A stretch of DNA of 64,000 nucleotides from contig NZ_JAGGKD010000003.1 of NCBI RefSeq assembly GCF_017873415.1, positions 186,001 to 250,000 of the forward strand, in the 5' to 3' direction. This DNA comes from Methanolobus bombayensis. Lineage in GTDB: Archaea; Halobacteriota; Methanosarcinia; Methanosarcinales; Methanosarcinaceae. The translations under genes and the position numbers were made by a program. Positions within the stretch are counted from its first letter, which is position 1. Every line of letters starts with the position of its first letter. The notes beneath the pieces were generated by a model. The model did no database searches. It was not told the origin of the DNA and saw only the letters and a program-made list of their open reading frames with translations. Shown here piece by piece: positions 1-64,000 of the stretch.

Positions 1-122
1 ATCTTTGTAACAGACCCTTCCTTTCTCCATTCCTGGAGTCTTTCCCATCTGAGTTCACGGACATGTGTATTGTCCGGGTCTTTCCATGCGTCCCTTACGT
101 ATGCATAATATGATTTTGACAA
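1..122 (-). CDS. rpl15e: 50S ribosomal protein L15e (eL15), 5' part only
   Basis: Large-subunit ribosomal protein, cut by the left window edge. About 40 N-terminal residues are visible, beginning [14 protein letters not shown] and running through a [16 protein letters not shown] segment, which is the highly conserved L15e N-terminus. I chose the TTG at 122 because an AGGTGA Shine-Dalgarno (128-133) sits 5 nt upstream and the product then begins like other archaeal L15e proteins. The GTG at 131 is the alternative but overlaps the Shine-Dalgarno. It was not called as an ORF because it is short and truncated. Identity rests on recalled family sequence and is strong for such a conserved protein. 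Confidence 0.88.
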
Positions 123-344
123 ATTGTTCACCTAAGTTTCATTTCTAGTTTCACGGTTCAGCTTTTGTGATTTACAAATGCTACATTCCCACGGGACGAA
201 TCCCGGCAATGAAACAGGACTACTACTTAACCCAATCAAATTTAAACCTTTGCACAACTTAAAATAAAAATTTCATCTTGCAAATACAATGTTATTATAC
301 TGTAGTAGACAATTTTAAAAAAATAAATATAAACGGGTGAAAAG

Positions 345-662
345 ATGAACAAATCAGAAGTAAACTATTATACCGATATCGTATTAACGATATTATTTAT
401 TGCTGTTGCCATTACAGGCTTTATATTATATCTTGCCATCCCATCAGGAGTACAAAGAGGCAGATATCAGGAATTCATTGGCATAACAAAAGCAACATGG
501 ACACTGATACATAACAGAACATCAATACTCCTGACATTATTTACAGGCCTGCATTTATTATTACATAAAAAATGGATTTTCTGCATGACAAAGAATATGT
601 TCAAAAAAAGTGAGCAAAAAGATGCTGAGTGTGAATTACAAACATTTGAAAAGAAAATATAA
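345..662 (+). CDS. DUF4405 small integral membrane protein
   Basis: A 105-residue membrane protein with two predicted helices, residues 10-33 and about 55-80. Histidines fall at 56, 70 and 74 in a W-x-x-x-H-N then H-x-x-x-H arrangement. This is the DUF4405 pattern, resembling half of a cytochrome-b-type heme-binding membrane domain. Binding heme through these histidines is an inference from the pattern; no function is established. The charged C-terminal tail (residues 83-105) would face the cytoplasm. A GGGTGA Shine-Dalgarno precedes the ATG. It stands alone, convergent with the response regulator, so context gives no partner. Confidence 0.7.
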   Translation: MNKSEVNYYTDIVLTILFIAVAITGFILYLAIPSGVQRGRYQEFIGITKATWTLIHNRTSILLTLFTGLHLLLHKKWIFCMTKNMFKKSEQKDAECELQTFEKKI

Positions 663-683
663 AATGAATATCTTTTGTGAAAA

Positions 684-1445
684 TCATTCAAATTTACTCA
701 GATCTTCCCCGGAGCGCAGAATACCTGTTATAGAACCATCATCTTCTTTCAGGACAACATCGTACCAGCGCATTTGAATTTCATTGCCATCTTTTGAAAG
801 AACAGCATGTTCTTTGAATTCAGGAAGTTCCGATTCACCGGAAATAACTTTCTCAAACTCAGACCGAAGCTCTTTACCTTTCTCTTCCGGTACGAGGAAA
901 TCAATAAAATCATGGCCAATCAGTTCAAACTCATCGTATCCCAGTATCTCATTACCCTTGCGATTTACAAGATTGATCTTCATGTCATTATCAACGACAA
1001 AAACAACAAAACCGGCAACATCAAGATAGTTCATTGCCTCATTTCTCTCTGCAAGAACCTTATCCTGAAGATGCTTTATACGCAAGAGTGATTTTACCCT
1101 GGTCACAAGTTCAAGGCGATTAACAGGCTTACCAAGGAACTCATCAGCACCAACTTCAATACCTTTTATACGATCATCCTTGCCAGAAAGTGCAGTAACC
1201 ATTACCACTGGAAGGAATTGAGTTTCCACAGATGTTTTTAAAACTCTGCAAACCTCATACCCATTCATATCAGGCATCATCACATCAAGCAGGATTATAT
1301 CCGGCTTTTCGGTTTTTACCTTATCCAGTGCCTCCTGTCCACTATATGCAGGAATAACATCATAATCTGATTTAAGGTAAAGTCCCATTAGCTCCACAAT
1401 TGCCTGCTCGTCATCAACAATGAGTACTTTATCCCTGTAGTGCAT
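684..1445 (-). CDS. response regulator with C-terminal PAS domain
   Basis: A 253-residue signalling protein. Residues 5-120 form a receiver domain with the acidic pair D11-D12, phospho-acceptor D54 in an LLDVMMPD motif, and the conserved lysine in GADEFLGKP. Residues about 139-250 form a PAS domain (VAGFVVFVVDNDMKINLVNRKG start). There is no DNA-binding or histidine kinase domain, so it probably relays a phosphate signal by protein contact, as many REC-PAS proteins in methanogens do. No cognate kinase lies in the window. The ligand of the PAS domain cannot be told from sequence. Confidence 0.88.
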   Translation of the reverse strand: MHYRDKVLIVDDEQAIVELMGLYLKSDYDVIPAYSGQEALDKVKTEKPDIILLDVMMPDMNGYEVCRVLKTSVETQFLPVVMVTALSGKDDRIKGIEVGADEFLGKPVNRLELVTRVKSLLRIKHLQDKVLAERNEAMNYLDVAGFVVFVVDNDMKINLVNRKGNEILGYDEFELIGHDFIDFLVPEEKGKELRSEFEKVISGESELPEFKEHAVLSKDGNEIQMRWYDVVLKEDDGSITGILRSGEDLSKFE

Positions 1446-1652
1446 GAATCATAGGCTCCCTTTTTACACATGAATTAAATAAATACATTATAATATAAAT
1501 TTAATGGTAACCTTCATATTTTGTTACTTAAATTTAAGTAAAATTATTATTTTAACTTTACTATTAATTATATAGTTCTATCTACATATATAGTTTAGGC
1601 ATAGAAAAGGTACTCATCCGGCAGAATTGAGATTTCTGCAAAGATAAGTAGA

Positions 1653-1849
1653 TGGGGCTGGTGAGATTCGAACTCACGATCGACGGGTCTCTCCGAACAG
1701 CTGCACAAAACAGCTATAGTTCTAATGAGCACATATCAGTGCTCCAACGGTTCCTCACAAACCAACCCCGTCGGGTTAGTCTCAGTAGACCCGTTGTTCA
1801 TCATTTATCCGCTGGAGCCCATCGCCATGCCGGACTAGGCCACAGCCCC
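1653..1849 (-). tRNA. trnW: tRNA-Trp (CCA) with 123-nt intron
   Basis: The 5' exon is 1849-1812 and the 3' exon 1688-1653. The acceptor stem GGGGCTG/CAGCCCC is perfect, the anticodon stem is ATGGG/CCCGT and the loop is CTCCAG+A with anticodon CCA. The discriminator is A and CCA is not encoded. The intron (1811-1689) lies between positions 37 and 38, the usual euryarchaeal place. The junction folds as a bulge-helix-bulge: bulge AGC, 4-bp helix CTCC/GGAG, bulge AGA, with cuts after the second bulge base. That is the substrate form of the archaeal splicing endonuclease. Confidence 0.95.
1689..1811 (-). ncRNA. box C/D guide RNA inside the tRNA-Trp intron
   Basis: In minus-strand order the intron holds box C (ATGATGA, 1804-1798), D' (CTGA, 1785-1782), C' (GTGAGGA, 1758-1752) and D (CTGA, 1739-1736). 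The D' guide pairs 8 bp (1794-1787) with the 3' exon junction and by the +5 rule points at C39. The D guide (1750-1741) pairs 10 bp, with one G-U, across the 5' exon-intron junction and points at C34. These are the two sites known to be methylated through the Haloferax volcanii tRNA-Trp intron. Both duplexes need intron bases, so modification should precede splicing. Confidence 0.9.
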
Positions 1850-1888
1850 ATAAATTCGGGCAGTATCCCCTGAATACATCTTATCTAT

Positions 1889-1899
1889 GATATATTTAG
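1889..1899 (-). promoter_or_regulatory. candidate TATA box for tRNA-Trp
   Basis: On the minus strand CTAAATATATC lies about 40-50 nt before the tRNA 5' end. This fits an archaeal TATA box with transcription starting some 25 nt downstream, leaving a short leader for RNase P to remove. It is the best AT-rich box in the short gap between tRNA-Trp and the CobT-like gene. No BRE can be assigned with confidence. Confidence 0.4.
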
Positions 1900-1918
1900 C
1901 GGTACTACACTCCTATGC

Positions 1919-2995
1919 TTATATATTTTCACTGGCAACCCGGTCCAAATCCCCGAATTTGCACAGCTCATCACAAAGTTGTTCTATCTTTAAGCGTAAA
2001 TCCTCCATTGAATAACCATACATCGCAGTCAGATAGATAGCACCACCTGCACCTACGCCCTCTTTTACAAAGCCGACCTCATATTGCTGCAGACCCTTAA
2101 ATGAAGATTTACCGAATTCAGGATCAGCACCTTCAAAGTCAGCACCGACCTCATCTACCAGTTCCACAAAATTAGCAGATTCATCTCTCACAACATAACT
2201 GGTAGTAACAATCTTTATGTGATCCATTGAATAGCCCATATGTTTAATGGCAGCAAATATTGAAGCCATCTGTGTACCACCTGCAAGAACAACTGGTGTG
2301 TCACCAAGACCTGCAGCTATCCCTGCAACTGCAACCATCATAGGGTCACCCACAGAAGTTATCGCCTTGATAGGATCGTTGCGCAAAGATCCAAAAGTGA
2401 TACCTGATGAAGCAAGAGCTTCTTTTACAACCTCTTTTTTAAGAGACAAAGGATTGGAATCTGAACTACTGCTAACGTTCCCATCATAGCCAAGTGCCTG
2501 TAATACAGCATTTGCAGTGGTGGTCCCCGCAGGAATACTCTCACCGATCATGACAAAGTCATGCTTCTTTGCAAGTTCCTCTCCGAGCCTGAAGGCATTA
2601 TCAAAAGCTTCCTGTACATTATGTACAGCAACAGGCTTTCTTATATCATCACCCGGCTTACCGTTAATACTAAAAAGAGGAACCTGTTTAGCCGGAAGTA
2701 CCTTCAGACCTGCATTTACAAATATATGCGGCACACCTGTAATGGAAAGTGCAGCACGCGTAATAAGTGCAGGTGTTGGAGTATCATAGGGAGGAGTCAT
2801 AGGCAATATAGGAATATCAATGATAGTTCCTGTTTCAAGAACCTCTGCGTCACCGGCAGGAGTATAGTCTGTCAGTTTTGCAGTCTTTCCTGCAGCGGAA
2901 AGACCTTCAATATACGCAGTCTCCGTATTTCCAAGGACACAAACGAACAACGGTTTTTCAGGTAACCGGACTTTTTCAGGTGATAACGTATCCAT
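1919..2995 (-). CDS. CobT-like nicotinate-nucleotide phosphoribosyltransferase family protein (TIGR00303)
   Basis: A 358-residue member of the archaeal branch of the CobT family (nicotinate-nucleotide-dimethylbenzimidazole phosphoribosyltransferase; TIGR00303/UPF0284). Family signatures include GESIPAGTTT (151-160) and AGGTQM (238-243), which lie in the glycine-rich nucleotide-binding regions. In methanogens the lower cobamide ligand is often 5-hydroxybenzimidazole, so the precise base used is open. Cobamides are needed in quantity for methyl transfer in methanogenesis. The gene stands alone here, behind tRNA-Trp and downstream of proS in the same orientation, so a role in cobamide assembly comes from the family, not from neighbours. 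Confidence 0.8.
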   Translation of the reverse strand: MDTLSPEKVRLPEKPLFVCVLGNTETAYIEGLSAAGKTAKLTDYTPAGDAEVLETGTIIDIPILPMTPPYDTPTPALITRAALSITGVPHIFVNAGLKVLPAKQVPLFSINGKPGDDIRKPVAVHNVQEAFDNAFRLGEELAKKHDFVMIGESIPAGTTTANAVLQALGYDGNVSSSSDSNPLSLKKEVVKEALASSGITFGSLRNDPIKAITSVGDPMMVAVAGIAAGLGDTPVVLAGGTQMASIFAAIKHMGYSMDHIKIVTTSYVVRDESANFVELVDEVGADFEGADPEFGKSSFKGLQQYEVGFVKEGVGAGGAIYLTAMYGYSMEDLRLKIEQLCDELCKFGDLDRVASENI

Positions 2996-3048
2996 ACCAA
3001 TCGCCTAGATGTATTTTACAGGGAGTATATGACCTTTTCCAGATTAAC

Positions 3049-4482
3049 TCAGTAAGTCCTTGCAACATACACCTGAATGTCAGAATCAGCACCACATACA
3101 GGACACTTTCCTTTACATTCTTCCTGCTCAGTGGGGATTCCAAGTATCCCTGCGCCAATATCATCCTCCAGTTTCAGGCCACATTCCTTGTCGCCACACC
3201 AGAATATCTTTGCAATGCCCTTTGGAAGATTCTCCTTGATCTCATCAATATCCTTGCAATCAAATACACGTGAATAGACACTTTCCTTTGCCTTTTCGTA
3301 AAGTGAATCATGGATATCACCCAGCATTGAAGATACTTCATCAACAACAGTGTCAAGGGATGCCTGCTGTTTCTTACCAGTATCACGACGTACAAGCATA
3401 GCTGCATTATTCTTGAGATCCCTTGGGCCAAGTTCCAGTCTTACAGGCACACCTTTCATTTCCCATTTGTAATATTTGGCACCAGGACGTTCGTCACTTG
3501 CATCCATCTTCACACGTATGCCTATTGCTTCAAGCTTACTCATTACTTCCTCACAGGCTTCAAGAACACCTTCTGCCTTTTTGAAAATGATCGGAATAAT
3601 GACAACCTGAACCGGAGCAACTGCTGGCGGAAGCACAAGACCCTTGTCATCCCCATGTATGGAAATGAGAGCAGCGATGGAACGTTCTGAAACACCATAA
3701 CATGTCTGGAAAGCATAGACCTGCTCACCTTCTGCATCTTCATAAGTAATGTCAAATGTCTTTGCAAAATTGTCACCTAGATGGTGGGCAGTACCTACCT
3801 GAAGCGTTTTCCCATCAGGCATCAGTGCATCGGTTGCAATTGTATAATCTGCACCAGGGAACTTATCCCAGTCAGGTCTTTTGGATGCAAGCACAGGAAC
3901 AGCAAGTTTACGATAGAAATCGGTATATATCCTGATAGCTTCATCTACCTGAGCTGCAGCATCATCCCATGTTGCATGAACAGTGTGAGCCTCCTTAAAT
4001 GAGGTAATCTCACGCAGCCTGATAAGAGGACGTGTGTGTTTTGTCTCATACCTGAAAGTGTTGACGATCTGGTACAGTTTAAGTGGCATATCAGCATGTG
4101 ACCTTATCCAGAGTTTATACATTGGATAAATAGCAGTCTCACTGGTAGGACGAAGTGCAAGCTTGACATCGAGCGGAGAAGTACCGCCATGTGTCACCCA
4201 GTAAACCTCATCCTCGAAACCTTTAATATGTTCTGCTTCTTTCATGAACTCATTTTCAGGAATCAGAAGAGGGAACATTGTTTCCTGATGGTCTTTATCA
4301 AGTAAATTACGCATTATGTCGTAAACATTTCTTCTGATGTTGAATCCGAATGGGAACCATACATAAAGTCCCTTTACAGGATAACGTACATCCATGATCT
4401 CGCCCTTTAAGAGCAGATCGTTATACCATTCACTGAAATCTTTTTTAGAAGGAAGTGCAGCCTCTTTTTCTTGCTCTGCCAT
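3049..4482 (-). CDS. proS: prolyl-tRNA synthetase, archaeal/eukaryal type
   Basis: Charges tRNA-Pro with proline. The 477-residue product has class II motif 2 ([18 protein letters not shown]), a [10 protein letters not shown] segment near motif 3, and a C-terminal zinc domain with cysteines in FWCGDKECG and CKGKCPVCG. It ends in tyrosine, as eukaryal/archaeal-type ProS does. The open frame extends 22 codons further upstream, but I place the start at 4482: the AGGTGA site lies 5 nt before this ATG and the protein then begins [19 protein letters not shown], a normal ProS N-terminus. The editing domain of bacterial ProS is absent, as expected. Confidence 0.96.
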
Positions 4483-4683
4483 GTATTCACCTATATAATA
4501 TCCATACTTGATTTTGGCTACAATAACTAATACATTGCTTATAGCCATTTCCTTTCATAACATGGTAGAGACAAATAAAAATGATCACCTGAAATATTAA
4601 AAGAAGTATAATAAATGATATCCGGAAGAAACCGGAATTCCCGGATTAACAAGATAAAAAATAGATTAAACTGGAACCTTCAC

Positions 4684-5322
4684 TCATTCGGTCAGACGAT
4701 GTTCTGAATCACTCGCATCAAGTTCCATTTCAGAGGAATTGGTATCAAAGACAATCATACCTGTCTTAAGACAATCGGCCTCCTCAGAAGGAAGTACACA
4801 TGATTTCACCTTATCAGAAATAATTGCACTGTTGCCGAAAGGATCCTCTATAACAATAGTAACAGGTCTTAGACCTTCAATTATTTCTTCAAGCGCTTTC
4901 TGGACTTCAAGACCACGCGAGTGTCTTTCTTCATCATCTTCACACCATTTGGTTGCAGTTATTACAACACTGAGAATTCTGTCTAGTACACCCTCAATAT
5001 TGGTCACATATGAATCCGATATTGAACCAGGTTCAACATCAATTCCAAGTTCAGGTATTCTGATGGTTCCTGAAGTAGAACGTACTACCCTGCTGTTAAG
5101 ATCTTCAAGGTTCTCCACCAGTAGCTCATAACGCATTGGCTCTTTCTGGGAAAGAATAAGAGTATCAGCAAACCTGAAACTACAATCACATGCCGCAGTG
5201 ATGTACATTACCTCGCCAAAATAAGGAATTTCATCACTCTGCCAGCTGATCAGCAGCTCTTTATGACAGAGCGGACATGAAGATCTGGTTACAAAGTGCT
5301 GGCAGGAATCTTCTTCGTTCAA
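4684..5322 (-). CDS. archaeal ZPR1-type zinc-finger protein
   Basis: A 212-residue protein with a single ZPR1 unit: a zinc finger C16-x2-C19 ... C45-x-C47 followed by the beta-rich A domain (YFGEVMYITAACDC, then RVVRSTSGTIRIPELGIDVEPG). Eukaryotic ZPR1 acts as a chaperone for elongation factor 1A; an equivalent role in archaea is an inference. The start is TTG at 5322, overlapping the stop of sepF by 4 nt, so the two genes are translationally coupled. A GGTGG site precedes it. Eukaryotic ZPR1 has two such units, so this is the usual archaeal half-length form. Confidence 0.85.
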   Translation of the reverse strand: MNEEDSCQHFVTRSSCPLCHKELLISWQSDEIPYFGEVMYITAACDCSFRFADTLILSQKEPMRYELLVENLEDLNSRVVRSTSGTIRIPELGIDVEPGSISDSYVTNIEGVLDRILSVVITATKWCEDDEERHSRGLEVQKALEEIIEGLRPVTIVIEDPFGNSAIISDKVKSCVLPSEEADCLKTGMIVFDTNSSEMELDASDSEHRLTE

Positions 5323-5699
5323 TATCTGCCACCGGTAATCTTTGACCTGTCGATCTTAATGCCTGTAGGAGTTACAAGAACCTGGTCTTCCTTTATACCG
5401 GCGATATCGCCATGAACATCAAGAACTACTTCTTTGAGATCTTTCAAAGCGCGATCAAGTATCAATTTGTCCACTTTAATATTGGAAATGTCTATCATGA
5501 CTATATTACCATCATAGATCTCTTTCTTGAGTGAGGTCAGCTCATTGAGGTTTGTAAGTTCCGCTACCCTGATATAGGTCTCTGCTGGCTCATCATCTAT
5601 TACCTCTTCGTACTTGGTAAGGTCAAGTTCAGTATACTCATCCTCAGTGGTTGAGCTTTTACTGCTGCCACCAAACAATTTGTTCACGATATTTGCCAT
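5319..5699 (-). CDS. sepF: archaeal SepF-like cell division protein
   Basis: A 126-residue protein with the SepF layout. A short amphipathic N-terminus (MANIVNKLFGG) could anchor to the membrane. A low-complexity acidic linker follows (about 12-40), then a globular domain (residues 43-117) starting YIRVAELTNLNELTSLKKE. In archaea SepF is the membrane anchor for FtsZ at the division site. No ftsZ lies in the window. Translational coupling to the downstream zpr1 gene suggests co-expression, though I know of no functional link. The sequence is clear for the family; the division role is transferred from characterised archaeal SepF proteins. Confidence 0.85.
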   Translation of the reverse strand: MANIVNKLFGGSSKSSTTEDEYTELDLTKYEEVIDDEPAETYIRVAELTNLNELTSLKKEIYDGNIVMIDISNIKVDKLILDRALKDLKEVVLDVHGDIAGIKEDQVLVTPTGIKIDRSKITGGRY

Positions 5700-5875
5700 A
5701 ATTCGCCCTCATGTATTCAAAAACACTGTTATATTAATATCACTAATACTTAAAATGTTACCGTAATTGAATGGAGATGCCGGTTCATAATCAGTATTAT
5801 TTGTTGCTGTTATGTTACTGATATTCGGATATAATGGTATTTATATTCAATCTCATCCTATTTTAATGATTTCTT

Positions 5876-6358
5876 TTAGATGTCGAGATTCCACAACTTG
5901 TCACCAACATAATGGATGGATTTGACACCTTTTCCTTTATTTCCTTTCATTTCAGATCCTGGCATAAGTGCAGTACCAACTGCAAGAGGTTTGCCATGGG
6001 CTTCCTCAATTATTATTACTGGATCGTCCTCCATAATATTATCATCAGCAGCAACTATACCAGGACACATAATATCAGCGCCATTTACTACAAACCTAAC
6101 AGCACCCGAATCAACTGTTACTACATTTTTCTTCAGGTCCAGTTTCAATGCACCTTTAACAGTGGGGAAGTAGAAACCATTGATCTGGAAAAGTAAAGGT
6201 TCACCATCCACAAGTATAAGAGACATATCATCAATGTTTGCTGTTTCAAACTTACTCTTTTCCAGTTGTTTTACATCATCCCCGAAAACGGACCTGATAT
6301 CACTTAAAAGCTGATTCTTTGCAGATTTCCTTAACTGTACCCTGGACTTGATTTTCAA
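5876..6358 (-). CDS. PUA-domain RNA-binding protein (MCTS1/Tma20-like)
   Basis: A 160-residue protein whose N-terminal half (KIKSRVQLRKSAKNQLLSDI) resembles the DUF1947 domain. The C-terminal half (about 78-155) is a PUA domain with VVNGADIMCPGIVAADDNIMEDDPV. This is the architecture of eukaryotic MCTS1/Tma20 (COG2016), which binds the small ribosomal subunit during tRNA recycling and reinitiation. An analogous ribosome role in archaea is inferred. The start is TTG at 6358 with AGGTGA 4 nt upstream. It sits between valS and sepF in a run of translation genes on the same strand. Confidence 0.85.
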   Translation of the reverse strand: MKIKSRVQLRKSAKNQLLSDIRSVFGDDVKQLEKSKFETANIDDMSLILVDGEPLLFQINGFYFPTVKGALKLDLKKNVVTVDSGAVRFVVNGADIMCPGIVAADDNIMEDDPVIIIEEAHGKPLAVGTALMPGSEMKGNKGKGVKSIHYVGDKLWNLDI

Positions 6359-6457
6359 CTGATCACCTGTCAGACACGATAATTATGATCCCTTTAATAA
6401 GGATTTTTTTTTACCGATTATCTCCTTTGCTAAAATAAGTAATGGATGCTTTTAAAG

Positions 6458-6478
6458 TTTGTGTGATAAACACACAAA
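6458..6478 (-). terminator. hairpin downstream of valS
   Basis: Arms TTTGTGTG (6458-6465) and CACACAAA (6471-6478) are perfectly complementary around a 5-nt loop. They lie about 55 nt past the valS stop and before the PUA gene on the minus strand. No strong T-run follows, so it may be a 3' processing or stability hairpin, not a true terminator. Confidence 0.4.
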
Positions 6479-6533
6479 GCATCCTGAAACTGAATATTCC
6501 AAGCTTTGCCTGGATCACGAGCAATTTCAATAA

Positions 6534-9125
6534 TTACCTGATTATGACAACAGGAATCCCACTGATATCAAGAACATCAACAGACCTTCCGGCAGAAACT
6601 ACTTCCTTCTCGATCTCAACACATTCAGGTTCAAGTTCAATAGACTCACCATCTACATCAATGGTAATCTTGCCCTTTGTAACCTCATCTGCGATCCTCT
6701 TTGGATTCGCCTCTGTCAATGCATTGATAATTGCCTTTGCCTGTCCTCTGAATTTCGGACCTATAATTCCCATGTTTGGCTTAACATTCACAGGAACGTG
6801 TTCGAAGTCAGGCTCACCATCCATCATCTCAACAGGAGAATTGGTAACTCCAAGCACATCAGTCAGATCATCAAGGTTGCCATAAATCTCGATCTTCTCC
6901 AGAGGAGCGTTCAGTGCCATTCCACTTTCTGATTTATAACGCCTGACATTGCTTGCAACTTCCTTGATGAACTCTCCGGAACTCTCGACTTCTGCATCTA
7001 TCAAGGAATCACAAACATCCGGCCAACTCTGAACATGAACACTGCCTTCACCTAAGCGTGAGAACATTTCCTCGGCAAAGAACGGAGCAAATGGTGCAAG
7101 CATGCGTGAAAGTGCATCAATGGCCACATACAAAGTGTACCTTGCAGCTTTTTTACCTGCTTCATCCTCACCATAAAGGCGTGCCTTTACAAGCTCTATA
7201 TAGTTGTCTGCAAGGACATCCCATGTAAAGCCCCTTAGAGCCTTGAAAGCCTCATCGAACTGGAATTTATCCATTGAATCGGTGACTGTGGCTATGAGTC
7301 TGTTAAGGTTACTCAGAAGCCATTTATCAACGACCTTAAGTTCCGAAACATCAAGTTCACTGTGTTCATACTCATCAAGATGGGACATGCTGAACCTGTA
7401 AATGCTCCACATCTTTGCGAAGAACCTTGATGCTGAAACAACATCCTTCCAGCGGAACATTACATCTGAACCAGGGGAACCGCCAATTGCAGCCCACTGC
7501 CTGAAAGAATCGGCACTGTAGTCTTTGATAACTTCTTCCGGAGAGATTACATTGCCAAGAGACTTGCTCATCTTGTGACCGTCTTCACCAAGCACCATAC
7601 CGTTGATCAGAATAGAATCCCACGGCTTCTTACCCTGAATAGCCATTGATCTGAGAATAGTATAAAATGCCCATGTCCTGATGATGTCGTGGCCCTGTGG
7701 GCGCAGCTGCGTTGGGAGCCTCATCTCATGATCGGTAAGCCAGCCGGAAACATGGAGTGCTGTTATTGATGAATCCATCCATGTGTCAAGGACATCTTCT
7801 TCTGCTTCGAATTCTTTACATCCGCATTTACATGCTTCTGGTGGCTGTTCGCTGGTAGGGTCAATAGGCATCCACTCTTCTTTAGCAACCATTGCCTCGC
7901 TACATTCCTTACAATACCATACAGGAATAGGAGTTGCGAAAAGCCTCTGACGGGATATACACCAGTCCCATTCCATGGTGTTGTTCCAGTTATCAAGCCT
8001 GACCTTCATATAATCCGGAAGCCACTCGATCTCATTTGCAGCCTTTGATATCTCGTCATTATCAATCTTAATGAACCACTGGCGCTCGGAAAGAATCTCA
8101 ATAGGAGTATCACATCTCCAGCACATACCTACATTCTGTTCAAGTGATTGTTGCTCATATAGATAGCCTTCATTACTGAGGTCTTCGATTATTGCCTGTT
8201 TACATTCAGGAATTGTCATTCCCTTGTACTTGCCTGCAAGTTCGGTCATAAGACCGTTCTTGTCAATTGCCTTACGCAGTGGAAGGCTGTGCTCTATCCA
8301 CCATCTGACATCCTGCTTGTCACCGAAAGTACAGATCATAACAACACCTGTACCAAATGAAGGATCAACGTCTCTGTCACCGATAACGTTTACGTCGTGA
8401 CCGAATAGCGGAACTTTTACAGTTGATCCAAGGTGTTGTTTGTAACGCTCATCTTCAGGGTTTATAGCAACTGCAACACATGCTGCAAGCAATTCCGGCC
8501 TTGTGGTTGCGATCTCAAGACCATCAAAGTTAAGGAAATTAAGCTTTGTTTCCCTTGAATCGTACTCAACTTCTGCAAATGCAATAGCAGTTTCACATCT
8601 CGGACACCAGTTTACAGGGTGATCGGACTGATAGAGACGACCCATATCATACATTTTCCTGAAAGACCTCTGAGTCTTGGAATAGTACTCAGGCTCCATT
8701 GTCACAAACTCGTTGCTCCAGTCGGTTGAAAAACCGAGATCCAGCATTGTCTGCCTCATCTTTTCTATATTACCAACTGTGAGCTCACGGCACATATTCC
8801 TGAATTCTTCCCTCGGAACCTCATTCTTTGTGATACCGTGGATCTCCTCAACCTTTACCTCGGTAGGAAGACCGTGACAATCCCATCCCTGAGGGAACAT
8901 CACATTGAAACCGCACATACGCTTGTATCTTGCAACGAAATCGATGTAACACCAGTTAAGAGAGTTACCGATATGGAAATTTCCGGTAGGATATGGTGGT
9001 GGAGTATCTATGATGAACTGGGGTCTGCTGTTATCTTTCCAGTCAAAGTGATACATGGACATATCCCATGAATCGCGCCATTTAGGCTCTATAATGTGTG
9101 GATCATATTCTTTAGGAATTGTCAT
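6534..9125 (-). CDS. valS: valyl-tRNA synthetase
   Basis: Charges tRNA-Val. The 863-residue class I synthetase carries the HIGH box as [12 protein letters not shown] near residue 50 and the KMSKS box as [10 protein letters not shown] near residue 517. The CP1 editing domain lies between them, with [21 protein letters not shown]. Paired cysteines CRCET/CWRCDT/CKCGC indicate zinc-binding knuckles typical of archaeal ValRS. The C-terminal region is the alpha-helical anticodon-binding domain. Length and domain order are normal for archaea. A GGAGA site precedes the ATG. It heads a minus-strand run that continues with the PUA protein. Confidence 0.97.
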
Positions 9126-9707
9126 TGTGACTCTCCGATAAATGTAATAAAACGTAATCTGCTATCAATCTGAAATTAATTAGTTTATTTAATGTATTGA
9201 TTGTGTTTTTTTATCCTAAGTGGCGTAAGATTATTTAAATTATCTGGTTAAAGCCGGAAATACCGGAGCATAACGATAAACACATTAATGCAGAACGCAA
9301 ACAAATATGAAAATCACCGTACCTGATTAAAAAGAGGCTGCCCCTTTACAAAAGAGTATCTTGCAGAAAACTCAGTGGGTAAGAGGTCATTGGTGTACGA
9401 TCGAAAGCAAACATTTCCTTGACGAATGGGTGATGATACCGTCTGGAACATATGCCCTACATTCTGCCCCACATATGCAAAAGGACAAACCAAACTCTGT
9501 GAAGAGAAGTAAGTATATCAAATTTGCGATTTTGTTTTTGCATCATGAACAAATACATACATAAAAGGCAGTCACAAAAAATCATGACACACCACAAGCA
9601 CGGTACCTCTGCATTTTGAATAAAAATATCAGGCTACCGAAAACACTTTATAGAAATCTCAGCAATTCTATGCAGGGGAAGCAAAACGGTTGATGAAAGG
9701 TGAAATG
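9126..9707. other. 582-bp gap between divergent valS and the DsrE-like gene
   Basis: This segment must hold both divergent promoters. It is AT-rich on the valS side. A 67-codon frame at 9361-9564 has no Shine-Dalgarno, no recognisable domain and a non-ATG start, so I do not call it. A short CCGG-AAATA-CCGG inverted repeat lies near 9255. I see no RNA gene or repeat. Confidence 0.5.
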
Positions 9708-10058
9708 ATGGCCAGGAAAGTAGCTATTTTTGCTTTTAACGGAGAGGAGATGTGTTTCATCCACGCCCTGATGAACGCACTTGATATGAAAGAAAAAGAA
9801 TATGATGTAAAGCTCACCATTGAAGGCTCTGCCACCCGTCTTGTAAAGGAAGCAGAAGGTGAGAATAAAACATTCACAGCTCTTTATCGTAAAGCAAAGG
9901 ATGCAGGACTCATTGATTGCGTATGCAGAGCATGTGCATCCAAAATGGAAAGTCTTGAAAGTGCGAAAAATCAGGAATTGCCACTGTGCGATGAAATGTT
10001 CGGACATCCAAGCATGGCTCGATATATGGATGAGGGCTATGAGATTGTTGTAGTCTGA
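9708..10058 (+). CDS. DsrE-like small sulfur-relay-type protein
   Basis: A 116-residue cytoplasmic protein with a Rossmann-like start (MARKVAIFAFNGEEMCF) and alternating beta/alpha pattern like the DsrE/DsrF family. Cysteines occur at 16, 71, 73, 76 and 94; the C-x-C-x2-C cluster in CVCRACASK occupies the place where DsrE relatives carry their reactive cysteine. I chose the ATG at 9708 since AGGTGA (9698-9703) lies 4 nt upstream; the ATG at 9705 is too close. It leads ferritin and superoxide reductase on the same strand, suggesting a role in redox or sulfur handling under oxidative stress. The exact substrate is unknown. Confidence 0.65.
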   Translation: MARKVAIFAFNGEEMCFIHALMNALDMKEKEYDVKLTIEGSATRLVKEAEGENKTFTALYRKAKDAGLIDCVCRACASKMESLESAKNQELPLCDEMFGHPSMARYMDEGYEIVVV

Positions 10059-10114
10059 TCATTTCATGTAAGAATCGAACCATTATAGAAATAACATCAG
10101 AACGGAGATTGTAA

Positions 10115-10627
10115 ATGTTAAGTGAAAAGATGACAGTAGCCCTTAACGGGCAGATCAACAAGGAAATGTACTCCGCATATCTGTACATGGATATGTCAGC
10201 TCACTGCACATATGAAGGACTTGATGGTTTTGCCAACTGGTTCATGGTACAGTATCAGGAAGAAATGAGCCATGCAATGAAAATCTATGACTATATCAAT
10301 GAGCAGGGCGGAAAAATTATCCTTGAAGCAATTGAAAAGCCACCCGGGGATTTCGGGACTCCGTTAGAGATGTTTGAAGCGACACTAAAGCATGAACAAT
10401 TCATCACAAAATCAATTCATGACCTAGTAACCCTGGCAAACGAAGAGAAAGATTATGCCACACAAATATTCCTCCAGTGGTTCGTAACAGAGCAGATAGA
10501 AGAAGAAGCTAATGACAATGAAATGATTGCCAAACTCAAGCTTGTGGGCAACGATGGAAACGGTCTTTTCATGATCGACAATGAACTTGCAACAAGAACG
10601 TTCACACCACCTGCATCAGAGGAATAA
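10115..10627 (+). CDS. ftn: ferritin (FtnA type, non-heme)
   Basis: Iron-storage ferritin of 170 residues. The ferroxidase ligands are visible at E17, E50, H53, E94 and Q127, matching the E. coli FtnA numbering. The product would form the usual 24-subunit shell that oxidises ferrous iron and stores it. No heme-binding methionine of bacterioferritin is evident at the dimer interface. It lies 56 nt after the DsrE-like gene and 62 nt before superoxide reductase. The three probably respond together to oxygen or iron, though no shared operator could be identified. Confidence 0.94.
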   Translation: MLSEKMTVALNGQINKEMYSAYLYMDMSAHCTYEGLDGFANWFMVQYQEEMSHAMKIYDYINEQGGKIILEAIEKPPGDFGTPLEMFEATLKHEQFITKSIHDLVTLANEEKDYATQIFLQWFVTEQIEEEANDNEMIAKLKLVGNDGNGLFMIDNELATRTFTPPASEE

Positions 10628-10689
10628 TAAAGAAATAATCATAAGATTAAACTTATCAAAACATAAGAGTAAGATAGAAGGTGAAGTAT

Positions 10690-11040
10690 ATGGAATTTGA
10701 AGAAATACTTAAAGGAAAGGAAGTTGAAGGTAAAGAGAAGCATGTCCCTGAAATTGATATTGTCAGAGGACATGGACATGCAAAGGCAGACTATGTACGT
10801 GTAATTGTCGGAAAAGAGGTAAAACACCCAAATACCGCTGAGCATCACATCGAGTGGGTTGAACTTTATGGCACAACAAAAGATGGTAAAGTAATCGACT
10901 TTGGAAGAATGAACTTCGAGCCCGTATATACAGAACCTACAGCCTCATTCCACGTCAACAACATTGATGACTTCAAATCTTTCTGTGCACTTGAATACTG
11001 TAACATCCACGGACTGTGGAAGAACTGTATTGAAGTTTAA
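10690..11040 (+). CDS. sor: superoxide reductase (neelaredoxin type)
   Basis: Reduces superoxide to hydrogen peroxide without making oxygen, suited to anaerobes. The 116-residue protein has the full His4-Cys iron site: H18 in EKHVP (with the catalytic lysine K17), H46 and H52 in the HPNTAEHH segment, and C104 and H107 in YCNIHGLW. There is no N-terminal desulforedoxin domain, so it is the one-iron class. The start is the ATG at 10690, 5 nt after AGGTGA (10679-10684); the GTG at 10681 lies within that site. A terminator-like hairpin follows the gene. Confidence 0.94.
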   Translation: MEFEEILKGKEVEGKEKHVPEIDIVRGHGHAKADYVRVIVGKEVKHPNTAEHHIEWVELYGTTKDGKVIDFGRMNFEPVYTEPTASFHVNNIDDFKSFCALEYCNIHGLWKNCIEV

Positions 11041-11065
11041 AGATTCCAGTGAAAAATATGCTATT

Positions 11066-11092
11066 TGTGGCACCGGTCGCCACATCTTTTTT
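11066..11092 (+). terminator. intrinsic-type terminator after superoxide reductase
   Basis: Arms TGTGGC (11066-11071) and GCCACA (11079-11084) form a 6-bp stem with a 7-nt loop, followed two bases later by six T residues (11087-11092). It closes the oxidative-stress gene group on the plus strand. Confidence 0.7.
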
Positions 11093-11161
11093 ATACCTGT
11101 TCATCCCCATCTTTCAATAAAATCATCATGCAAATGAGTTGAAAGAAAAGAGGGAACAAAA

Positions 11162-11263
11162 GTGATCAAACAACTTATTGGGAAATTTATTTTCCTTGCC
11201 CTGATAGTAGGGGTAATGGCAATTATAATTCTTGAATATGTAATACCTTACATGCATGCATGA
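11162..11263 (+). CDS. possible 33-residue single-helix membrane peptide
   Basis: A short frame with GTG start at 11162 and TGA at 11263, preceded by an AGAGGGA-like site about 8 nt upstream. The product starts VIKQLIGKFIFLALIVG and continues hydrophobic to residue 30, so it would be one membrane helix with a lysine-flanked N-terminus. It lies between the terminator of the superoxide reductase group and the convergent ahbC gene. Hydrophobic short frames can arise by chance in AT-rich DNA, so I keep confidence modest. No function can be proposed. Confidence 0.4.
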   Translation: MIKQLIGKFIFLALIVGVMAIIILEYVIPYMHA

Positions 11264-11274
11264 AAGAAAAAAGG

Positions 11275-12477
11275 TTACTCGAAGTCCTCGTAACCTATCT
11301 CTTCTTTAGTTAGATAACAAGCAGGATCGTCTGCCCAGGTATTGCCGTATATAGCTTCAGCCCTTACACGGAAGTTTCCGTTACAGACATCAAACCATTT
11401 ACATTTAGCGCACCTGTCGGCATTTTCCATTATCAGAGGTTTGCGTTCTTTAAGTCCTGCCATGAGTTCATTGCTGGTGTCTCTCCAGATCTCGCTGAAC
11501 TTACGGTCCCTTATATTTCCGAATGAATAGTGCCTCCAGAATTGGTCAGGATGCACAGAACCATCCCACGAGATGCAGCCAAAGCCGATCCCTGTAGAAT
11601 TGCCCCTGTTCATTTGAAGAAGATCAAGTACCTCTCCTGCTCTTTCAGGATCCTCTTTCAAAAGGCGCATGTAAATGTAAGGACCATCACAGTGGTTATC
11701 AACCGTAAGTACTTCAACCATTTTGCCCTTTTCGTGAAGTTCTTTCGTCTTATCCATAAGTAAATCCACAGTCTTGCGGCTTTCCTCAAGGCTCAGATCC
11801 TCATTGATCATTTCAGAACCACGACCTGAATACACCAGGTGATAGAAACAAATACGTGGAATGTTTTCTTTGTCAAGAAGATCAAATATAGCAGGAATGT
11901 CCTGTACATTATGGCGGTTGATCGTGAATCTGAGTCCTACTTTAATGCCTTCCTTCTGGCAATTATGAACTCCCTGGATGGCTTTTTCAAATGAACCCTC
12001 CTGTCCGCGGAACCTGTCATTTGTTTCCTTCATACCATCAAGAGAGATTCCAACATAGGAAAGTCCAATATCTTTGAGTTTCTTTGCAACCTCTTCTGTA
12101 ATGAGAGTTCCATTTGTTGATATAACAGCCCTTATTCCCTTAGAACGCGCATAACCTGCAAGTTCAGGCAGGTCCTTTCTCATCAGAGGTTCACCACCTG
12201 AGAAAAGTATTACAGGACAACCGAAATCTGCAAGATCATCAATGAGAGCCATACCTTCTTCAGTTGTGAGTTCGTTTTTGTATTCTATGTCTTTAGAATG
12301 AGCATAACAATGAACACAGCGAAGGTTGCAGCGCTGGGTGACATTCCAGACAACAACCGGTTTTTTATCCTTAGAGAACTGGAGCAGGTGTGAGGGGAGT
12401 TTCTTAGAATCACGCCCGTACCTGAGCGCATCCGAGGGCTCTACAGTTCTGCAATAAAGTTTTGAAATTCCTATCAT
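11275..12477 (-). CDS. ahbC: AhbC, 12,18-didecarboxysiroheme deacetylase (radical SAM)
   Basis: A 400-residue radical SAM enzyme with the cluster motif C50-NLR-C54-VH-C57, the GGEP motif (FSGGEPLM) and a C-terminal SPASM-like cysteine set in CAKCKWFDVCNG. The N-terminus MIGISKLYC followed by TVEPSDALRYGRDSK is typical of AhbC, which removes acetate side chains from 12,18-didecarboxysiroheme to give iron-coproporphyrin III in the alternative heme pathway. The next genes upstream on this strand are hemD and the uroporphyrinogen methyltransferase, which make the siroheme precursor, so the context agrees. ahbA, ahbB and ahbD are not in the window. Confidence 0.9.
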   Translation of the reverse strand: MIGISKLYCRTVEPSDALRYGRDSKKLPSHLLQFSKDKKPVVVWNVTQRCNLRCVHCYAHSKDIEYKNELTTEEGMALIDDLADFGCPVILFSGGEPLMRKDLPELAGYARSKGIRAVISTNGTLITEEVAKKLKDIGLSYVGISLDGMKETNDRFRGQEGSFEKAIQGVHNCQKEGIKVGLRFTINRHNVQDIPAIFDLLDKENIPRICFYHLVYSGRGSEMINEDLSLEESRKTVDLLMDKTKELHEKGKMVEVLTVDNHCDGPYIYMRLLKEDPERAGEVLDLLQMNRGNSTGIGFGCISWDGSVHPDQFWRHYSFGNIRDRKFSEIWRDTSNELMAGLKERKPLIMENADRCAKCKWFDVCNGNFRVRAEAIYGNTWADDPACYLTKEEIGYEDFE

Positions 12478-12604
12478 GATCGGACTCCGAATAAAAGATA
12501 AAAGAAGATTGTTCTATTATATGCGAAACTCCTATATCATCATCCTATATTACATCTATGGTAGGCTGGATAGATTTTGTACCAGAAATAAAAAAGAGGG
12601 AATC

Positions 12605-13393
12605 TCAGTCGAGAACTTCCCTGATATCTTCGAGGAGAGCTTTAAAAGTGAATTTATCAGGCATCACCGAAACCGGTACACCAAAACTTTCAATGGTCTC
12701 TGCTGTTGGAAGACCAATAGCTGCGACCACTGAGTTGTTCATAATTCCCACAATTCTATTCCTTACAAACTGATCGTTAGCATAATCAAAGAAGTTACGA
12801 ACCATCATTGAACTTGTAAATGCGAATATATCGATCTTGCCTTCAATAACCTGGTCAATGAATTCCTGCTGCTCCTTTCCTTCAGGCTTTACAAGGGTAT
12901 AGACATTTGTCTCATGAATCTCCGCACCACAGCTTTTTAGCCCATCTATAAGTCGAGTTGAACCATAAAAGCTTCTTGCAGTGTCAATGACCTTACCCTT
13001 CACTTTAGGACAGAGATACTCCACAAGTCCTTCTGAGCTGTACACTCCGGGCATTCCAAGTACCTGAATTCCAAGATCTTCCAGAGCCTTACGGGTAGTA
13101 GGACCTATAGCTATCACTTTTGTTTTATTAAGAGCAGCTATAAAAGCCTCCCTGTCATCTATCTTCTGCAAGGTATAATCAATACCATTTGCACTTGTAA
13201 AGATAACATAATCAGACACATCTGTCATGACCCTCTCTACAAAACCATCGAAATACTCATCTTTCATATCTTCAAGTTCTACCATAGGAACTGCTACAGG
13301 CTCAAATCCCATTGAAGAGGCAAGCTCTGATGACTTCTTAAGATATGTCTTTGGCCTCATTATTGCTATCACGGGCTTTTTATTTTCTGCCAA
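12605..13393 (-). CDS. hemD: uroporphyrinogen-III synthase
   Basis: Closes and inverts hydroxymethylbilane to uroporphyrinogen III. The 262-residue protein has the weakly conserved two-domain HemD fold; recognisable segments are YVIFTSANGIDY and KVIAIGPTTRKALEDLG, followed by FAFTSSMMVRNF in the second half. The start is TTG at 13393, with an AGGTG site ending about 7 nt upstream. It lies 11 nt downstream of the methyltransferase gene, so the two are co-transcribed and act in sequence, HemD product feeding the methyltransferase. ahbC follows 127 nt later. Confidence 0.88.
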   Translation of the reverse strand: MAENKKPVIAIMRPKTYLKKSSELASSMGFEPVAVPMVELEDMKDEYFDGFVERVMTDVSDYVIFTSANGIDYTLQKIDDREAFIAALNKTKVIAIGPTTRKALEDLGIQVLGMPGVYSSEGLVEYLCPKVKGKVIDTARSFYGSTRLIDGLKSCGAEIHETNVYTLVKPEGKEQQEFIDQVIEGKIDIFAFTSSMMVRNFFDYANDQFVRNRIVGIMNNSVVAAIGLPTAETIESFGVPVSVMPDKFTFKALLEDIREVLD

Positions 13394-13404
13394 AATAACA
13401 CCTT

Positions 13405-14172
13405 CTAATCAAAATACTCTGCAAACTGCTCGCCCAGAATATCGTGCAGTGATACAACATTACCAATAATTGTAATGGCAGGTGCCTTTACACCTCTCTC
13501 TTTTGCAACCTCTTCGATATTCTCAAGAATACCCACAGTTACGCGCTGATCGGGTCTTGTACCTCTTTCAATAAGAGCTACAGGGGTTTTGGGATCCTTG
13601 CCATATTTCATGAGTTCACCGACATTCCTGCCAAGCATCTTGACACCCATGAAAATGACAATAGTACCATCGAACTTCGCAAGAGTTTCCCAGTCAAGGG
13701 CTGTTTCTTCTTTTGTGGGGTCTTCGTGGCCTGTAATGAAAGTCACCATTGATGCATGGTCCCTGTGAGTTACAGGTATACCTGCATATGCCGGAACTGC
13801 TACTGCAGAAGTGATACCTGGAACTACCTCAAATTCAATTCCTTCTGCAACAAGTTCCTGAGCCTCTTCTCCACCACGACCGAACATGTAAGGATCGCCA
13901 CCTTTGAGACGGAGTACGTTCTTTCCTTCCTTTGCTTTACGGATGATCACTTCATTGATCTCATTCTGAGTGAGTTTATGATCACCTGCGTGTTTACCTG
14001 CATCGATCTTTTCAGCGCTGTCAGGAATGAAATCTATTATCGCCTTACCTGGAAGCTGGTCATATACCACGACTTCAGTTGTATCGAGTAACCTGCGTGC
14101 TTTAATTGTTAATAATTCCGGGTCACCCGGACCTGAACCAACTAAATAGACTTTACCATATTTCTGGGCCAT
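13405..14172 (-). CDS. cobA: uroporphyrinogen-III C-methyltransferase (SUMT)
   Basis: Transfers two methyl groups from SAM to uroporphyrinogen III, giving precorrin-2, the branch point to siroheme/heme and corrinoids (also F430). The 255-residue product shows the family motifs VYLVGSGPGDPELLT near the start, VVYDQLPG and RLKGGDPYMFGRGGEE. No siroheme synthase domain is fused. It heads the hemD-ahbC run. The stop codon is TAG, one of few here; the family normally ends at this point and only 11 codons follow before TGA, so I read it as a true stop. Confidence 0.95.
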   Translation of the reverse strand: MAQKYGKVYLVGSGPGDPELLTIKARRLLDTTEVVVYDQLPGKAIIDFIPDSAEKIDAGKHAGDHKLTQNEINEVIIRKAKEGKNVLRLKGGDPYMFGRGGEEAQELVAEGIEFEVVPGITSAVAVPAYAGIPVTHRDHASMVTFITGHEDPTKEETALDWETLAKFDGTIVIFMGVKMLGRNVGELMKYGKDPKTPVALIERGTRPDQRVTVGILENIEEVAKERGVKAPAITIIGNVVSLHDILGEQFAEYFD

Positions 14173-14407
14173 GTTAGTGAGATCCTCTTAATCTTTATTA
14201 GAATGGTAATGAACTTACCAAGTTATAAATATGCATCGTCTTGAAAAGACGGAAAACAAGGAAACTTTATAAATAGTCAAAAGGAAGACCTAAGTTAATT
14301 AAACAAAAACAGTATGATTAAAGATTTGAATATCCGGCATCAAATACTAATAAATATAAATGGAGTGCCGTACCGTTAGATACCGCACCTTTTCCAACCC
14401 AAAAACT

Positions 14408-14806
14408 CTATTTTTTGCTCAATATATAGAACAACATTTCTTTGTTCAATTTTCCTTCACGTTCCAGTTTACTTACTATATTTTCATCAGACATGCCTTC
14501 TGATTTAAGCTCTTTGATCTTGTCGAGCAGCGCCGGAGCGATACTGTAATATTCGTTGATATCTTTCCTGTGGCCCCAGACATCACCTTCTATGAGCTTA
14601 ATACCTTGCATTTGCATGAACATCTCGATGGACTTTGAAACAGTTCGCCTGTAAGAACTCGGGATCTGAATAACTTCCACTTTAGGACATGTTTGGACCA
14701 GTGAAAATATATCCTTGTTCGATGGTCTGAAAGCAAGATGAATTACCTTCTCACCTGGATTCAGATGTGGTATCTCCTCTCGCGAACTTACAACTCTTAT
14801 TTTCAT
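14408..14806 (-). CDS. DUF1699 family protein
   Basis: A 132-residue protein matching the DUF1699 family of Methanosarcina relatives: KIRVVSSREEIPHLNPGEKVIHLAFRPS at the start (two segments joined), a VQTCPKVEVIQIPSSYRRTVSKS middle and an IKLIEGDVWGHRKDINEYY segment. The C-terminal 35 residues look like a small helix-turn-helix (KIKELKSEGMSDENIVSKLE), so nucleic-acid binding is possible but unproven. A GGTGAGGGAGA site precedes the ATG. The stop is TAG; the open continuation downstream has no recognisable character. Function unknown. Confidence 0.75.
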   Translation of the reverse strand: MKIRVVSSREEIPHLNPGEKVIHLAFRPSNKDIFSLVQTCPKVEVIQIPSSYRRTVSKSIEMFMQMQGIKLIEGDVWGHRKDINEYYSIAPALLDKIKELKSEGMSDENIVSKLEREGKLNKEMLFYILSKK

Positions 14807-14909
14807 AAGTCTCCCTCACCTCCAGTTCGTTGAGAACTTATTAAAATAATGTATGTATTCACCTTTTAAATAATTACCGATTTAGAAAATAAAAAAATAT
14901 GAAGGTAAA

Positions 14910-16190
14910 TTATTCGAATCTTGTTCTCACAGAATCTGCATGCGCCTGCAGACCCTCTTTTTCAGCAAGAGCAATTACAGACTCTTTCAAAGTTCCAAGT
15001 CCCTGCTTGCTTATTCTCTGAATACTTGCCGACTTCATGAAGTGAGCAAGGTTCAGACCGGAATAAATTCGAGCATAACCTGCAGTTGGGAGGACGTGAT
15101 TTGTACCAGATGCATAATCGCCAACAGGAACAGGTGCATAGTTTCCTACAAATATTGAGCCTGCATGTTCGATTCCTTCAAGGATCTCATCATCATTCTC
15201 AACCATGATCTCAAGGTGTTCAGGTGCAAATTCATTTGAGAAATCGATACACTCATCCATTGAATCTGCTACAATAATAGCAGCATTTACAAGTGAAGTA
15301 TTTACAATCTCTGATCTGAGGGTTTTTTCTGCCTGTTTAAGTACCTCAGCTTTTATGTCTAATGCAAGTTTTTCTGAAATTGTTACAACAACAGATACTG
15401 CATTAGGGTCGTGCTCTGCCTGAGCTATCATGTCAGAGGCTGCCATCCTTGCATTACAGGAATTGTCGGCTATGATAAGCACTTCACTGGGCCCTGCAGG
15501 GAAGTCGATCTCTGCCATATCCCTAACCTGCATCTTTGCAGATGTGACAAAAACATTACCTGGACCTACAATCTTGTCAACTTTCATGACAGTTTCAGTA
15601 CCATATGCCATACCGGCAACAGCCTGCACGCCACCTAGCTTATAAACATGATCTGCACCGGCTATTTTTGCTGCCGCAAGTGTCAATGGATTGACCTTCC
15701 CGTCGTTACCAGGAGGAGTGCACATGACGACATCCTTAACGCCGGCAACCTTTGCTGGAATAATTGTCATAAGAGCTGTGGATGGATAGGATGCCCTTCC
15801 ACCGGGTACATATGCACCCACAATTTCAAGGGGAGTGAATTTCTGTCCAAGTTCAATTCCCGGAGAAACTTCTATGAACCATATCTTTTGAGGCATCTGA
15901 GCCTCATGGAACTTCTTTATGTTACCTGCTGCAAACTCAAGGTGTTCCAGAATTTCTGTATCAACACATTTTATAGCTTCATCTATTTCTTCCTTTGAAA
16001 CCTCAATGACATCAATATCAGCACCATCGAATTTCTTAGTGTACTCGCGCAGAGCAGAATCTCCATTATGCTTTACATCCTCCAGGATAGTTGCAACTGT
16101 AGCCTGTACGTCTGCAAGATCTCCTCCGCCACGTCCAATTAGTTTGTTCCTTTCTTCGTCAGTAAGTTCGGATAATTTCTTGTAAAGCAT
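14910..16190 (-). CDS. hisD: histidinol dehydrogenase
   Basis: Catalyses the last two oxidations of histidine synthesis, histidinol to histidine, with NAD and zinc. The 426-residue protein has the NAD-region motif [14 protein letters not shown], the [12 protein letters not shown] segment, [15 protein letters not shown] and the zinc-site region [11 protein letters not shown]. Length and motifs are normal. AGAGGA precedes the ATG. No other his biosynthesis genes adjoin it, which is usual in methanogens where the pathway is scattered. Confidence 0.96.
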
Positions 16191-16312
16191 ATTTCTTCCT
16201 CTGATGAGTACGTAAAATGTATGATAAATAATAAGTTAATGGTTATGCTTATTACTGCTTATACCTATTCATCATATATAATGCTTAGAACATGGCATCT
16301 TTAAGGTCAGTT

Positions 16313-18556
16313 TCATTTTTCAAAATCGCTGAATGTGCTCTGCTCATTTCCCATCAGTGAATCCATTGTCTTTAAGGTCACTTCTCCTGAATCATCAGAT
16401 GTGAACTCCAGATGAAGGCCAATTTCTGTAAATAGCTTCGCTGCTGTCTTTGGACCAATAAGTTCTGCAATTCTTTTATGGCTTGACTTTCTGATGTCAT
16501 CAACCGTTTTAAGCCCATTATCATAGAGCTTGCGGGCACGCACACGACCAATTCCGCGTATGCTGACAAGTTCGATCAGCTCAGGTGAAGCTCCATAATG
16601 TATCCTCTTTTCCAGCAATGAAGTCATATTTGAAACATCGATGCTCATTTCAGGAGCAATAAGCCCTGCAAGTCTTGAAGAGGCATGCATAAGCCACTCG
16701 GCAATATCTGCAAAGGCATGAACATCACCTTCACCTACGTTGAATTTCTTGGTGATACTATCAAGGGTTTTCTCACCAATCCAATCCTGTATCAGAAGAG
16801 CTGTTTTTACTTCTGCAAGGAAAAATTCATAATCAATTTCTCTTGAGCGTGGAGGGATTTCAGCAAACTCATCACTATGTGCAATTACAATATCATTAAT
16901 AATTTCATAGTCACCGGAACGCATATAGAGTTGCCTCATATCGGGTGTTTTACATATGAGATGCAGCAGAGTAAGGTCGGTGATGTGTTCAGCTTTTTTT
17001 AAACCATTAACAATATAGGCTCCTGAAAGCGGATCAATGTAAAGAGTGGATATGAGTCTTCCAAGGGCAGTAGGTACAAGAGTATCTTCACCTTCAAGCA
17101 TCTTATTGTCTCGCAAAAAATCAAGACATTCATCAACCACATCCATGATACCCCAGGTATCATTCTGGTGAGCAAAGAATGTGGCTTCAATAAATTCCAG
17201 AAGGCCTTCCCTTGTGGTTGCAAATCCGTTCACAATAGTTGACAGAATATGCGTTCGCAGTGCGTTTTCAGAACCAAGTTTTGACCAGATGTCCTCTGCA
17301 TCTGCATCAATGTAATTGTCAAAAAGACCTGTCATTTCATTATATGATTTGGCGATGAGAACTGATTCTCCATAAGGATCAAGATGCGGCCTGCCCGCAC
17401 GACCTGCCATTTGCTTGTAATCAAGAACCGGGATTGGCTGCATACCATAATTGGGATCGTAACGTCTGTAACTTCTGACAATCACTCTTCTTGCAGGCAG
17501 ATTGAGTCCTGCTGCAAGGGTCGGGGTGCTGGATATGACCTTTATTTTGTTGTCTCTGAAACCATCTTCCACGATTCTGCGATGTGCAGAATTAAGCCCG
17601 GCATGATGAAATGCAGTACCATTTCGCACACATTTTGCCAGTTCATTGGCTGTTTCGGTCTCGCCGTTTTCAACAATTTGCTCTACTAATATATCAAGGG
17701 CATTACGTGTTGGTTTGTCAAGAGTTTCCCCTATCTTTGCCCCGGAACGTTTTGCAAATGAAACACTATTCTTGCGGCTGCTTTCAAAAACAAGGCACTG
17801 CCCTCCCTCTTCCAGTGTATCCAGAAGTATGTTGATAGCATCGTCCCTTGTTCGGGGTTCAATGCGTTTTTGTGAGCCATGATAATTGATATTTCCTTTT
17901 AGGTAAACACCTTCATGTAGATCAGTGGGTCTCCACTCACTGAGCACAAGTTTTGCTTTCAGCCAGTCTGCTATCTCATAAGCATTACCCACAGTTGCCG
18001 AAAGTGCAATTATCTGACATCCGGGATTGAGTTTCATGAGTTTTGTGAGAGTTACTTCCAGTGTGGGACCCCTGTTTGCAGAGTCGAGCAAGTGAACTTC
18101 ATCAACGACTATTGTTGTAATATCCTCCATCCAGGAAGTCTCATTACGTAAAAGTGAGTCTGTTTTTTCAGATGTGGCAACAATAATATCATTGGAACCT
18201 AGCCACTCATCTCTTGATTCGAAATCACCTGTGGATATGCCAACCCTGATACCGGCCTTTCCTTCCCCTTTTACATATAATGATGAAAATGACCTGAAAC
18301 GATCGAATTTTTCACTTGCAAGTGCACGTAAAGGAACTATATAGAGAGCCTTTCCTCCGTTAGATATTGCCTTTAGCATTGCAAGCTCGGCAAGGAGGGT
18401 CTTTCCTGAAGCTGTGGGAATAGCAGCCAGTAGATTATTTCCTTCAAGTAACCCTTTTTCAATTGCTTCAGCCTGAGGTGGATAGAGTTCTTCAATACCT
18501 GAATCCAGATAAAAGCGAATGACTTCGTCTGGCAGGCCAAGTGATTCAATCTTCAT
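16313..18556 (-). CDS. hel308: ATP-dependent DNA helicase Hel308 (Hjm)
   Basis: A 747-residue superfamily 2 helicase acting at stalled replication forks. Walker A is PTASGKT (47-53), Walker B the DEVH box near 151, motif [10 protein letters not shown], and the C-terminus holds a helix-hairpin-helix region ([20 protein letters not shown]) as in Hel308. The protein ends in [10 protein letters not shown], which may serve as a short RPA- or PCNA-contacting tail. Domain order, helicase core then winged helix, ratchet and HhH, is standard. It is a single gene on this strand between hisD and the aquaporin gene. Confidence 0.95.
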
Positions 18557-18674
18557 GATAACTGAGAATTAAGAGATTGTTATATCTAATTAAAATTGTC
18601 CTTCCCAGAATAGTCTAAATTAATCTGCATCCTGAATGTTAAAAAAGAAAAATGAGACATATTGTCAGATGCCT

Positions 18675-19424
18675 TCAATCGACTTCTTTTGCCTCAGAAA
18701 CAAAGTCATAGAGGAAAGCTGCAACCAGAGCACCAACTATCGGTCCTACGATATAGATTGGGAACTGCCACCAGAAATTCGTTCCACCCATGAGGAATTC
18801 CGCCAGGTACGGACCAAAAGTACGGGCCGGATTCAGTGATGAACCTGTTATGTTTCCCACAACAATAACATCAGCAGCTACAACAAGACCAATTGCAAGT
18901 CCTGCAAAACCTGCAGGTGCTCTTTTATCCACTGCCGAACCCATGATGGTCAACATAAGGAAGAAGGTCGCAACCGCCTCACAGAGTATGGCCTGGCTGT
19001 AACTCACACCATCAAACATAGCCGTGGCACCAAGGCCCGTGGCAACAGCCCTTGAACCCAGTATTGCTACAATGGTGAATGATGCAAGGCTGGCACCAAT
19101 TAGCTGGGCCACGATGTAACCAAGCATATCCTTTGCAGGGAAACGTCCTGTTGCCCATAATGCTATGCTCACAGCCGGATTGATATGTGTTCCTGATATA
19201 TGGCCGAAGGCGTATATCATAGCAATTATCGCTATTGCAAAGGAAATGCCTATTGCAAACCATGCTGCAATATCTATACCCACATTGAATGTGTTACCTG
19301 GAATCGAACTCGTACCCTGGACCAACAGGACGGTTGTAACCACAGATCCTGTTCCCAGAAATACCAGTACATACGTCCCGATCAGTTCAGCGATGGATCT
19401 CTTTAACAGACCCGGTTCTGACAT
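18675..19424 (-). CDS. MIP-family aquaporin (AqpM-like)
   Basis: A 249-residue six-helix channel with the two NPA boxes intact: N82-P-A in GTHINPAVS and N198-P-A-R in SSLNPARTFGP. The helix-5 selectivity position is V186, where water-specific channels have histidine and AqpM of Methanothermobacter has isoleucine. The pore should thus be wider and more hydrophobic and may pass small neutral solutes or gases besides water; that is an inference. A GGGTGA site precedes the ATG. DUF2193 lies just upstream on the same strand, but a strong hairpin separates them. Confidence 0.93.
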   Translation of the reverse strand: MSEPGLLKRSIAELIGTYVLVFLGTGSVVTTVLLVQGTSSIPGNTFNVGIDIAAWFAIGISFAIAIIAMIYAFGHISGTHINPAVSIALWATGRFPAKDMLGYIVAQLIGASLASFTIVAILGSRAVATGLGATAMFDGVSYSQAILCEAVATFFLMLTIMGSAVDKRAPAGFAGLAIGLVVAADVIVVGNITGSSLNPARTFGPYLAEFLMGGTNFWWQFPIYIVGPIVGALVAAFLYDFVSEAKEVD

Positions 19425-19447
19425 ATAATCACCCGCCTGAAAACAAA

Positions 19448-19468
19448 ATGTGCCTTAAGAAGGCACAT
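19448..19468 (-). terminator. terminator between DUF2193 and aquaporin genes
   Basis: On the minus strand ATGTGCCTT and AAGGCACAT form a perfect 9-bp stem with a 3-nt loop, followed by TTTTGTTTT. It lies a few bases after the DUF2193 stop and just before the aquaporin Shine-Dalgarno. It probably ends the DUF2193 transcript and may attenuate read-through into the aquaporin gene. Confidence 0.7.
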
Positions 19469-19474
19469 CCGTGA

Positions 19475-20950
19475 TCAAACTGCCTCCGTCCAGTTACAGT
19501 ACTTGCACTTGTAGTCGAAGTAATTGGCTGCACAGAACTTGCAGGTACGTGCGGGAGAGTGTGGCTCTGTCTTATGCAGGGCTATTATGTTTGTCAGCAT
19601 TGTAGCTGTGACAGGCTCACTTGTCAGCAGGCATGGGAAGTCAGCCAGCCTCATAAGGGCCGAGAACCTGACAGTGATAGCACATGCAGGATATGTGTAA
19701 CGCTGTGGGTTGTTCAGAACTTCGTTCTTCTCTATAGGACTCAGGTCAACAGGTATGCCCTGGACTTTTCCACCCATTCCTCTTGGTTTGTGATCAATGA
19801 TACGTTCTCCCTTTTCAATGAGATCAATGAAATCCACATTGTGGAGTTCAGCTGCAGCACCTCTTGTTGGGTTGTTCAGTACAAGGTTATGGAATCTCTT
19901 GACCAGCAGATCCAGTACCATCATTGTGGTGAAACCATCCATCCAGAGTATCTTAGTTGTTGCGGCAGCAGCGGCATCAGTTGCTATTGTCAGGGGAGAA
20001 TATTCATCCTTGAACTTGCCCATTGCATTGTTCATTGTACCATCCATGACATCGGTTACAGCATTAATTACAGCCATAACAACATCATCCTTTGTCATGT
20101 TGAACATTGACTGGGAAATGTGGTGGGCAACGTCACCTACACCATATGCAGGAACAGTAACTATGTTTCCGTAGAAAACATCTTCATCCATGGCGGATTT
20201 GACTGTTTTCTTCATCCTGTTTTTGTACTCGCTCATATACTTCTTTACGTCGAAGGATGTGTGGCCTGCCTCGTCCATGAGCTTGGCCTGAGCAGCCATA
20301 GGGGCATCATAGACCATCTGAAGCATTTCAATTTCTTCTGCAATGGCCTCTGATGGTGTCTTTCCATTCTCGATAGCCATCTGGAACTTGGCACCGATAC
20401 CATACGATGTGTTCATACCCCATGATTTGGAAGAAAGGATTGCACGCTTATGGTCCACCGGAATATCTGTCTTCTCAAGAATTCTATTTACCACATTGCT
20501 GGTGCTTCCCGGGACAAAAGCAAAGTCAACAACACAGGTCGGACCATAGAAACCTGCATACCTGCGAATTGATTCTTTCCCGATCAGAGCTTCAGATCTG
20601 CCTATCCTGTCAATGAATTTCTCAACAGATTCCCTGAAAGCTGGGTCTTCCTCATAAAGAATATCCAGAATCGGAGGTGTCTGATAGTGTTCGACAAATG
20701 GATCATCCTCTGGCCTTACACTGTCGGTTAAGCTGGAAAGAACCTCATAATGAGAGTTTACAGAATTAACGTGCAGATCAAAAACTTCTTTACACTGGTC
20801 ACCTTTAGGTTCCATCTTATTAACTGCATCGACATAAGGTTTTGCGTCCTCAACCTTAAAGGCTGTACCTCGCTTCTTGTTTATAGTACTAACTACAGCT
20901 TTCTGTGCATTCATGGCTTCCGTTGCCATTTTATCGTATATCTCTTTCAT
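19475..20950 (-). CDS. DUF2193 protein with C-terminal zinc ribbon
   Basis: A 491-residue soluble protein of the methanogen-centred DUF2193 family; function unknown. The N-terminal 60 residues are helical, the centre is glycine/alanine-rich (FYGNIVTVPAYGVGDVAHH, TIATDAAAAATTKILWMDG), and the C-terminus carries two CxxC pairs in CKFCAANYFDYKCKYCNW, a probable zinc or iron site. GTAAGGGG precedes the ATG. The predicted TATA box at 21152-21161 implies a leader of roughly 175 nt. Such long leaders are common for methanogenesis genes, but a metabolic role here is only a guess. Confidence 0.75.
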   Translation of the reverse strand: MKEIYDKMATEAMNAQKAVVSTINKKRGTAFKVEDAKPYVDAVNKMEPKGDQCKEVFDLHVNSVNSHYEVLSSLTDSVRPEDDPFVEHYQTPPILDILYEEDPAFRESVEKFIDRIGRSEALIGKESIRRYAGFYGPTCVVDFAFVPGSTSNVVNRILEKTDIPVDHKRAILSSKSWGMNTSYGIGAKFQMAIENGKTPSEAIAEEIEMLQMVYDAPMAAQAKLMDEAGHTSFDVKKYMSEYKNRMKKTVKSAMDEDVFYGNIVTVPAYGVGDVAHHISQSMFNMTKDDVVMAVINAVTDVMDGTMNNAMGKFKDEYSPLTIATDAAAAATTKILWMDGFTTMMVLDLLVKRFHNLVLNNPTRGAAAELHNVDFIDLIEKGERIIDHKPRGMGGKVQGIPVDLSPIEKNEVLNNPQRYTYPACAITVRFSALMRLADFPCLLTSEPVTATMLTNIIALHKTEPHSPARTCKFCAANYFDYKCKYCNWTEAV

Positions 20951-21151
20951 ATTCTACCCCTTACTCAATATCTGAAAGTGACAAACATTCCTGAATGAAA
21001 TGCAATTGCAATAGAATTTAAAAAATAAACCATACTCTACAGTATCCCGTAAAGTACCAAGCTAACTACTGCCACTAACAACACTCTCTTTTCAGGGTGT
21101 TTCTTCACTCCATATAATAATTTAAGGTAATACCAGATAAACATTTCTAAA

Positions 21152-21161
21152 CTTTTATAAA
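21152..21161 (-). promoter_or_regulatory. candidate TATA box for the DUF2193 gene
   Basis: The minus strand reads TTTATAAAAG, the best TATA match in the 375-bp gap 20951-21325. Transcription would start near 21127, giving a leader of about 175 nt before the DUF2193 start. The rest of the gap holds the trpB2 terminator and nothing else I can assign. Confidence 0.45.
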
Positions 21162-21269
21162 CTGGTATAAAGTTTACAGATACAGGAGTTGACATTCCAA
21201 ACGGAATCTTATGTACCTGAATTTTATTAAAATAAGATCATACTGGTAGTCTTCTACCTAATCATATTA

Positions 21270-21303
21270 AAAAAAACAATAAATGTGGCATGAGGAATGC
21301 CAC
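21270..21303 (-). terminator. terminator after trpB2
   Basis: On the minus strand GTGGCAT (21303-21297) and ATGCCAC (21291-21285) form a 7-bp stem with a 5-nt loop, followed by ATTTATTG and a run of eight or more T. This is an intrinsic-type terminator about 25 nt past the trpB2 stop. Confidence 0.8.
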
Positions 21304-21325
21304 TTACTTTTAGTTTTAGAAAAAC

Positions 21326-22624
21326 TCAGTCGTTGCTCAGGTCACCACTGAAGTACTTGTCATAGGAACCCATGTCGAAGTGACCGTGACCACTGAGGTT
21401 GAACATGATGGTCTTCTCTTCGCCGGTTTCCTTACATTTGAGTGCTTCATCAATTGCACATTTGATAGCATGTGATGATTCAGGAGCAGGAGCAATACCT
21501 TCGCTGCGTGCGAATGTAACTGCCGCATCGAATACCTCTACCTGGTGATATGATGTTGCTTCCATGATTCCGTCTGCTACAAGCTTACTGACAATTGGTG
21601 ACGCACCGTGGTACCTGAGACCTCCTGCATGGATTGCAGGTGGAATGAACTCTGAACCAAGTGAGTACATCTTAAGCAGAGGTGTCATCTGTGCCATGTC
21701 ACCGAAGTCATACTTGAACTCACCTGATGTGAGTGTTGGACATGCGGATGGTTCTACTGCTATGAATCTTGTATTTGTCTTACCTGCAAGGTTGTCCCTG
21801 ATGTACGGCAGACTTACACCTGCAAGGTTACTTCCGCCACCACAGCATCCGATTACGATATCAGGGTAGTCCTCTGTCTTGTCAAACTGTGCCTGGGTCT
21901 CAAGACCAACTACAGTCTGGTGAAGACTGGTGTGGTTAAGAACACTACCGAGCGCATACTTGGTGTTGTCGTTAAGAGCTGCATCCTCAATTGCCTCACT
22001 GATAGCTATACCGAGACTTCCTGTTGTGTCAGGATATTCCTCAAGGATCTTTCTTCCAAACTGTGTGTCCGGGCTTGGTGATGGGACTACATTTGCTCCC
22101 CAGAGGTTGATGAGTGACTTTCTGTATGGTTTCTGGTAGAAACTTGAACTTACCATGTAGACCTTACATTCGATATCAAAATAGTTACAGCAAAGTGATA
22201 ATGCGCTGCCCCACTGGCCTGCGCCTGTTTCTGTCGTGATCCTTTCGGTGCCTTCTTTCATGTTATAGTATGCCTGTGCTATTGCAGTGTTTGGTTTGTG
22301 GCTTCCTGCAGGACTGACACTTTCGTTCTTATAGTAGATCTTTGCAGGTGTTCCCAGTGCCTTTTCAAGCCTGTGTGCCCTGTGCAGAGGTGATGGCCTC
22401 CAGAGTGTGTAGATCTCCCTGATCTCTTCAGGAATGTCAATGTATCTCTTGGTGCTGATCTCCTGGTTGATAAGTTCCTTCGCAAATATGGGCTCAAGAT
22501 CTGCAGGATTCATTGGCTCATTGGTTGCAGGGTTTAGTGGTGGTTCTACCGGCAGGTCTGCAAGTATGTTATACCACTGTTTCGGCATTTCATTTTCATC
22601 AAGTAATATTTTTGTATGATCCAT
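21326..22624 (-). CDS. trpB2: tryptophan synthase beta-like protein, TrpB2 type
   Basis: A PLP enzyme of 432 residues. The cofactor lysine is K110 in GSHKPNTA and the phosphate-binding loop is [10 protein letters not shown]. The sequence around [16 protein letters not shown] and the longer N-terminus ([23 protein letters not shown]) mark it as the TrpB2 form, which works without a stable TrpA partner and may use serine and indole or phosphoserine. No other trp gene is nearby, consistent with a stand-alone or indole-salvage role. AGAGGT precedes the ATG. Confidence 0.93.
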
Positions 22625-22738
22625 AGTTTATACCTCTGTAAAAAAGGATTCGATAATGTATACCTGAGTACATTAACGAGATATTTAATGGTTTTGATTT
22701 GTGCATAAATTTGCAATGCTCAAATAGAAGAAATAAGT

Positions 22739-23188
22739 CTATAAGCTTACTTCTATGGATTTTAGATTAGGTCTTTCCCAATCACTGAATTTGTGTATCC
22801 TTATAGAAATAACTTTGACTTCACCCGGACCCAATTCTCCATTCATGTAAACTTCATAATGCCTAGAAGTTGACATGTCATCATCAAATGACACATCCGC
22901 AGAGATCTTGTTAATGTAAATCCCTGAAGTTTCAGTGTTCTCAAGCGTTATCAATACCCTGTCAATAGCAATTTTCCAATCTGTTACCTGAATCCCACCA
23001 GGAACAATGATATTTTCTCCAGAATCACCATAATGCTCTTCAATAGAAAATGAATCAGCATCAGTGTCTTCAAGAGTTTCTATCAGTTCTTCAGCCTCGT
23101 TACTATTTTCCGTGCAACCGGACAGTAAAACAGCTATCAATATTACAACAGATATTTTGAGTGCAACCACCCACTTTCGTTCCAGCAT
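22739..23188 (-). CDS. predicted lipoprotein, unknown function
   Basis: A 149-residue exported protein. A hydrophobic helix (8-22) leads to a lipobox LLSGC with C25 as the lipid-modified residue, then an acidic linker (26-55) and a beta-rich domain (about 58-149: VTDWKIAIDRVLITLENTE, then HYEVYMNGELGPGEVKVISI). The domain looks like a small Ig-like fold similar to FxLYD-type domains; this is inferred from pattern only. It lies downstream of the sarcinarray-like gene on the same strand, within an envelope-protein region. The stop is TAG. Confidence 0.7.
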   Translation of the reverse strand: MLERKWVVALKISVVILIAVLLSGCTENSNEAEELIETLEDTDADSFSIEEHYGDSGENIIVPGGIQVTDWKIAIDRVLITLENTETSGIYINKISADVSFDDDMSTSRHYEVYMNGELGPGEVKVISIRIHKFSDWERPNLKSIEVSL

Positions 23189-23266
23189 TCAACCACCACA
23201 AACAATTGAAGTGGTATTGTTTATAAATATAACTCATATGAAAATAAGTCCTGAAAAATATTCTGA

Positions 23267-23294
23267 AAAGTAGATTCTAATCAGAATCTACTTT
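23267..23294 (-). terminator. 12-bp perfect hairpin over the sarcinarray-like stop codon
   Basis: Arms AAAGTAGATTCT (23267-23278) and AGAATCTACTTT (23283-23294) are perfectly complementary around AATC. The arm on the gene side includes the last codon and the TAG stop. It is probably a terminator or 3'-end hairpin. The symmetric sequence could work for either strand. Confidence 0.65.
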
Positions 23295-23884
23295 CTTTTG
23301 TAAATAACTGCTAAAACCAATGCAAAAACAGAACATAATGCAGTGAATGCAGGAGTTGAAGGAGAACTGCTTTCATCCTCGGAGTTAGATGTTGAATCAG
23401 TTGTGGATCCTGGACCATCATAGTACTCTTCGGAGATTGTAACGTAGGCGGCGGTGAACTCGCCTGTTGTAATTAATTTAGCTGTGTTTAAATCATTCAT
23501 TTGATAAAAGAAATTAATTGGAGCACTTCCACCAGCCCATTCTTCATTTGGAGCAACAGTCCATTCAAATACTTTTGTTTCGTTTATTTCCATAACTTCA
23601 TCTGTAAATGACCCCAACCTTGGTGTTGGACCTTTTATAATATCAAAATCATTTTCACCAATAGATGTTAACATAACAGAGAGAAAGTTCTTTTTGTAAC
23701 AAGTCACTTCAAATCTCAATTTGAATGGCTCACCAATTTTTAATAGTGGTTTTGGAATTGATGCACCAGGATGCAATTGGTCATTATAATACATATCAAC
23801 TTTAAGATTGGAACTTTCCGAAGATGCGGGCATAGAAAATAATACTAATAAACAAACAGTACATGCAATAATCAATTTATACAT
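23288..23884 (-). CDS. sarcinarray-like exported surface protein
   Basis: A 198-residue secreted protein. Residues 1-23 are a signal peptide (IIACTVCLLVLFSMPASS). The middle is beta-rich, beginning LKVDMYYNDQLHPGASIPKP, then a Ser/Thr/Glu-rich stalk (about 155-175). The C-terminal hydrophobic segment PAFTALCSVFALVLAVIYKRK resembles an archaeal PGF-type sorting tail with PAF for PGF. The overall plan matches the sarcinarray family (TIGR04209) of Methanosarcina as I remember it. The upstream neighbour, 9 nt away, is the 1348-residue membrane protein, so both may sit at the cell surface. GAGGAAAG precedes the ATG; the stop is TAG. Confidence 0.6.
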   Translation of the reverse strand: MYKLIIACTVCLLVLFSMPASSESSNLKVDMYYNDQLHPGASIPKPLLKIGEPFKLRFEVTCYKKNFLSVMLTSIGENDFDIIKGPTPRLGSFTDEVMEINETKVFEWTVAPNEEWAGGSAPINFFYQMNDLNTAKLITTGEFTAAYVTISEEYYDGPGSTTDSTSNSEDESSSPSTPAFTALCSVFALVLAVIYKRK

Positions 23885-23893
23885 ATTCTTTCC

Positions 23894-26800
23894 TCAAAAC
23901 TGTAATTCAAAATCATCATATGCAAAGGACTTTTCATCCCTTTCACCTAATTTATCTCCAACGCCTTTTGGACCAGGTCCTACTATAGTTGCTGCATAAC
24001 CTGAAAAATCAAATGTTACTTCTTGGTTTCTTCCAATAGCAATCAAATTTCCATTTTCATCTCTTTTAGTAGGATGAATAATTCTCTCGTTTTTCCTAAC
24101 ATAACTCTGCGCATCATGTCCAAAATAAGAATTGAAAATACACTCATTATCATTATCAATAACTTCAAACTCTTGATAAACACCTTTCACATCATACTCC
24201 CATACATTCACAGTGCACACCCAATTTGGTGGAATCACAGGCAGACCACATGGAACATATTTCATAGACCTTTCCAGCCTCTTTTCAATCTTTTCGGCAA
24301 GCTGGCCTGTTAGTTTCTCAGTTGATTCGTCCAGTTTGTTTTGTAACTCATTGTTGATGTTCTCAAAACACTGGTCGATGGTTTCCTGGCAGAGTTCAAT
24401 GGACTTACAGATACCTTCTGATACTCCTATACGCAGGTCAGCTTCAAGACGATAAAGAACTGCATCCATTTCATCAGAATCTATTGTTGGATTGTCGTGT
24501 TGTATCTTCAGACTGATGCGATATAGAATTTCATCCTGTAATGTGTTGTCAGCAGCTAAATCCACTATTTCCTCATCGGAAAGTGAATCAAGATAGGAGT
24601 CTGTGATTGATGTCACGTCCTCTTTGCTGATCCAGGTGCTTAGAACCGGGTCGCTGGAAATCTCATCAGCAATCGTTCCGGGAACCTGTTCCCTGATTCT
24701 GCGGCTGTATTCATCCATCATTTTACTGCGGTTCTGTTCAATGAGAGTAGTATCTGTTGAGACTCCGTTCGTAACAAGTTCCGTACTATCATCTGCCAGG
24801 TCTGCAAGCAGGGAATCAATCTCAGCATTCGCATCTGAGATACTCTGGCTCATGGATTGAGAAATCATATCTTTCAGAGGTTCGGATGCACCTGAGAGCA
24901 TTCCTGCAATATCATCACCTATGCCGGTGGAGAACACACAAACATTTCTAACAGCCAGCGGATAGACAGATTTCCCTGTTGCATCCTCCCATTTGTACTG
25001 GCTTTGCATATCGAACTCCGGGTCATGGTAGAGATAATCAGGATACTGATCTACCACGAGGGTCATATTCTCTGTCCAGTTGTACTTGCTGTTTGGCATT
25101 CCCACAACTTCTATTGTTTCAATAATACCCATTTCATCAGCCAGTGCGGTTGAAGCTTTATCTATGGCAGGGTTGTTGAAGATAACATCCGTGGATACTT
25201 TGTTACTGACAAGATCAAGAAGAGAATATCCCTGTTCTTTCTCAAAAGATTCATCGATGTAAGACTCAAATGAATCCTCAATCTCTTTGTTCCGTTCCTT
25301 GAGTTCCCTGAGCAAACGGTCATAAGCCTCATTCTTTGAGATTGCACGACATGCAGCACTGCTTGTACTGAACTGTCCGGACTCCAGATATTGAGATTGT
25401 TCAATGAAAGAATCTCGTTTAGAGAAAGCTTTCATTTCATCAGCAAGCTCAAGTGAAGCTTCCTGGACCAATGTAGTTGGATTCTTTCCCAGATTCTCCC
25501 CAAGCAGGGACACTTCCCTTGTAGGATTATCGAAATTTATGGCATCGAACATGTTTTCCATTTCCTGGCTCATGTTCTTCTGAAGCCATGAAGGAATATC
25601 GCAATAGACTTTCTCATCGGAGAGGTAAGTTCTGTCACTGTAAGTGTTGTAACCTTTTTCAATCTCAACCAGATTCACATACTGAGAGCGATACTTATCG
25701 GCTGCATCACTGCATCCGGGATCATATTGCTGTATTCCATTGATGATAACAGTTGTATTCCTGTAATCATTGGAACTTCCTGAATCGTAAATGGCATCTT
25801 CTCCAATGTAACCACCTGAAGGGAGATATTGATGGTAAACGACACTGATGTGTTCAGTTTCTGTTTCTGTGTGGGAAATAGCAGGGCTAGTCGACAAATG
25901 TACAGATTTTGTACTTGAATTATAATGAGTCACAAGATTCGTTCCGACAGCTTCATACCAATAATAGGGATAACTGATTTCCCAATCGCTATCAATCTGA
26001 AACTTGACATCATAGGTAATTTCCCAATCAAAACTATGATTCTCAAAAGATAGATAGCCGTCTGTAAATTCAGAATTTAGCAGTTTGTCATTACCTATGT
26101 AATTGTAAGTTACATCAATATCAGTACATCTGACATTACTAGACAAGAGTTTAACATTCACCGACCTGAATTCCCACCTGTAAGGCGTTCCATCAAACGG
26201 TTTCACATAAACCTTGTGATTTACATCAATGACATCAGTCATTGTATAATCAGTCCCCAGAGCAGATGTATGTGAAATTGATATTGGATAATGGCTGCGC
26301 CATGTTACATATTTAGCCCTTCTTCGTAGTTTATTGAGCTCTTCATAAGATACAGAATCATATGTTGTAGAACCACTCCATAATCCATAAGGAACCGCAG
26401 AATCAAATCCATCCCTGAAAACCTGACCCTGTACTGTACCGCTGTACACTTCATGGGTCACATCGTGCAGCAGGTCAGGATAATCATTGCTCCACACATC
26501 AGCATCATTATAGACCCAATTACTGTAAACCTCATTGGTGAAATTAGAAACAGAAACAACAATCTTTGAATTATCAGTAACCTCTTCCATGGTGGTATTG
26601 GCTTCCTTCATGGATTCATTAACACCCTGTGCCACACTTATATTGAAACTTCCATCACTTGACAGGGCATCATACGTTGTACTGAGATTTTTACTGGAAT
26701 CATCTTCATACGAACTTGTACCTTTTTTGACATCATCAAAGAGAACTTTACCGTTGTAATATGTGGTATAGGTTAGAGCCCAGGGGTCTACTGAGTCGAA

Positions 26801-27940
26801 CACACGTTTCTGTGTGTAAAGAGTACCTGAATTCACAGAAGCTGAGAGCGATGGTCCGGTTACGATGTTAAGGGGCCCGTTCAGATAATACTGCCACGGA
26901 CCATAGATAAAAGTCCTGATATTGGTAGCTCCAAGTACAATGTCTGATGTAATCCCACCATTCAATTCGCTTTCATACTCATTCATCAGTTCTTCAAGTA
27001 ACGGTTCTCTGGAAGTTATGTGAGCACTCACATTCATAGAACTAGTTGTGGAAGTATTACTTGTGAGATCAACAAGAGTATAATTGAGACTTTCAACGGT
27101 CATAGTATAATAAATCGGATATCTCCGATCATCTGAGGGAGAGCGGCTAATTTCTCTTTTAAGTGTACCGTTTATTTTATCAATTTTTATTTGCGAAGGA
27201 GATACAACGGGATCAATGTTAATAGCATAATTGTTGAAAGTATGCTGATTTTCCTGATATGATGTGCTGAGATATTCGTTGAAATATTCAGCCGTTATGT
27301 CTTTCAGGGGACTGCTTCCAACGTGGAACCAGTTGACTGCTTTCTCCTCACCATCATACTCTAAAAAAAGATAGGCATATCCGTATTCTGCATTTACAGG
27401 TATTCTTAATTCTTCTTCAAATTCTGAAAATGTCCAAAAAGAATGAGTTTCGTTGTAGGATATGGAATGATAAATTGTTCCAGAACCACTTTTAAGTATC
27501 AAGGTTCTTGATTTATCGGAAAACAGACAGGATATAGCCTCGAAAACATCTGAAGGCAAAGTGACACTTACATTTATATTGTCTCCGGGTTCTGCATTTC
27601 TGTTAATCGGTTCTATGGAAAAACCGTCGGAATCCATTGGTTCGTATGTAAGGTCCTCGGGTTTAATGACAGGATGCTTACCCTGCCACGCAAGGGCTTC
27701 CATGCCTGCATAATTTAGACATCTGGCAAGATCAGATGAAGCAAACTCCACTGCAGTTTTTTCCATATCTCTTGTGTCCGTGTTATGTATCACTTCTGCA
27801 AGTGCATAGTCGGTCTTTGTCAGGTATATAGATGCCATCACAGCAAAAAGTAAAATGAATATACCGATCACCGCAAAAGGAATATAAGCCCGGGTATCCT
27901 GGCTAAAGCTACGTTTTTTATTTGCGGGATCGTATATCAT
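23894..27940 (-). CDS. giant membrane-anchored extracytoplasmic protein (DUF7286-like)
   Basis: A 1348-residue protein with one N-terminal membrane helix (about 20-42, AYIPFAVIGIFILLFAVMAS) after a short positive cytoplasmic stretch. The rest, rich in Ser, Thr, Tyr, Asp and N-x-S/T sites, lies outside. Residues 280-780 are mostly beta; residues 860-1240 are acidic and helical, likely coiled coil (NKEIEDSFESYIDESFEKEQ). The N-terminus resembles haloarchaeal DUF7286 proteins encoded with type IV pilin-like clusters, and four pilin-like genes lie just across hisS. A structural or assembly role at the envelope is inferred. No enzyme motif is visible. Confidence 0.6.
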   Translation of the reverse strand: MIYDPANKKRSFSQDTRAYIPFAVIGIFILLFAVMASIYLTKTDYALAEVIHNTDTRDMEKTAVEFASSDLARCLNYAGMEALAWQGKHPVIKPEDLTYEPMDSDGFSIEPINRNAEPGDNINVSVTLPSDVFEAISCLFSDKSRTLILKSGSGTIYHSISYNETHSFWTFSEFEEELRIPVNAEYGYAYLFLEYDGEEKAVNWFHVGSSPLKDITAEYFNEYLSTSYQENQHTFNNYAINIDPVVSPSQIKIDKINGTLKREISRSPSDDRRYPIYYTMTVESLNYTLVDLTSNTSTTSSMNVSAHITSREPLLEELMNEYESELNGGITSDIVLGATNIRTFIYGPWQYYLNGPLNIVTGPSLSASVNSGTLYTQKRVFDSVDPWALTYTTYYNGKVLFDDVKKGTSSYEDDSSKNLSTTYDALSSDGSFNISVAQGVNESMKEANTTMEEVTDNSKIVVSVSNFTNEVYSNWVYNDADVWSNDYPDLLHDVTHEVYSGTVQGQVFRDGFDSAVPYGLWSGSTTYDSVSYEELNKLRRRAKYVTWRSHYPISISHTSALGTDYTMTDVIDVNHKVYVKPFDGTPYRWEFRSVNVKLLSSNVRCTDIDVTYNYIGNDKLLNSEFTDGYLSFENHSFDWEITYDVKFQIDSDWEISYPYYWYEAVGTNLVTHYNSSTKSVHLSTSPAISHTETETEHISVVYHQYLPSGGYIGEDAIYDSGSSNDYRNTTVIINGIQQYDPGCSDAADKYRSQYVNLVEIEKGYNTYSDRTYLSDEKVYCDIPSWLQKNMSQEMENMFDAINFDNPTREVSLLGENLGKNPTTLVQEASLELADEMKAFSKRDSFIEQSQYLESGQFSTSSAACRAISKNEAYDRLLRELKERNKEIEDSFESYIDESFEKEQGYSLLDLVSNKVSTDVIFNNPAIDKASTALADEMGIIETIEVVGMPNSKYNWTENMTLVVDQYPDYLYHDPEFDMQSQYKWEDATGKSVYPLAVRNVCVFSTGIGDDIAGMLSGASEPLKDMISQSMSQSISDANAEIDSLLADLADDSTELVTNGVSTDTTLIEQNRSKMMDEYSRRIREQVPGTIADEISSDPVLSTWISKEDVTSITDSYLDSLSDEEIVDLAADNTLQDEILYRISLKIQHDNPTIDSDEMDAVLYRLEADLRIGVSEGICKSIELCQETIDQCFENINNELQNKLDESTEKLTGQLAEKIEKRLERSMKYVPCGLPVIPPNWVCTVNVWEYDVKGVYQEFEVIDNDNECIFNSYFGHDAQSYVRKNERIIHPTKRDENGNLIAIGRNQEVTFDFSGYAATIVGPGPKGVGDKLGERDEKSFAYDDFELQF

Positions 27941-28212
27941 AGACTTACCTTTTTCTGATTTTGTAAGCGAGACATTGCACGAAAGAAGAATATTTAAACT
28001 TTGTTATTTTGTTCTTTTTTAAGTTAAAAATTATAACAAATAAGCAATATTCATTTATGAATAAAATAAAGAAAACACAATTATTCAATAATAAGAAATA
28101 GTCATTGTGCCTGTAAGAACTAATCGAAACTGTAAAATATACTACATTTATACTAGCAGACATAATTCGAGCATTCAATATTTACAATTCACAATTATCA
28201 GGTTGACACAAA

Positions 28213-29448
28213 ATGAAGATCACTAAACCACGAGGAACACGTGATTTCCTCCCTGAGGACACAAAGAAAAGAAGATATGTAGAAGGCATACTGCGTCAGG
28301 TAGTAAAGAACTGGGGATTCAATGAGATAATTACACCTACATTTGAGAATCTGGAACTCTTTACGCTAAAATCAGGCGAAGGTATAATAGGAGAACTTTA
28401 CAACTTCACAGACAAAGGTGACAGGGAAATGACACTGCGCCCCGAGCTTACTGCACCTGTTATGAGGATGTATGTCAATGAAATGCAGGCACAACAGCAG
28501 CCTTTAAAGTTATTCTACTTTGAGAACTGCTTCAGATATGAGAGACCACAAAAAGGACGCTTCAGAGAATTCTGGCAGTTTGGTGTAGAACTTATTGGCA
28601 GCAGGAAAATGGATGCTGATGCCGAAATAATTGCCCTTGCAACAGAGATGCTCAAATCTGTTGGTATCAAAGGTGACCTGAACGTGAATAATCTTGGTGT
28701 CATCAGACACCTCCTCAGTGTTCTGGAAGCTGAAAACCAGAGCAAGATCATGAGGCTTGTTGACAAGAAAGATTACGACGGACTTGACAACTTCTTAGAG
28801 GATATCGATGCTCCTGCTGATCTTCGTATGAAATTAATTGAACTTATATCACTAACCGGCAATGATGCAATTACAAAAGCAAGGAATATTCTGGGAGATC
28901 TTCCTGAAATAGATGATTTCCAGGACCTTCTTACTATGCTGGATGCCTACGGTGTGGACTACACAATTAACTTTGGAATTGCCAGGGGACTTGATTATTA
29001 CACAGGAACCGTTTTCGAGATCTATGCAGAAGGACTCGGGGCACAGAACCAGGTTTGCGGTGGCGGTTCATACCAGCTTATCCAGCTTTTCGGTGGCGGA
29101 GATGTTCCGTCAACAGGTTTCGGCCTTGGGTTTGACAGGATAATGGAAGTGTGTGAGCTTGAATCACCTGATGATGTACCAGTCGTGATAATTGCAAAGG
29201 ACAGCACACGTCTTGATGCAATAAAAGCAGCCAACGAACTCAGAAAACACATAACAGTATACAATGACCTGATGAAGAGGAACTTCAAGGCTCAATTATC
29301 ATATGCCAATAACATTGGTGCAAAGCATGTTATCATCATTGGTGAGAAGGAAGTTGAAGCCGGAAAGGTCATGTTAAAGGACATGGCAAGCGGTAATCAG
29401 GAACTTCTGAGTCTCGATGAGGTCATTACAAAAATCACAAACAAATGA
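28213..29448 (+). CDS. hisS: histidyl-tRNA synthetase
   Basis: Charges tRNA-His. The 411-residue class II enzyme has [12 protein letters not shown] at the start, motif 2 region [21 protein letters not shown], the HisA signature [11 protein letters not shown], and motif 3 [11 protein letters not shown], then a C-terminal anticodon-binding domain. It is somewhat short in the anticodon domain, as in other archaea. Its stop overlaps the start of the first pilin-like gene (ATGA), so a tRNA synthetase is translationally coupled to surface-protein genes. Confidence 0.96.
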
Positions 29449-29936
29449 TTGACTTTTCCAGAAATTTTCTGAAAAATGAGAGGGCAGCAGATGCCCTCCC
29501 TATGAGAATAGTGGTTGCTGTTATAGCAATAGGAGCACTGCTTATTCTAATGACAGGTGCAGTTTCTTCCCTGATTGAAAGTGAGGAAACATACACCACC
29601 AAAGCGATTATTTCTGAAATAGAATCAAATGCAGAACAAATGTCATCCAAAGGTGCAGGTAGCATTGTCACAATTGATGTGAATGTTCCTTCTGGTGTTG
29701 AGATTACATTTGGAGCAATTCCTGAAAGTAGAAACTCATGGCCTTCAGATTCTGAGAATTATTATTTTGAAATAAATGGAAAGCAGACAATTGGAGAATC
29801 GTCTGCATCCTATTCTAATCAGACATTAGATAGCTGTTTTATCCTCAGTCCCGGACCACATGTATTGACTCTTGAAAGTGTCCGCGATCAAAATGGAAAA
29901 ATTTTTATTATACTTCATGATAAGTCGCAGATATAA
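29445..29936 (+). CDS. pilin-like membrane protein 1
   Basis: A 163-residue protein with a short charged N-terminus ending ERAADALPM and a hydrophobic helix (about 20-44, [20 protein letters not shown]), then an extracytoplasmic beta-rich domain. The layout is that of archaeal type IV pilin-like or pseudopilin proteins, although I cannot point to a certain prepilin-peptidase site. It overlaps hisS by 4 nt and the next gene by 1 nt (TAATG), so the set is translated together. Haloarchaeal counterparts form DUF728x clusters near pilus ATPase genes; none is in this window. Confidence 0.55.
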
Positions 29937-30565
29937 TGAAAAAACGAAAAGAAGTTATCACCCATCATCTTGTCTCAGATGATTCTGCATGGGCAGACTT
30001 GTTGCTATCAAAAACGGCACTTATTCTGGCCACCGTGATAATACTCATGGCGGTTTATACTTTTGCGGGCAGCTATTCAAGTCTTGTAAAAAAGGATGAA
30101 GTCGAGATAATAGCCGCGGACATTGCTTCAAATATAGATTCAATAGGCTCGGCACATTCTGATAGGTCGACCGCTTGCCTAGAATTGGATACTGAAAACT
30201 ATGAACTAAAATTAAGCAGACGAAACGACCTGAACATATCGATCAGCAGTGAGTACGTTTTCTGTACACTCAAAGATAACGGCCAGGATATTACAGCAGC
30301 CAGGCAGCTAAGTTACAGAACACTCACTCTGAATCCTCAGGACTTGTGCAATATACTCACAGGCAGCTTCGGTGCAGATGGAAACATCAACCAACCGATA
30401 AACTCAGAATTTTCATACACTGATGTAACTGACCTTCTTGCCAACAAGGGAAATGAAGAGCTCTATCTGAATACAAGTAAAGAGCTTTACATTAAGAGAA
30501 CAACGGTATTTGTTGCAGACGGAAGAGAGGTGAACGAGCTTGAATATGTCCTCGTTTACCAATGA
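29936..30565 (+). CDS. pilin-like membrane protein 2
   Basis: A 209-residue protein. The cytoplasmic N-terminus has 25 residues, followed by one membrane helix (about 28-50, TALILATVIILMAVYTFAG) and an outer domain with N-linked glycosylation sites and two separated cysteine pairs (TACLELD, YVFCTLKD, QDLCNIL). It begins on the last base of the previous stop. The next gene starts 20 nt inside its 3' end. No family is recognised beyond the cluster-level likeness to haloarchaeal pilin-like DUF proteins. Confidence 0.55.
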   Translation: MKKRKEVITHHLVSDDSAWADLLLSKTALILATVIILMAVYTFAGSYSSLVKKDEVEIIAADIASNIDSIGSAHSDRSTACLELDTENYELKLSRRNDLNISISSEYVFCTLKDNGQDITAARQLSYRTLTLNPQDLCNILTGSFGADGNINQPINSEFSYTDVTDLLANKGNEELYLNTSKELYIKRTTVFVADGREVNELEYVLVYQ

Positions 30566-31046
30566 TGAGAAAGCACTTCTTGAACCTAATAACGATATAA
30601 TAGCCACAACTCTTGTTGTCATTGGTTTTGTTGTATTTGCTGCTATTCTTTCAAAGACATTCATAGCATTCAACGACAATTCCCAGGCACTTGAAAACTA
30701 TGAACAGGCTGCCATGATAGCAAATGATATTGCATCATATCCTCCACTTCAGGGAAGCAGACAAGAGCTTGTTTCCGCACAGATGCTGGATACGCTGGCA
30801 GACCCTTCACAGAATTCACAATCAAATTACATATTCTTCCACAGATTTTCATCTAATCTTGAATTCTATGTCGAGGCACGAACAGATAATGGAAACTACC
30901 ACTGGACCATAAACAATGGAAACACCACATTAGGTGGTAGAGATGTAATAGCTGCATCTGTACCTGTTGTTATTGAACTTGGAAGTAATGCTCGCTGTGA
31001 ACCTGGAACACTAACTGTGAAAGTTATACAGAACAGATGGAACTGA
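30546..31046 (+). CDS. pilin-like membrane protein 3
   Basis: A 166-residue protein: a 20-residue cytoplasmic lead (MSSFTNDEKALLEPNND), a membrane helix (about 19-42, IIATTLVVIGFVVFAAILSKTF), then a helical spine (NSQALENYEQAAMIANDIAS) and a beta-rich outer domain, the classic pilin sequence of long N-terminal helix then head. I use the ATG at 30546 instead of the TTG two codons upstream. The start lies inside the previous gene, so translation is coupled. Function is inferred from layout only. Confidence 0.55.
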   Translation: MSSFTNDEKALLEPNNDIIATTLVVIGFVVFAAILSKTFIAFNDNSQALENYEQAAMIANDIASYPPLQGSRQELVSAQMLDTLADPSQNSQSNYIFFHRFSSNLEFYVEARTDNGNYHWTINNGNTTLGGRDVIAASVPVVIELGSNARCEPGTLTVKVIQNRWN

Positions 31047-31055
31047 GAATCAATC

Positions 31056-32264
31056 ATGAAAATCAAAAAACGGGAAGTTCAGGAAGATATGAAGATCATA
31101 GATGATGACAGGGGATTTTCTACCAGCATAGATGCAATTTTGTTTCTTATACTTGTATCCATATCTGCAGCAATCCTTTTTCCTTCCATTGCAGCAGATG
31201 AACAGTATCGTTCCGCATCCTATACGTCTGCACAGGACATAGATACAAAACTAATGAGCACGATCATGAGCAGTACTGTTCAGGATTTTGAATATACAGT
31301 TAAACCTGCAGAACTTACAGGGATTGAAGTTAATTTGTCGGAAGATTCCATAATCGAGAATGCTGAAAAAACTCTGTTTGCAAAAGAACAAAAACATAGA
31401 ACTTTTTCCGACCTTGTTGCTGAAGGACTGGTCCTGGGTTTGGTTATTGATCAGAATGGCACTGAAAAGCATCTCAACCCCATGACAAAGATGCAGAACA
31501 TTGAGACCGGAAAGGCAATAGAAGAACACCTTGAAAGAACCATAGGACAGAGATATAATTACAGGTTTGAAGCACACTGGCAACCCGTATCTGGATATAA
31601 CATTCAAAGTGATATTATTATAGGTGGAAATGCTCCGGAAAATGCCGTTAAGCAAAAAGTCAGAATATCACTGCCTGTGACGTACACAACTACTAAAAAT
31701 GACATATATGGACCAGTGAATGAAAGTAGTATATGTGCTGCTTTAAACTCATCTGACCCAGATAAAGAACTTCATGATATGTTCTATTCAAGTATTGTTA
31801 TAGCATCAGAAGGAGCTTCCGAGATTATCACGGAAATTGTATTCCCATATGAATACCTGTCATCATTAAATGGAACTGAAATATCCATAGATAGTGAGCA
31901 ACTTGCATGCATTGCAGGACCTGATAATGCAAATTACAGTAGTCCCGTCATCAAGGGTGCTCTCGGATGCATGAACTACACTGTAAAAGACCTGTATGGA
32001 CTTAATGTTGAAATGACACCTGAAGAACAAAGCATCGGTCTGGATATTGTGGATATGGTACATGATCTTATCAAAAAGAAAAATACTAAGCAGATATCAG
32101 AGCATATATTACACGTCCAGAATGATAATATCAACCGGACTGTTGCACAGATATGTAATGCATCAGACGGCAGTAACAGAATTGAACTTGCAAATACACA
32201 ACTTTCAAAGATATACAGAAATTCAAATTCCGGCGGTGCAGACGTAATTCTCATGATTTGGTGA
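31056..32264 (+). CDS. pilin-like membrane protein 4, large
   Basis: A 402-residue protein. After a charged lead ending DDDRGF the segment STSIDAILFLILVSISAAIL forms a membrane helix (about 22-44), and the rest is extracytoplasmic with many N-x-S/T sites and cysteines near residues 229, 289, 306 and 370. The RGF-STSIDAILF junction looks like an archaeal prepilin cleavage region, which is suggestive only. The start could also be the ATG at 31089 (AGGA just upstream). It closes the four-gene cluster, 9 nt after gene 3. Confidence 0.55.
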   Translation: MKIKKREVQEDMKIIDDDRGFSTSIDAILFLILVSISAAILFPSIAADEQYRSASYTSAQDIDTKLMSTIMSSTVQDFEYTVKPAELTGIEVNLSEDSIIENAEKTLFAKEQKHRTFSDLVAEGLVLGLVIDQNGTEKHLNPMTKMQNIETGKAIEEHLERTIGQRYNYRFEAHWQPVSGYNIQSDIIIGGNAPENAVKQKVRISLPVTYTTTKNDIYGPVNESSICAALNSSDPDKELHDMFYSSIVIASEGASEIITEIVFPYEYLSSLNGTEISIDSEQLACIAGPDNANYSSPVIKGALGCMNYTVKDLYGLNVEMTPEEQSIGLDIVDMVHDLIKKKNTKQISEHILHVQNDNINRTVAQICNASDGSNRIELANTQLSKIYRNSNSGGADVILMIW

Positions 32265-32494
32265 GAGAGTTAAATTCATGAAAATCGCTATTCAATCAAT
32301 CATAACATATATATGAGATGATGCTCTTCATAAGTAGCACTTCGCCAATCACAGTAATATTTTATCGGACCAACTCCCAAGTTCAAGAGTTCGATAAGGA
32401 TCAAAACATCTAAACTATATTGGATTCTATCTAAATTCAATATAGAATATTAAATCAAATCAAAAATCGAATTATAATTATCAGGAGGATGCTA

Positions 32495-32953
32495 ATGGCA
32501 AAAATGCACACCCGTAGGAAAGGAAGTGCCGGACCTACAAAACCACTTCGTACAGAAACACCTTCATGGTCAACAATGACCGGAGATGAAGTAACCGAGG
32601 TAGTTGCTGATCTCTGGAAGCAGGGCATAAGCACAAGCGAGATAGGAATGATCCTCAGGGACAAGTATGGTGTACCTGACGTCAAGGTGGCAACCGGAAA
32701 GAAGATCACAAAAATCCTTAAGGAAAATGGTGAGAGTTTCGCTGTACCAGAAGATCTCTACAATCTTATTGTAAAAGCAATCGGCATGAGAAAACACATG
32801 GGCTACAACCACAAGGATGTACACAACAAACGTTCTCTCCAGAATGTTGAATCAAAAATCAGAAGATTGGTTAAATATTACCAGTCCACAAAGGTCCTTC
32901 CAGCTGACTGGAAATACAAACCAGAAACAGCTGAGATGCTGATTACCAGATAA
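32495..32953 (+). CDS. rps15: 30S ribosomal protein S15 (uS15)
   Basis: Small-subunit ribosomal protein of 152 residues, archaeal length with the extended N-terminus. It starts [19 protein letters not shown] and has the conserved [15 protein letters not shown] and [17 protein letters not shown] segments. The start at 32495 is set by GGAGG at 32484-32488; the in-frame ATG at 32489 directly abuts that site. A hairpin with T-rich tract follows. The 230 bp upstream of the start hold no gene I can support. Confidence 0.97.
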
Positions 32954-32979
32954 GCACATTTTAGATTGTTCAAAAACTT

Positions 32980-33017
32980 GTTTGGCCAGCTGGTCAAACA
33001 CAACTTTTCTCTTTTTA
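32980..33017 (+). terminator. hairpin and T-rich tract after rps15
   Basis: GTTTGGCCAG and CTGGTCAAAC (32980-32999) pair with one G-U to give a nearly continuous stem, followed by CTTTTCTCTTTTTAAAA. This is a plausible terminator for rps15. Confidence 0.5.
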
Positions 33018-33139
33018 AAAATATAAGTTTTTTTAGCGGTAGCTGTATTAACACGGAGTAATTCTTAAATAGAAATCTATATTTATCTAAAACACTTATG
33101 AAGGTAACTTATAAATTGTTTTAAAGAGCATTATATGCC

Positions 33140-34357
33140 ATGAAAGCTGTCATACTTGCAGCCGGCGAAGGAAAACGATGCCGGCCCCTCACACTTACAA
33201 GATCAAAAGTAATGCTTCCGGTGGCAAATAAACCAATCCTTGAACATATCATAAATGCTCTTGTAAAGAATGATATAAAAGAGATTATTCTTGTTGTCGG
33301 TTATAAAAAAGAACGCATCATGGACTATTTTGAAGACGGAATAGATTTTGGTGTTAAAATTGAGTACGTGGAACAAAAAGCACAGATAGGAACAGCACAT
33401 GCAATTCTTCAGGCACGTGATCTGATAGGACAGGATGAGGAGAAGTTTGTTGTTGTAAATGGAGACAACATAATCGGACCTGATTCCATTGCAGATCTGA
33501 TAAGTGGTGAGGAAGGTGACGCCACATTGCTCACTTGTAAAAAAGACAATGTCAGTGGTTATGGAGTAATAGTTGCCAAAGGAAAGAAAGTTGTTGAGAT
33601 CATTGAAAAACCAAAGACACTTGTAAGTCACCTTATCAATACAGGTATTTACCTGTTCAAAAGTGATATTTTTAATATGATCGAAATGACAGCCATATCA
33701 ACAACTGGCGAATATGCAATTACAGATACTCTTCAAATGATGATCAATGATGGAAGGCCTGTGACAACAGCAGTGACTAATGCAGAGTGGCTTGATGCAG
33801 CTTATTCATGGAACCTGCTGGAAGCCAACACAATCGTTCTCGGAGACTTCGAAACTGACATTTCAAAATCAAGGATTGAAGATGGTGTCAGCATAAAAGG
33901 AGATGTTTCCATCGGTAGCAACACAACCATCAGATCGGGATCATACATTGTGGGACCCGTGATTATTGGTGATAACTGTGATATCGGACCAAATGTGGTT
34001 ATATTGCCTTCCACAAGTATTGGTAATAACGTGTCAATCGCTTCGTTCTCATATATCAAGAACAGTATCCTGATGAACGATATTCGTATAAATACTCATA
34101 ACAACATATCCAGCTCTGTGATAGGGAGCAATGTTTCAACAGGACCTAATTTCATTACTGAAGAAGGTGAGGAACTACATATAATTCTGGAAAATGAGCT
34201 TCATGAAGCTGAAAAACTTGGAACTGTCATTGGTGATGATACTGATATCGGTGGAAATGTGCTTGTTCATGCCGGAAAGATGGTTTCGTCGAACTGCCGT
34301 ATCAGCTCCGGAAAAACGATATCTGAAGATGTACCAACAAATGCACTGATAAAATAA
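33140..34357 (+). CDS. GlmU-like sugar-1-phosphate nucleotidyltransferase, diverged paralog
   Basis: A 405-residue two-domain protein. The N-terminal nucleotidyltransferase has ILAAGEGKRCRPLT and the KVMLP lysine motif; residues about 250-400 are hexapeptide repeats of a left-handed beta helix. Compared with the paralog at 37522 the C-terminal acetyl-CoA region is changed: where the paralog has [14 protein letters not shown], this one has STGPNFITEEGEELHI. It may have lost acetyltransferase activity and serve as a UTP- or dTTP-dependent sugar nucleotidyltransferase. It leads the glmS-glmM-glmU operon, 9 nt before glmS. Confidence 0.8.
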   Translation: MKAVILAAGEGKRCRPLTLTRSKVMLPVANKPILEHIINALVKNDIKEIILVVGYKKERIMDYFEDGIDFGVKIEYVEQKAQIGTAHAILQARDLIGQDEEKFVVVNGDNIIGPDSIADLISGEEGDATLLTCKKDNVSGYGVIVAKGKKVVEIIEKPKTLVSHLINTGIYLFKSDIFNMIEMTAISTTGEYAITDTLQMMINDGRPVTTAVTNAEWLDAAYSWNLLEANTIVLGDFETDISKSRIEDGVSIKGDVSIGSNTTIRSGSYIVGPVIIGDNCDIGPNVVILPSTSIGNNVSIASFSYIKNSILMNDIRINTHNNISSSVIGSNVSTGPNFITEEGEELHIILENELHEAEKLGTVIGDDTDIGGNVLVHAGKMVSSNCRISSGKTISEDVPTNALIK

Positions 34358-34366
34358 GGTGAGTAA

Positions 34367-36196
34367 ATGTGCGGAATAGTTGGCTATATTGGAAATGAAC
34401 AGGCTGCACCTGTATTGCTGGATTCACTCAAAATGCTGGAATACAGAGGTTATGATTCTGCCGGTGTAACTGTTTTTAATGAAAAACTTGAAACTTTCAA
34501 GATTGCAGGTCGAATAAATGACCTCGAGGGAGTAATCCCGGAAAACGTATCAGGAACTGTGGGAATCGGACACACCAGATGGGCCACTCACGGAAAACCG
34601 GAAACCAGAAATGCCCACCCTCACAATTCATCAGACATATCAGTAGTACACAACGGTATAATTGAAAATTACCTGGAACTCAAAGAAAGACTGATAGAAC
34701 AGGGATATGAATTCAATTCAGATACTGACACCGAGGTAATTGCACATCTTTTGCATTTCAACATGAGTTGTGATAGTGAAATGTGTCTTCTGGATGGTCT
34801 TACTAAAACCGTAAAGGAACTTGACGGATCATACGCCATTGCTGCTTTATGTAACAACGAACCGGGTTTAATAGCATTTGCAAGAAAGGATAGCCCTCTT
34901 GTAATAGGAATTGGAAATGGCAGCAACTATGCTGCATCTGATGTTACAGCTTTTTTGAAGCACACAAAAGAGGTTCTTTTCATAAATGATAATGAGGTCG
35001 GTCTTCTAAGACCTGATTCAATAGAGATCTATGACATTGAAGGAAACACAGTTTCAAGAGACACTGAAACAATAGAATGGGACCTTGAAGCGGCAGAAAA
35101 AGCAGGTTATGAACACTTCATGCTCAAAGAGATACACGAGCAGCCAACTTCAATACAGAACACATTTGCAGGCAAGCTTTCTGAACTCGAGGGAACTGTC
35201 ACGCTTGATGAGATATATCTTAAACCAGATGAAATAAAAAGACTCAGAAGAGCCACAATAATTGCCTGTGGAACTTCATGGAATGCCGGCATTCTTGGAA
35301 AATACCTGTTTGAAAAACTTGCAGGTCTGCATACGGATGTTGAAACTGCATCCGAGTTCAGATACAGTAATCCGGTTCTTTGCGGAGAGGAACTTACCAT
35401 TGCAATCACTCAATCCGGTGAAACTGCTGATACTCTTGCAGCAGTCAGGAGTTCAAGTTCATACGGGTGTCGTAGTATTGCAATTACAAACGTAGTTGGA
35501 AGCACAATTACAAGGGAATCGGACAGTGTGCTTTACACAAGAGCCGGACCTGAGATTGGTGTTGCTGCAACAAAAACATTCACAGCCCAGCTTATGGCAC
35601 TTTACATGCTTGCGATCAATCTTGGAAGGACACGAGGAGTTATCAGTGCCAACGAAGCAAAAGACCTGATAGTTGGAATTAAAAAGCTTCCAGGCCAGAT
35701 ACAGAAAGTACTCGGCAGGAAGAATGCAATTAACGAATGTGCCGTGCAGTTCGCTGACAAAAGAGATTACTTCTTCATCGGCCGTTACCTGAATTTCCCG
35801 GTAGCTCTGGAAGGTGCTCTGAAGCTTAAAGAAATATCATATATTCATGCTGAAGGTTACGCAGCAGGTGAACTCAAACATGGTCCACTGGCTTTAATCA
35901 CAGATGAGACCCCGGTTGTGGCAATAGCCACAAAAGGTCACACTTACGAGAAGATACTGAGCAATATCAAGGAAGTAAAGGCACGTAATGCAACAGTTAT
36001 TGCAGTGGCAGATGATGATGATACAGAAATTGAAAAGTATGTGGATGAAGTTATACGTGTGCCACCTGCACATGAACTACTGTCACCTGTACTTTCATCG
36101 GTAGCGCTGCAGTTGCTTTCATATTATACAGCACTTGCAAAAGACTGTTCCATTGACAAACCAAGGAACCTTGCAAAGAGTGTGACTGTAGAATAA
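34367..36196 (+). CDS. glmS: glutamine-fructose-6-phosphate aminotransferase
   Basis: Makes glucosamine-6-phosphate from fructose-6-phosphate and glutamine, the entry to UDP-GlcNAc. The 609-residue enzyme begins MCGIVGYIGNEQAAPV, so Cys2 becomes the N-terminal nucleophile after Met removal. HTRWATHGKP lies in the amidotransferase domain; two SIS domains follow (CGTSWNAG, TQSGETADT), ending KPRNLAKSVTVE as usual. AAGGTGAG sets the start. It sits between the first glmU-like gene and glmM. Confidence 0.97.
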   Translation: MCGIVGYIGNEQAAPVLLDSLKMLEYRGYDSAGVTVFNEKLETFKIAGRINDLEGVIPENVSGTVGIGHTRWATHGKPETRNAHPHNSSDISVVHNGIIENYLELKERLIEQGYEFNSDTDTEVIAHLLHFNMSCDSEMCLLDGLTKTVKELDGSYAIAALCNNEPGLIAFARKDSPLVIGIGNGSNYAASDVTAFLKHTKEVLFINDNEVGLLRPDSIEIYDIEGNTVSRDTETIEWDLEAAEKAGYEHFMLKEIHEQPTSIQNTFAGKLSELEGTVTLDEIYLKPDEIKRLRRATIIACGTSWNAGILGKYLFEKLAGLHTDVETASEFRYSNPVLCGEELTIAITQSGETADTLAAVRSSSSYGCRSIAITNVVGSTITRESDSVLYTRAGPEIGVAATKTFTAQLMALYMLAINLGRTRGVISANEAKDLIVGIKKLPGQIQKVLGRKNAINECAVQFADKRDYFFIGRYLNFPVALEGALKLKEISYIHAEGYAAGELKHGPLALITDETPVVAIATKGHTYEKILSNIKEVKARNATVIAVADDDDTEIEKYVDEVIRVPPAHELLSPVLSSVALQLLSYYTALAKDCSIDKPRNLAKSVTVE

Positions 36197-36223
36197 TCAT
36201 TTTATTTTTAGAGAGGATAGCAA

Positions 36224-37525
36224 ATGAAGTTATTTGGTTCTTCAGGTATCCGCGGACTTGCAAATGTGGAAGTTACCGTAGACCTGGCACTGAAAGTTGG
36301 AATGGCTCTTGGAAAATCAAAGAAGACTGCTGTTATAGGCAGAGACCCAAGGGTAGCAGGGGAAATGATAGAACTTGCAGTAATTTCCGGTCTGATGTCT
36401 GCAGGCTGTGATGTTGTGAGAGTTGGCCTTGTAACAACCCCAACACTTGCATACGCAGCGAGGAATTACGATTGCGGTGTAATGATCACTGCATCACATA
36501 ACCCTGCAACAGATGTCGGGATCAAACTCTGGAACCCTGATGGAATGGCGTTTGATTCAACCCAGCAGGAAGAGATTGAGAATATCATCGAGAAAGAGGA
36601 TTTTGTTTATGTTCCCTGGAATGAGGTTGGTGAGATCACTACATACGGAAATGCCGTAAGGGATCACATGGATATGATACTCAGCAATTCCACAGGTGCA
36701 CCAATACGTGTTGTAATTGATTGCGGAGGCGGTGCAGGTGGTACAATTACTCCATTCCTTTTACGCGAAATGGGGTGCGAAGTCATCACTCTTAATTCCC
36801 AGCTTGACGGTCATTTCCCTGCACGTAACCCCGAGCCAAAAGAGGATAATCTCTGGATGCTGAAAAAAGCAGTAAAGGAATTCGATGCAGCCCTTGGTAT
36901 TGCCCATGATGGTGATGCTGACAGGATGATGGCTGTTGATGAGAATGGTAACTTCCTTTCCGGTGATGAGATGCTTGCAATTTTTGCACGCTTTGAGTGT
37001 AAAGGCAACCCTAAGATAGTTGTTCCCGTTGACACATCAATGATAGTTGATGATTCCATGCCCGGTTCCACTGTTGTTCATACAAGGGTTGGAGACGTTT
37101 ATGTTGCCGAGGAAATGAAGAAACTCAAGGCTGATTTTGGAGGCGAACCTTCAGGAAGCTGGATTTTCCCCAGAATCTCCTACTGTCCTGATGGAATTTA
37201 TGCTGCAGCCCTGCTTGTTGATATTGTGAAGGAAAAGAAACTCTCAGAACTGCGGGATGAACTTCCGAAGTATCCGACACTCAGAAGTACGGTTGCATGT
37301 GACAATAATAAGAAGTCTGCTGTAATGAAGGCTGTCAGCTCTAAACTTGAAAGCATGGGTGAAGTTTCCAGCATAGATGGTATCAGGGTTGATATGGAAG
37401 GTGGCTGGGTCCTTGTCAGGCCATCGGGAACCGAGGCGAAGATAAGAGTTACTGCTGAAGCCAGACAGAATGTTGAAGAACTACATGCCAAAGTTGAGAA
37501 TATTGTAAAGGAGTGCCTCAAATGA
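36224..37525 (+). CDS. glmM: phosphoglucosamine mutase
   Basis: Converts glucosamine-6-phosphate to glucosamine-1-phosphate. The 433-residue protein has the phosphoserine loop TASHNP with S91, the metal loop DGDADRM and the sugar-binding GGEPSGSW motif. The C-terminal phosphate loop is [12 protein letters not shown]. Its place between glmS and a glmU-type gene supports glucosamine over glucose or mannose as substrate. The stop overlaps the next start (ATGA), showing translational coupling. Confidence 0.95.
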
Positions 37526-38730
37526 AAGTAGTAATTCTGGCTGCCGGTGAAGGCACACGTATGAGACCTTTAACAGTTTCAAAACCAAAAGTAATGCTTC
37601 CAATAGCAAACAAACCAATGATGGAGCATACCATTAACGCAGCAATCGATGCCGGCGTGAAGGAATTTCTGATTGTTACAGGTTACCGTGAGGATGCAAT
37701 TAAGGATTATTTCAAAGACGGCAGTCACCTTGGAATTAGTGTTGAGTACGTGCGTCAGGAAGAGCAGCTTGGAACTTCAAATGCCATTGGTTGTGCAAAA
37801 GACTTTGTGAAAGGTCACTTCATTGTGCTCAACGGAGACATGCTTGTCAGCACGGAACATATAGCTCATCTTGTATCAAGGCCAGAAGATGCGATTATCA
37901 GTGTCAAGAAAGTGGAAAATCCTTCCCAGTTCGGAGTTATTGAAACTGATGGGGAGAAAGTAACACGCATCATTGAGAAACCTAAAAACCCACCAACAAA
38001 CCTTGCAAATGCAGGGATATACCTTTTCCATGAAGCAATTTTCGATTACATTGCAAAAACAGGCAAATCATCAAGGGGAGAATATGAAATTACTGACTCT
38101 CTTCAAATGATGATTGATGATGGTCTCAATGTTGGTTATGAAGTTCTGGAAACCGAGTGGATCGACATTGGCAGACCATGGGATATTCTGGACGCAAACA
38201 AGGTTCTGCTCGAGAATATCGATAATAGCTGTGAAGGAACAATCGAACCCTATGCAACATTGCATGGTAATGTGAAGGTTGGAAAGAATTCCATTATTAG
38301 AAACGGCGCATACATCATGGGTCCGGTCATTATTGGTGATGACTGTGATATTGGCCCAAACTGCTTTATCAGACCTTCAACTGCAGTTGGTAATGGCGTA
38401 CGCATTGGAAATGCAGTTGAGATAAAAAACTGTGTAATAATGAATGGTACAAATATCGGTCACCTCAGTTATGTTGGTGACAGCGTCATAGGAACAAACT
38501 GTAATTTCGGTGCAGGTACAAAGGTTGCAAACCTCAGACACGACAATAAAAATGTGAAGTCTGTTGTCAAGGGCAAGATTGTGGATACCGGAAGAAGGAA
38601 ACTCGGTGTTATTATGGGCGATGATGTGCATACTGGCATCAATACCAGTATCAACATCGGTACTGTGATGGAAGCCGGAAGTTCAACCATGCCCGGCGAA
38701 GTTCTGATGTACAGAAGAAAAACTAATTAA
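37522..38730 (+). CDS. glmU: bifunctional GlmU-like: UDP-GlcNAc pyrophosphorylase / GlcN-1-P acetyltransferase
   Basis: A 402-residue protein carrying the last two steps to UDP-GlcNAc. The N-terminal domain has [14 protein letters not shown] and KVMLP. The C-terminal beta helix keeps [14 protein letters not shown] and [20 protein letters not shown], the acetyl-CoA/sugar region seen in archaeal ST0452-type enzymes. The start is the ATG at 37522, overlapping the glmM stop; the upstream open codons are not preferred. UDP-GlcNAc is used in archaea for N-glycans and surface polymers. Confidence 0.93.
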
Positions 38731-38761
38731 GGCTCGCTTCTATCTTAATTCGGAGATTCGG

Positions 38762-40102
38762 ATGAACTTAAATATCGAGATGCAAAAACTCAAGGAACTG
38801 GCACGGGAAGCTGCAGATGTAATTGAGAAATACGAACATGTACGTGTAATTTCCCATAATGATGCCGACGGACTGACATCAGCCGGTATTATCTGCCAGG
38901 CTCTTTTAAGGCAGGACATCCGTTATCACACATCCATTGTTCCACGTCTCGATAAGTCTGTAGTTGAAATGGTAAAGGAAACCACAGCAGACGATGACCT
39001 TGTTATTTTCTGTGATATGGGCAGCGGCCAGTCAGACATAATCTCCGAAATCAAGCAGGATATCGTTGTACTTGACCACCACGTTCCCGTAGGTGAATCT
39101 CCTGCAAAGGTGCTGGTAAATCCGCATATTGTGGGAATTGACGGTGCAATGCACATATCCGGCTCAGGAGTTACTTTTTTTGTGGCAATGGAAATGGAAC
39201 CTGCAAATGTTGACCTTTCGGGACTTGCCATCGCAGGTGCTGTGGGTGACAAGCAGATTTTCAGCACCCTTAACGGCCATATTCTTGAGGAGGCTGTTAA
39301 TGCTGAAGTGGTTTCAGTAAGGAAAGGACTGAAAATTGGTGATGGAGATATTGCAAAGGTTCTTGAGTACACTCCAGAACCTTATCTTGACATAACCGGT
39401 GACAGTGAAAAGATAGCCCAGTTCCTGGATTTCCTTGGAATTGAAGGGAATATCGAAGACCTGAATCCTGACCAGACAAAAGCACTTACTTCCGCAATTG
39501 CACTAAAACTTGCAAAGAATGCAAGTCCTGAAGCTGTGGATGCTGCAATCGGTGATGTTTACATACTGAACAATGAGATTGTTTCCAATGTCTACGACCT
39601 TGTTGCAATTCTCAATACCTGTGGCAAGGCTGAAAAATATGGCATGGGACTTTCCATCTGCCTGAAGGATAAGACATATCTGGAAGAAGCAATGGAAATG
39701 GCAGTTGCTCACCAGAAGTCAATTGTTGAGAATGTCAAAAAAGGCATGGAACTCGTCAAAGAAGGCAACAGTATTGGTTACATGATAGGAGAAAACATGG
39801 AATCCACAGGTATGATTGCCAGCACTTTTGTCAGGTATGTGAATCCTCAGATGCCTTTTGTTGCAGTGAACCAGGTTGATGAGCTTGTAAAAGTTTCCGC
39901 AAGGGGCACCCGGGCACTTGTGGAGGAAGGACTTGATCTTTCATTTGCACTCCGCGAGGCTGCAAAGTCTGTTGGGGGAGAAGGCGGCGGACACAATGTG
40001 GCATCCGGTGCATCAATCCCACCGGGAACTGCCGATCAGTTCATTGCTAAAGTTGATGAGATAGTTGCAGAACAACTCCCAAAGCAGGAGTCGACTGAAT
40101 GA
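38762..40102 (+). CDS. archaeal DHH-family RecJ-like nuclease (GAN-like)
   Basis: A 446-residue DHH phosphoesterase. Motif I is SHNDADGLTS (D34, D36), motif II includes D85 in FCDMGSG, and the DHH motif proper is D105-H106-H107. The C-terminal DHHA1 domain has GEGGGHNVASGASIP. The architecture matches archaeal RecJ homologs that associate with GINS in the replicative helicase complex; whether this paralog binds GINS is not visible. pcc1 follows with an overlapping start, a pairing seen in other methanogens. Confidence 0.88.
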   Translation: MNLNIEMQKLKELAREAADVIEKYEHVRVISHNDADGLTSAGIICQALLRQDIRYHTSIVPRLDKSVVEMVKETTADDDLVIFCDMGSGQSDIISEIKQDIVVLDHHVPVGESPAKVLVNPHIVGIDGAMHISGSGVTFFVAMEMEPANVDLSGLAIAGAVGDKQIFSTLNGHILEEAVNAEVVSVRKGLKIGDGDIAKVLEYTPEPYLDITGDSEKIAQFLDFLGIEGNIEDLNPDQTKALTSAIALKLAKNASPEAVDAAIGDVYILNNEIVSNVYDLVAILNTCGKAEKYGMGLSICLKDKTYLEEAMEMAVAHQKSIVENVKKGMELVKEGNSIGYMIGENMESTGMIASTFVRYVNPQMPFVAVNQVDELVKVSARGTRALVEEGLDLSFALREAAKSVGGEGGGHNVASGASIPPGTADQFIAKVDEIVAEQLPKQESTE

Positions 40103-40332
40103 AAATTACTACAACTATTGAATTCAAAGATGAAGGTGCCATGCAGGTGGCAAAGAGAATTGCAAATTCACTGGCTCCTGATAACCTGACCAATATGCAT
40201 ACTGAAGTCAAGGATGACAGTGTATGTATTCATATTTCTACAGAAAAGATAACTTCACTCATTGCCACAGTAGACGACCTTCTGATGAATGCAAAACTCG
40301 CAGAAGAGATAGCAGAAGACCTTGAAGAGTAA
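40099..40332 (+). CDS. pcc1: KEOPS complex subunit Pcc1
   Basis: A 77-residue protein with the Pcc1 pattern: MKITTTIEFKDEGAMQVAKR, then a pair of strands around VKDDSVCIHISTEKI and a long C-terminal helix SLIATVDDLLMNAKLAEE. Pcc1 dimerises the KEOPS complex that makes the threonylcarbamoyl modification of tRNA A37. Its start overlaps the stop of the DHH gene (ATGA). The other KEOPS genes are not in the window. The short length is normal. Confidence 0.88.
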   Translation: MKITTTIEFKDEGAMQVAKRIANSLAPDNLTNMHTEVKDDSVCIHISTEKITSLIATVDDLLMNAKLAEEIAEDLEE

Positions 40333-40352
40333 ATTTGATTAATGGCCCTTTT

Positions 40353-40922
40353 TTATTCCCACAGATGCCTGTTATTATCAATCAGAGTATTTTGTTCCTC
40401 AATTCTTGAACGCTGATAAATAAGTGCTGCCGGATGGTATATTTTCAGAAGAGTGTATTTTCCATTCACTGCTTTTGGAACTCCCCATTCAAGCTTTTCA
40501 CCGTCACAAAATGCTTTTTCAGCAGTGTTTCCAAGAAGTATGATTACTTTTGGATTTAGAAGTTGTATTTGTGCCTCCAGAAATGGTTTACAGGCTTTAA
40601 TCTCGCTTTTGAGAGGATTACGATTTTTAGGAGGACGGCATTTGATAGTGTTTATAACAGCATAGTCGTCATCTGAAAGTCCCATGTACTCGATCATGCC
40701 ATCAAGGTTCTTGCCTGCTCTTCCGCAGAATGGAACACCGGTTTCATCTTCATTCTTCCCGGGTGCCTCGCCAACAAAAACAACTCTTGGAGTTCTTGAA
40801 CCTTTGCTGATCACTTTATTGGTGATTGTTTCATGAAGCTGGCAGTCAGTACACTCAAGTATTTCTTTTTCAACAGCTTCAAATCCCTGTGCTACAAGTT
40901 CACTCACTGATCTGACTTCCAT
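40353..40922 (-). CDS. uracil-DNA glycosylase, family 4 (iron-sulfur)
   Basis: Removes uracil from DNA. The 189-residue protein has the family 4 signature GEAPGKNEDETGVPFCGRAG (51-70) and motif YHPAALIYQ. Cysteines C24 and C27 (ECTDC) with C95 and C111 supply the four ligands of the 4Fe-4S cluster. Length is typical. It is convergent with pcc1 and lies just downstream of panE on the same strand. Confidence 0.93.
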   Translation of the reverse strand: MEVRSVSELVAQGFEAVEKEILECTDCQLHETITNKVISKGSRTPRVVFVGEAPGKNEDETGVPFCGRAGKNLDGMIEYMGLSDDDYAVINTIKCRPPKNRNPLKSEIKACKPFLEAQIQLLNPKVIILLGNTAEKAFCDGEKLEWGVPKAVNGKYTLLKIYHPAALIYQRSRIEEQNTLIDNNRHLWE

Positions 40923-40967
40923 ATGATCACTGTTCCAATCTTAGTTTCAATATTAATTCCAACTTTG

Positions 40968-41897
40968 TTATTCCTGTTTCAGTTTTTCTGCCTGCAATGC
41001 TTCCATGAAACGAATCTGCTCTGAAATGAATGTATTGTATGGTGCATCAATTCCAAGTTTCTTAGCCCTTGATACTATCGCACCGTTGAGGAAATCTATC
41101 TCAGTTTTTCTGCCGGAAGTGATATCCTGGTACATGGATGAATGATGTTCGGCAGTATTAGGTAGCTGGAAATCATGGAGGAAAGCAAGGTATTCTTCTG
41201 CTGTTTTCCATGGAAGTACAACACCTTCTGCTTCAGTTACCATAAATGCTTCCTGAACGATGTTCTCAATAATACTCCATGCATGTGAATTTTCTAGTTT
41301 TCCGTATGGAACTCCCATGACCGCACCAAGGGGGTTGAGGGCGGAATTGTACAGGACCTTGGACCATACAGAACTCATTATGTTCTCTGATCCGCTAACC
41401 TGAATGCCTGCACTTTTTACTAATTCAACAATTTCGATTACGCTGTCATCAAGTCCTGAAGGGAATCTTCCAAGGTTCATTGGTCCAGTTTCTACAGACA
41501 CATGTATCTGTGCATCGCCTGCCCATTCAAAACCAGTAATTATGGTGCCTCCTATTACTTTGTCAGTGTATTTGGCAATGATCTCCTCATTACCAAGACC
41601 GTTCTGCATGCTGATAACTTCTCTGTCTTTGATAATATCGGCAAATTGTTCGCAGATAGATTCTGTTGATGTGGACTTAGAAGTAATGAATATGTAATCA
41701 TAATCATCTTCAGGGGCATCGTCAGAACAACTGAATTTACAGTTTGCTTCTCCCCAGATGCCTGTCATTTTAAATCCATCTGAATTTATTTTATCAGCAT
41801 GTCTCCGGCGACAGACCGCATGTACATCACAAACAGAAGATAATTTTGCAGCAAGGGTCAGACCCACTGCTCCTGCACCTAATATCAGGACTTTCAT
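40968..41897 (-). CDS. panE: 2-dehydropantoate 2-reductase
   Basis: NADPH-dependent reduction of ketopantoate to pantoate for coenzyme A. The 309-residue protein begins with a Rossmann glycine motif GAGAVG (7-12), has ISMQNGLGNEE, and the catalytic lysine in SVWSKVLYNSALNPLGAVMG, as in PanE/ApbA proteins. In archaea the pathway continues with pantoate kinase and phosphopantothenate synthetase, absent from this window. AGAGGTG precedes the ATG. Other family members reduce different 2-oxo acids, so the exact substrate is likely but not certain. Confidence 0.88.
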   Translation of the reverse strand: MKVLILGAGAVGLTLAAKLSSVCDVHAVCRRRHADKINSDGFKMTGIWGEANCKFSCSDDAPEDDYDYIFITSKSTSTESICEQFADIIKDREVISMQNGLGNEEIIAKYTDKVIGGTIITGFEWAGDAQIHVSVETGPMNLGRFPSGLDDSVIEIVELVKSAGIQVSGSENIMSSVWSKVLYNSALNPLGAVMGVPYGKLENSHAWSIIENIVQEAFMVTEAEGVVLPWKTAEEYLAFLHDFQLPNTAEHHSSMYQDITSGRKTEIDFLNGAIVSRAKKLGIDAPYNTFISEQIRFMEALQAEKLKQE

Positions 41898-42103
41898 AGA
41901 GCACCTCTTTTTTGCCTTAGATGTTTTTTTCCATTAAAAGAATAACTCTTGGAGCATAACCAATTAAGAGAAGCTCTTAATTAGCAAAAGATACATCATG
42001 CATAAAGTATCCAGAGAGCTGGAAATAACACTTTATGTTCACAAAAAGCAGTTATCACTGCTTCATTACTACATATCATAATCATACAGAGGAATGGAAA
42101 TCT

Positions 42104-43675
42104 ATGGAAGCAAAGAAAAGAGATGAATGCTGTCCGGCAGATAGACCGGAGGGTGCAGGAATTGCAATTGACTTCAAATTCAAACTGGAGTGTTCACTTA
42201 AGACAAGCGCAGATGCCGACAAAGCAACTGATGTTGTCGGTGCATATATTGAAGAGGCTAACAAAACCATTCTTACAAAAGGAGCTCCTGAAGGCCAGGG
42301 TGCAAAGGTCACTGCATGGAGTGTTCAAGCTGACAGGATAAAACTGACCATTGAATCTGGAAGGCATTTGCGTGTGCATGATGCACTGCTTCGTATGAGA
42401 AAACCTCTTGCAGGAAAGATTGGAAAGGAATTCAAGATAGGTATTCGTGGAATAGAGGTTGATTCATTCACAATTGAAGTTCCCTCTGAGCAAGAACTTC
42501 CTCCAATGAAGATACCTTATGTTTCAAAAATGACCTATACAGATGGAATTCTCAAGCTGGTTCTTGATGTTGATGAGTCTGCAATGTCAAATCGTGTTCC
42601 TGACAGGATCCTTTCCCTTATGGAGGACAAGATAGAGCAGCAGTCCTATGGTGGAAAGACTGAGCACTGGAACATCCTCTGGCAGAGTGAGAAGAAAGAT
42701 CACAAGTTCAACGAAGACCCAACCAAGGCAATGATGGAAGCAGGCTGGCTTAAGAGAGGTGCCAGCAGAGGTCAGTGGATACATGGTCCGCAGTCCACAA
42801 GGATGTTCAGGACATTTGAGAGAATCGTCCTTGAGGAACTGCTTGAGCCACTTGGATACAGAGAAATGATCTTTCCGAAACTTGTTCCATGGGAAGTCTG
42901 GCAGAAATCGGGACACGCAAAGGGCGTTTATCCTGAGATTTACTATGTCTGTCCTCCAAAGACAAGAGATCCTGAGTTCTGGGAGGAAGTTATTGACCAT
43001 TACAAGGTAACACTTGAAGTCCCAACTGAACTCATAAAGGAAAAAATTGGTGAGCCAATCGGTGGAATGTGCTACGCACAGTGTCCTCCTTTCTGGACAT
43101 ACCTGCAGGGTGAGACTGTTCCAACAGATGAGTTCCCGATAAAGGTGTTTGACAGGTCAGGAACTTCACACAGGTATGAGAGTGGTGGAATCCATGGTAT
43201 GGAACGTGTTGACGAGTTCCACAGAATCGAGATTCTCTGGGTAGGAAATAAGGAGCAGGTAATCAAGACTGCAAATGAACTCCATGAGAAATACATGCAC
43301 ATTTTCAATGAGATCCTTGATCTTGAATGGAGAAAAGCGTGGGTAACTCCATGGTTCATGGCACAGGAAGGGCTCACAGGAGTTTCCGAGCAGACAGAAG
43401 CAGGTACAACCGATTATGAAGCGGTGCTTCCTTACCGCGGCGAGGATGCTGAGTGGCTTGAATTCCAGAATGTCAGTGTGAACGGAAACAAGTATCCATC
43501 AGGATTCAATGTAAAGTGCCAGTCCGGTGAGGAGCTCTGGTCCGGATGTTCCGGTGTGGGACTTGAAAGATGGGCTTCCGCCTTCTTTGCACAGAAAGGA
43601 ATTGACCCTGAGAACTGGCCTGAGGAATTCAGGAAAAGAGCAGGAGAGATTCCAAGAGGAATTAAGTTCCTGTAA
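42104..43675 (+). CDS. serS: seryl-tRNA synthetase, methanogen (class 2) type
   Basis: Charges tRNA-Ser; this rare zinc-dependent form is confined to methanogens. Highly conserved segments include [45 protein letters not shown] and [16 protein letters not shown], the cysteines there being zinc ligands. From the ATG at 42104 the protein is 523 residues, with an extra 20 residues ([17 protein letters not shown]) ahead of the point where Methanosarcina barkeri SerRS begins. No in-frame start lies nearer, so the cysteine-containing extension seems real. The open frame continues upstream to 42035 without a good ribosome site. Confidence 0.95.
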
Positions 43676-43691
43676 AATCCTATTTTATTTG

Positions 43692-43708
43692 TGGGGGATT
43701 ATCCCCCA
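43692..43708. terminator. symmetric hairpin between convergent serS and the ferritin-like gene
   Basis: TGGGGG and CCCCCA flank ATTAT. The GC-rich 6-bp stem lies 16 nt after the serS stop and 17 nt before the end of the ferritin-like gene on the other strand. It can serve both convergent transcripts. Confidence 0.6.
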
Positions 43709-43725
43709 TACTTTAGAAAAAAGCA

Positions 43726-44220
43726 TTATTTTTTGTTATACATTACTGTTGTATAACCACCTACCTGTTTTTTGCAGATGCCTGCATGCATTTCCTCATC
43801 TTTAATCAGTTGTTCCATATCAGCAAGGAATTCCTTCACATCATTTTCATCGGGAAATACTTCATTTAATACTTCAGGATTTGTATTCTTCATATCTTTG
43901 TAGGCATTCATTGCCAGTATTTCATATTTCATTATAGTCTTGAACATTTCATGGCTTGAAACTCCAGCAAAATCAAATATATGTTTAGGAAGACCGTGAG
44001 GTGCTTCCTAAGGCACCGAAATCTCACTTTTTACAAGCCATTTTTTCATGATGTCACCATGTCTATCGGAATCATGGGATAATGTTTCAAGTGCAGCAAC
44101 ATTCTCATCCATCATTTCAATGCGTGCTTCCCAGGTGCCAAGTTGCTCCATTTCCGCTTCTATCCAATACATGCGTTGAAGCATTTTTTCAAGTGTTACT
44201 TTATCTTTTATCGCTGGCAA
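43726..44220 (-). CDS. ferritin-like four-helix protein interrupted by in-frame TAG (candidate pyrrolysine protein)
   Basis: One reading frame of 165 codons runs from ATG 44220 to TAA 43726, interrupted only by TAG at 44010-44008 (codon 71). Read through, it gives a 164-residue four-helix ferritin/rubrerythrin-like protein. Helix 1 is about 7-37 (YWIEAEMEQLG), helix 2 38-65 (LETLSHDSDRH), helix 3 89-111 (EMFKTIMKYEILAMNAY) and helix 4 126-152 (EQLIKDEEMHAG). Likely metal ligands are E21, H54, E100, E143 and H145. Codon 71 falls in the helix 2-3 connection. Neither half alone makes a bundle. Residue 71 would be pyrrolysine if this strain decodes UAG. Alternatives are a recent nonsense mutation or two co-folding peptides. 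Confidence 0.62.
43985..44011 (-). promoter_or_regulatory. inverted repeat enclosing the in-frame TAG
   Basis: On the minus strand TTAGGAAG (44011-44004) and CTTCCTAA (43992-43985) form a perfect 8-bp stem with an 11-nt loop, and the TAG codon is part of the first arm. An alternative 5-bp stem GGTGC/GCACC would put the TAG in its loop. Such structure next to UAG recalls the proposed PYLIS element of mtmB, though a terminator-type hairpin after a true stop is also possible. No T-run follows. Confidence 0.5.
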
Positions 44221-44402
44221 AATAATTCCCCATATAGATTATAGTATAAATTTATAAATATATATGGATGATTAGGAATATTGTATACAAACATTTTGAT
44301 TCAAATTTTCAACAGCAAAAAAGTGTTCAAAACTGTATACCAATTAGTTTTATAAATATAGTTAAAAATGAAAATATATATTAAAAAATGAAAAATGAGC
44401 AT

Positions 44403-45053
44403 TTACCTAAGAGACTTGGATCTGTTAATCAAATCTATGAAATCCCTGGTTTCCTTTTCCACATCATCGCCACAAACAACAGCAGAAATAGCAACCAGAC
44501 TGTCAGCTCCTCCAAGGATAACACTTTCACAATTCTTTTTATTGATGCCACCTATAGCTACAACAGGAATTTTGATGGCATCTTTAACAGGACGGATGCT
44601 TTCCGGACCGATGCCATTCCCTGCATCCATTTTAGTGGAAGTGTTGAAGATTGGACTGAGACCTACATAATCAGCATCCATTCGTTCTGCTTCAAGTGCT
44701 TCCTCGACATTGTGAACTGTGAGACCAATGATCTTGTCTGGTCCAAGAATTTCTCTGGCAATATCTATTGGCATGTCATCCTGTCCGATGTGCACACCAT
44801 CTGCATCCACTGCTAAAGCAACATCCACACGGTCATTCACAAGGAAAATTGCCTTGTTTCCGCATATTTCTTTGATTCTAGCGGCTTCAAGGATCATGGC
44901 TTTTGTACTGATGGACTTTTCACGATACTGTATGATCCTGCATCCTGCAGCAACAGCTTTTTCCACATCTGACAGAGTACCTTTTCTGGACAGACCGGAA
45001 TCTGTTACAAGATAGAAATTAATTTCATCCAGCAATGATCTTTTGTCATTCAT
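44403..45053 (-). CDS. thiE: thiamine-phosphate synthase
   Basis: Joins hydroxymethylpyrimidine diphosphate and thiazole phosphate to thiamine phosphate. The 216-residue TIM-barrel protein shows [43 protein letters not shown] (two parts), [10 protein letters not shown] and AIGGINKKN, all family landmarks. I prefer the ATG at 45053; the frame is open to a GTG at 45065, which overlaps the thiM stop. It is the second gene of a thiM-thiE pair, consistent with thiazole salvage. Confidence 0.94.
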
Positions 45054-45058
45054 AGATT

Positions 45059-45844
45059 TCAGCACTCTTCGGAGTTCATCATGGACTGTGCTTTTTCATC
45101 TGCAAGGTTGAAAACCTCATCATAGAAATACATCTTGAATGTTCCCGGACCTTCTGACTTTTCAGCTGCGAGTTCTCCGGCAATCCCGAAATAGCAGAGA
45201 GCATCTTTTGCAGCGTCACAGTAGTCTTCATTTACAGCAGCAAATGAACCGATAACTGATGCTGCCATACATCCGGTACCAACAATAAGACCCATGGATT
45301 CATGGCCATTCTTTACAACAAATGTCTTTTTTCCATCGCTGATGATGTCTTCCGCCCCGGTCATAACTACAACACAGGACCTGGACGCTGCAAAATCTTT
45401 TGCCACTTTTTTAGGATCAGCATCAATAGATGTTGCTTCTACACCTCTGGTCTGTGCATTCTCCCCGGCAAGTTTGGCTATCTCGGAATAATTACCTTTG
45501 ATAATATTCACGTTGACAGAATCAAGTATTTTTGCTGCCATCTCATCACGGAACTTTGTGGCACCGACACCAACAGCATCAAGTACAACCGGGATCTTTT
45601 TCTCATTTGCAGCCCGGGCTGAGATCAGCATTGCATCTATCAACTCTTTTGTGAGGGTGCCGATATTGAGAACCAATGCTGATGCAATACCTGTCATCTC
45701 TGCAGCTTCCTGTGGAGCATGTGCCATTACGGGCAGGGCACCAAAAGCTCTTGTCATATTAGCACAGTCATATATCGTTACCCAGTTAGTGATGTGATGA
45801 ACCAGTGGTTTTGTATCCCTGACCGTTTTAAGTGGAAGATTCAT
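45059..45844 (-). CDS. thiM: hydroxyethylthiazole kinase
   Basis: Phosphorylates the thiazole alcohol for ThiE. The 261-residue ribokinase-fold protein has [20 protein letters not shown], the [12 protein letters not shown] segment, the [13 protein letters not shown] strand and the anion-hole motif GTGCMAAS with its conserved cysteine. GGGGAC precedes the ATG. I looked for a TPP riboswitch in the 300 bp upstream and saw none. Confidence 0.94.
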
Positions 45845-46152
45845 ATCTTATGTCCCCTTTATGTCACTGAAAATCAATTGACGAATTTACAATTGTGAAT
45901 GACTAAGAGAAGTATTAATTAATAAAATACTTTTTGTCAGCAACGTATTCTCTTGATGATTTCTAATACTGTATATTTCACTTCCCGGAACAGCCTGAAC
46001 CGATCTATTTATATATAGATATGCATACTATAGAGAGCCAATTTATCAGTGCATACACTATTTCATAATTATAAGATAGCTAGTTGAACAATTACAGATT
46101 ACAATTTCACTAAATTAATTATTAAATCACACTCATTCGGAGGAATTATTAC
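45845..46152. other. 308-bp divergent intergenic region, thiM / rps3ae
   Basis: AT-rich spacer carrying the promoters of thiM (minus) and rps3ae (plus). The best plus-strand TATA box is TTTATATATA at 46008-46017, which predicts a leader of about 110 nt for rps3ae. No coding frame, RNA gene or riboswitch fold was recognised. Confidence 0.5.
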
Positions 46153-46743
46153 TTGGCAAGGAAAGTGCAGAGAAAGTTAGACAAATGGAAGTCAAAAACA
46201 TGGTACAACGTAGAAACACCTGAATTCATTAGCAGGTCAAACATTGGTGTTACACCTGCAGAGGAGCCTGAACAGCTCATAGGTCGTGTAGTTGAGACCA
46301 CTGTTGGAGAAATTGCTAACGATTTCACAAAGCACAACACAAAGATCAGACTCGAGATCAACGATGTAAGCGGTGACATTGCAAATACAAGATTCCTTGG
46401 TCACGAGATAACAACAGATTACCTTCGTTCTATCGTAAAGCGTCAGACATCAAGAATTGACTCAAACCTTGATGTTACAACAAAGGATGGATATGTTATC
46501 AGGGTCAAACCTATAGCATTCACCGTCAAAAGAGCAAGAAGCAGCCAGATCAAAGGTATCAGGGAAGTAATGACCAAGATTGCCGAGGAACGTGCAGCAG
46601 AGCTTAACTTTGAGCAGTTCATCGAAGAAGCCATCATGGGCAAGCTTTCCGCAAACATCTACAGGAACGCAAAGTCAATCTATCCACTCAGAAGAGTAGA
46701 GATCAGAAAGACAGAAGTATTGTCTGTTCCTACAAAAGCTTAA
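46153..46743 (+). CDS. rps3ae: 30S ribosomal protein S3Ae (eS1)
   Basis: Archaeal/eukaryal small-subunit protein of 196 residues, starting [20 protein letters not shown] with conserved [12 protein letters not shown] and [20 protein letters not shown]. The start is TTG at 46153 with GGAGGA about 10 nt upstream. A tetraloop hairpin follows the stop. Confidence 0.96.
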
Positions 46744-46762
46744 TTTTAAAACTTAAAACAAT

Positions 46763-46795
46763 AGGTGGCCTATGCCACCTGAATATATCTTTTTA
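46763..46795 (+). terminator. terminator after rps3ae
   Basis: AGGTGGC and GCCACCT (46763-46780) form a 7-bp stem with loop CTAT, followed by GAATATATCTTTTTATT. It ends the rps3ae transcript. Confidence 0.7.
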
Positions 46796-46828
46796 TTGGC
46801 TGATTGAACTCAGGAAGCATAGCTTTAG

Positions 46829-47068
46829 TTATTCAGAAATACGTGCTTTGCTTTCGTACTCATCACGTATGAGCTTCATCATTCTTGGATTTGCATCGAT
46901 TACAAAACCACCAATATAACCGCAGTACTTGCAGTGGTAAAGACCTTCCACCCCACCTGCCTCGTAATAGAGGTCAGGACTGCCGCATACAGGACAAACT
47001 TGTATCAGGTTTTTGTCGTCATCAGATTCCTGAACATCTTTAAATTCTATATCATCATTGTCTTCCAC
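46829..47068 (-). CDS. small zinc-ribbon protein
   Basis: A 79-residue protein with an acidic N-terminus (1-20) and a rubredoxin-type zinc ribbon: CPVCGSPDLYYEAGG then YHCKYCGYIGGFVID. The four cysteines at about 25, 28, 46 and 49 should bind zinc. The start is GTG at 47068 with GGAGAT 6 nt upstream. Such ribbons often serve transcription or translation factors, but no partner is indicated by the neighbours. Confidence 0.78.
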   Translation of the reverse strand: MEDNDDIEFKDVQESDDDKNLIQVCPVCGSPDLYYEAGGVEGLYHCKYCGYIGGFVIDANPRMMKLIRDEYESKARISE

Positions 47069-47170
47069 GATAGCATCTCCTTCTGATTCCCCACATGCAG
47101 TGTACCGACAATAGAATATGGATGCTCAAAACATATCAAACTATCTGATTCAGACAGAATATATATGAAT

Positions 47171-48151
47171 TTAATTAGAGTGTCTTTTAAGCAAAGATAA
47201 TTCCAATGGATAAGGACAGAAAAATGTTTGCTTTAAAAGATATTCCACATCATATTTTTCTGACATAGAAATGAACCATTTCCTCAGTTCAAATATTGCC
47301 GAGACGTCTGTACGTAACTTTTGCAATTGCTGCATGAATCCGAATTTTTCAGCAGCACTGAGATGTCTTGAAAAATAACCGAACGCATGCATGAAAGCAT
47401 TGATAAGAGAACCACTTTGCGGAACTTGGGATAATATCTGTATTAAAAGCTCAGTGTAATCCTCATAGACTTTCTCAGCCGGAAGTCCATCCCTGTTTGC
47501 AACAATATTACCCATGGTAGTCATCATCTGTTTGTTATAGGCCATGAAGAGCAGCTTGTTTGCAGTATGAAATTCAACAAGTGAATGAAGTTTGCATGAA
47601 ACGGATGAATCTCTGAAAGATGCCAGTACAAATATCTGCGTAAGAAAGTGATCTCTTTTTATAGGGTCTTTGATCTGTTCTTCATCGATGACCGGAATGC
47701 CAGGATAATTTTGAAGCACTGTTTCTGCAAATAATCCATTCCCTTCATGATGAATAAATTCATCTGCATCTGAATTCAGGAATGTTTTTGTAGTGCCAAC
47801 GCCACATGAGGGAGATTTGGATTTTAGAATGAATCCATGGAAATCATCCAGTTTTTCAAGGTAAAAGCGGGAAAACAAATCCATCTTATCAGTCAGATCG
47901 AGTCCTGTTGACGGTTGTATCAGTTTCCTGCTATCACCTTCAACTTTCTCAACTATGCGTATGGGTTCCCTTGGAATCCCGAGACCAATATCATACTCAG
48001 GACATACATCAACAAATTCAACGAAAGGTTTCATGATTTCTCCTAAAGGAAATTGGACTATTTTTCCATCATATCGGCAGTGATCAAATCCAAGACATCT
48101 GCTTATCACAATTACCGGACGTGAAAAACTGCATTTGGGATGAGATTCCAT
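47171..48151 (-). CDS. DUF523-DUF1722 (YbgA-type) protein
   Basis: A 326-residue two-domain protein. The first 150 residues are DUF523 with conserved cysteines (SRCLGFDHCRYDG, FVDVCPEYDIGLGIPREPIR, SKSPSCGVG), probably metal-binding. The rest is a helical DUF1722/YbgA domain (LVEFHTANKLLFMAYN). In bacteria YbgA relatives often adjoin photolyase genes; here a photolyase relative lies 10 kb away, not adjacent. Function is unknown. Confidence 0.85.
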   Translation of the reverse strand: MESHPKCSFSRPVIVISRCLGFDHCRYDGKIVQFPLGEIMKPFVEFVDVCPEYDIGLGIPREPIRIVEKVEGDSRKLIQPSTGLDLTDKMDLFSRFYLEKLDDFHGFILKSKSPSCGVGTTKTFLNSDADEFIHHEGNGLFAETVLQNYPGIPVIDEEQIKDPIKRDHFLTQIFVLASFRDSSVSCKLHSLVEFHTANKLLFMAYNKQMMTTMGNIVANRDGLPAEKVYEDYTELLIQILSQVPQSGSLINAFMHAFGYFSRHLSAAEKFGFMQQLQKLRTDVSAIFELRKWFISMSEKYDVEYLLKQTFFCPYPLELSLLKRHSN

Positions 48152-48249
48152 GCTAAGTAAAACAGTGGAATGTAAAAAAGACTTTTTGGATAAGAACTAC
48201 AAAAATGAGAAACAGAAAGTTATGGGAATTAAAAATCCCCATTTGAGTA

Positions 48250-49959
48250 TTATTTATGTGTATAATAAGCCACTACTTCACCATCTACAGAATCGATACG
48301 GCAGAAACCGAATCTCTCGAACTGCACGATCTTATCCAGCTCGGTTGTAACCTGCTTTTCACCGATACCGGTAGACTCTCCATCAGGAGATAATACCTTT
48401 ACAGGAACACCATCTTTTGGAGCCCAGTGGATGATTCTCATCTTTTCCTTCTTCACGGATTCAATTGAATCATTGAGATATTTTGCCTGAAGAGGTTCTG
48501 TGGAAGTTACCTCTACATTGTAAAGGTCCTTGAGCCTGATCTTTGAGCCTGCTTCTAACTTGTCAGCATCTTCTTTGCATATGCAGACCTTATCAGTAAC
48601 TTCGATCTCACGGCATCCCCTGTCTTCTGTTGGATGAAGTGAAGGATTTACGGTGCATGGTTCAGTATCTGTTATCTCGATCTCAACTGGATCCCAGACA
48701 AAGAAATACCTGTTTGCCACGGGGTCAACAAGTTTACGGTTCTCTGCATAAAGAGTATCCATACTGATGCTGATATCGGTCTCTCCAACACCCATTTCGA
48801 TGAAGAACTTACGAATGGCCTCTGGAAGAATTCCTCTCCTGCGGAGTGCTCTCAGTGTTGGAAGACGTGGGTCGTCCCAGCCTGAATATTCGCCATCCTC
48901 AATGGCTTTACGAAGTCCGCTTGTGCTGAACTTACCGAACTCGTGCATCTTCACACGACCCCAGTGAGTTGTTTTCGGATATTCCCAACCAAGATAATTA
49001 TAAATGAAGGTCTGGCGTTTCTCACTGTCCATCAGGTCCTTGCCCCTGATAATATGAGTCATTCCGAGTTCATGGTCCTCAATCGCACCCTCAAAGTCAA
49101 GCAAAGGCCAGACACAATATTTGTTATCCACTTCCGGGCGTGGGTGGGGCACCTTAACAATCCTGAATGCTCCGAAATCACGAAGTGCAGGGTCCTTATG
49201 GGTAACATCGGTCTTTATACGAAGAACGGCAGACTTTTCCTCATATTCTCCGGCAACCATCTTTTCCCAGTGAACCATATTATCTTCAGGACTTACATTC
49301 CTGTGAGGACATGCTTCCTTAGCATCCTTGAATTTCTTGAAATCCGCACCGTCACAGAAACATACGTAGGCTTTACCCATCTCTATGAGCTTGCGTGCGT
49401 AATCGTAATAGATTGGCATCCTGTCTGACGCAATGACAACCTCATCAGGGTCTGCATCGAGCCACTTACAGTCATCAACATACCAGTCGTATGCTTCAAG
49501 CATAGGACGCTTTGTCTGTGGATCAGTGTCATCGAAACGTATGATGAACTTGCCACCATATTTCTTCACATATTCGGAATTAACAACGATACCACGTGTG
49601 CTTCCAAGAGTTGGTGGACCATTCGGATTTGGTGCAAAACGCATAACAACCTGCTGTCCTTCTTCAACATCAAGCCCTTTCAGACCCTTGTCGGGTTCCT
49701 TCTTTGTATTGAGCTCCTCAATAAGTTCAGGAGCAAGAGCCTCAAGGCGGGACTGCCACTGTTCAGGGGTTTCTTTTGCTACCTCTGCAAGGATCTCCTG
49801 GATCACAGGTCCCACTTCCTTTGCCATTGGACGCAGGTGAGCACATTCACCCATAACACGACCCATGACAGCACCCATTTGCGGTGCCTGGCCGTATTTA
49901 ACAGCATTCTGCAAAGCGTATTTTTCTATAGTCTTTTTATCGTCGTTAGTTAAAGTCAT
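48250..49959 (-). CDS. gltX: glutamyl-tRNA synthetase, archaeal type
   Basis: Charges tRNA-Glu, and possibly tRNA-Gln before amidation. The 569-residue class I enzyme has an N-terminal 100-residue extension, the HIGH-equivalent in RFAPNPNGPPTLGSTRGIVV, the KMSKS-equivalent region KFSTSGLRKAIEDG, and a beta-barrel anticodon domain, as in the archaeal/GlnRS-like branch. The HIGH box reads GSTR, a form seen in several archaeal GluRS. A CGGAGAT site precedes the ATG. Confidence 0.95.
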   Translation of the reverse strand: MTLTNDDKKTIEKYALQNAVKYGQAPQMGAVMGRVMGECAHLRPMAKEVGPVIQEILAEVAKETPEQWQSRLEALAPELIEELNTKKEPDKGLKGLDVEEGQQVVMRFAPNPNGPPTLGSTRGIVVNSEYVKKYGGKFIIRFDDTDPQTKRPMLEAYDWYVDDCKWLDADPDEVVIASDRMPIYYDYARKLIEMGKAYVCFCDGADFKKFKDAKEACPHRNVSPEDNMVHWEKMVAGEYEEKSAVLRIKTDVTHKDPALRDFGAFRIVKVPHPRPEVDNKYCVWPLLDFEGAIEDHELGMTHIIRGKDLMDSEKRQTFIYNYLGWEYPKTTHWGRVKMHEFGKFSTSGLRKAIEDGEYSGWDDPRLPTLRALRRRGILPEAIRKFFIEMGVGETDISISMDTLYAENRKLVDPVANRYFFVWDPVEIEITDTEPCTVNPSLHPTEDRGCREIEVTDKVCICKEDADKLEAGSKIRLKDLYNVEVTSTEPLQAKYLNDSIESVKKEKMRIIHWAPKDGVPVKVLSPDGESTGIGEKQVTTELDKIVQFERFGFCRIDSVDGEVVAYYTHK

Positions 49960-50105
49960 TATAGATCTCCGGAATCAAATATGATAATAAAAGATCAAAT
50001 GCCAGAATCCCGGAATTATTCCGGAACTGCAATCATCAATATAGTAGAGTGAATTATAAGAACTGAACTTAAAAGATATGGTCAGATAAAGCTGATCTGT
50101 TAATG

Positions 50106-50408
50106 TCACTTAAAATGAGTACCTAGCTCTTTCACTGCTTCAGCCTTGTCGATCAGTTCATTGATGTTCTGTTCAAAATAAGAAAGGAAATCCTTTACCG
50201 AATCTCCGGCAACCGCTCCATGCGATGAGGGTTTGATCAGCTGTTCCTGTTCAAGAACACGTAGAGAATAGCGTACCTTATGTGTTGGCATACCTGTTTC
50301 TTCTGCTAGCTTGAGTATACCGATTGGTCCTCTTTCAACGACCACTTTTAAAACCTCTAAATGTCGCTGGGAAAGTTCCAGCTCTCTGTTAACCTGATCG
50401 AATAGCAT
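50106..50408 (-). CDS. winged-helix transcriptional regulator
   Basis: A 100-residue protein with a winged helix-turn-helix: SQRHLEVLKVVVERGPIGIL, recognition-helix segment GMPTHKVRYSLRVLEQEQL, then a helical C-terminus (VKDFLSYFEQNINELIDKAE) that could dimerise. It starts on the last base of the FAH-family stop (TAATG), so the two are translated together. It may regulate the FAH gene, but no operator was identified. Confidence 0.78.
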   Translation of the reverse strand: MLFDQVNRELELSQRHLEVLKVVVERGPIGILKLAEETGMPTHKVRYSLRVLEQEQLIKPSSHGAVAGDSVKDFLSYFEQNINELIDKAEAVKELGTHFK

Positions 50409-51139
50409 TATGCAACCTCGTTGACCAATGTTCCTATTCCTTCAATTTCAACTTCAACAACATCTCCTGGATGAAGCTCACCTACTCCGGGAGGAGTACC
50501 TGTTGCAATTATATCACCGACTTCCAGTGTCATTACTCCTGAAATGAACTCTATCAGATAAGGAATGTCAAATATCAGATTACTGATATTGGAATCCTGC
50601 ATCACTTCACCATTTACCCGGCTTACAATGGAAGCATCCTCCGGATTAAAGTCTTCAACAGGAACTACAAAAGGACCCACTGGTGCAAAAGTATCAAAGC
50701 TCTTGGCCCTTGTCCATTGCCCATCTTGCTGTTGCAGATCGCGAGCAGTAACATCATTAAAACAGGTGAAACCGGCAATAACATCATAAGCACGCTCATA
50801 TTTTATACTCTTGCATCTTTTTCCGATCACTATCGCAAGCTCTGCTTCATAATCAACCCTTTTGCTTATCCTTGGATATAGAATCTTCCCGTGCTGTCCA
50901 ATAACAGAAGAAGGTGGCTTTATAAAAAGTATTGGCTCTTCAGGAACACTAAGTCCAAGCTCTTTTGCATGGTCATGATAATTCAGACCCACACATACTA
51001 CCTTGGAAGGGGTGGAAGGTGGAAGAATTTCTACATCAGAGAGTTCACACTCCATGAAAGAGCCTTCCATGGAAGTAACTTTATTATCTTCCACTTCTCC
51101 GTAAAATATGTTATTGTTACACCTGAATCGTCCAAACAT
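50408..51139 (-). CDS. fumarylacetoacetate hydrolase family protein
   Basis: A 243-residue protein of the FAH superfamily with the conserved [39 protein letters not shown] (metal ligands E-x-E) and [15 protein letters not shown] segments. Family members act on 2-oxo acids as hydratases, decarboxylases or oxaloacetate enol-keto tautomerases; the substrate cannot be told. The coupled downstream gene is a small winged-helix regulator. Confidence 0.85.
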
Positions 51140-51253
51140 TAGTGCAACTGTTTTGTTCTCATTCTAGATAAGGATAAGTATTGAAAAAAGAAAATATCCG
51201 CAGAAACGGATATTGATTTAACTTTATTTTGAAAAGTACTGCTATCTGCAGCG

Positions 51254-52369
51254 TTAAAGAATCTTAGATAGGATCAGCACAATGAGCATTGCAACAATGC
51301 CTATTGCCCAGAATTTGATCGTTTCATTCAATGGTATCCTTATATCCACAAGATCTACTCCTGAAATTGCAACTGGTTTTGAGCCTGTTATACTGCCGGA
51401 AGATGCTTCATATCCTGCTGCCCTTCCTTTTGCTGATTCTGAAACTGGCGGTACTGAAGCAGCCACATGTGTACTTGCAGGGGTACTTACAGATTCAGAC
51501 CTTATTGTTTCAGGTTCGGTTCTTCCAATAACATTGTCTTCAGTCGTGTAAGATGAAACTGTTTCCTGGGGTGCTGGTTCTGATTGAGATGAGAATACAG
51601 ATGATTCATCATTTTCAGCAACAGAGGAGGAGCCTGAAATTACATCATGTCCCGTGGATTCAGATGGAGAAACAGAAGTGCCTCCGAAAACATTCTCTTC
51701 GGGCTCTTCACGGGATTCATATCTGGAATCCTGTTCTGAAAATGTTTCAGGTTCATTTTGGGATGCTGATACAGACTCTGGTCCAAAATCAGATACTATT
51801 TCAGGCTCTGTAGCTATGTCCTCAATAAGTTCTTCCTGCTCTTCCAGAAAATCATCATTTAAGTCAGAGGAAGAAACATTGTCGGAGTCTTCTCCGGATA
51901 TAACATTACTGAATATTGATTCTTCACCAGCAGGAGGACGGTATGATGAAACACCTTCATCAGAAACTGAATCATTGGTGACAATTTCCGGCTCAGGAGT
52001 GAGTTCTTCTTCCATCATTTCTTCTTCAATCACAGGTTCGGAGATTTCAGATTCATAAACATCCTCTTCCATAAAAGAAGCTTCAGACATTTCTGCTGAT
52101 GAACCATGAGAACCACCTATTAGACCCTGATAGTCAGGATCGATCTCTATTGCAAGATCAAAACTCTTTTTTGCTTCTTCAAAACGCCCTGCTTGTTCAA
52201 GGGCTTTGCCTTTCTTGAACCATGCTTCTGCATTATAAGGGTTGATATCAAGTGACTTAGTATAATATTCTACTTGTTTTTCAGTTGTTTTAGCCGAGTC
52301 GGCCATTTTAATCCAGTTTTCAGCAGCTTTCTGCTTTTTCTTTGATTTTACGTCATCTAACATTCCCAT
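51254..52369 (-). CDS. TPR protein with acidic Ser/Glu-rich region and C-terminal membrane anchor
   Basis: A 371-residue protein. Residues 15-85 contain about two tetratricopeptide repeats (YYTKSLDINPYNAEAWFKKG, then ALEQAGRFEEAKKSFDLAIE). Residues 90-320 are low complexity, dominated by Glu, Ser, Pro and Val with no predicted fold. The last 25 residues (TIKFWAIGIVAMLIVLILSK) form a tail anchor, so the TPR part faces the cytoplasm. It may gather partners at the membrane, but none is known. AGGTG precedes the ATG. Confidence 0.75.
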   Translation of the reverse strand: MGMLDDVKSKKKQKAAENWIKMADSAKTTEKQVEYYTKSLDINPYNAEAWFKKGKALEQAGRFEEAKKSFDLAIEIDPDYQGLIGGSHGSSAEMSEASFMEEDVYESEISEPVIEEEMMEEELTPEPEIVTNDSVSDEGVSSYRPPAGEESIFSNVISGEDSDNVSSSDLNDDFLEEQEELIEDIATEPEIVSDFGPESVSASQNEPETFSEQDSRYESREEPEENVFGGTSVSPSESTGHDVISGSSSVAENDESSVFSSQSEPAPQETVSSYTTEDNVIGRTEPETIRSESVSTPASTHVAASVPPVSESAKGRAAGYEASSGSITGSKPVAISGVDLVDIRIPLNETIKFWAIGIVAMLIVLILSKIL

Positions 52370-52523
52370 ATGAACACCTTTTAATACCGGAACAGCCTGC
52401 CGGAAGGTTTGTAATAATCAATACCTTTAACCAGTCATTAACTTGCTAATCCATTAATTACTGTATTTGGACATTTTTAAGCATGTACATTGTATATAAA
52501 AATCTATGCATTTAAATGCAAAA

Positions 52524-53057
52524 TCAATCCCTGACTTCCTCATATTCAAAGGCCCACATAGGAAGTCCTTCTATTTCCACATTTTCAAGATGCTCCATCT
52601 CGTGTGCAGCATAGAATGCGGAAGGACCTGAGAATGATACAGTTTTTTCTGTGGATTCTTTTACGTAGATCTTCTTTTTTGCTGTGCTGATGGAAGCAAC
52701 TATTATTCTTTCAGCCCTTAAAGTAACCGAATAGGGCCTTGTGACAAGAGATCGTTCGTCTTTTCCACCGCATTTTTCCAGCCTGTGAACTGTCCCTTCC
52801 TTTGATACATACACAGGGTTCAACAATAACCAGACTTCTTCAATGGTGTGACCGATTTTGTTGTCCTTGTCATAACTTGTGAAGACCTTCATCACTGAGA
52901 TACTTTTCAGGTCATCTGTGGAATAACTCCAGGCACCTCCTATCTTCAGTGAAAGTATCATGGGATAGAATGCATCTTTGGGGAGATCAAATCTTCCAAA
53001 TATGGCTTCCTCCCTTGAACTGAATTTGAGAATTGCTTTCAAATCGTTTATTTTCAT
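52524..53057 (-). CDS. peptide deformylase-like metalloprotein
   Basis: A 177-residue protein resembling peptide deformylase. It has LLNPVYVS before the metal cysteine C96 in EKCGG (for EGCLS), TRPYSVTLRAERI after it, and the zinc motif AAHEMEHLENV with H152, E153 and H156 (for QHEIDHLxG). The metal ligands and catalytic glutamate remain, but the first motif GxGxAAxQ is not visible. Archaea do not formylate initiator Met, so a different acyl-peptide or unrelated substrate is likely. The start is the ATG at 53057; no Shine-Dalgarno is evident. Confidence 0.68.
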   Translation of the reverse strand: MKINDLKAILKFSSREEAIFGRFDLPKDAFYPMILSLKIGGAWSYSTDDLKSISVMKVFTSYDKDNKIGHTIEEVWLLLNPVYVSKEGTVHRLEKCGGKDERSLVTRPYSVTLRAERIIVASISTAKKKIYVKESTEKTVSFSGPSAFYAAHEMEHLENVEIEGLPMWAFEYEEVRD

Positions 53058-53353
53058 GTTCAAAATAATTATTGATAGCTGAAGATAAATACATTCCTGA
53101 AATCAAAAAACCAAGTTTATATTCCACTACCTGCAAAATATCATTTCAAGTACTTACGGGTAATTCTTTGATACACAATTATTTTATCTAAGTACTGTCG
53201 ATATTTTTGATATTTAAGAACGTTCCATTGATTTGATATATGTTGAAATACCATTTATTTATGTCAATAAATGCTGATTAAGGATAAAGGGGGTTGTATC
53301 CTGAATCTGCATATAAACAAGATGTTGAAAATAAATTTGTGGGAGTTATAAAT

Positions 53354-53695
53354 ATGGATAAAATGAAAAAAGTCGGTCTTTTAGGAGCAGCAGCACTTAT
53401 CGGTGCAGGACTTGCAGCACTTTCGGAAGAAAGGATCAGGGAGTTCGTTAAGGAAAAAGTTGATACCGGAATGATTAGCAGGGAAGAAGGAAAAGTCCTT
53501 GTTGAAGACCTTGTAAGCGAAACTAAAAAACAAAAGCTCAGTCTGGAAAAGAATATTATTGAAAAGCTGCACAATTCGGTAAAAGTAGCTGATAAAGAAC
53601 TGGGTGAGCTTACTGACAGGATGGATGAACTTAAGATCCAGGAACTTGAAGCTGAGCTTGAAAGAATGAAAGAAATGAGAAAGGGGCAACAATAA
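53354..53695 (+). CDS. small coiled-coil protein, phasin-like
   Basis: A 113-residue protein: a hydrophobic N-terminus (KKVGLLGAAALIGAGLAALSE), a segment EFVKEKVDTGMISREEGKVL, then a long coiled coil (about 50-110) rich in Glu, Lys and Leu. The plan resembles phasin/PhaF-like granule or nucleoid proteins of bacteria, though identity is not proven. I chose the ATG at 53354; the open frame continues to 53294 without a good ribosome site. It is followed at 95 nt by the NYN-LOTUS gene on the same strand. Confidence 0.6.
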   Translation: MDKMKKVGLLGAAALIGAGLAALSEERIREFVKEKVDTGMISREEGKVLVEDLVSETKKQKLSLEKNIIEKLHNSVKVADKELGELTDRMDELKIQELEAELERMKEMRKGQQ

Positions 53696-53789
53696 GTTGC
53701 TTCTTATTTCAATTCAATCGATTAACAACTTATACGTTTTTACATAAGGAATACTTTGATCTTGTCTAACTTAGAGGATAGTATAGAAT

Positions 53790-54563
53790 ATGGAAGAAAA
53801 TGGAACACAGGATAAACTTGCTGTACTGATTGATGCTGACAACGCACAGCCCTCAATAATAGAAGGATTGATGGACGAGATTGCTATCTATGGTGTTGCC
53901 AGTGTGAAGAGGATATACGGAGACTGGACATCACCAAGCCTGGTTTCCTGGAAAGAATCATTACTTGATCATTCTATCCAGCCGATACAACAATTTGCTT
54001 ATACCACAGGAAAGAATGCAACTGATAGTTCACTGATCATTGATGCCATGGACCTTCTTTATACTGAAAAACTTGATGGCTTTTGCATTATTTCAAGTGA
54101 TAGTGATTTTACCCGCCTGTCCCAGAGAATAAGAGAATCAGGCCTAAAAGTCTATGGTTTCGGGGAAAAGAAAACACCTGTGGCTTTTATCTCAGCCTGT
54201 GACAAGTTCATCTATACTGAAAACCTGAGAAAAGAAGAAACATCCACATCTGAAGTTTCAACGTCCTCCAGATCTGATAAATGGAGTACGAATGAGCTTA
54301 AAGGCGATTCAAAACTTGTGAATCACCTGAGAAATGCTGTTGAAGATTCTGCTGATGAAGAAGGCTGGGCCTTCCTTGCAGAAGTCGGTGGAAATCTTAT
54401 CAAACGCAGCCCAGATTTTGACCCAAGAAACTATGGCTACAAAAAACTTGGAGAACTGGTGGAAGCAACAAATCTTTTCGATATCGACAGAAGAACACAT
54501 AGTGGTTCTGGAAAAAGTGTCTTGATATATGTCAGGGATAAGAGGAACAGAGGGAAAAAATAG
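53790..54563 (+). CDS. NYN (LabA-like) nuclease with C-terminal OST-HTH/LOTUS domain
   Basis: A 257-residue protein. Residues 8-150 are a NYN/PIN-fold ribonuclease domain with acidic residues D15, D17 (VLIDADNAQ), D79, D85 and D104, D106 (SSDSDFTRL). Residues about 175-253 are an OST-HTH/LOTUS domain (AEVGGNLIKRSPDFDPRNYG). In bacteria this LabA/DUF88 pairing is thought to bind and cut RNA, and LOTUS domains bind G-rich or G-quadruplex RNA. The target here is unknown. The stop is TAG. The upstream 30 codons of the domain linker are Ser/Thr-rich. Confidence 0.85.
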   Translation: MEENGTQDKLAVLIDADNAQPSIIEGLMDEIAIYGVASVKRIYGDWTSPSLVSWKESLLDHSIQPIQQFAYTTGKNATDSSLIIDAMDLLYTEKLDGFCIISSDSDFTRLSQRIRESGLKVYGFGEKKTPVAFISACDKFIYTENLRKEETSTSEVSTSSRSDKWSTNELKGDSKLVNHLRNAVEDSADEEGWAFLAEVGGNLIKRSPDFDPRNYGYKKLGELVEATNLFDIDRRTHSGSGKSVLIYVRDKRNRGKK

Positions 54564-54654
54564 CAACTTAGATTTCAAGGCTCTTTTTCCAATATCAACT
54601 ACAACAATGGAACATACCTCAATTTCTTTCCCATCAATCTCATCCTCACAAAAC

Positions 54655-54792
54655 CTAACAGGAAAACTCCAATGGAGCAACACCTGAAGCAGTAATAACA
54701 TTATTACCAATAACAACAGGCTCATCACGATAGAATTCTTCACCTGTGTAGTTCGGGCACGCGGATTTTTTTGCTTTTAATGACCTAACCAT
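54655..54792 (-). pseudogene. remnant of a DJ-1/PfpI family gene, C-terminal part
   Basis: A 45-codon frame (ATG 54792 to TAG 54655) encodes KAKKSACPNYTGEEFYRDEP followed by VVIGNNVITASGVAPLEFS. This matches the C-terminal stretch of DJ-1/PfpI amidase-like proteins as I know them. The family needs about 170 residues with the nucleophile cysteine region upstream, which is missing, and frameshifts break the frame on both sides. Its start overlaps the end of the DUF5658-like gene. It is best read as a gene remnant; expression of the fragment is unlikely. Confidence 0.55.
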
Positions 54793-55081
54793 GAAAAACC
54801 GATACCGTATTACTCAATGTTGCCAGAAGGCCAATACAAGCAACAGAGTGTCTTGTTATATTCCAGTAATAACGATCCGCATTTTTATATACATGGTACA
54901 TTACAAATAAAAAGCCTATCTTCAAAGGTATAAGTGAAGCAAAACCATATGCGTGGAAGATATCAGATAAAAAGGGATTCCCCTCATAGAAATTCCCGGT
55001 GCTCAATGCATATATTGTCGTTATAGTGTCACCAAGGACATAAAGAAGTAGCACAAACCACATGTCTTTCATGAAAGACAT
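54785..55081 (-). CDS. DUF5658-like small membrane protein
   Basis: A 98-residue integral membrane protein with three predicted helices: 8-26 (MWFVLLLYVLGDTITTIYAL), about 44-63 (FASLIPLKIGFLFVMYHVYK) and about 75-95. The motif GDTITTIYAL followed by NPFLSD is characteristic of DUF5658-type proteins (a D-x-x-T-T in helix 1 and NP after a short loop). Function unknown. The stop is TAG. A 30-residue frame ends 2 nt upstream of its start and may be co-translated. Confidence 0.65.
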   Translation of the reverse strand: MSFMKDMWFVLLLYVLGDTITTIYALSTGNFYEGNPFLSDIFHAYGFASLIPLKIGFLFVMYHVYKNADRYYWNITRHSVACIGLLATLSNTVSVFHG

Positions 55082-55083
55082 AA

Positions 55084-55176
55084 TTAGCCAACCGCCGGAT
55101 CAATGCAGAGACTGACGTCCTTCAAACCTGACTTACAAAAGCAAAGCTCATAGGCATCATTTATTGAGTTTTCCAT
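55084..55176 (-). CDS. possible 30-residue cysteine-containing leader peptide
   Basis: A short frame from ATG 55176 to TAA 55084, with GGTGG 6 nt upstream of the start, ends 2 nt before the DUF5658-like start codon. The product is MENSINDAYELCFCKSGLKD plus VSLCIDPAVG, with three cysteines, two as C-F-C. Its good ribosome site and tight spacing favour real translation, perhaps coupling to the next gene. It is too short for homology, so confidence is limited. Confidence 0.42.
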   Translation of the reverse strand: MENSINDAYELCFCKSGLKDVSLCIDPAVG

Positions 55177-55735
55177 GTTATACCACCATAGATTACATCT
55201 GGTTATTCCAAAACTATATTCTCAGTTTTGACGTATAAGTCTTTCTACAGATATTTATAAAGTATAGATAATAAAACAGATAGTATTTTTAAATTTTAAT
55301 ATCAAAAGATGCATAACTAGCTAACTAATAATATCAACTCGTCTTCTGAAACAGACAAAACAGAAAGATCCCAAATTCTATACCTTCTGCATAAGAACTA
55401 AATGTCAGCATAGAATCAAATCATATGACTTCCTACAAATTATTAAAACATAATCAAGTGATTAGAATCCTGACATAATGATGAAAAAGATCATTCTGTA
55501 AAAGGAATGTTCTTAAGACATACGATATGATGTGCCTGTGTTTTGAGAATCATATACATGATATCAGGCATTTTCAGATTTTTAATAGAATTAGAAATAA
55601 TAACCCAAAATCAGAATACAAAGAATGAACTAAGGCTGTGACCCTATAATAGAAAGAGCCAGGATATAGGTAAGCTCAAAAAAACGAACTTCTATTAATA
55701 ATAGTTATTCTTAATTGAAAAACAAGAAAAGAACG

Positions 55736-55772
55736 GAACTTTCTTATGAAACTTAAAGTTCTGCTCTTTTTT
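55736..55772 (+). terminator. terminator-like hairpin in gene-free region
   Basis: GAACTTT (55736-55742) and AAAGTTC (55755-55761) form a 7-bp stem with a 12-nt loop, then TGCTC and six T residues. It has intrinsic-terminator form but no plus-strand gene precedes it for about 1 kb, so it could end an unannotated RNA or a decayed transcript. Confidence 0.5.
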
Positions 55773-55811
55773 ATGGTTGTTTCTTTATCAAATACTAGTA
55801 CTCTTTCGTGT

Positions 55812-55857
55812 CTTATAGGAGTAACTACTCTTATAATTCATTTAATACTCCTATAAG
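55812..55857. repeat. 12-bp perfect inverted repeat with a third, competing arm
   Basis: CTTATAGGAGTA (55812-55823) and TACTCCTATAAG (55846-55857) are perfectly complementary around 22 nt. Within the spacer, TACTCTTATAA (55826-55836) also pairs with the first arm with one G-U. The two hairpins exclude each other. No function is known; it could be a mobile-element end, a bidirectional terminator or a switch upstream of the acetyltransferase gene. Confidence 0.55.
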
Positions 55858-55882
55858 GCAAAGATTCTAATTATTTCTTATT

Positions 55883-56023
55883 ATGAATATGAAAAAGATA
55901 GGTTTTTCTAAAGGTACTCTTCATTACATGAAGCAGAATGCTGAAGTTGATAAGCCTTTTACTCTGAATGCTCATGCAAGGGAAAGGTTGGAACTGTGGG
56001 GGACAGTTTTTAAATTACCTTAA
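55883..56023 (+). pseudogene. 46-residue gene remnant, possibly Cas1-like C-terminus
   Basis: The frame MNMKKIGFSKGTLHYMKQNA, then EVDKPFTLNAHARERLELWG, ends at TAA 56021. It is strongly protein-like but has no start signal, and a stop lies just upstream. The K-G-T-L-H-Y-M-K segment followed by a basic helix reminds me of the C-terminal end of some Cas1-family integrases, but I cannot confirm this. No CRISPR repeats or other cas genes are present. It is most likely a leftover of a deleted gene. Confidence 0.3.
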
Positions 56024-56039
56024 ACTAAGAATGTGTAAT

Positions 56040-56594
56040 ATGGTAACAGATAATATTCAGATAAGGAAAGCAAAAGACTCAGATTTTAACGATATAATGG
56101 AAATTGAAAAAGAGGCTTTTGGATCCGAGGAAGAAGCAAATCTTGTATCCCAGCTTTTGGAAGATAAAAGCGCAGAACCATTAATATCTTTGTTAGCTTT
56201 TAAGAAAGAAGAAGCAGTTGGACATATTCTTTTCACAAAAGCAACTATTGATGGGAATATAACATCACCATTAGTTTACATTCTTGCACCTATGGCAGTT
56301 AAACCGAAACATCAGAGACAAGGAATTGGTGGTATGTTAATTAATGAGGGATTGAATAAGTTAAAAACAATTGGTGCTGAAATGGTTTTTGTTCTCGGAC
56401 ATGAAAGCTATTATCCAAGATACGGATTTAAGAAGGATGCCGGAAGTATGGGTTTTGCTGCAACTTATCCGATTCCGGATGAACATGCAGGTGCATGGAT
56501 GATCTATCCTTTAAGCACAGGAGCAACTGATGGATTTAAGGGCAGGGTTGTTTGTGCAGATGCTTTGAATAAACCAGAGTATTGGGGAGAATAA
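56040..56594 (+). CDS. GNAT family N-acetyltransferase
   Basis: A 184-residue acetyltransferase: IRKAKDSDFNDIMEIEKEAF at the start, acetyl-CoA loop QRQGIGGMLINEGL preceded by LAPMAVKPKH, and a YYPRYGFKKDAG segment typical of the YhbS-like (COG3153) subgroup. The acceptor substrate is unknown. I use the ATG at 56040; the longer frame to 55968 overlaps the upstream remnant. It lies at the edge of the decayed AT-rich segment and its own codon use is AT-rich, so acquisition by transfer is possible. Confidence 0.88.
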   Translation: MVTDNIQIRKAKDSDFNDIMEIEKEAFGSEEEANLVSQLLEDKSAEPLISLLAFKKEEAVGHILFTKATIDGNITSPLVYILAPMAVKPKHQRQGIGGMLINEGLNKLKTIGAEMVFVLGHESYYPRYGFKKDAGSMGFAATYPIPDEHAGAWMIYPLSTGATDGFKGRVVCADALNKPEYWGE

Positions 56595-56765
56595 AAAATT
56601 ATTGAACTAACATTTACTAAATAAAAATGTTATATTTTTTAATACAAACACTAACATTTGATTTTTAGATGTCCCTTGTATTTTCTTGCTTTTTCAATCA
56701 ACAGAAAATTCTTAATTTAGAACAAAAATTCCGTTTTTTGGCTTACCTATTACCCTAATAGTAAA

Positions 56766-56837
56766 AGCCTCGGGCGGGATTTGAACCCGCGACCTCGTCC
56801 TTACCAAGGACGCGCTATACCCCTAAGCCACCGAGGC
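56766..56837 (-). tRNA. trnT: tRNA-Thr (GGT)
   Basis: A 72-nt cloverleaf. The acceptor stem GCCTCGG/CCGAGGC is perfect, the anticodon stem is CGTCC/GGACG, the loop TTGGTAA has anticodon GGT, and the T-arm is GCGGG-TTCAAAT-CCCGC. The discriminator is T, as archaeal tRNA-Thr uses. No intron, and CCA is not encoded. A GGGG/CCCC hairpin (near 56855-56870) separates it from the chorismate-lyase-like gene upstream. Confidence 0.96.
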
Positions 56838-56912
56838 ACAGAATGAGTATTGGGGTGCTCTCCCCTAATACACAGAATCAATTAATAAGCTTTCGGTTGG
56901 AAGAGAGATGAT

Positions 56913-57419
56913 TTATAAGCACCAGCGATCATCAACAGGGAACTTCTCATTGATCCACATAAGGACGCCGTTGTGATGAACGATCCTGTAGCTTCTGGAA
57001 AGAACTTTTTCAGATCCAAAGAGAGTGTCATTCTCCACAATTTCGATATTCTCAAAATCCCTGCGTGTTTCAATATCATGATCACGAAGTATCCTGCCTA
57101 TCGGAATGTCCGCTTTCATCATATCACTGCGCACACCCTCAGGCATTTTCTCAATTGCAGAGAGTGAACGGGCAAACACATAAGGTATATCGCCTGCTGT
57201 CAGAGTGACAACACGTTCATTGATATCTGAACCCACACTCACATCGAACAGTTCGGCCATTTGCTCATCAGCAGAAATAATGTGCTGATAATCAGTAACA
57301 ACAGCAGTGGGATGCCTGGTCATAATCTCCAGAAGGAAAGTAACTGAGCCATCAGTTCCTGCACATATTCTCAGACAGGTTGGGATATCAAAGCTCTTCA
57401 GTTTTTCAAGAAAGTTCAT
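56913..57419 (-). CDS. DUF98 chorismate lyase-like protein
   Basis: A 168-residue protein of the DUF98/chorismate pyruvate-lyase type, with RICAGTDGSVTFLLEIMT near the start, SRSYRIVHHNGVLMWINEKF near the end and an internal ELFDVSVGSDINERVVTLT. In methanogens this family is proposed to make 4-hydroxybenzoate for methanopterin. The start is the ATG at 57419 with AAGGA 8-9 nt upstream. DUF5611 lies 44 nt upstream on the same strand. Confidence 0.8.
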   Translation of the reverse strand: MNFLEKLKSFDIPTCLRICAGTDGSVTFLLEIMTRHPTAVVTDYQHIISADEQMAELFDVSVGSDINERVVTLTAGDIPYVFARSLSAIEKMPEGVRSDMMKADIPIGRILRDHDIETRRDFENIEIVENDTLFGSEKVLSRSYRIVHHNGVLMWINEKFPVDDRWCL

Positions 57420-57463
57420 ATTCAACTATCCTTAGTTATAAAATAGTGAAAAAAAAAGGAAAT

Positions 57464-57775
57464 TTACTTGGAAACTGCTTTCTTAGCCTGCTTCAGGCGT
57501 TCCTTTGCAGTATAGCCCGTAGCTGCTTGAAGAAAATTTCTGAAACGCTTGTTGGAATCAAGAATAAGTTCATCATCTGTAACTGAAGTATCAGATTCAG
57601 TATCAACGGCCAGTTTCTTACCTTCTAACCACACCGTAACTCTGGAAAGAACACCATAAGAAGTAACGAACTTGCCATCCTCTTCCTTTATCTCACTTGG
57701 AAAATTATCTGTAAGGCACTCGTAAATCCTATCCATTTCAGGTTTATAACCACGCTTTAACTTGTATTCCTGCAT
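57464..57775 (-). CDS. DUF5611 family protein
   Basis: A 103-residue protein conserved in methanogens, with MQEYKLKRGYKPEMDRIYEC, a strand pair GKFVTSYGVLSRVTVWLEGK, then a basic helix (FRNFLQAATGYTAKERLKQA). Function is unknown. I use the ATG at 57775 in preference to the TTG three codons before it. It may share a transcript with the chorismate-lyase-like gene 44 nt downstream. Confidence 0.75.
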   Translation of the reverse strand: MQEYKLKRGYKPEMDRIYECLTDNFPSEIKEEDGKFVTSYGVLSRVTVWLEGKKLAVDTESDTSVTDDELILDSNKRFRNFLQAATGYTAKERLKQAKKAVSK

Positions 57776-57872
57776 TTCAATCAACCCTATATAATAATCT
57801 CCAGATGAATAAATGTACCGGTTTAACTATAAAAAGGCATCCGGGAAACAAACTACATCATATGTATTAAAG

Positions 57873-59384
57873 TTACAAAGTACCAAGAAATTCCTCAGCG
57901 AGCAAAGAAAGTCTTTTCTTCTTTTCATCATTCATACGATCATAAGCTGCAACCATCATTCTCATTCGAAAATTATTCATAAGCATATTCCTGTTCTTAT
58001 TAATAAAACGCCAGTAAAGTGCATCCCATATATTGCACCATTCACCTCTTTTGTAATCACTCATTTTTAGAATGTACTTTGAACCGGAAACATAAGGCTT
58101 GGTTGATAGAGTACCACCAGCGGCAAACTGACTCATACCATATACATTCGGAACCATAACCCACTCATATGAATCAACAAACATCTCCATGAACCACTTA
58201 TAGACTTCATCCGGATCAATCTCGCATAAGAGCATAAAATTGCCAAGTACCATGAGTCTCTCAATATGATGACAATATCCATACTTTATTAATTTCTTTA
58301 TCAAATCATCAACTGGCTCAATTCCCAGCTCTCCTGTATACCACCGTTCATCCATTTTCCTGTGGTGACTAAAGTAATTGCCTGTCATATCAGAGGCATG
58401 ATACATACCCCTCATAAATTCGCGCCAGCCAATTATCTGCCTTATAAATCCCTCTATGCTCGATACAGGAACAGTATCGCTGTTTTTCATATAATATTCA
58501 AGAATCTTCCCTACAACCTCATCCGGCGTTAGCAGACCAATATTAATCAAAGGAGAGAGCACCGAATGGAAAAGAAAAGATTCATCCTTCCTTATCGCAT
58601 CCTCATAAGGACCAAAAGAATTCAGACGCTTATCAATGAAATCATCCAGCCATGGAATAGCATCTTTCCTGGTAGTAGGAAGATAAAAATCAGAGGATTT
58701 TCCGGGATTGGATGGAAAAGTATTCTCCACAATATTGATCAGGTCCTCTGTATGGGAAGTTCTCTTAACACGTATAATCCCCGGAACATTGACCGAATCA
58801 GGCAAAGGTTTCCTGTTCTCCTGATCAAAGTTCCATTTACCACCTTCAGGCTTGTCTTTTTCATCAATGAGAACTCCAAATTTCCTGCGCTGGGAAATAT
58901 AAAAGTTGTTCATCAGGAGTTTATCCCTGCCATCACGATATGAATTAAACTCATCAATAGTGGTCATGAATCCGGGAGAACTTACAGTTTTAAGATCAAT
59001 CCCATATTCTCTGCAAATACCACCAATCATGGATTTAAGTCCTTGTGATTCAAATTCATAAGTTATGATACTGTCAATGTTGTGGATTTCCATGGTGTAA
59101 AGGAGTTTTTCCCCATAATTTTGATTTTTGTTTTCACCAATACCATAATAAACAAGATCAAAACTTTCAGACAACCAGTCACGATATGATCTCATTGCAG
59201 AAAGCATCAATATTAGCTTGTGTTTATGATAGGCAAAACTCCTGCATAAACCCATATCCTCAGCCATGAAAAAAAGAGTTTGATTGTCAGGTTCCAGTGC
59301 CTTCAGATCGCAAAAAAGACAATTTCCGGGAATCAGGGCAACTTTTGAATAAAAACCTGACATAGGATGATCAATTAGTACCAT
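57873..59384 (-). CDS. CryB/FeS-BCP-type photolyase-related protein lacking two cluster cysteines
   Basis: A 503-residue cryptochrome/photolyase relative of the bacterial (6-4) photolyase (CryB/PhrB) branch. The N-terminal alpha/beta domain has FMAEDMGLCRSFAYHKHKL. The FAD-binding helical domain has GWREFMRGMYH, GYCHHIERLMVLGNF, YEWVMVPNVYGMSQFAAGG and DALYWRF. PhrB holds a 4Fe-4S cluster with four cysteines, three of them in a loop before the LYW motif. Here that loop reads SDYKRGEWCNIWDALYW, shorter and with a single cysteine, so the cluster is probably absent. DNA repair or signalling are both possible. Confidence 0.85.
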   Translation of the reverse strand: MVLIDHPMSGFYSKVALIPGNCLFCDLKALEPDNQTLFFMAEDMGLCRSFAYHKHKLILMLSAMRSYRDWLSESFDLVYYGIGENKNQNYGEKLLYTMEIHNIDSIITYEFESQGLKSMIGGICREYGIDLKTVSSPGFMTTIDEFNSYRDGRDKLLMNNFYISQRRKFGVLIDEKDKPEGGKWNFDQENRKPLPDSVNVPGIIRVKRTSHTEDLINIVENTFPSNPGKSSDFYLPTTRKDAIPWLDDFIDKRLNSFGPYEDAIRKDESFLFHSVLSPLINIGLLTPDEVVGKILEYYMKNSDTVPVSSIEGFIRQIIGWREFMRGMYHASDMTGNYFSHHRKMDERWYTGELGIEPVDDLIKKLIKYGYCHHIERLMVLGNFMLLCEIDPDEVYKWFMEMFVDSYEWVMVPNVYGMSQFAAGGTLSTKPYVSGSKYILKMSDYKRGEWCNIWDALYWRFINKNRNMLMNNFRMRMMVAAYDRMNDEKKKRLSLLAEEFLGTL

Positions 59385-59410
59385 CAGCTATTCACTATTA
59401 TTTGTGAAGA

Positions 59411-60106
59411 TTATTTCTGCAATACCAATTTTCCCCTGTCACCTACAAGTCTTACACGAGGAACTTTTTCCAGAACCATTTTACCAAGTCTCTTTAGCTC
59501 ATTCCATTCTGGCGTGGGTTCATTGTGACCCTTAAACGGGAGATCAAAATCCGGATTGCTCATAAATTGATAGAGCATAACCTCAGAGGCATCTTCAAGA
59601 TCAGGCAAAATGCGAGACATAGTCTCTTCATTCACATATTCAGGAATAACACGTATCCATACCCGGAGCCATTTTTGCTTTGCAATCACCATGGATTCAT
59701 CCAGGAGCTTGAGATATTTTTTAGTCCTTTCCTCTGACATTCCTGTGAGTTCCATGACTCCTTTTACATCATCCCCTGGTGCTTTTATTTCAAGCACGAA
59801 TCCATATACAAACGGAAGAGCTTTTTCAAGGACATCAGGTTTCATACCATTGGACTTCAATATAATACGCTTTCCAGAACCGTGAAGGGATTCAATAAGG
59901 GGAAGAAGATCTTTCTGCAATGTTGGTTCTGCCCCACCAAGATAAACGTTTTCAGTTGTAGACTTGCCTGCATACTCCACTACCTCATCTACAGTCCATT
60001 GTTTAACAGGTTGATGTATGTGAACACAATACGGACACTTCATATTACAGCCACCAAACTCAACCCTTATCTGTCCTTTAGCATCGGATAGATCAATTAA
60101 TCTCAT
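59411..60106 (-). CDS. radical SAM protein, pyruvate formate-lyase activase-like
   Basis: A 231-residue radical SAM protein with C20-NMK-C24-PY-C27, YLGGAEPTLQKDL (the GGE region) and IILKSNGMKPDVLE. No second cluster domain is evident. It resembles activating-enzyme-like proteins of methanogens. The substrate is unknown. It sits 26 nt upstream of the photolyase relative on the same strand, so co-transcription is likely. Confidence 0.82.
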   Translation of the reverse strand: MRLIDLSDAKGQIRVEFGGCNMKCPYCVHIHQPVKQWTVDEVVEYAGKSTTENVYLGGAEPTLQKDLLPLIESLHGSGKRIILKSNGMKPDVLEKALPFVYGFVLEIKAPGDDVKGVMELTGMSEERTKKYLKLLDESMVIAKQKWLRVWIRVIPEYVNEETMSRILPDLEDASEVMLYQFMSNPDFDLPFKGHNEPTPEWNELKRLGKMVLEKVPRVRLVGDRGKLVLQK

Positions 60107-60250
60107 TCATACACTCCTTCACTCAATACCAGTTTTAAAATGAACATGACAATCTACACTTTTATAACTAACAATATTAATAGTTCCCTCAAAGCAGCGA
60201 TTACTTTTTATGTGTATTCTACCATCAGAACAGAAAAGACGGTGATCACA

Positions 60251-60550
60251 TTGGTAAGAAAACTAAGACTTGAAGATCTTGAGAGATCAAAAAGCAAAAA
60301 GGAATCAAAACCTGAGGAAAAGGATCTTGAAAATCTCTATGATCTTATAATCCCACCTGGAACTCCTTCATATATCATCTATGATCTTGTTGAGGAATTT
60401 GATCTCGAACCTGTAGGCAGGAAGATCAATGTCCACATCGTGGATACTGATGAAAGGGAAGTGATTGTCCTCAGGGGAGTTATGGAAGAAGTTCAGGCTG
60501 CTGAAAAGTTCCTCCATGAAGAACTCCAGGCTTGGATAGAAAGTGACTGA
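60251..60550 (+). CDS. small acidic conserved protein, unknown function
   Basis: A 99-residue protein with a charged helical lead (VRKLRLEDLERSKSKKESKP) and a compact domain that contains DLIIPPGTPSYIIYDLVEEF, then INVHIVDTDEREVIVLRGV and a final helix. I choose TTG at 60251 with GGTGA 6 nt upstream. The frame is open to 60140, but those codons lack a ribosome site and look non-coding. It looks like a methanogen-conserved small protein; I do not recognise a family. Confidence 0.6.
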   Translation: MVRKLRLEDLERSKSKKESKPEEKDLENLYDLIIPPGTPSYIIYDLVEEFDLEPVGRKINVHIVDTDEREVIVLRGVMEEVQAAEKFLHEELQAWIESD

Positions 60551-60617
60551 ACTATTATTTACAAGTGTTATTAAAAGAACTCATGATAACAGGCTGGCTG
60601 AATCTTTTTAGAAGATT

Positions 60618-61589
60618 TTAAATGCCTGTTATATTATCATTGTTCAGGTCAAAAACAACAGCTTTGCTGTTACCATCATAAATATCGATTATCCGGCTGT
60701 CGTTGATCTCACCTATAACAGCAGCCTTCAGCCCTGCATTTTCAAATACAGCTACACATTCTGAAGTATTCTCTTCTTTTGCAGTGACGACATAGCCTGT
60801 TGCAGGATATATCTTTAGCCACTGCTCAAAATCAACATCATCGGGGCATGGAATTTTTCTGAGATCAATAGAAGCACCCATCCTGCTAACCTCACAGAGC
60901 ATACCAAGTGTACCAATCGTACCAGGATTGCTGATATCTTTTCCTGCAGTTACCAGTTTCTTTTCTCCGATCCCCTGCATTACCATAAAACGCTCACGAA
61001 CAACTTCAGCATCCTTAAAAGATGTTGTATCCCAGCTATAAGGTGAGTTCTTACCAACCCGGCCGTCCATGTCATAAGCAACTATTACGGCATCTCCGGG
61101 TTTTGCACTGTCACTTCTAATAACGCAGTCCTTCTTTGCAATTCCTACTATTGCAACCGCAAGAGAATTATAAGGAGTGTCAGGATGCATATGACCTCCA
61201 ACCATAGGAACTCCGAATTTGCTGATACCATCACGAATTCCTTTCATTATCTCTTCTGTGGATTCAAGATCACTTGAAGCCATTACGTTTACCATTGCAA
61301 GAGGACGGCCTCCCATTGCAGAAATATCGTTCACGTTGACGACCACAGAAGTATATCCTGTCCACCAGGGACTCTTGTTAACTATTCTACCCCATATGGC
61401 GTCAGCTGCAAAAAGAATTACATCATCGGTACCAATATCGATGATAGCTGCATCATCACCAAAATCATCTATAACCTCACCATACTCAGAACGAACTGTC
61501 TCAAATATACTAACAATATCTGCAATCGGTTTTTTTCTGGTGACGCCTTCAAAATTCCTCAAATTTGCCGCAAGCTCTTCGATATTCAA
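60618..61589 (-). CDS. methanogenesis marker protein 2 (AIR synthase-like)
   Basis: A 323-residue member of the PurM/SelD-like fold family, TIGR03267. Markers are EVIDDFGDDAAIIDIGTDD, VVNVNDISAMGGRPLAMVNV, GGHMHPDTPYNSLAVAIVG and ISNPGTIGTLGMLCEVS. The ATP-binding fold is intact. The protein is found in methanogens; its reaction is unknown. The start is TTG at 61589 with an AGGTG site upstream. Confidence 0.9.
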   Translation of the reverse strand: MNIEELAANLRNFEGVTRKKPIADIVSIFETVRSEYGEVIDDFGDDAAIIDIGTDDVILFAADAIWGRIVNKSPWWTGYTSVVVNVNDISAMGGRPLAMVNVMASSDLESTEEIMKGIRDGISKFGVPMVGGHMHPDTPYNSLAVAIVGIAKKDCVIRSDSAKPGDAVIVAYDMDGRVGKNSPYSWDTTSFKDAEVVRERFMVMQGIGEKKLVTAGKDISNPGTIGTLGMLCEVSRMGASIDLRKIPCPDDVDFEQWLKIYPATGYVVTAKEENTSECVAVFENAGLKAAVIGEINDSRIIDIYDGNSKAVVFDLNNDNITGI

Positions 61590-61665
61590 AAAAACACCTG
61601 TACAACATTAGTAGAATAAATAGAATAAATGTAGAGCTATTATGAAAATGTTTCAGTGAAAAGGC

Positions 61666-62598
61666 TCATGCCTTCCCACCTGAATGCTTCTTTTTCATAT
61701 CAACTTTAATAATGTTCCTGCGTTCTTCGCTCATCTGCGACATATCCTGTCCAATAAGTCCGTATGCGTCGGACCTGCACTGGCGACAATGTCTCATCTG
61801 CTGAACATAAGGTGCACACTTGTCCTGAACAGCCTTACATTCTGCCGGTGTTGGTGCTGTCCTGTCAACAAACTTTGCCTGGCAGATAAGTGGCATCACA
61901 TTCATTATAAATACACCAAGTTCATTGATCTTCTGGGCAAGCTTAACAATATGCTCATCATTTATACCGGGTACAAGAACTGTATTGATCTTTACCACAA
62001 GACCTGCCTCTACAGCCATCTTGATGCCTTTAAGCTGGTTCTTAACCATTATCTCACCAGCTTCAAGACCACGGTAAACTTTTCCCTTATAAGATACGTG
62101 ACTGACCAGCTGAGCCTCTATCTCAGGATCAATGGCATTCATCGTCACTGTCAAGGTGGTGACCCCAACTCTTAGAAGGTCGGGCATCTTATCAGGGAGA
62201 TTCAACCCATTTGTACTCAGACAGAGAGTTACATCAGGGAATTCGTTCTTGATTAGATCCAGTGTTTCAAAGGTCTCGTCATTAGCAAGCGGATCTCCTG
62301 GTCCTGCAACACCAACTACCTTTATGAATGGATAAGCATCCAGTACCTGCCTTGTCTTTTCAAGAGCTGCCTGCGGGGTGAGTACTTCACTGGTAACACC
62401 CGGTCTGCTCTCATTTACGCAGTCAAACTTACGATCACAATAATTACATTGAATATTGCATTTCGGAGCTACTGCAAGGTGAATTCGGCCAAACTTATGT
62501 TGAGCCTCTTTGGAATAACAAGGATGTTGTGATATTATCCTCTTGATATCTTCATCCCTAGAAACTTCTATTTCGCAATCATCTTTCTCATTTTCCAT
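61666..62598 (-). CDS. nifB: NifB-type radical SAM protein (nitrogenase cofactor maturation)
   Basis: A 310-residue radical SAM protein with C47-NIQ-C51-NY-C54 and the upstream HPCYS motif at 25-29, as in NifB, which fuses two 4Fe-4S clusters with a carbide into the nitrogenase cofactor precursor. The C-terminal cysteines (MRHCRQCRSDAYGL) supply extra cluster ligands. The NifX-like domain of bacterial NifB is absent, normal for methanogens. The start is the ATG at 62598, 8 nt after AGGAG; the frame is open to 62631. No nitrogenase genes are present in the window. Confidence 0.92.
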   Translation of the reverse strand: MENEKDDCEIEVSRDEDIKRIISQHPCYSKEAQHKFGRIHLAVAPKCNIQCNYCDRKFDCVNESRPGVTSEVLTPQAALEKTRQVLDAYPFIKVVGVAGPGDPLANDETFETLDLIKNEFPDVTLCLSTNGLNLPDKMPDLLRVGVTTLTVTMNAIDPEIEAQLVSHVSYKGKVYRGLEAGEIMVKNQLKGIKMAVEAGLVVKINTVLVPGINDEHIVKLAQKINELGVFIMNVMPLICQAKFVDRTAPTPAECKAVQDKCAPYVQQMRHCRQCRSDAYGLIGQDMSQMSEERRNIIKVDMKKKHSGGKA

Positions 62599-62721
62599 TT
62601 CTATAGCTCCTATGGTTCTGAGCAGCTCCAATAAACACGGCTCAATTTAAGGGAAACTACTAGATATAGCTTTGTATAAACTTATGACAAATTTACCAAA
62701 ATTAAACTACTTTTCACACTT

Positions 62722-63066
62722 TCAACATGTACTTACTTCGCACCACTTTCCGTTACCTTCCCACATCTTGACTGAGAGTGGAAAATCAAGTCTTGAAGAA
62801 AGTTTTGCATGAACGTGCTCACACAGGTTCTCCACACTTGGGAATTCAAGTATATCGTTAAGAAGCACATGATCGTACTCCTTGAGAACTTCTTTTATGA
62901 CCTTTTTTATCTCATAGAAGTCCATGACCATACCCGTCTCTTTCTTTTCACCTTCAATTACAATTTCTGTCTTGTAAGTATGTCCGTGAACTATGCCACA
63001 TGTTTCATGCCCTGGCAAATAGTGGGCACTATCAATATAATCAACAATTCCAAGTCTCATTTTCAT
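62722..63066 (-). CDS. queD: 6-carboxytetrahydropterin synthase QueD
   Basis: Makes carboxytetrahydropterin for preQ0, the base of archaeosine. The 114-residue protein keeps zinc ligands H15, H27 and H29 (SAHYLPGHE, VHGHTY), catalytic C23 and the DHVLLND segment. It begins at the ATG overlapping the queE stop (TAATG) and is translationally coupled to it; the longer frame to 63081 is not preferred. Order queE-queD is typical of preQ0 clusters. Confidence 0.9.
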   Translation of the reverse strand: MKMRLGIVDYIDSAHYLPGHETCGIVHGHTYKTEIVIEGEKKETGMVMDFYEIKKVIKEVLKEYDHVLLNDILEFPSVENLCEHVHAKLSSRLDFPLSVKMWEGNGKWCEVSTC

Positions 63067-63782
63067 TATAAACAACCCCACATCTTATGTGTCTGAGGTA
63101 TTATTCGCGTATCAATATCATTAAGGAAAGATTCCTGTAATTGTAACAAAAATCCAGGTTCAGGTTGCATATCTTTCTGTGTGACCGGTTGAAGTATCAA
63201 ACTGGAAATATAGCCGGAGATCGCTCCGACAACACCTTCAATATCATCTGCAGGTGTGTCCTTTGTTACAACGATCTTACAGAAACAATCCCTGTCCTTT
63301 GTAACTTTAAGAGTTCTGAAACACTCAATAGTACTTTCAAGATGCAATTCAGGGTCTTCAAGCAATGAATGAGGGAGCAGCTTGACATCACCGGAAACAT
63401 AGGAAATTTTGTCCTTCACTTTTTTAGCCATACGAGGAAGTGTCATATTCGACTCCAGGTACAGAGGAACTTCCGTTTCAAGTAAATTGATGAAATCAGA
63501 ATGTATCAGTGGTTCACCGCCTGTAAGGGATACCGAGTGTAGACCGGAATAAGAATTGATCATTTCACCGACCTTTTCAGCAATCAGAGGATTTTCAAAC
63601 TCATGGAACTCATTGGATCCGGGAACAGCTTCAAACCTGCAAACCTTTGTAACTTCAACAGGAGTATCGCAATAATTGCATTTCAGGTTACATCCGGTAA
63701 ACCGAACAAAAGCCTGCCTGAATCCCACATATGGACCTTCACCCTGTACTGAACAGAATACTTCACTAAGAGAAGCCTGCAT
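63066..63782 (-). CDS. queE: 7-carboxy-7-deazaguanine synthase QueE
   Basis: Radical SAM enzyme of preQ0 synthesis, 238 residues. The cluster motif is C31-NLK-C35-NY-C38-DTP, preceded by FCSVQGEGPYVGFRQAFVRF, and GGEPL follows. Q-x-T-x-K-D near the C-terminus (LQPVTQKDMQ) is usual for the family. Its start overlaps the stop of the upstream gene (TAATG) and its stop overlaps queD, so all three are coupled. Confidence 0.94.
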   Translation of the reverse strand: MQASLSEVFCSVQGEGPYVGFRQAFVRFTGCNLKCNYCDTPVEVTKVCRFEAVPGSNEFHEFENPLIAEKVGEMINSYSGLHSVSLTGGEPLIHSDFINLLETEVPLYLESNMTLPRMAKKVKDKISYVSGDVKLLPHSLLEDPELHLESTIECFRTLKVTKDRDCFCKIVVTKDTPADDIEGVVGAISGYISSLILQPVTQKDMQPEPGFLLQLQESFLNDIDTRIIPQTHKMWGCL

Positions 63783-64000
63783 TATATCACATCCAATGGT
63801 CTGGATTTGCGAAGATCTTTCTCAATATCAATGAATTCATTGTAATATCGCTTTGCTATTTTGTCCATCAGGCCTGCAACATCATCGTTGCCAAGTCCAA
63901 GGTCTTCAAAACTGCCATAGAAATCGTGAACAACATTAATCCCAAAATGAATCTTCTGTGATACTGCCGATGTGCTTGCGATGGACACTGTTAGCTTTTT
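63782..64000 (-). CDS. unidentified protein, C-terminal part, upstream of queE
   Basis: The frame is open from the right window edge to TAA 63782, giving at least 72 C-terminal residues: KKLTVSIASTSAVSQKIHFG, then INVVHDFYGSFEDLGLGNDD and a basic helix that ends RKSRPLDVI. It is coupled by TAATG to queE, so it probably belongs to the same pathway or its regulation. I do not recognise it as QueC, FolE or a transglycosylase. The true start lies outside the window. Confidence 0.65.
   Translation of the reverse strand, partial: KKLTVSIASTSAVSQKIHFGINVVHDFYGSFEDLGLGNDDVAGLMDKIAKRYYNEFIDIEKDLRKSRPLDVI

Follow-up and report, generated by a model that had tools for sequence, protein, structure and literature searches.

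Known and Candidate Natural Pyrrolysine Outside the Methylamine Methyltransferases

In archaea possessing the pyl genes, UAG serves both as a sense codon and as a stop codon (reviewed in PMC2933860 and PMC8211752). In the methylamine methyltransferases MtmB, MtbB and MttB, the UAG codon is conserved among homologues and the pyrrolysine residue is catalytic (PMC8211752). Beyond these enzymes, documented cases of natural pyrrolysine are rare, and a review of 2021 mentions no others than some transposases and the tRNA-His guanylyltransferase Thg1 (PMC8211752). Thg1 of M. acetivorans was annotated as two ORFs split by UAG and is made as one pyrrolysine protein (PMC6471195). As reported in PMC3639795, Heinemann et al. 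(2009) ascribed this pyrrolysine to neutral evolution. Concerning decoding, an amber codon introduced in M. acetivorans gave 20-30% read-through (PMC2933860), and in E. coli no need for a cis element was observed (PMC8211752).

The locus described here is a ferritin-like gene of Methanolobus bombayensis, found in a window of 64,000 nucleotides (the whole stretch of DNA analysed). As with M. acetivorans Thg1, one UAG separates two ORFs, the host belongs to the Methanosarcinaceae and has the pyl genes, the gene is outside methylamine metabolism, and neutral drift of the kind attributed to Thg1 in the above account may explain the codon. However, the two families are unrelated, and a full-length pyrrolysine protein was reported in vivo for Thg1, whereas the ferritin-like gene is known from sequence alone. 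Like MtmB, MtbB and MttB in the same genome, the gene has one UAG in frame, and the coding sequence is conserved before and after it. Unlike in these enzymes, its UAG occurs in one species and at a variable site.

One Frame Interrupted by a Single TAG

The features of the locus are the following.

44226..44231, minus strand: GGGGAA, which likely serves as ribosome-binding site for the TTG start; GGGGAAT or GAGGAAT in the nearest relatives
43726..44220, minus strand: ferritin-like gene coding for 164 residues on read-through of UAG 71; homologues of full length occur in Methanolobus and in further Methanosarcinaceae
44011..44220, minus strand: first part (residues 1-70), expected to form helices A and B (from the ORF and the structure model)
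44008..44010, minus strand: in-frame TAG, codon 71; a stop here in this genome only, among the homologues read
43985..44011, minus strand: hairpin UUAGGAAG/CUUCCUAA, 8-bp stem in which the UAG lies, probably incidental
43729..44007, minus strand: second part (residues 72-164), comprising, by prediction, the crossover plus helices C and D; dN/dS of 0.13-0.19 in comparison with the two nearest relatives
43728-43726, minus strand: terminal TAA
42035-43675, convergent with the ferritin-like gene and downstream of it: 546-aa ORF

The initial annotation had described two minus-strand ORFs in one frame, with the TAG at 44010-44008 as their sole interruption. Translation of the window confirms this arrangement, the frame 44220-43726 encoding 164 residues with the TAG as its lone internal stop. 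The stretch between the two ORFs (EAPHGLPKHIFDF...), previously described as protein-like, is indeed conserved in the alignment along with the rest of the protein. The TTG start is common to the nearest relatives, where it is preceded by a similar ribosome-binding site.

Two other Methanolobus genomes each have a single uninterrupted gene to which the read-through frame, taken as a whole, is 86-87% identical. The gene was matched in 23 of the 27 Methanolobus genomes, this one counted, with no match in the other four, and in 45 of the 112 Methanosarcinaceae genomes; outside the family, matches were weak in a sample of the phylum. Given the full-length identity to uninterrupted genes and the 45 genomes with a match, a frame that stays open across the TAG is far beyond chance. 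The homologues read extend past residue 70 and are single uninterrupted proteins, with two exceptions. The copy of one Methanolobus genome (G001, locus L023) is wrecked by several stops and frame breaks, and the homologue of a genome from another genus (G060, locus L110) is interrupted by a TAA at profile position 23. Since homologues in Methanolobus and in other Methanosarcinaceae are normally one uninterrupted protein, we consider the frame 44220-43726 as one gene, not two. The two ORFs could in principle produce separate half-proteins, the second from Met92 at 43947, and a split M. acetivorans Thg1 can be reconstituted in vitro (PMC6471195). This is the least probable of the explanations considered: Met92 has no well-spaced ribosome-binding site upstream, residues 72-91, which belong to neither ORF, are conserved, and nearly all relatives have one protein.

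Upstream of the gene and on the same strand are members of the Pfam families HK and TMP-TENI, corresponding to thiM and thiE; the convergent ORF downstream is presumably a seryl-tRNA synthetase, as judged by reading of its sequence. M. vulcani B1d (L033) and the genome G007 have the same order: thiM, thiE, ferritin-like gene, synthetase. In M. profundi (L035), the ferritin-like gene adjoins a divergent cluster comprising queC, DUF366, radical SAM and PTPS genes, and a gene with a DsbH-type thioredoxin domain is located nearby. Thus, the gene does not always have the neighbours that it has in the window.

Predicted Fold and Position of Residue 71

An AlphaFold2 model derived from nine sequences (pLDDT 85.5, pTM 0.81) shows main helices at residues 7-23, 41-64, 89-111 and 125-153. 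Dps-like proteins, bacterioferritins and ferritins make up nearly all of the top fold matches in the PDB, the best being 2clb of S. solfataricus, with probabilities up to 1.00, E-values of 0.13 or worse and a TM score of about 0.6. Like Dps-like 2clb and the bacterioferritins, the protein may be a four-helix bundle with a long B-C crossover, as the model predicts. The E-values of the fold matches are weak (0.13 at best), with no match to a Pfam or NCBIfam family and no significant sequence match in the PDB. With moderate confidence, model and fold matches support a ferritin-like protein in which, as proposed earlier, each half contributes two helices. A role in handling iron or oxygen may be suggested.

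Residues E21, H49, H54, E100, E142 and H145 are invariant in the alignment and are candidate metal ligands. Four of the ligands initially put forward (E21, H54, E100 and H145) are among them; E143 is not invariant, E142 and H49 are. Residue 71 falls within the long segment that joins predicted helices two and three. This agrees with one of the two sites first envisaged, an inter-helix loop; the other, next to the metal centre, finds no support, the residue not being one of the invariant ligand-like positions.

Pyrrolysine Machinery and Use of UAG in the Genome

PylS, PylB, PylC and PylD are encoded together on one contig (C6), all above curated cut-offs. ARAGORN identified on the same contig a tRNA-Pyl with a CTA anticodon (L042:6486-6557, minus strand), about 13 kb from pylS (L041:11751-13082, minus strand) and hence not adjoining it. 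The genome has two MtmB genes, each with one in-frame TAG, and further methyltransferase-like genes with an in-frame TAG are present in the sampled stretches. The genome thus has the pyrrolysine system expected from the family, with pylS, pylB, pylC, pylD, tRNA-Pyl(CUA) and two TAG-containing MtmB genes, and on genomic evidence this cell can read UAG. The ferritin-like gene combines two of the features looked for in a pyrrolysine-decodable UAG, namely pyl genes in the genome and a single TAG flanked by conserved coding sequence. Neither homologues complete at residue 70 nor a genome devoid of pyl genes, the testable observations that the initial annotation had set against its own reading, were encountered.

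The overall use of UAG was surveyed in 759 kb, about a quarter of this draft genome (3.12 Mb, 35 contigs). Of 609 called genes, 59 (9.7%) end with TAG, and beyond a TAG the distance to the next TAA or TGA in frame is no shorter than beyond the other stops (median 12 codons each, Mann-Whitney p = 0.89). These two results indicate that UAG is a normal stop in this genome. A code that assigns every TAG to pyrrolysine has reportedly been described in archaea recently. Such a code is unsupported here by the same figures. UAG being the stop of about 10% of the genes, read-through at codon 71 may be modest.

Besides the ferritin-like gene, a scan of the same 759 kb for TAG codons with coding signal on both sides returned genes resembling methylamine methyltransferases, an adjacent gene pair and an antisense artefact; the ferritin-like gene is the only non-methyltransferase gene found to be split by TAG in this sample. 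The related scan for TAA and TGA returned eight cases each outside antisense ones; in nearly all of them a start codon lies within a few codons, as for adjacent genes.

Several TAG codons deserve mention. In the gene pair returned by the scan (L062:7515-7802, minus strand), a TAG stands between an ORF and an in-frame PurE-like start a few codons on, probably marking an adjacent gene pair. In two relatives, a gene of 255 aa (L044:7988-8755, minus strand; L051:1848-2615, plus strand) ends with TAG and is followed by 269 in-frame codons resembling uroporphyrinogen-III synthase, so that read-through of UAG would fuse both; the same 255-aa gene in the window (13405-14172, minus strand) ends with TAG and meets a TGA 11 codons on. 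The same two relatives have a gene of 405-406 aa (L045:9265-10485, plus strand; L050:8290-9507, minus strand) that ends with TAG, followed by an in-frame extension of 614 codons containing a protein similar, by reading of its sequence, to glucosamine-fructose-6-phosphate aminotransferase. Finally, a 132-aa ORF ends with TAG both in this genome (window 14408-14806, minus strand) and in G007 (L051:1213-1611, plus strand). A similar in-frame stretch, GKGAVSNGTALHLYLL, follows the TAG in both genomes; the ORF may be a non-coding or antisense feature.

Codon 71 Among the Relatives

Conservation of the TAG was one of the checks suggested by the initial annotation. Across 46 homologous loci, which include a few genomes fetched twice, residue 71 is E (16), D (7), K (5), Q (4), M (4), R (4), V (3), T (2) or G (1), and none of these loci has a stop at this position. 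Within Methanolobus the residue is E, D, Q, T, V or K; it is more varied across Methanosarcinaceae. The position is variable next to prolines 70 and 74, both invariant in the alignment. As PylS is present in all 27 Methanolobus genomes, relatives able to use pyrrolysine at position 71 do not do so. The lack of conservation of TAG and the variety of residues argue that position 71 is no selected pyrrolysine site, and a site of the methyltransferase type was rejected on the 46 loci. By its sporadic occurrence, at a variable position of an otherwise intact gene, the codon has the characters of a neutral, Thg1-type UAG.

The UAG is enclosed in a hairpin with a folding z-score of -2.66, and only one of 200 shuffled sequences was as stable. 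This hairpin is not shared with the relatives, and a PYLIS-like signal at the UAG was rejected for that reason. Together with the presence of the pyl system, the hairpin is what can be said for a functional or regulatory pyrrolysine, acting in the protein itself or tying production of the full-length protein to pyl activity. Against this, position 71 is unconserved, no other homologue has TAG, the hairpin is absent from relatives and the residue is in a predicted loop. Since neither codon nor hairpin is shared, we regard this explanation as very improbable. We give equally little credit to its most specific form, a UAG kept as a switch by which full-length protein would be made mainly when pyl is active, in connection with growth on methylamines.

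An error of sequencing or assembly, with a sense codon such as GAG or CAG as the true codon 71, could be suspected from the draft state of the genome (35 contigs) and from the occurrence of TAG in this genome only. Yet TAG differs by two bases from the GAA of the nearest relative, and the remaining frame is clean. Such an error is therefore improbable, though less so than a functional pyrrolysine.

Selection on Either Side of Codon 71

Pairwise dN/dS against the two nearest relatives is 0.10-0.11 upstream of the TAG and 0.13-0.19 downstream. In three-taxon counts, this genome alone shows 7 nonsynonymous and 9 synonymous changes upstream, and 6 and 7 downstream; from these small counts, nonsynonymous changes are not in excess downstream (6/13 versus 7/16, Fisher p = 1.0). 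For the downstream part, the counts disfavour a branch that is wholly neutral (binomial 0.007-0.06 for 6 nonsynonymous changes of 13). Every column that does not vary among 19 relatives is retained here, 27 of them upstream and 22 downstream, and no second lesion was found in the 93 codons past the TAG. With one stop, low dN/dS after it and invariant columns retained, the gene does not have the signature of a pseudogene. The sequence comparison thus indicates codons under purifying selection and without visible decay after the TAG, bearing in mind that the counts are small and that a recent change would leave no trace.

This last point matters for the main and serious rival explanation, a recent loss of function. 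Here the TAG would be an ordinary nonsense mutation at which most ribosomes stop, any pyrrolysine read-through being incidental, and the gene would be turning into a pseudogene. The gene is dispensable, as seen from the four Methanolobus genomes without a match and the wrecked copy in G001; together with the TAA-containing copy in G060, the latter indicates that the family is being lost in places. On the other side are the 93 codons without a second lesion, the 22 invariant columns kept downstream, the low dN/dS and the disfavoured neutral branch, all of which still fit a change that is recent. We consider loss of function unlikely on balance, while giving it clearly more weight than an assembly error.

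A Probable Near-Neutral UAG Buffered by Partial Decoding

The best explanation, which we hold to be probable, is a recent and near-neutral change from sense codon to TAG, buffered by partial pyrrolysine decoding. A sense codon at the permissive position 71, in the B-C crossover, would have become TAG. Charged tRNA-Pyl and the release factor would then compete for the UAG, which would be read both as pyrrolysine and as stop, part of the product being full-length protein that carries pyrrolysine at residue 71 and part a fragment of 70 residues. The full-length protein would keep its function because the side chain at residue 71, a lysine in five of the loci, appears to matter little. Pyrrolysine would have no special role here, its presence reflecting tolerated near-neutral drift made possible by the ability of the cell to decode UAG. 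A recent nonsense mutation would look the same, considering the small branch counts and the dispensability of the gene in the genus.

Split genes of this type matter for gene callers, to which they may appear as two fragments or as a pseudogene. On sequence grounds, the ferritin-like gene is a genuine candidate for pyrrolysine occurring naturally beyond the methyltransferases, and it belongs to a sporadic and near-neutral type of which examples were known before. One species with UAG, set against relatives with a full-length gene and a sense codon, offers a natural test of whether pyl-containing archaea tolerate drift from sense codons to UAG, and codon 71 also tests how effectively UAG is decoded in genes other than those of the methyltransferases.
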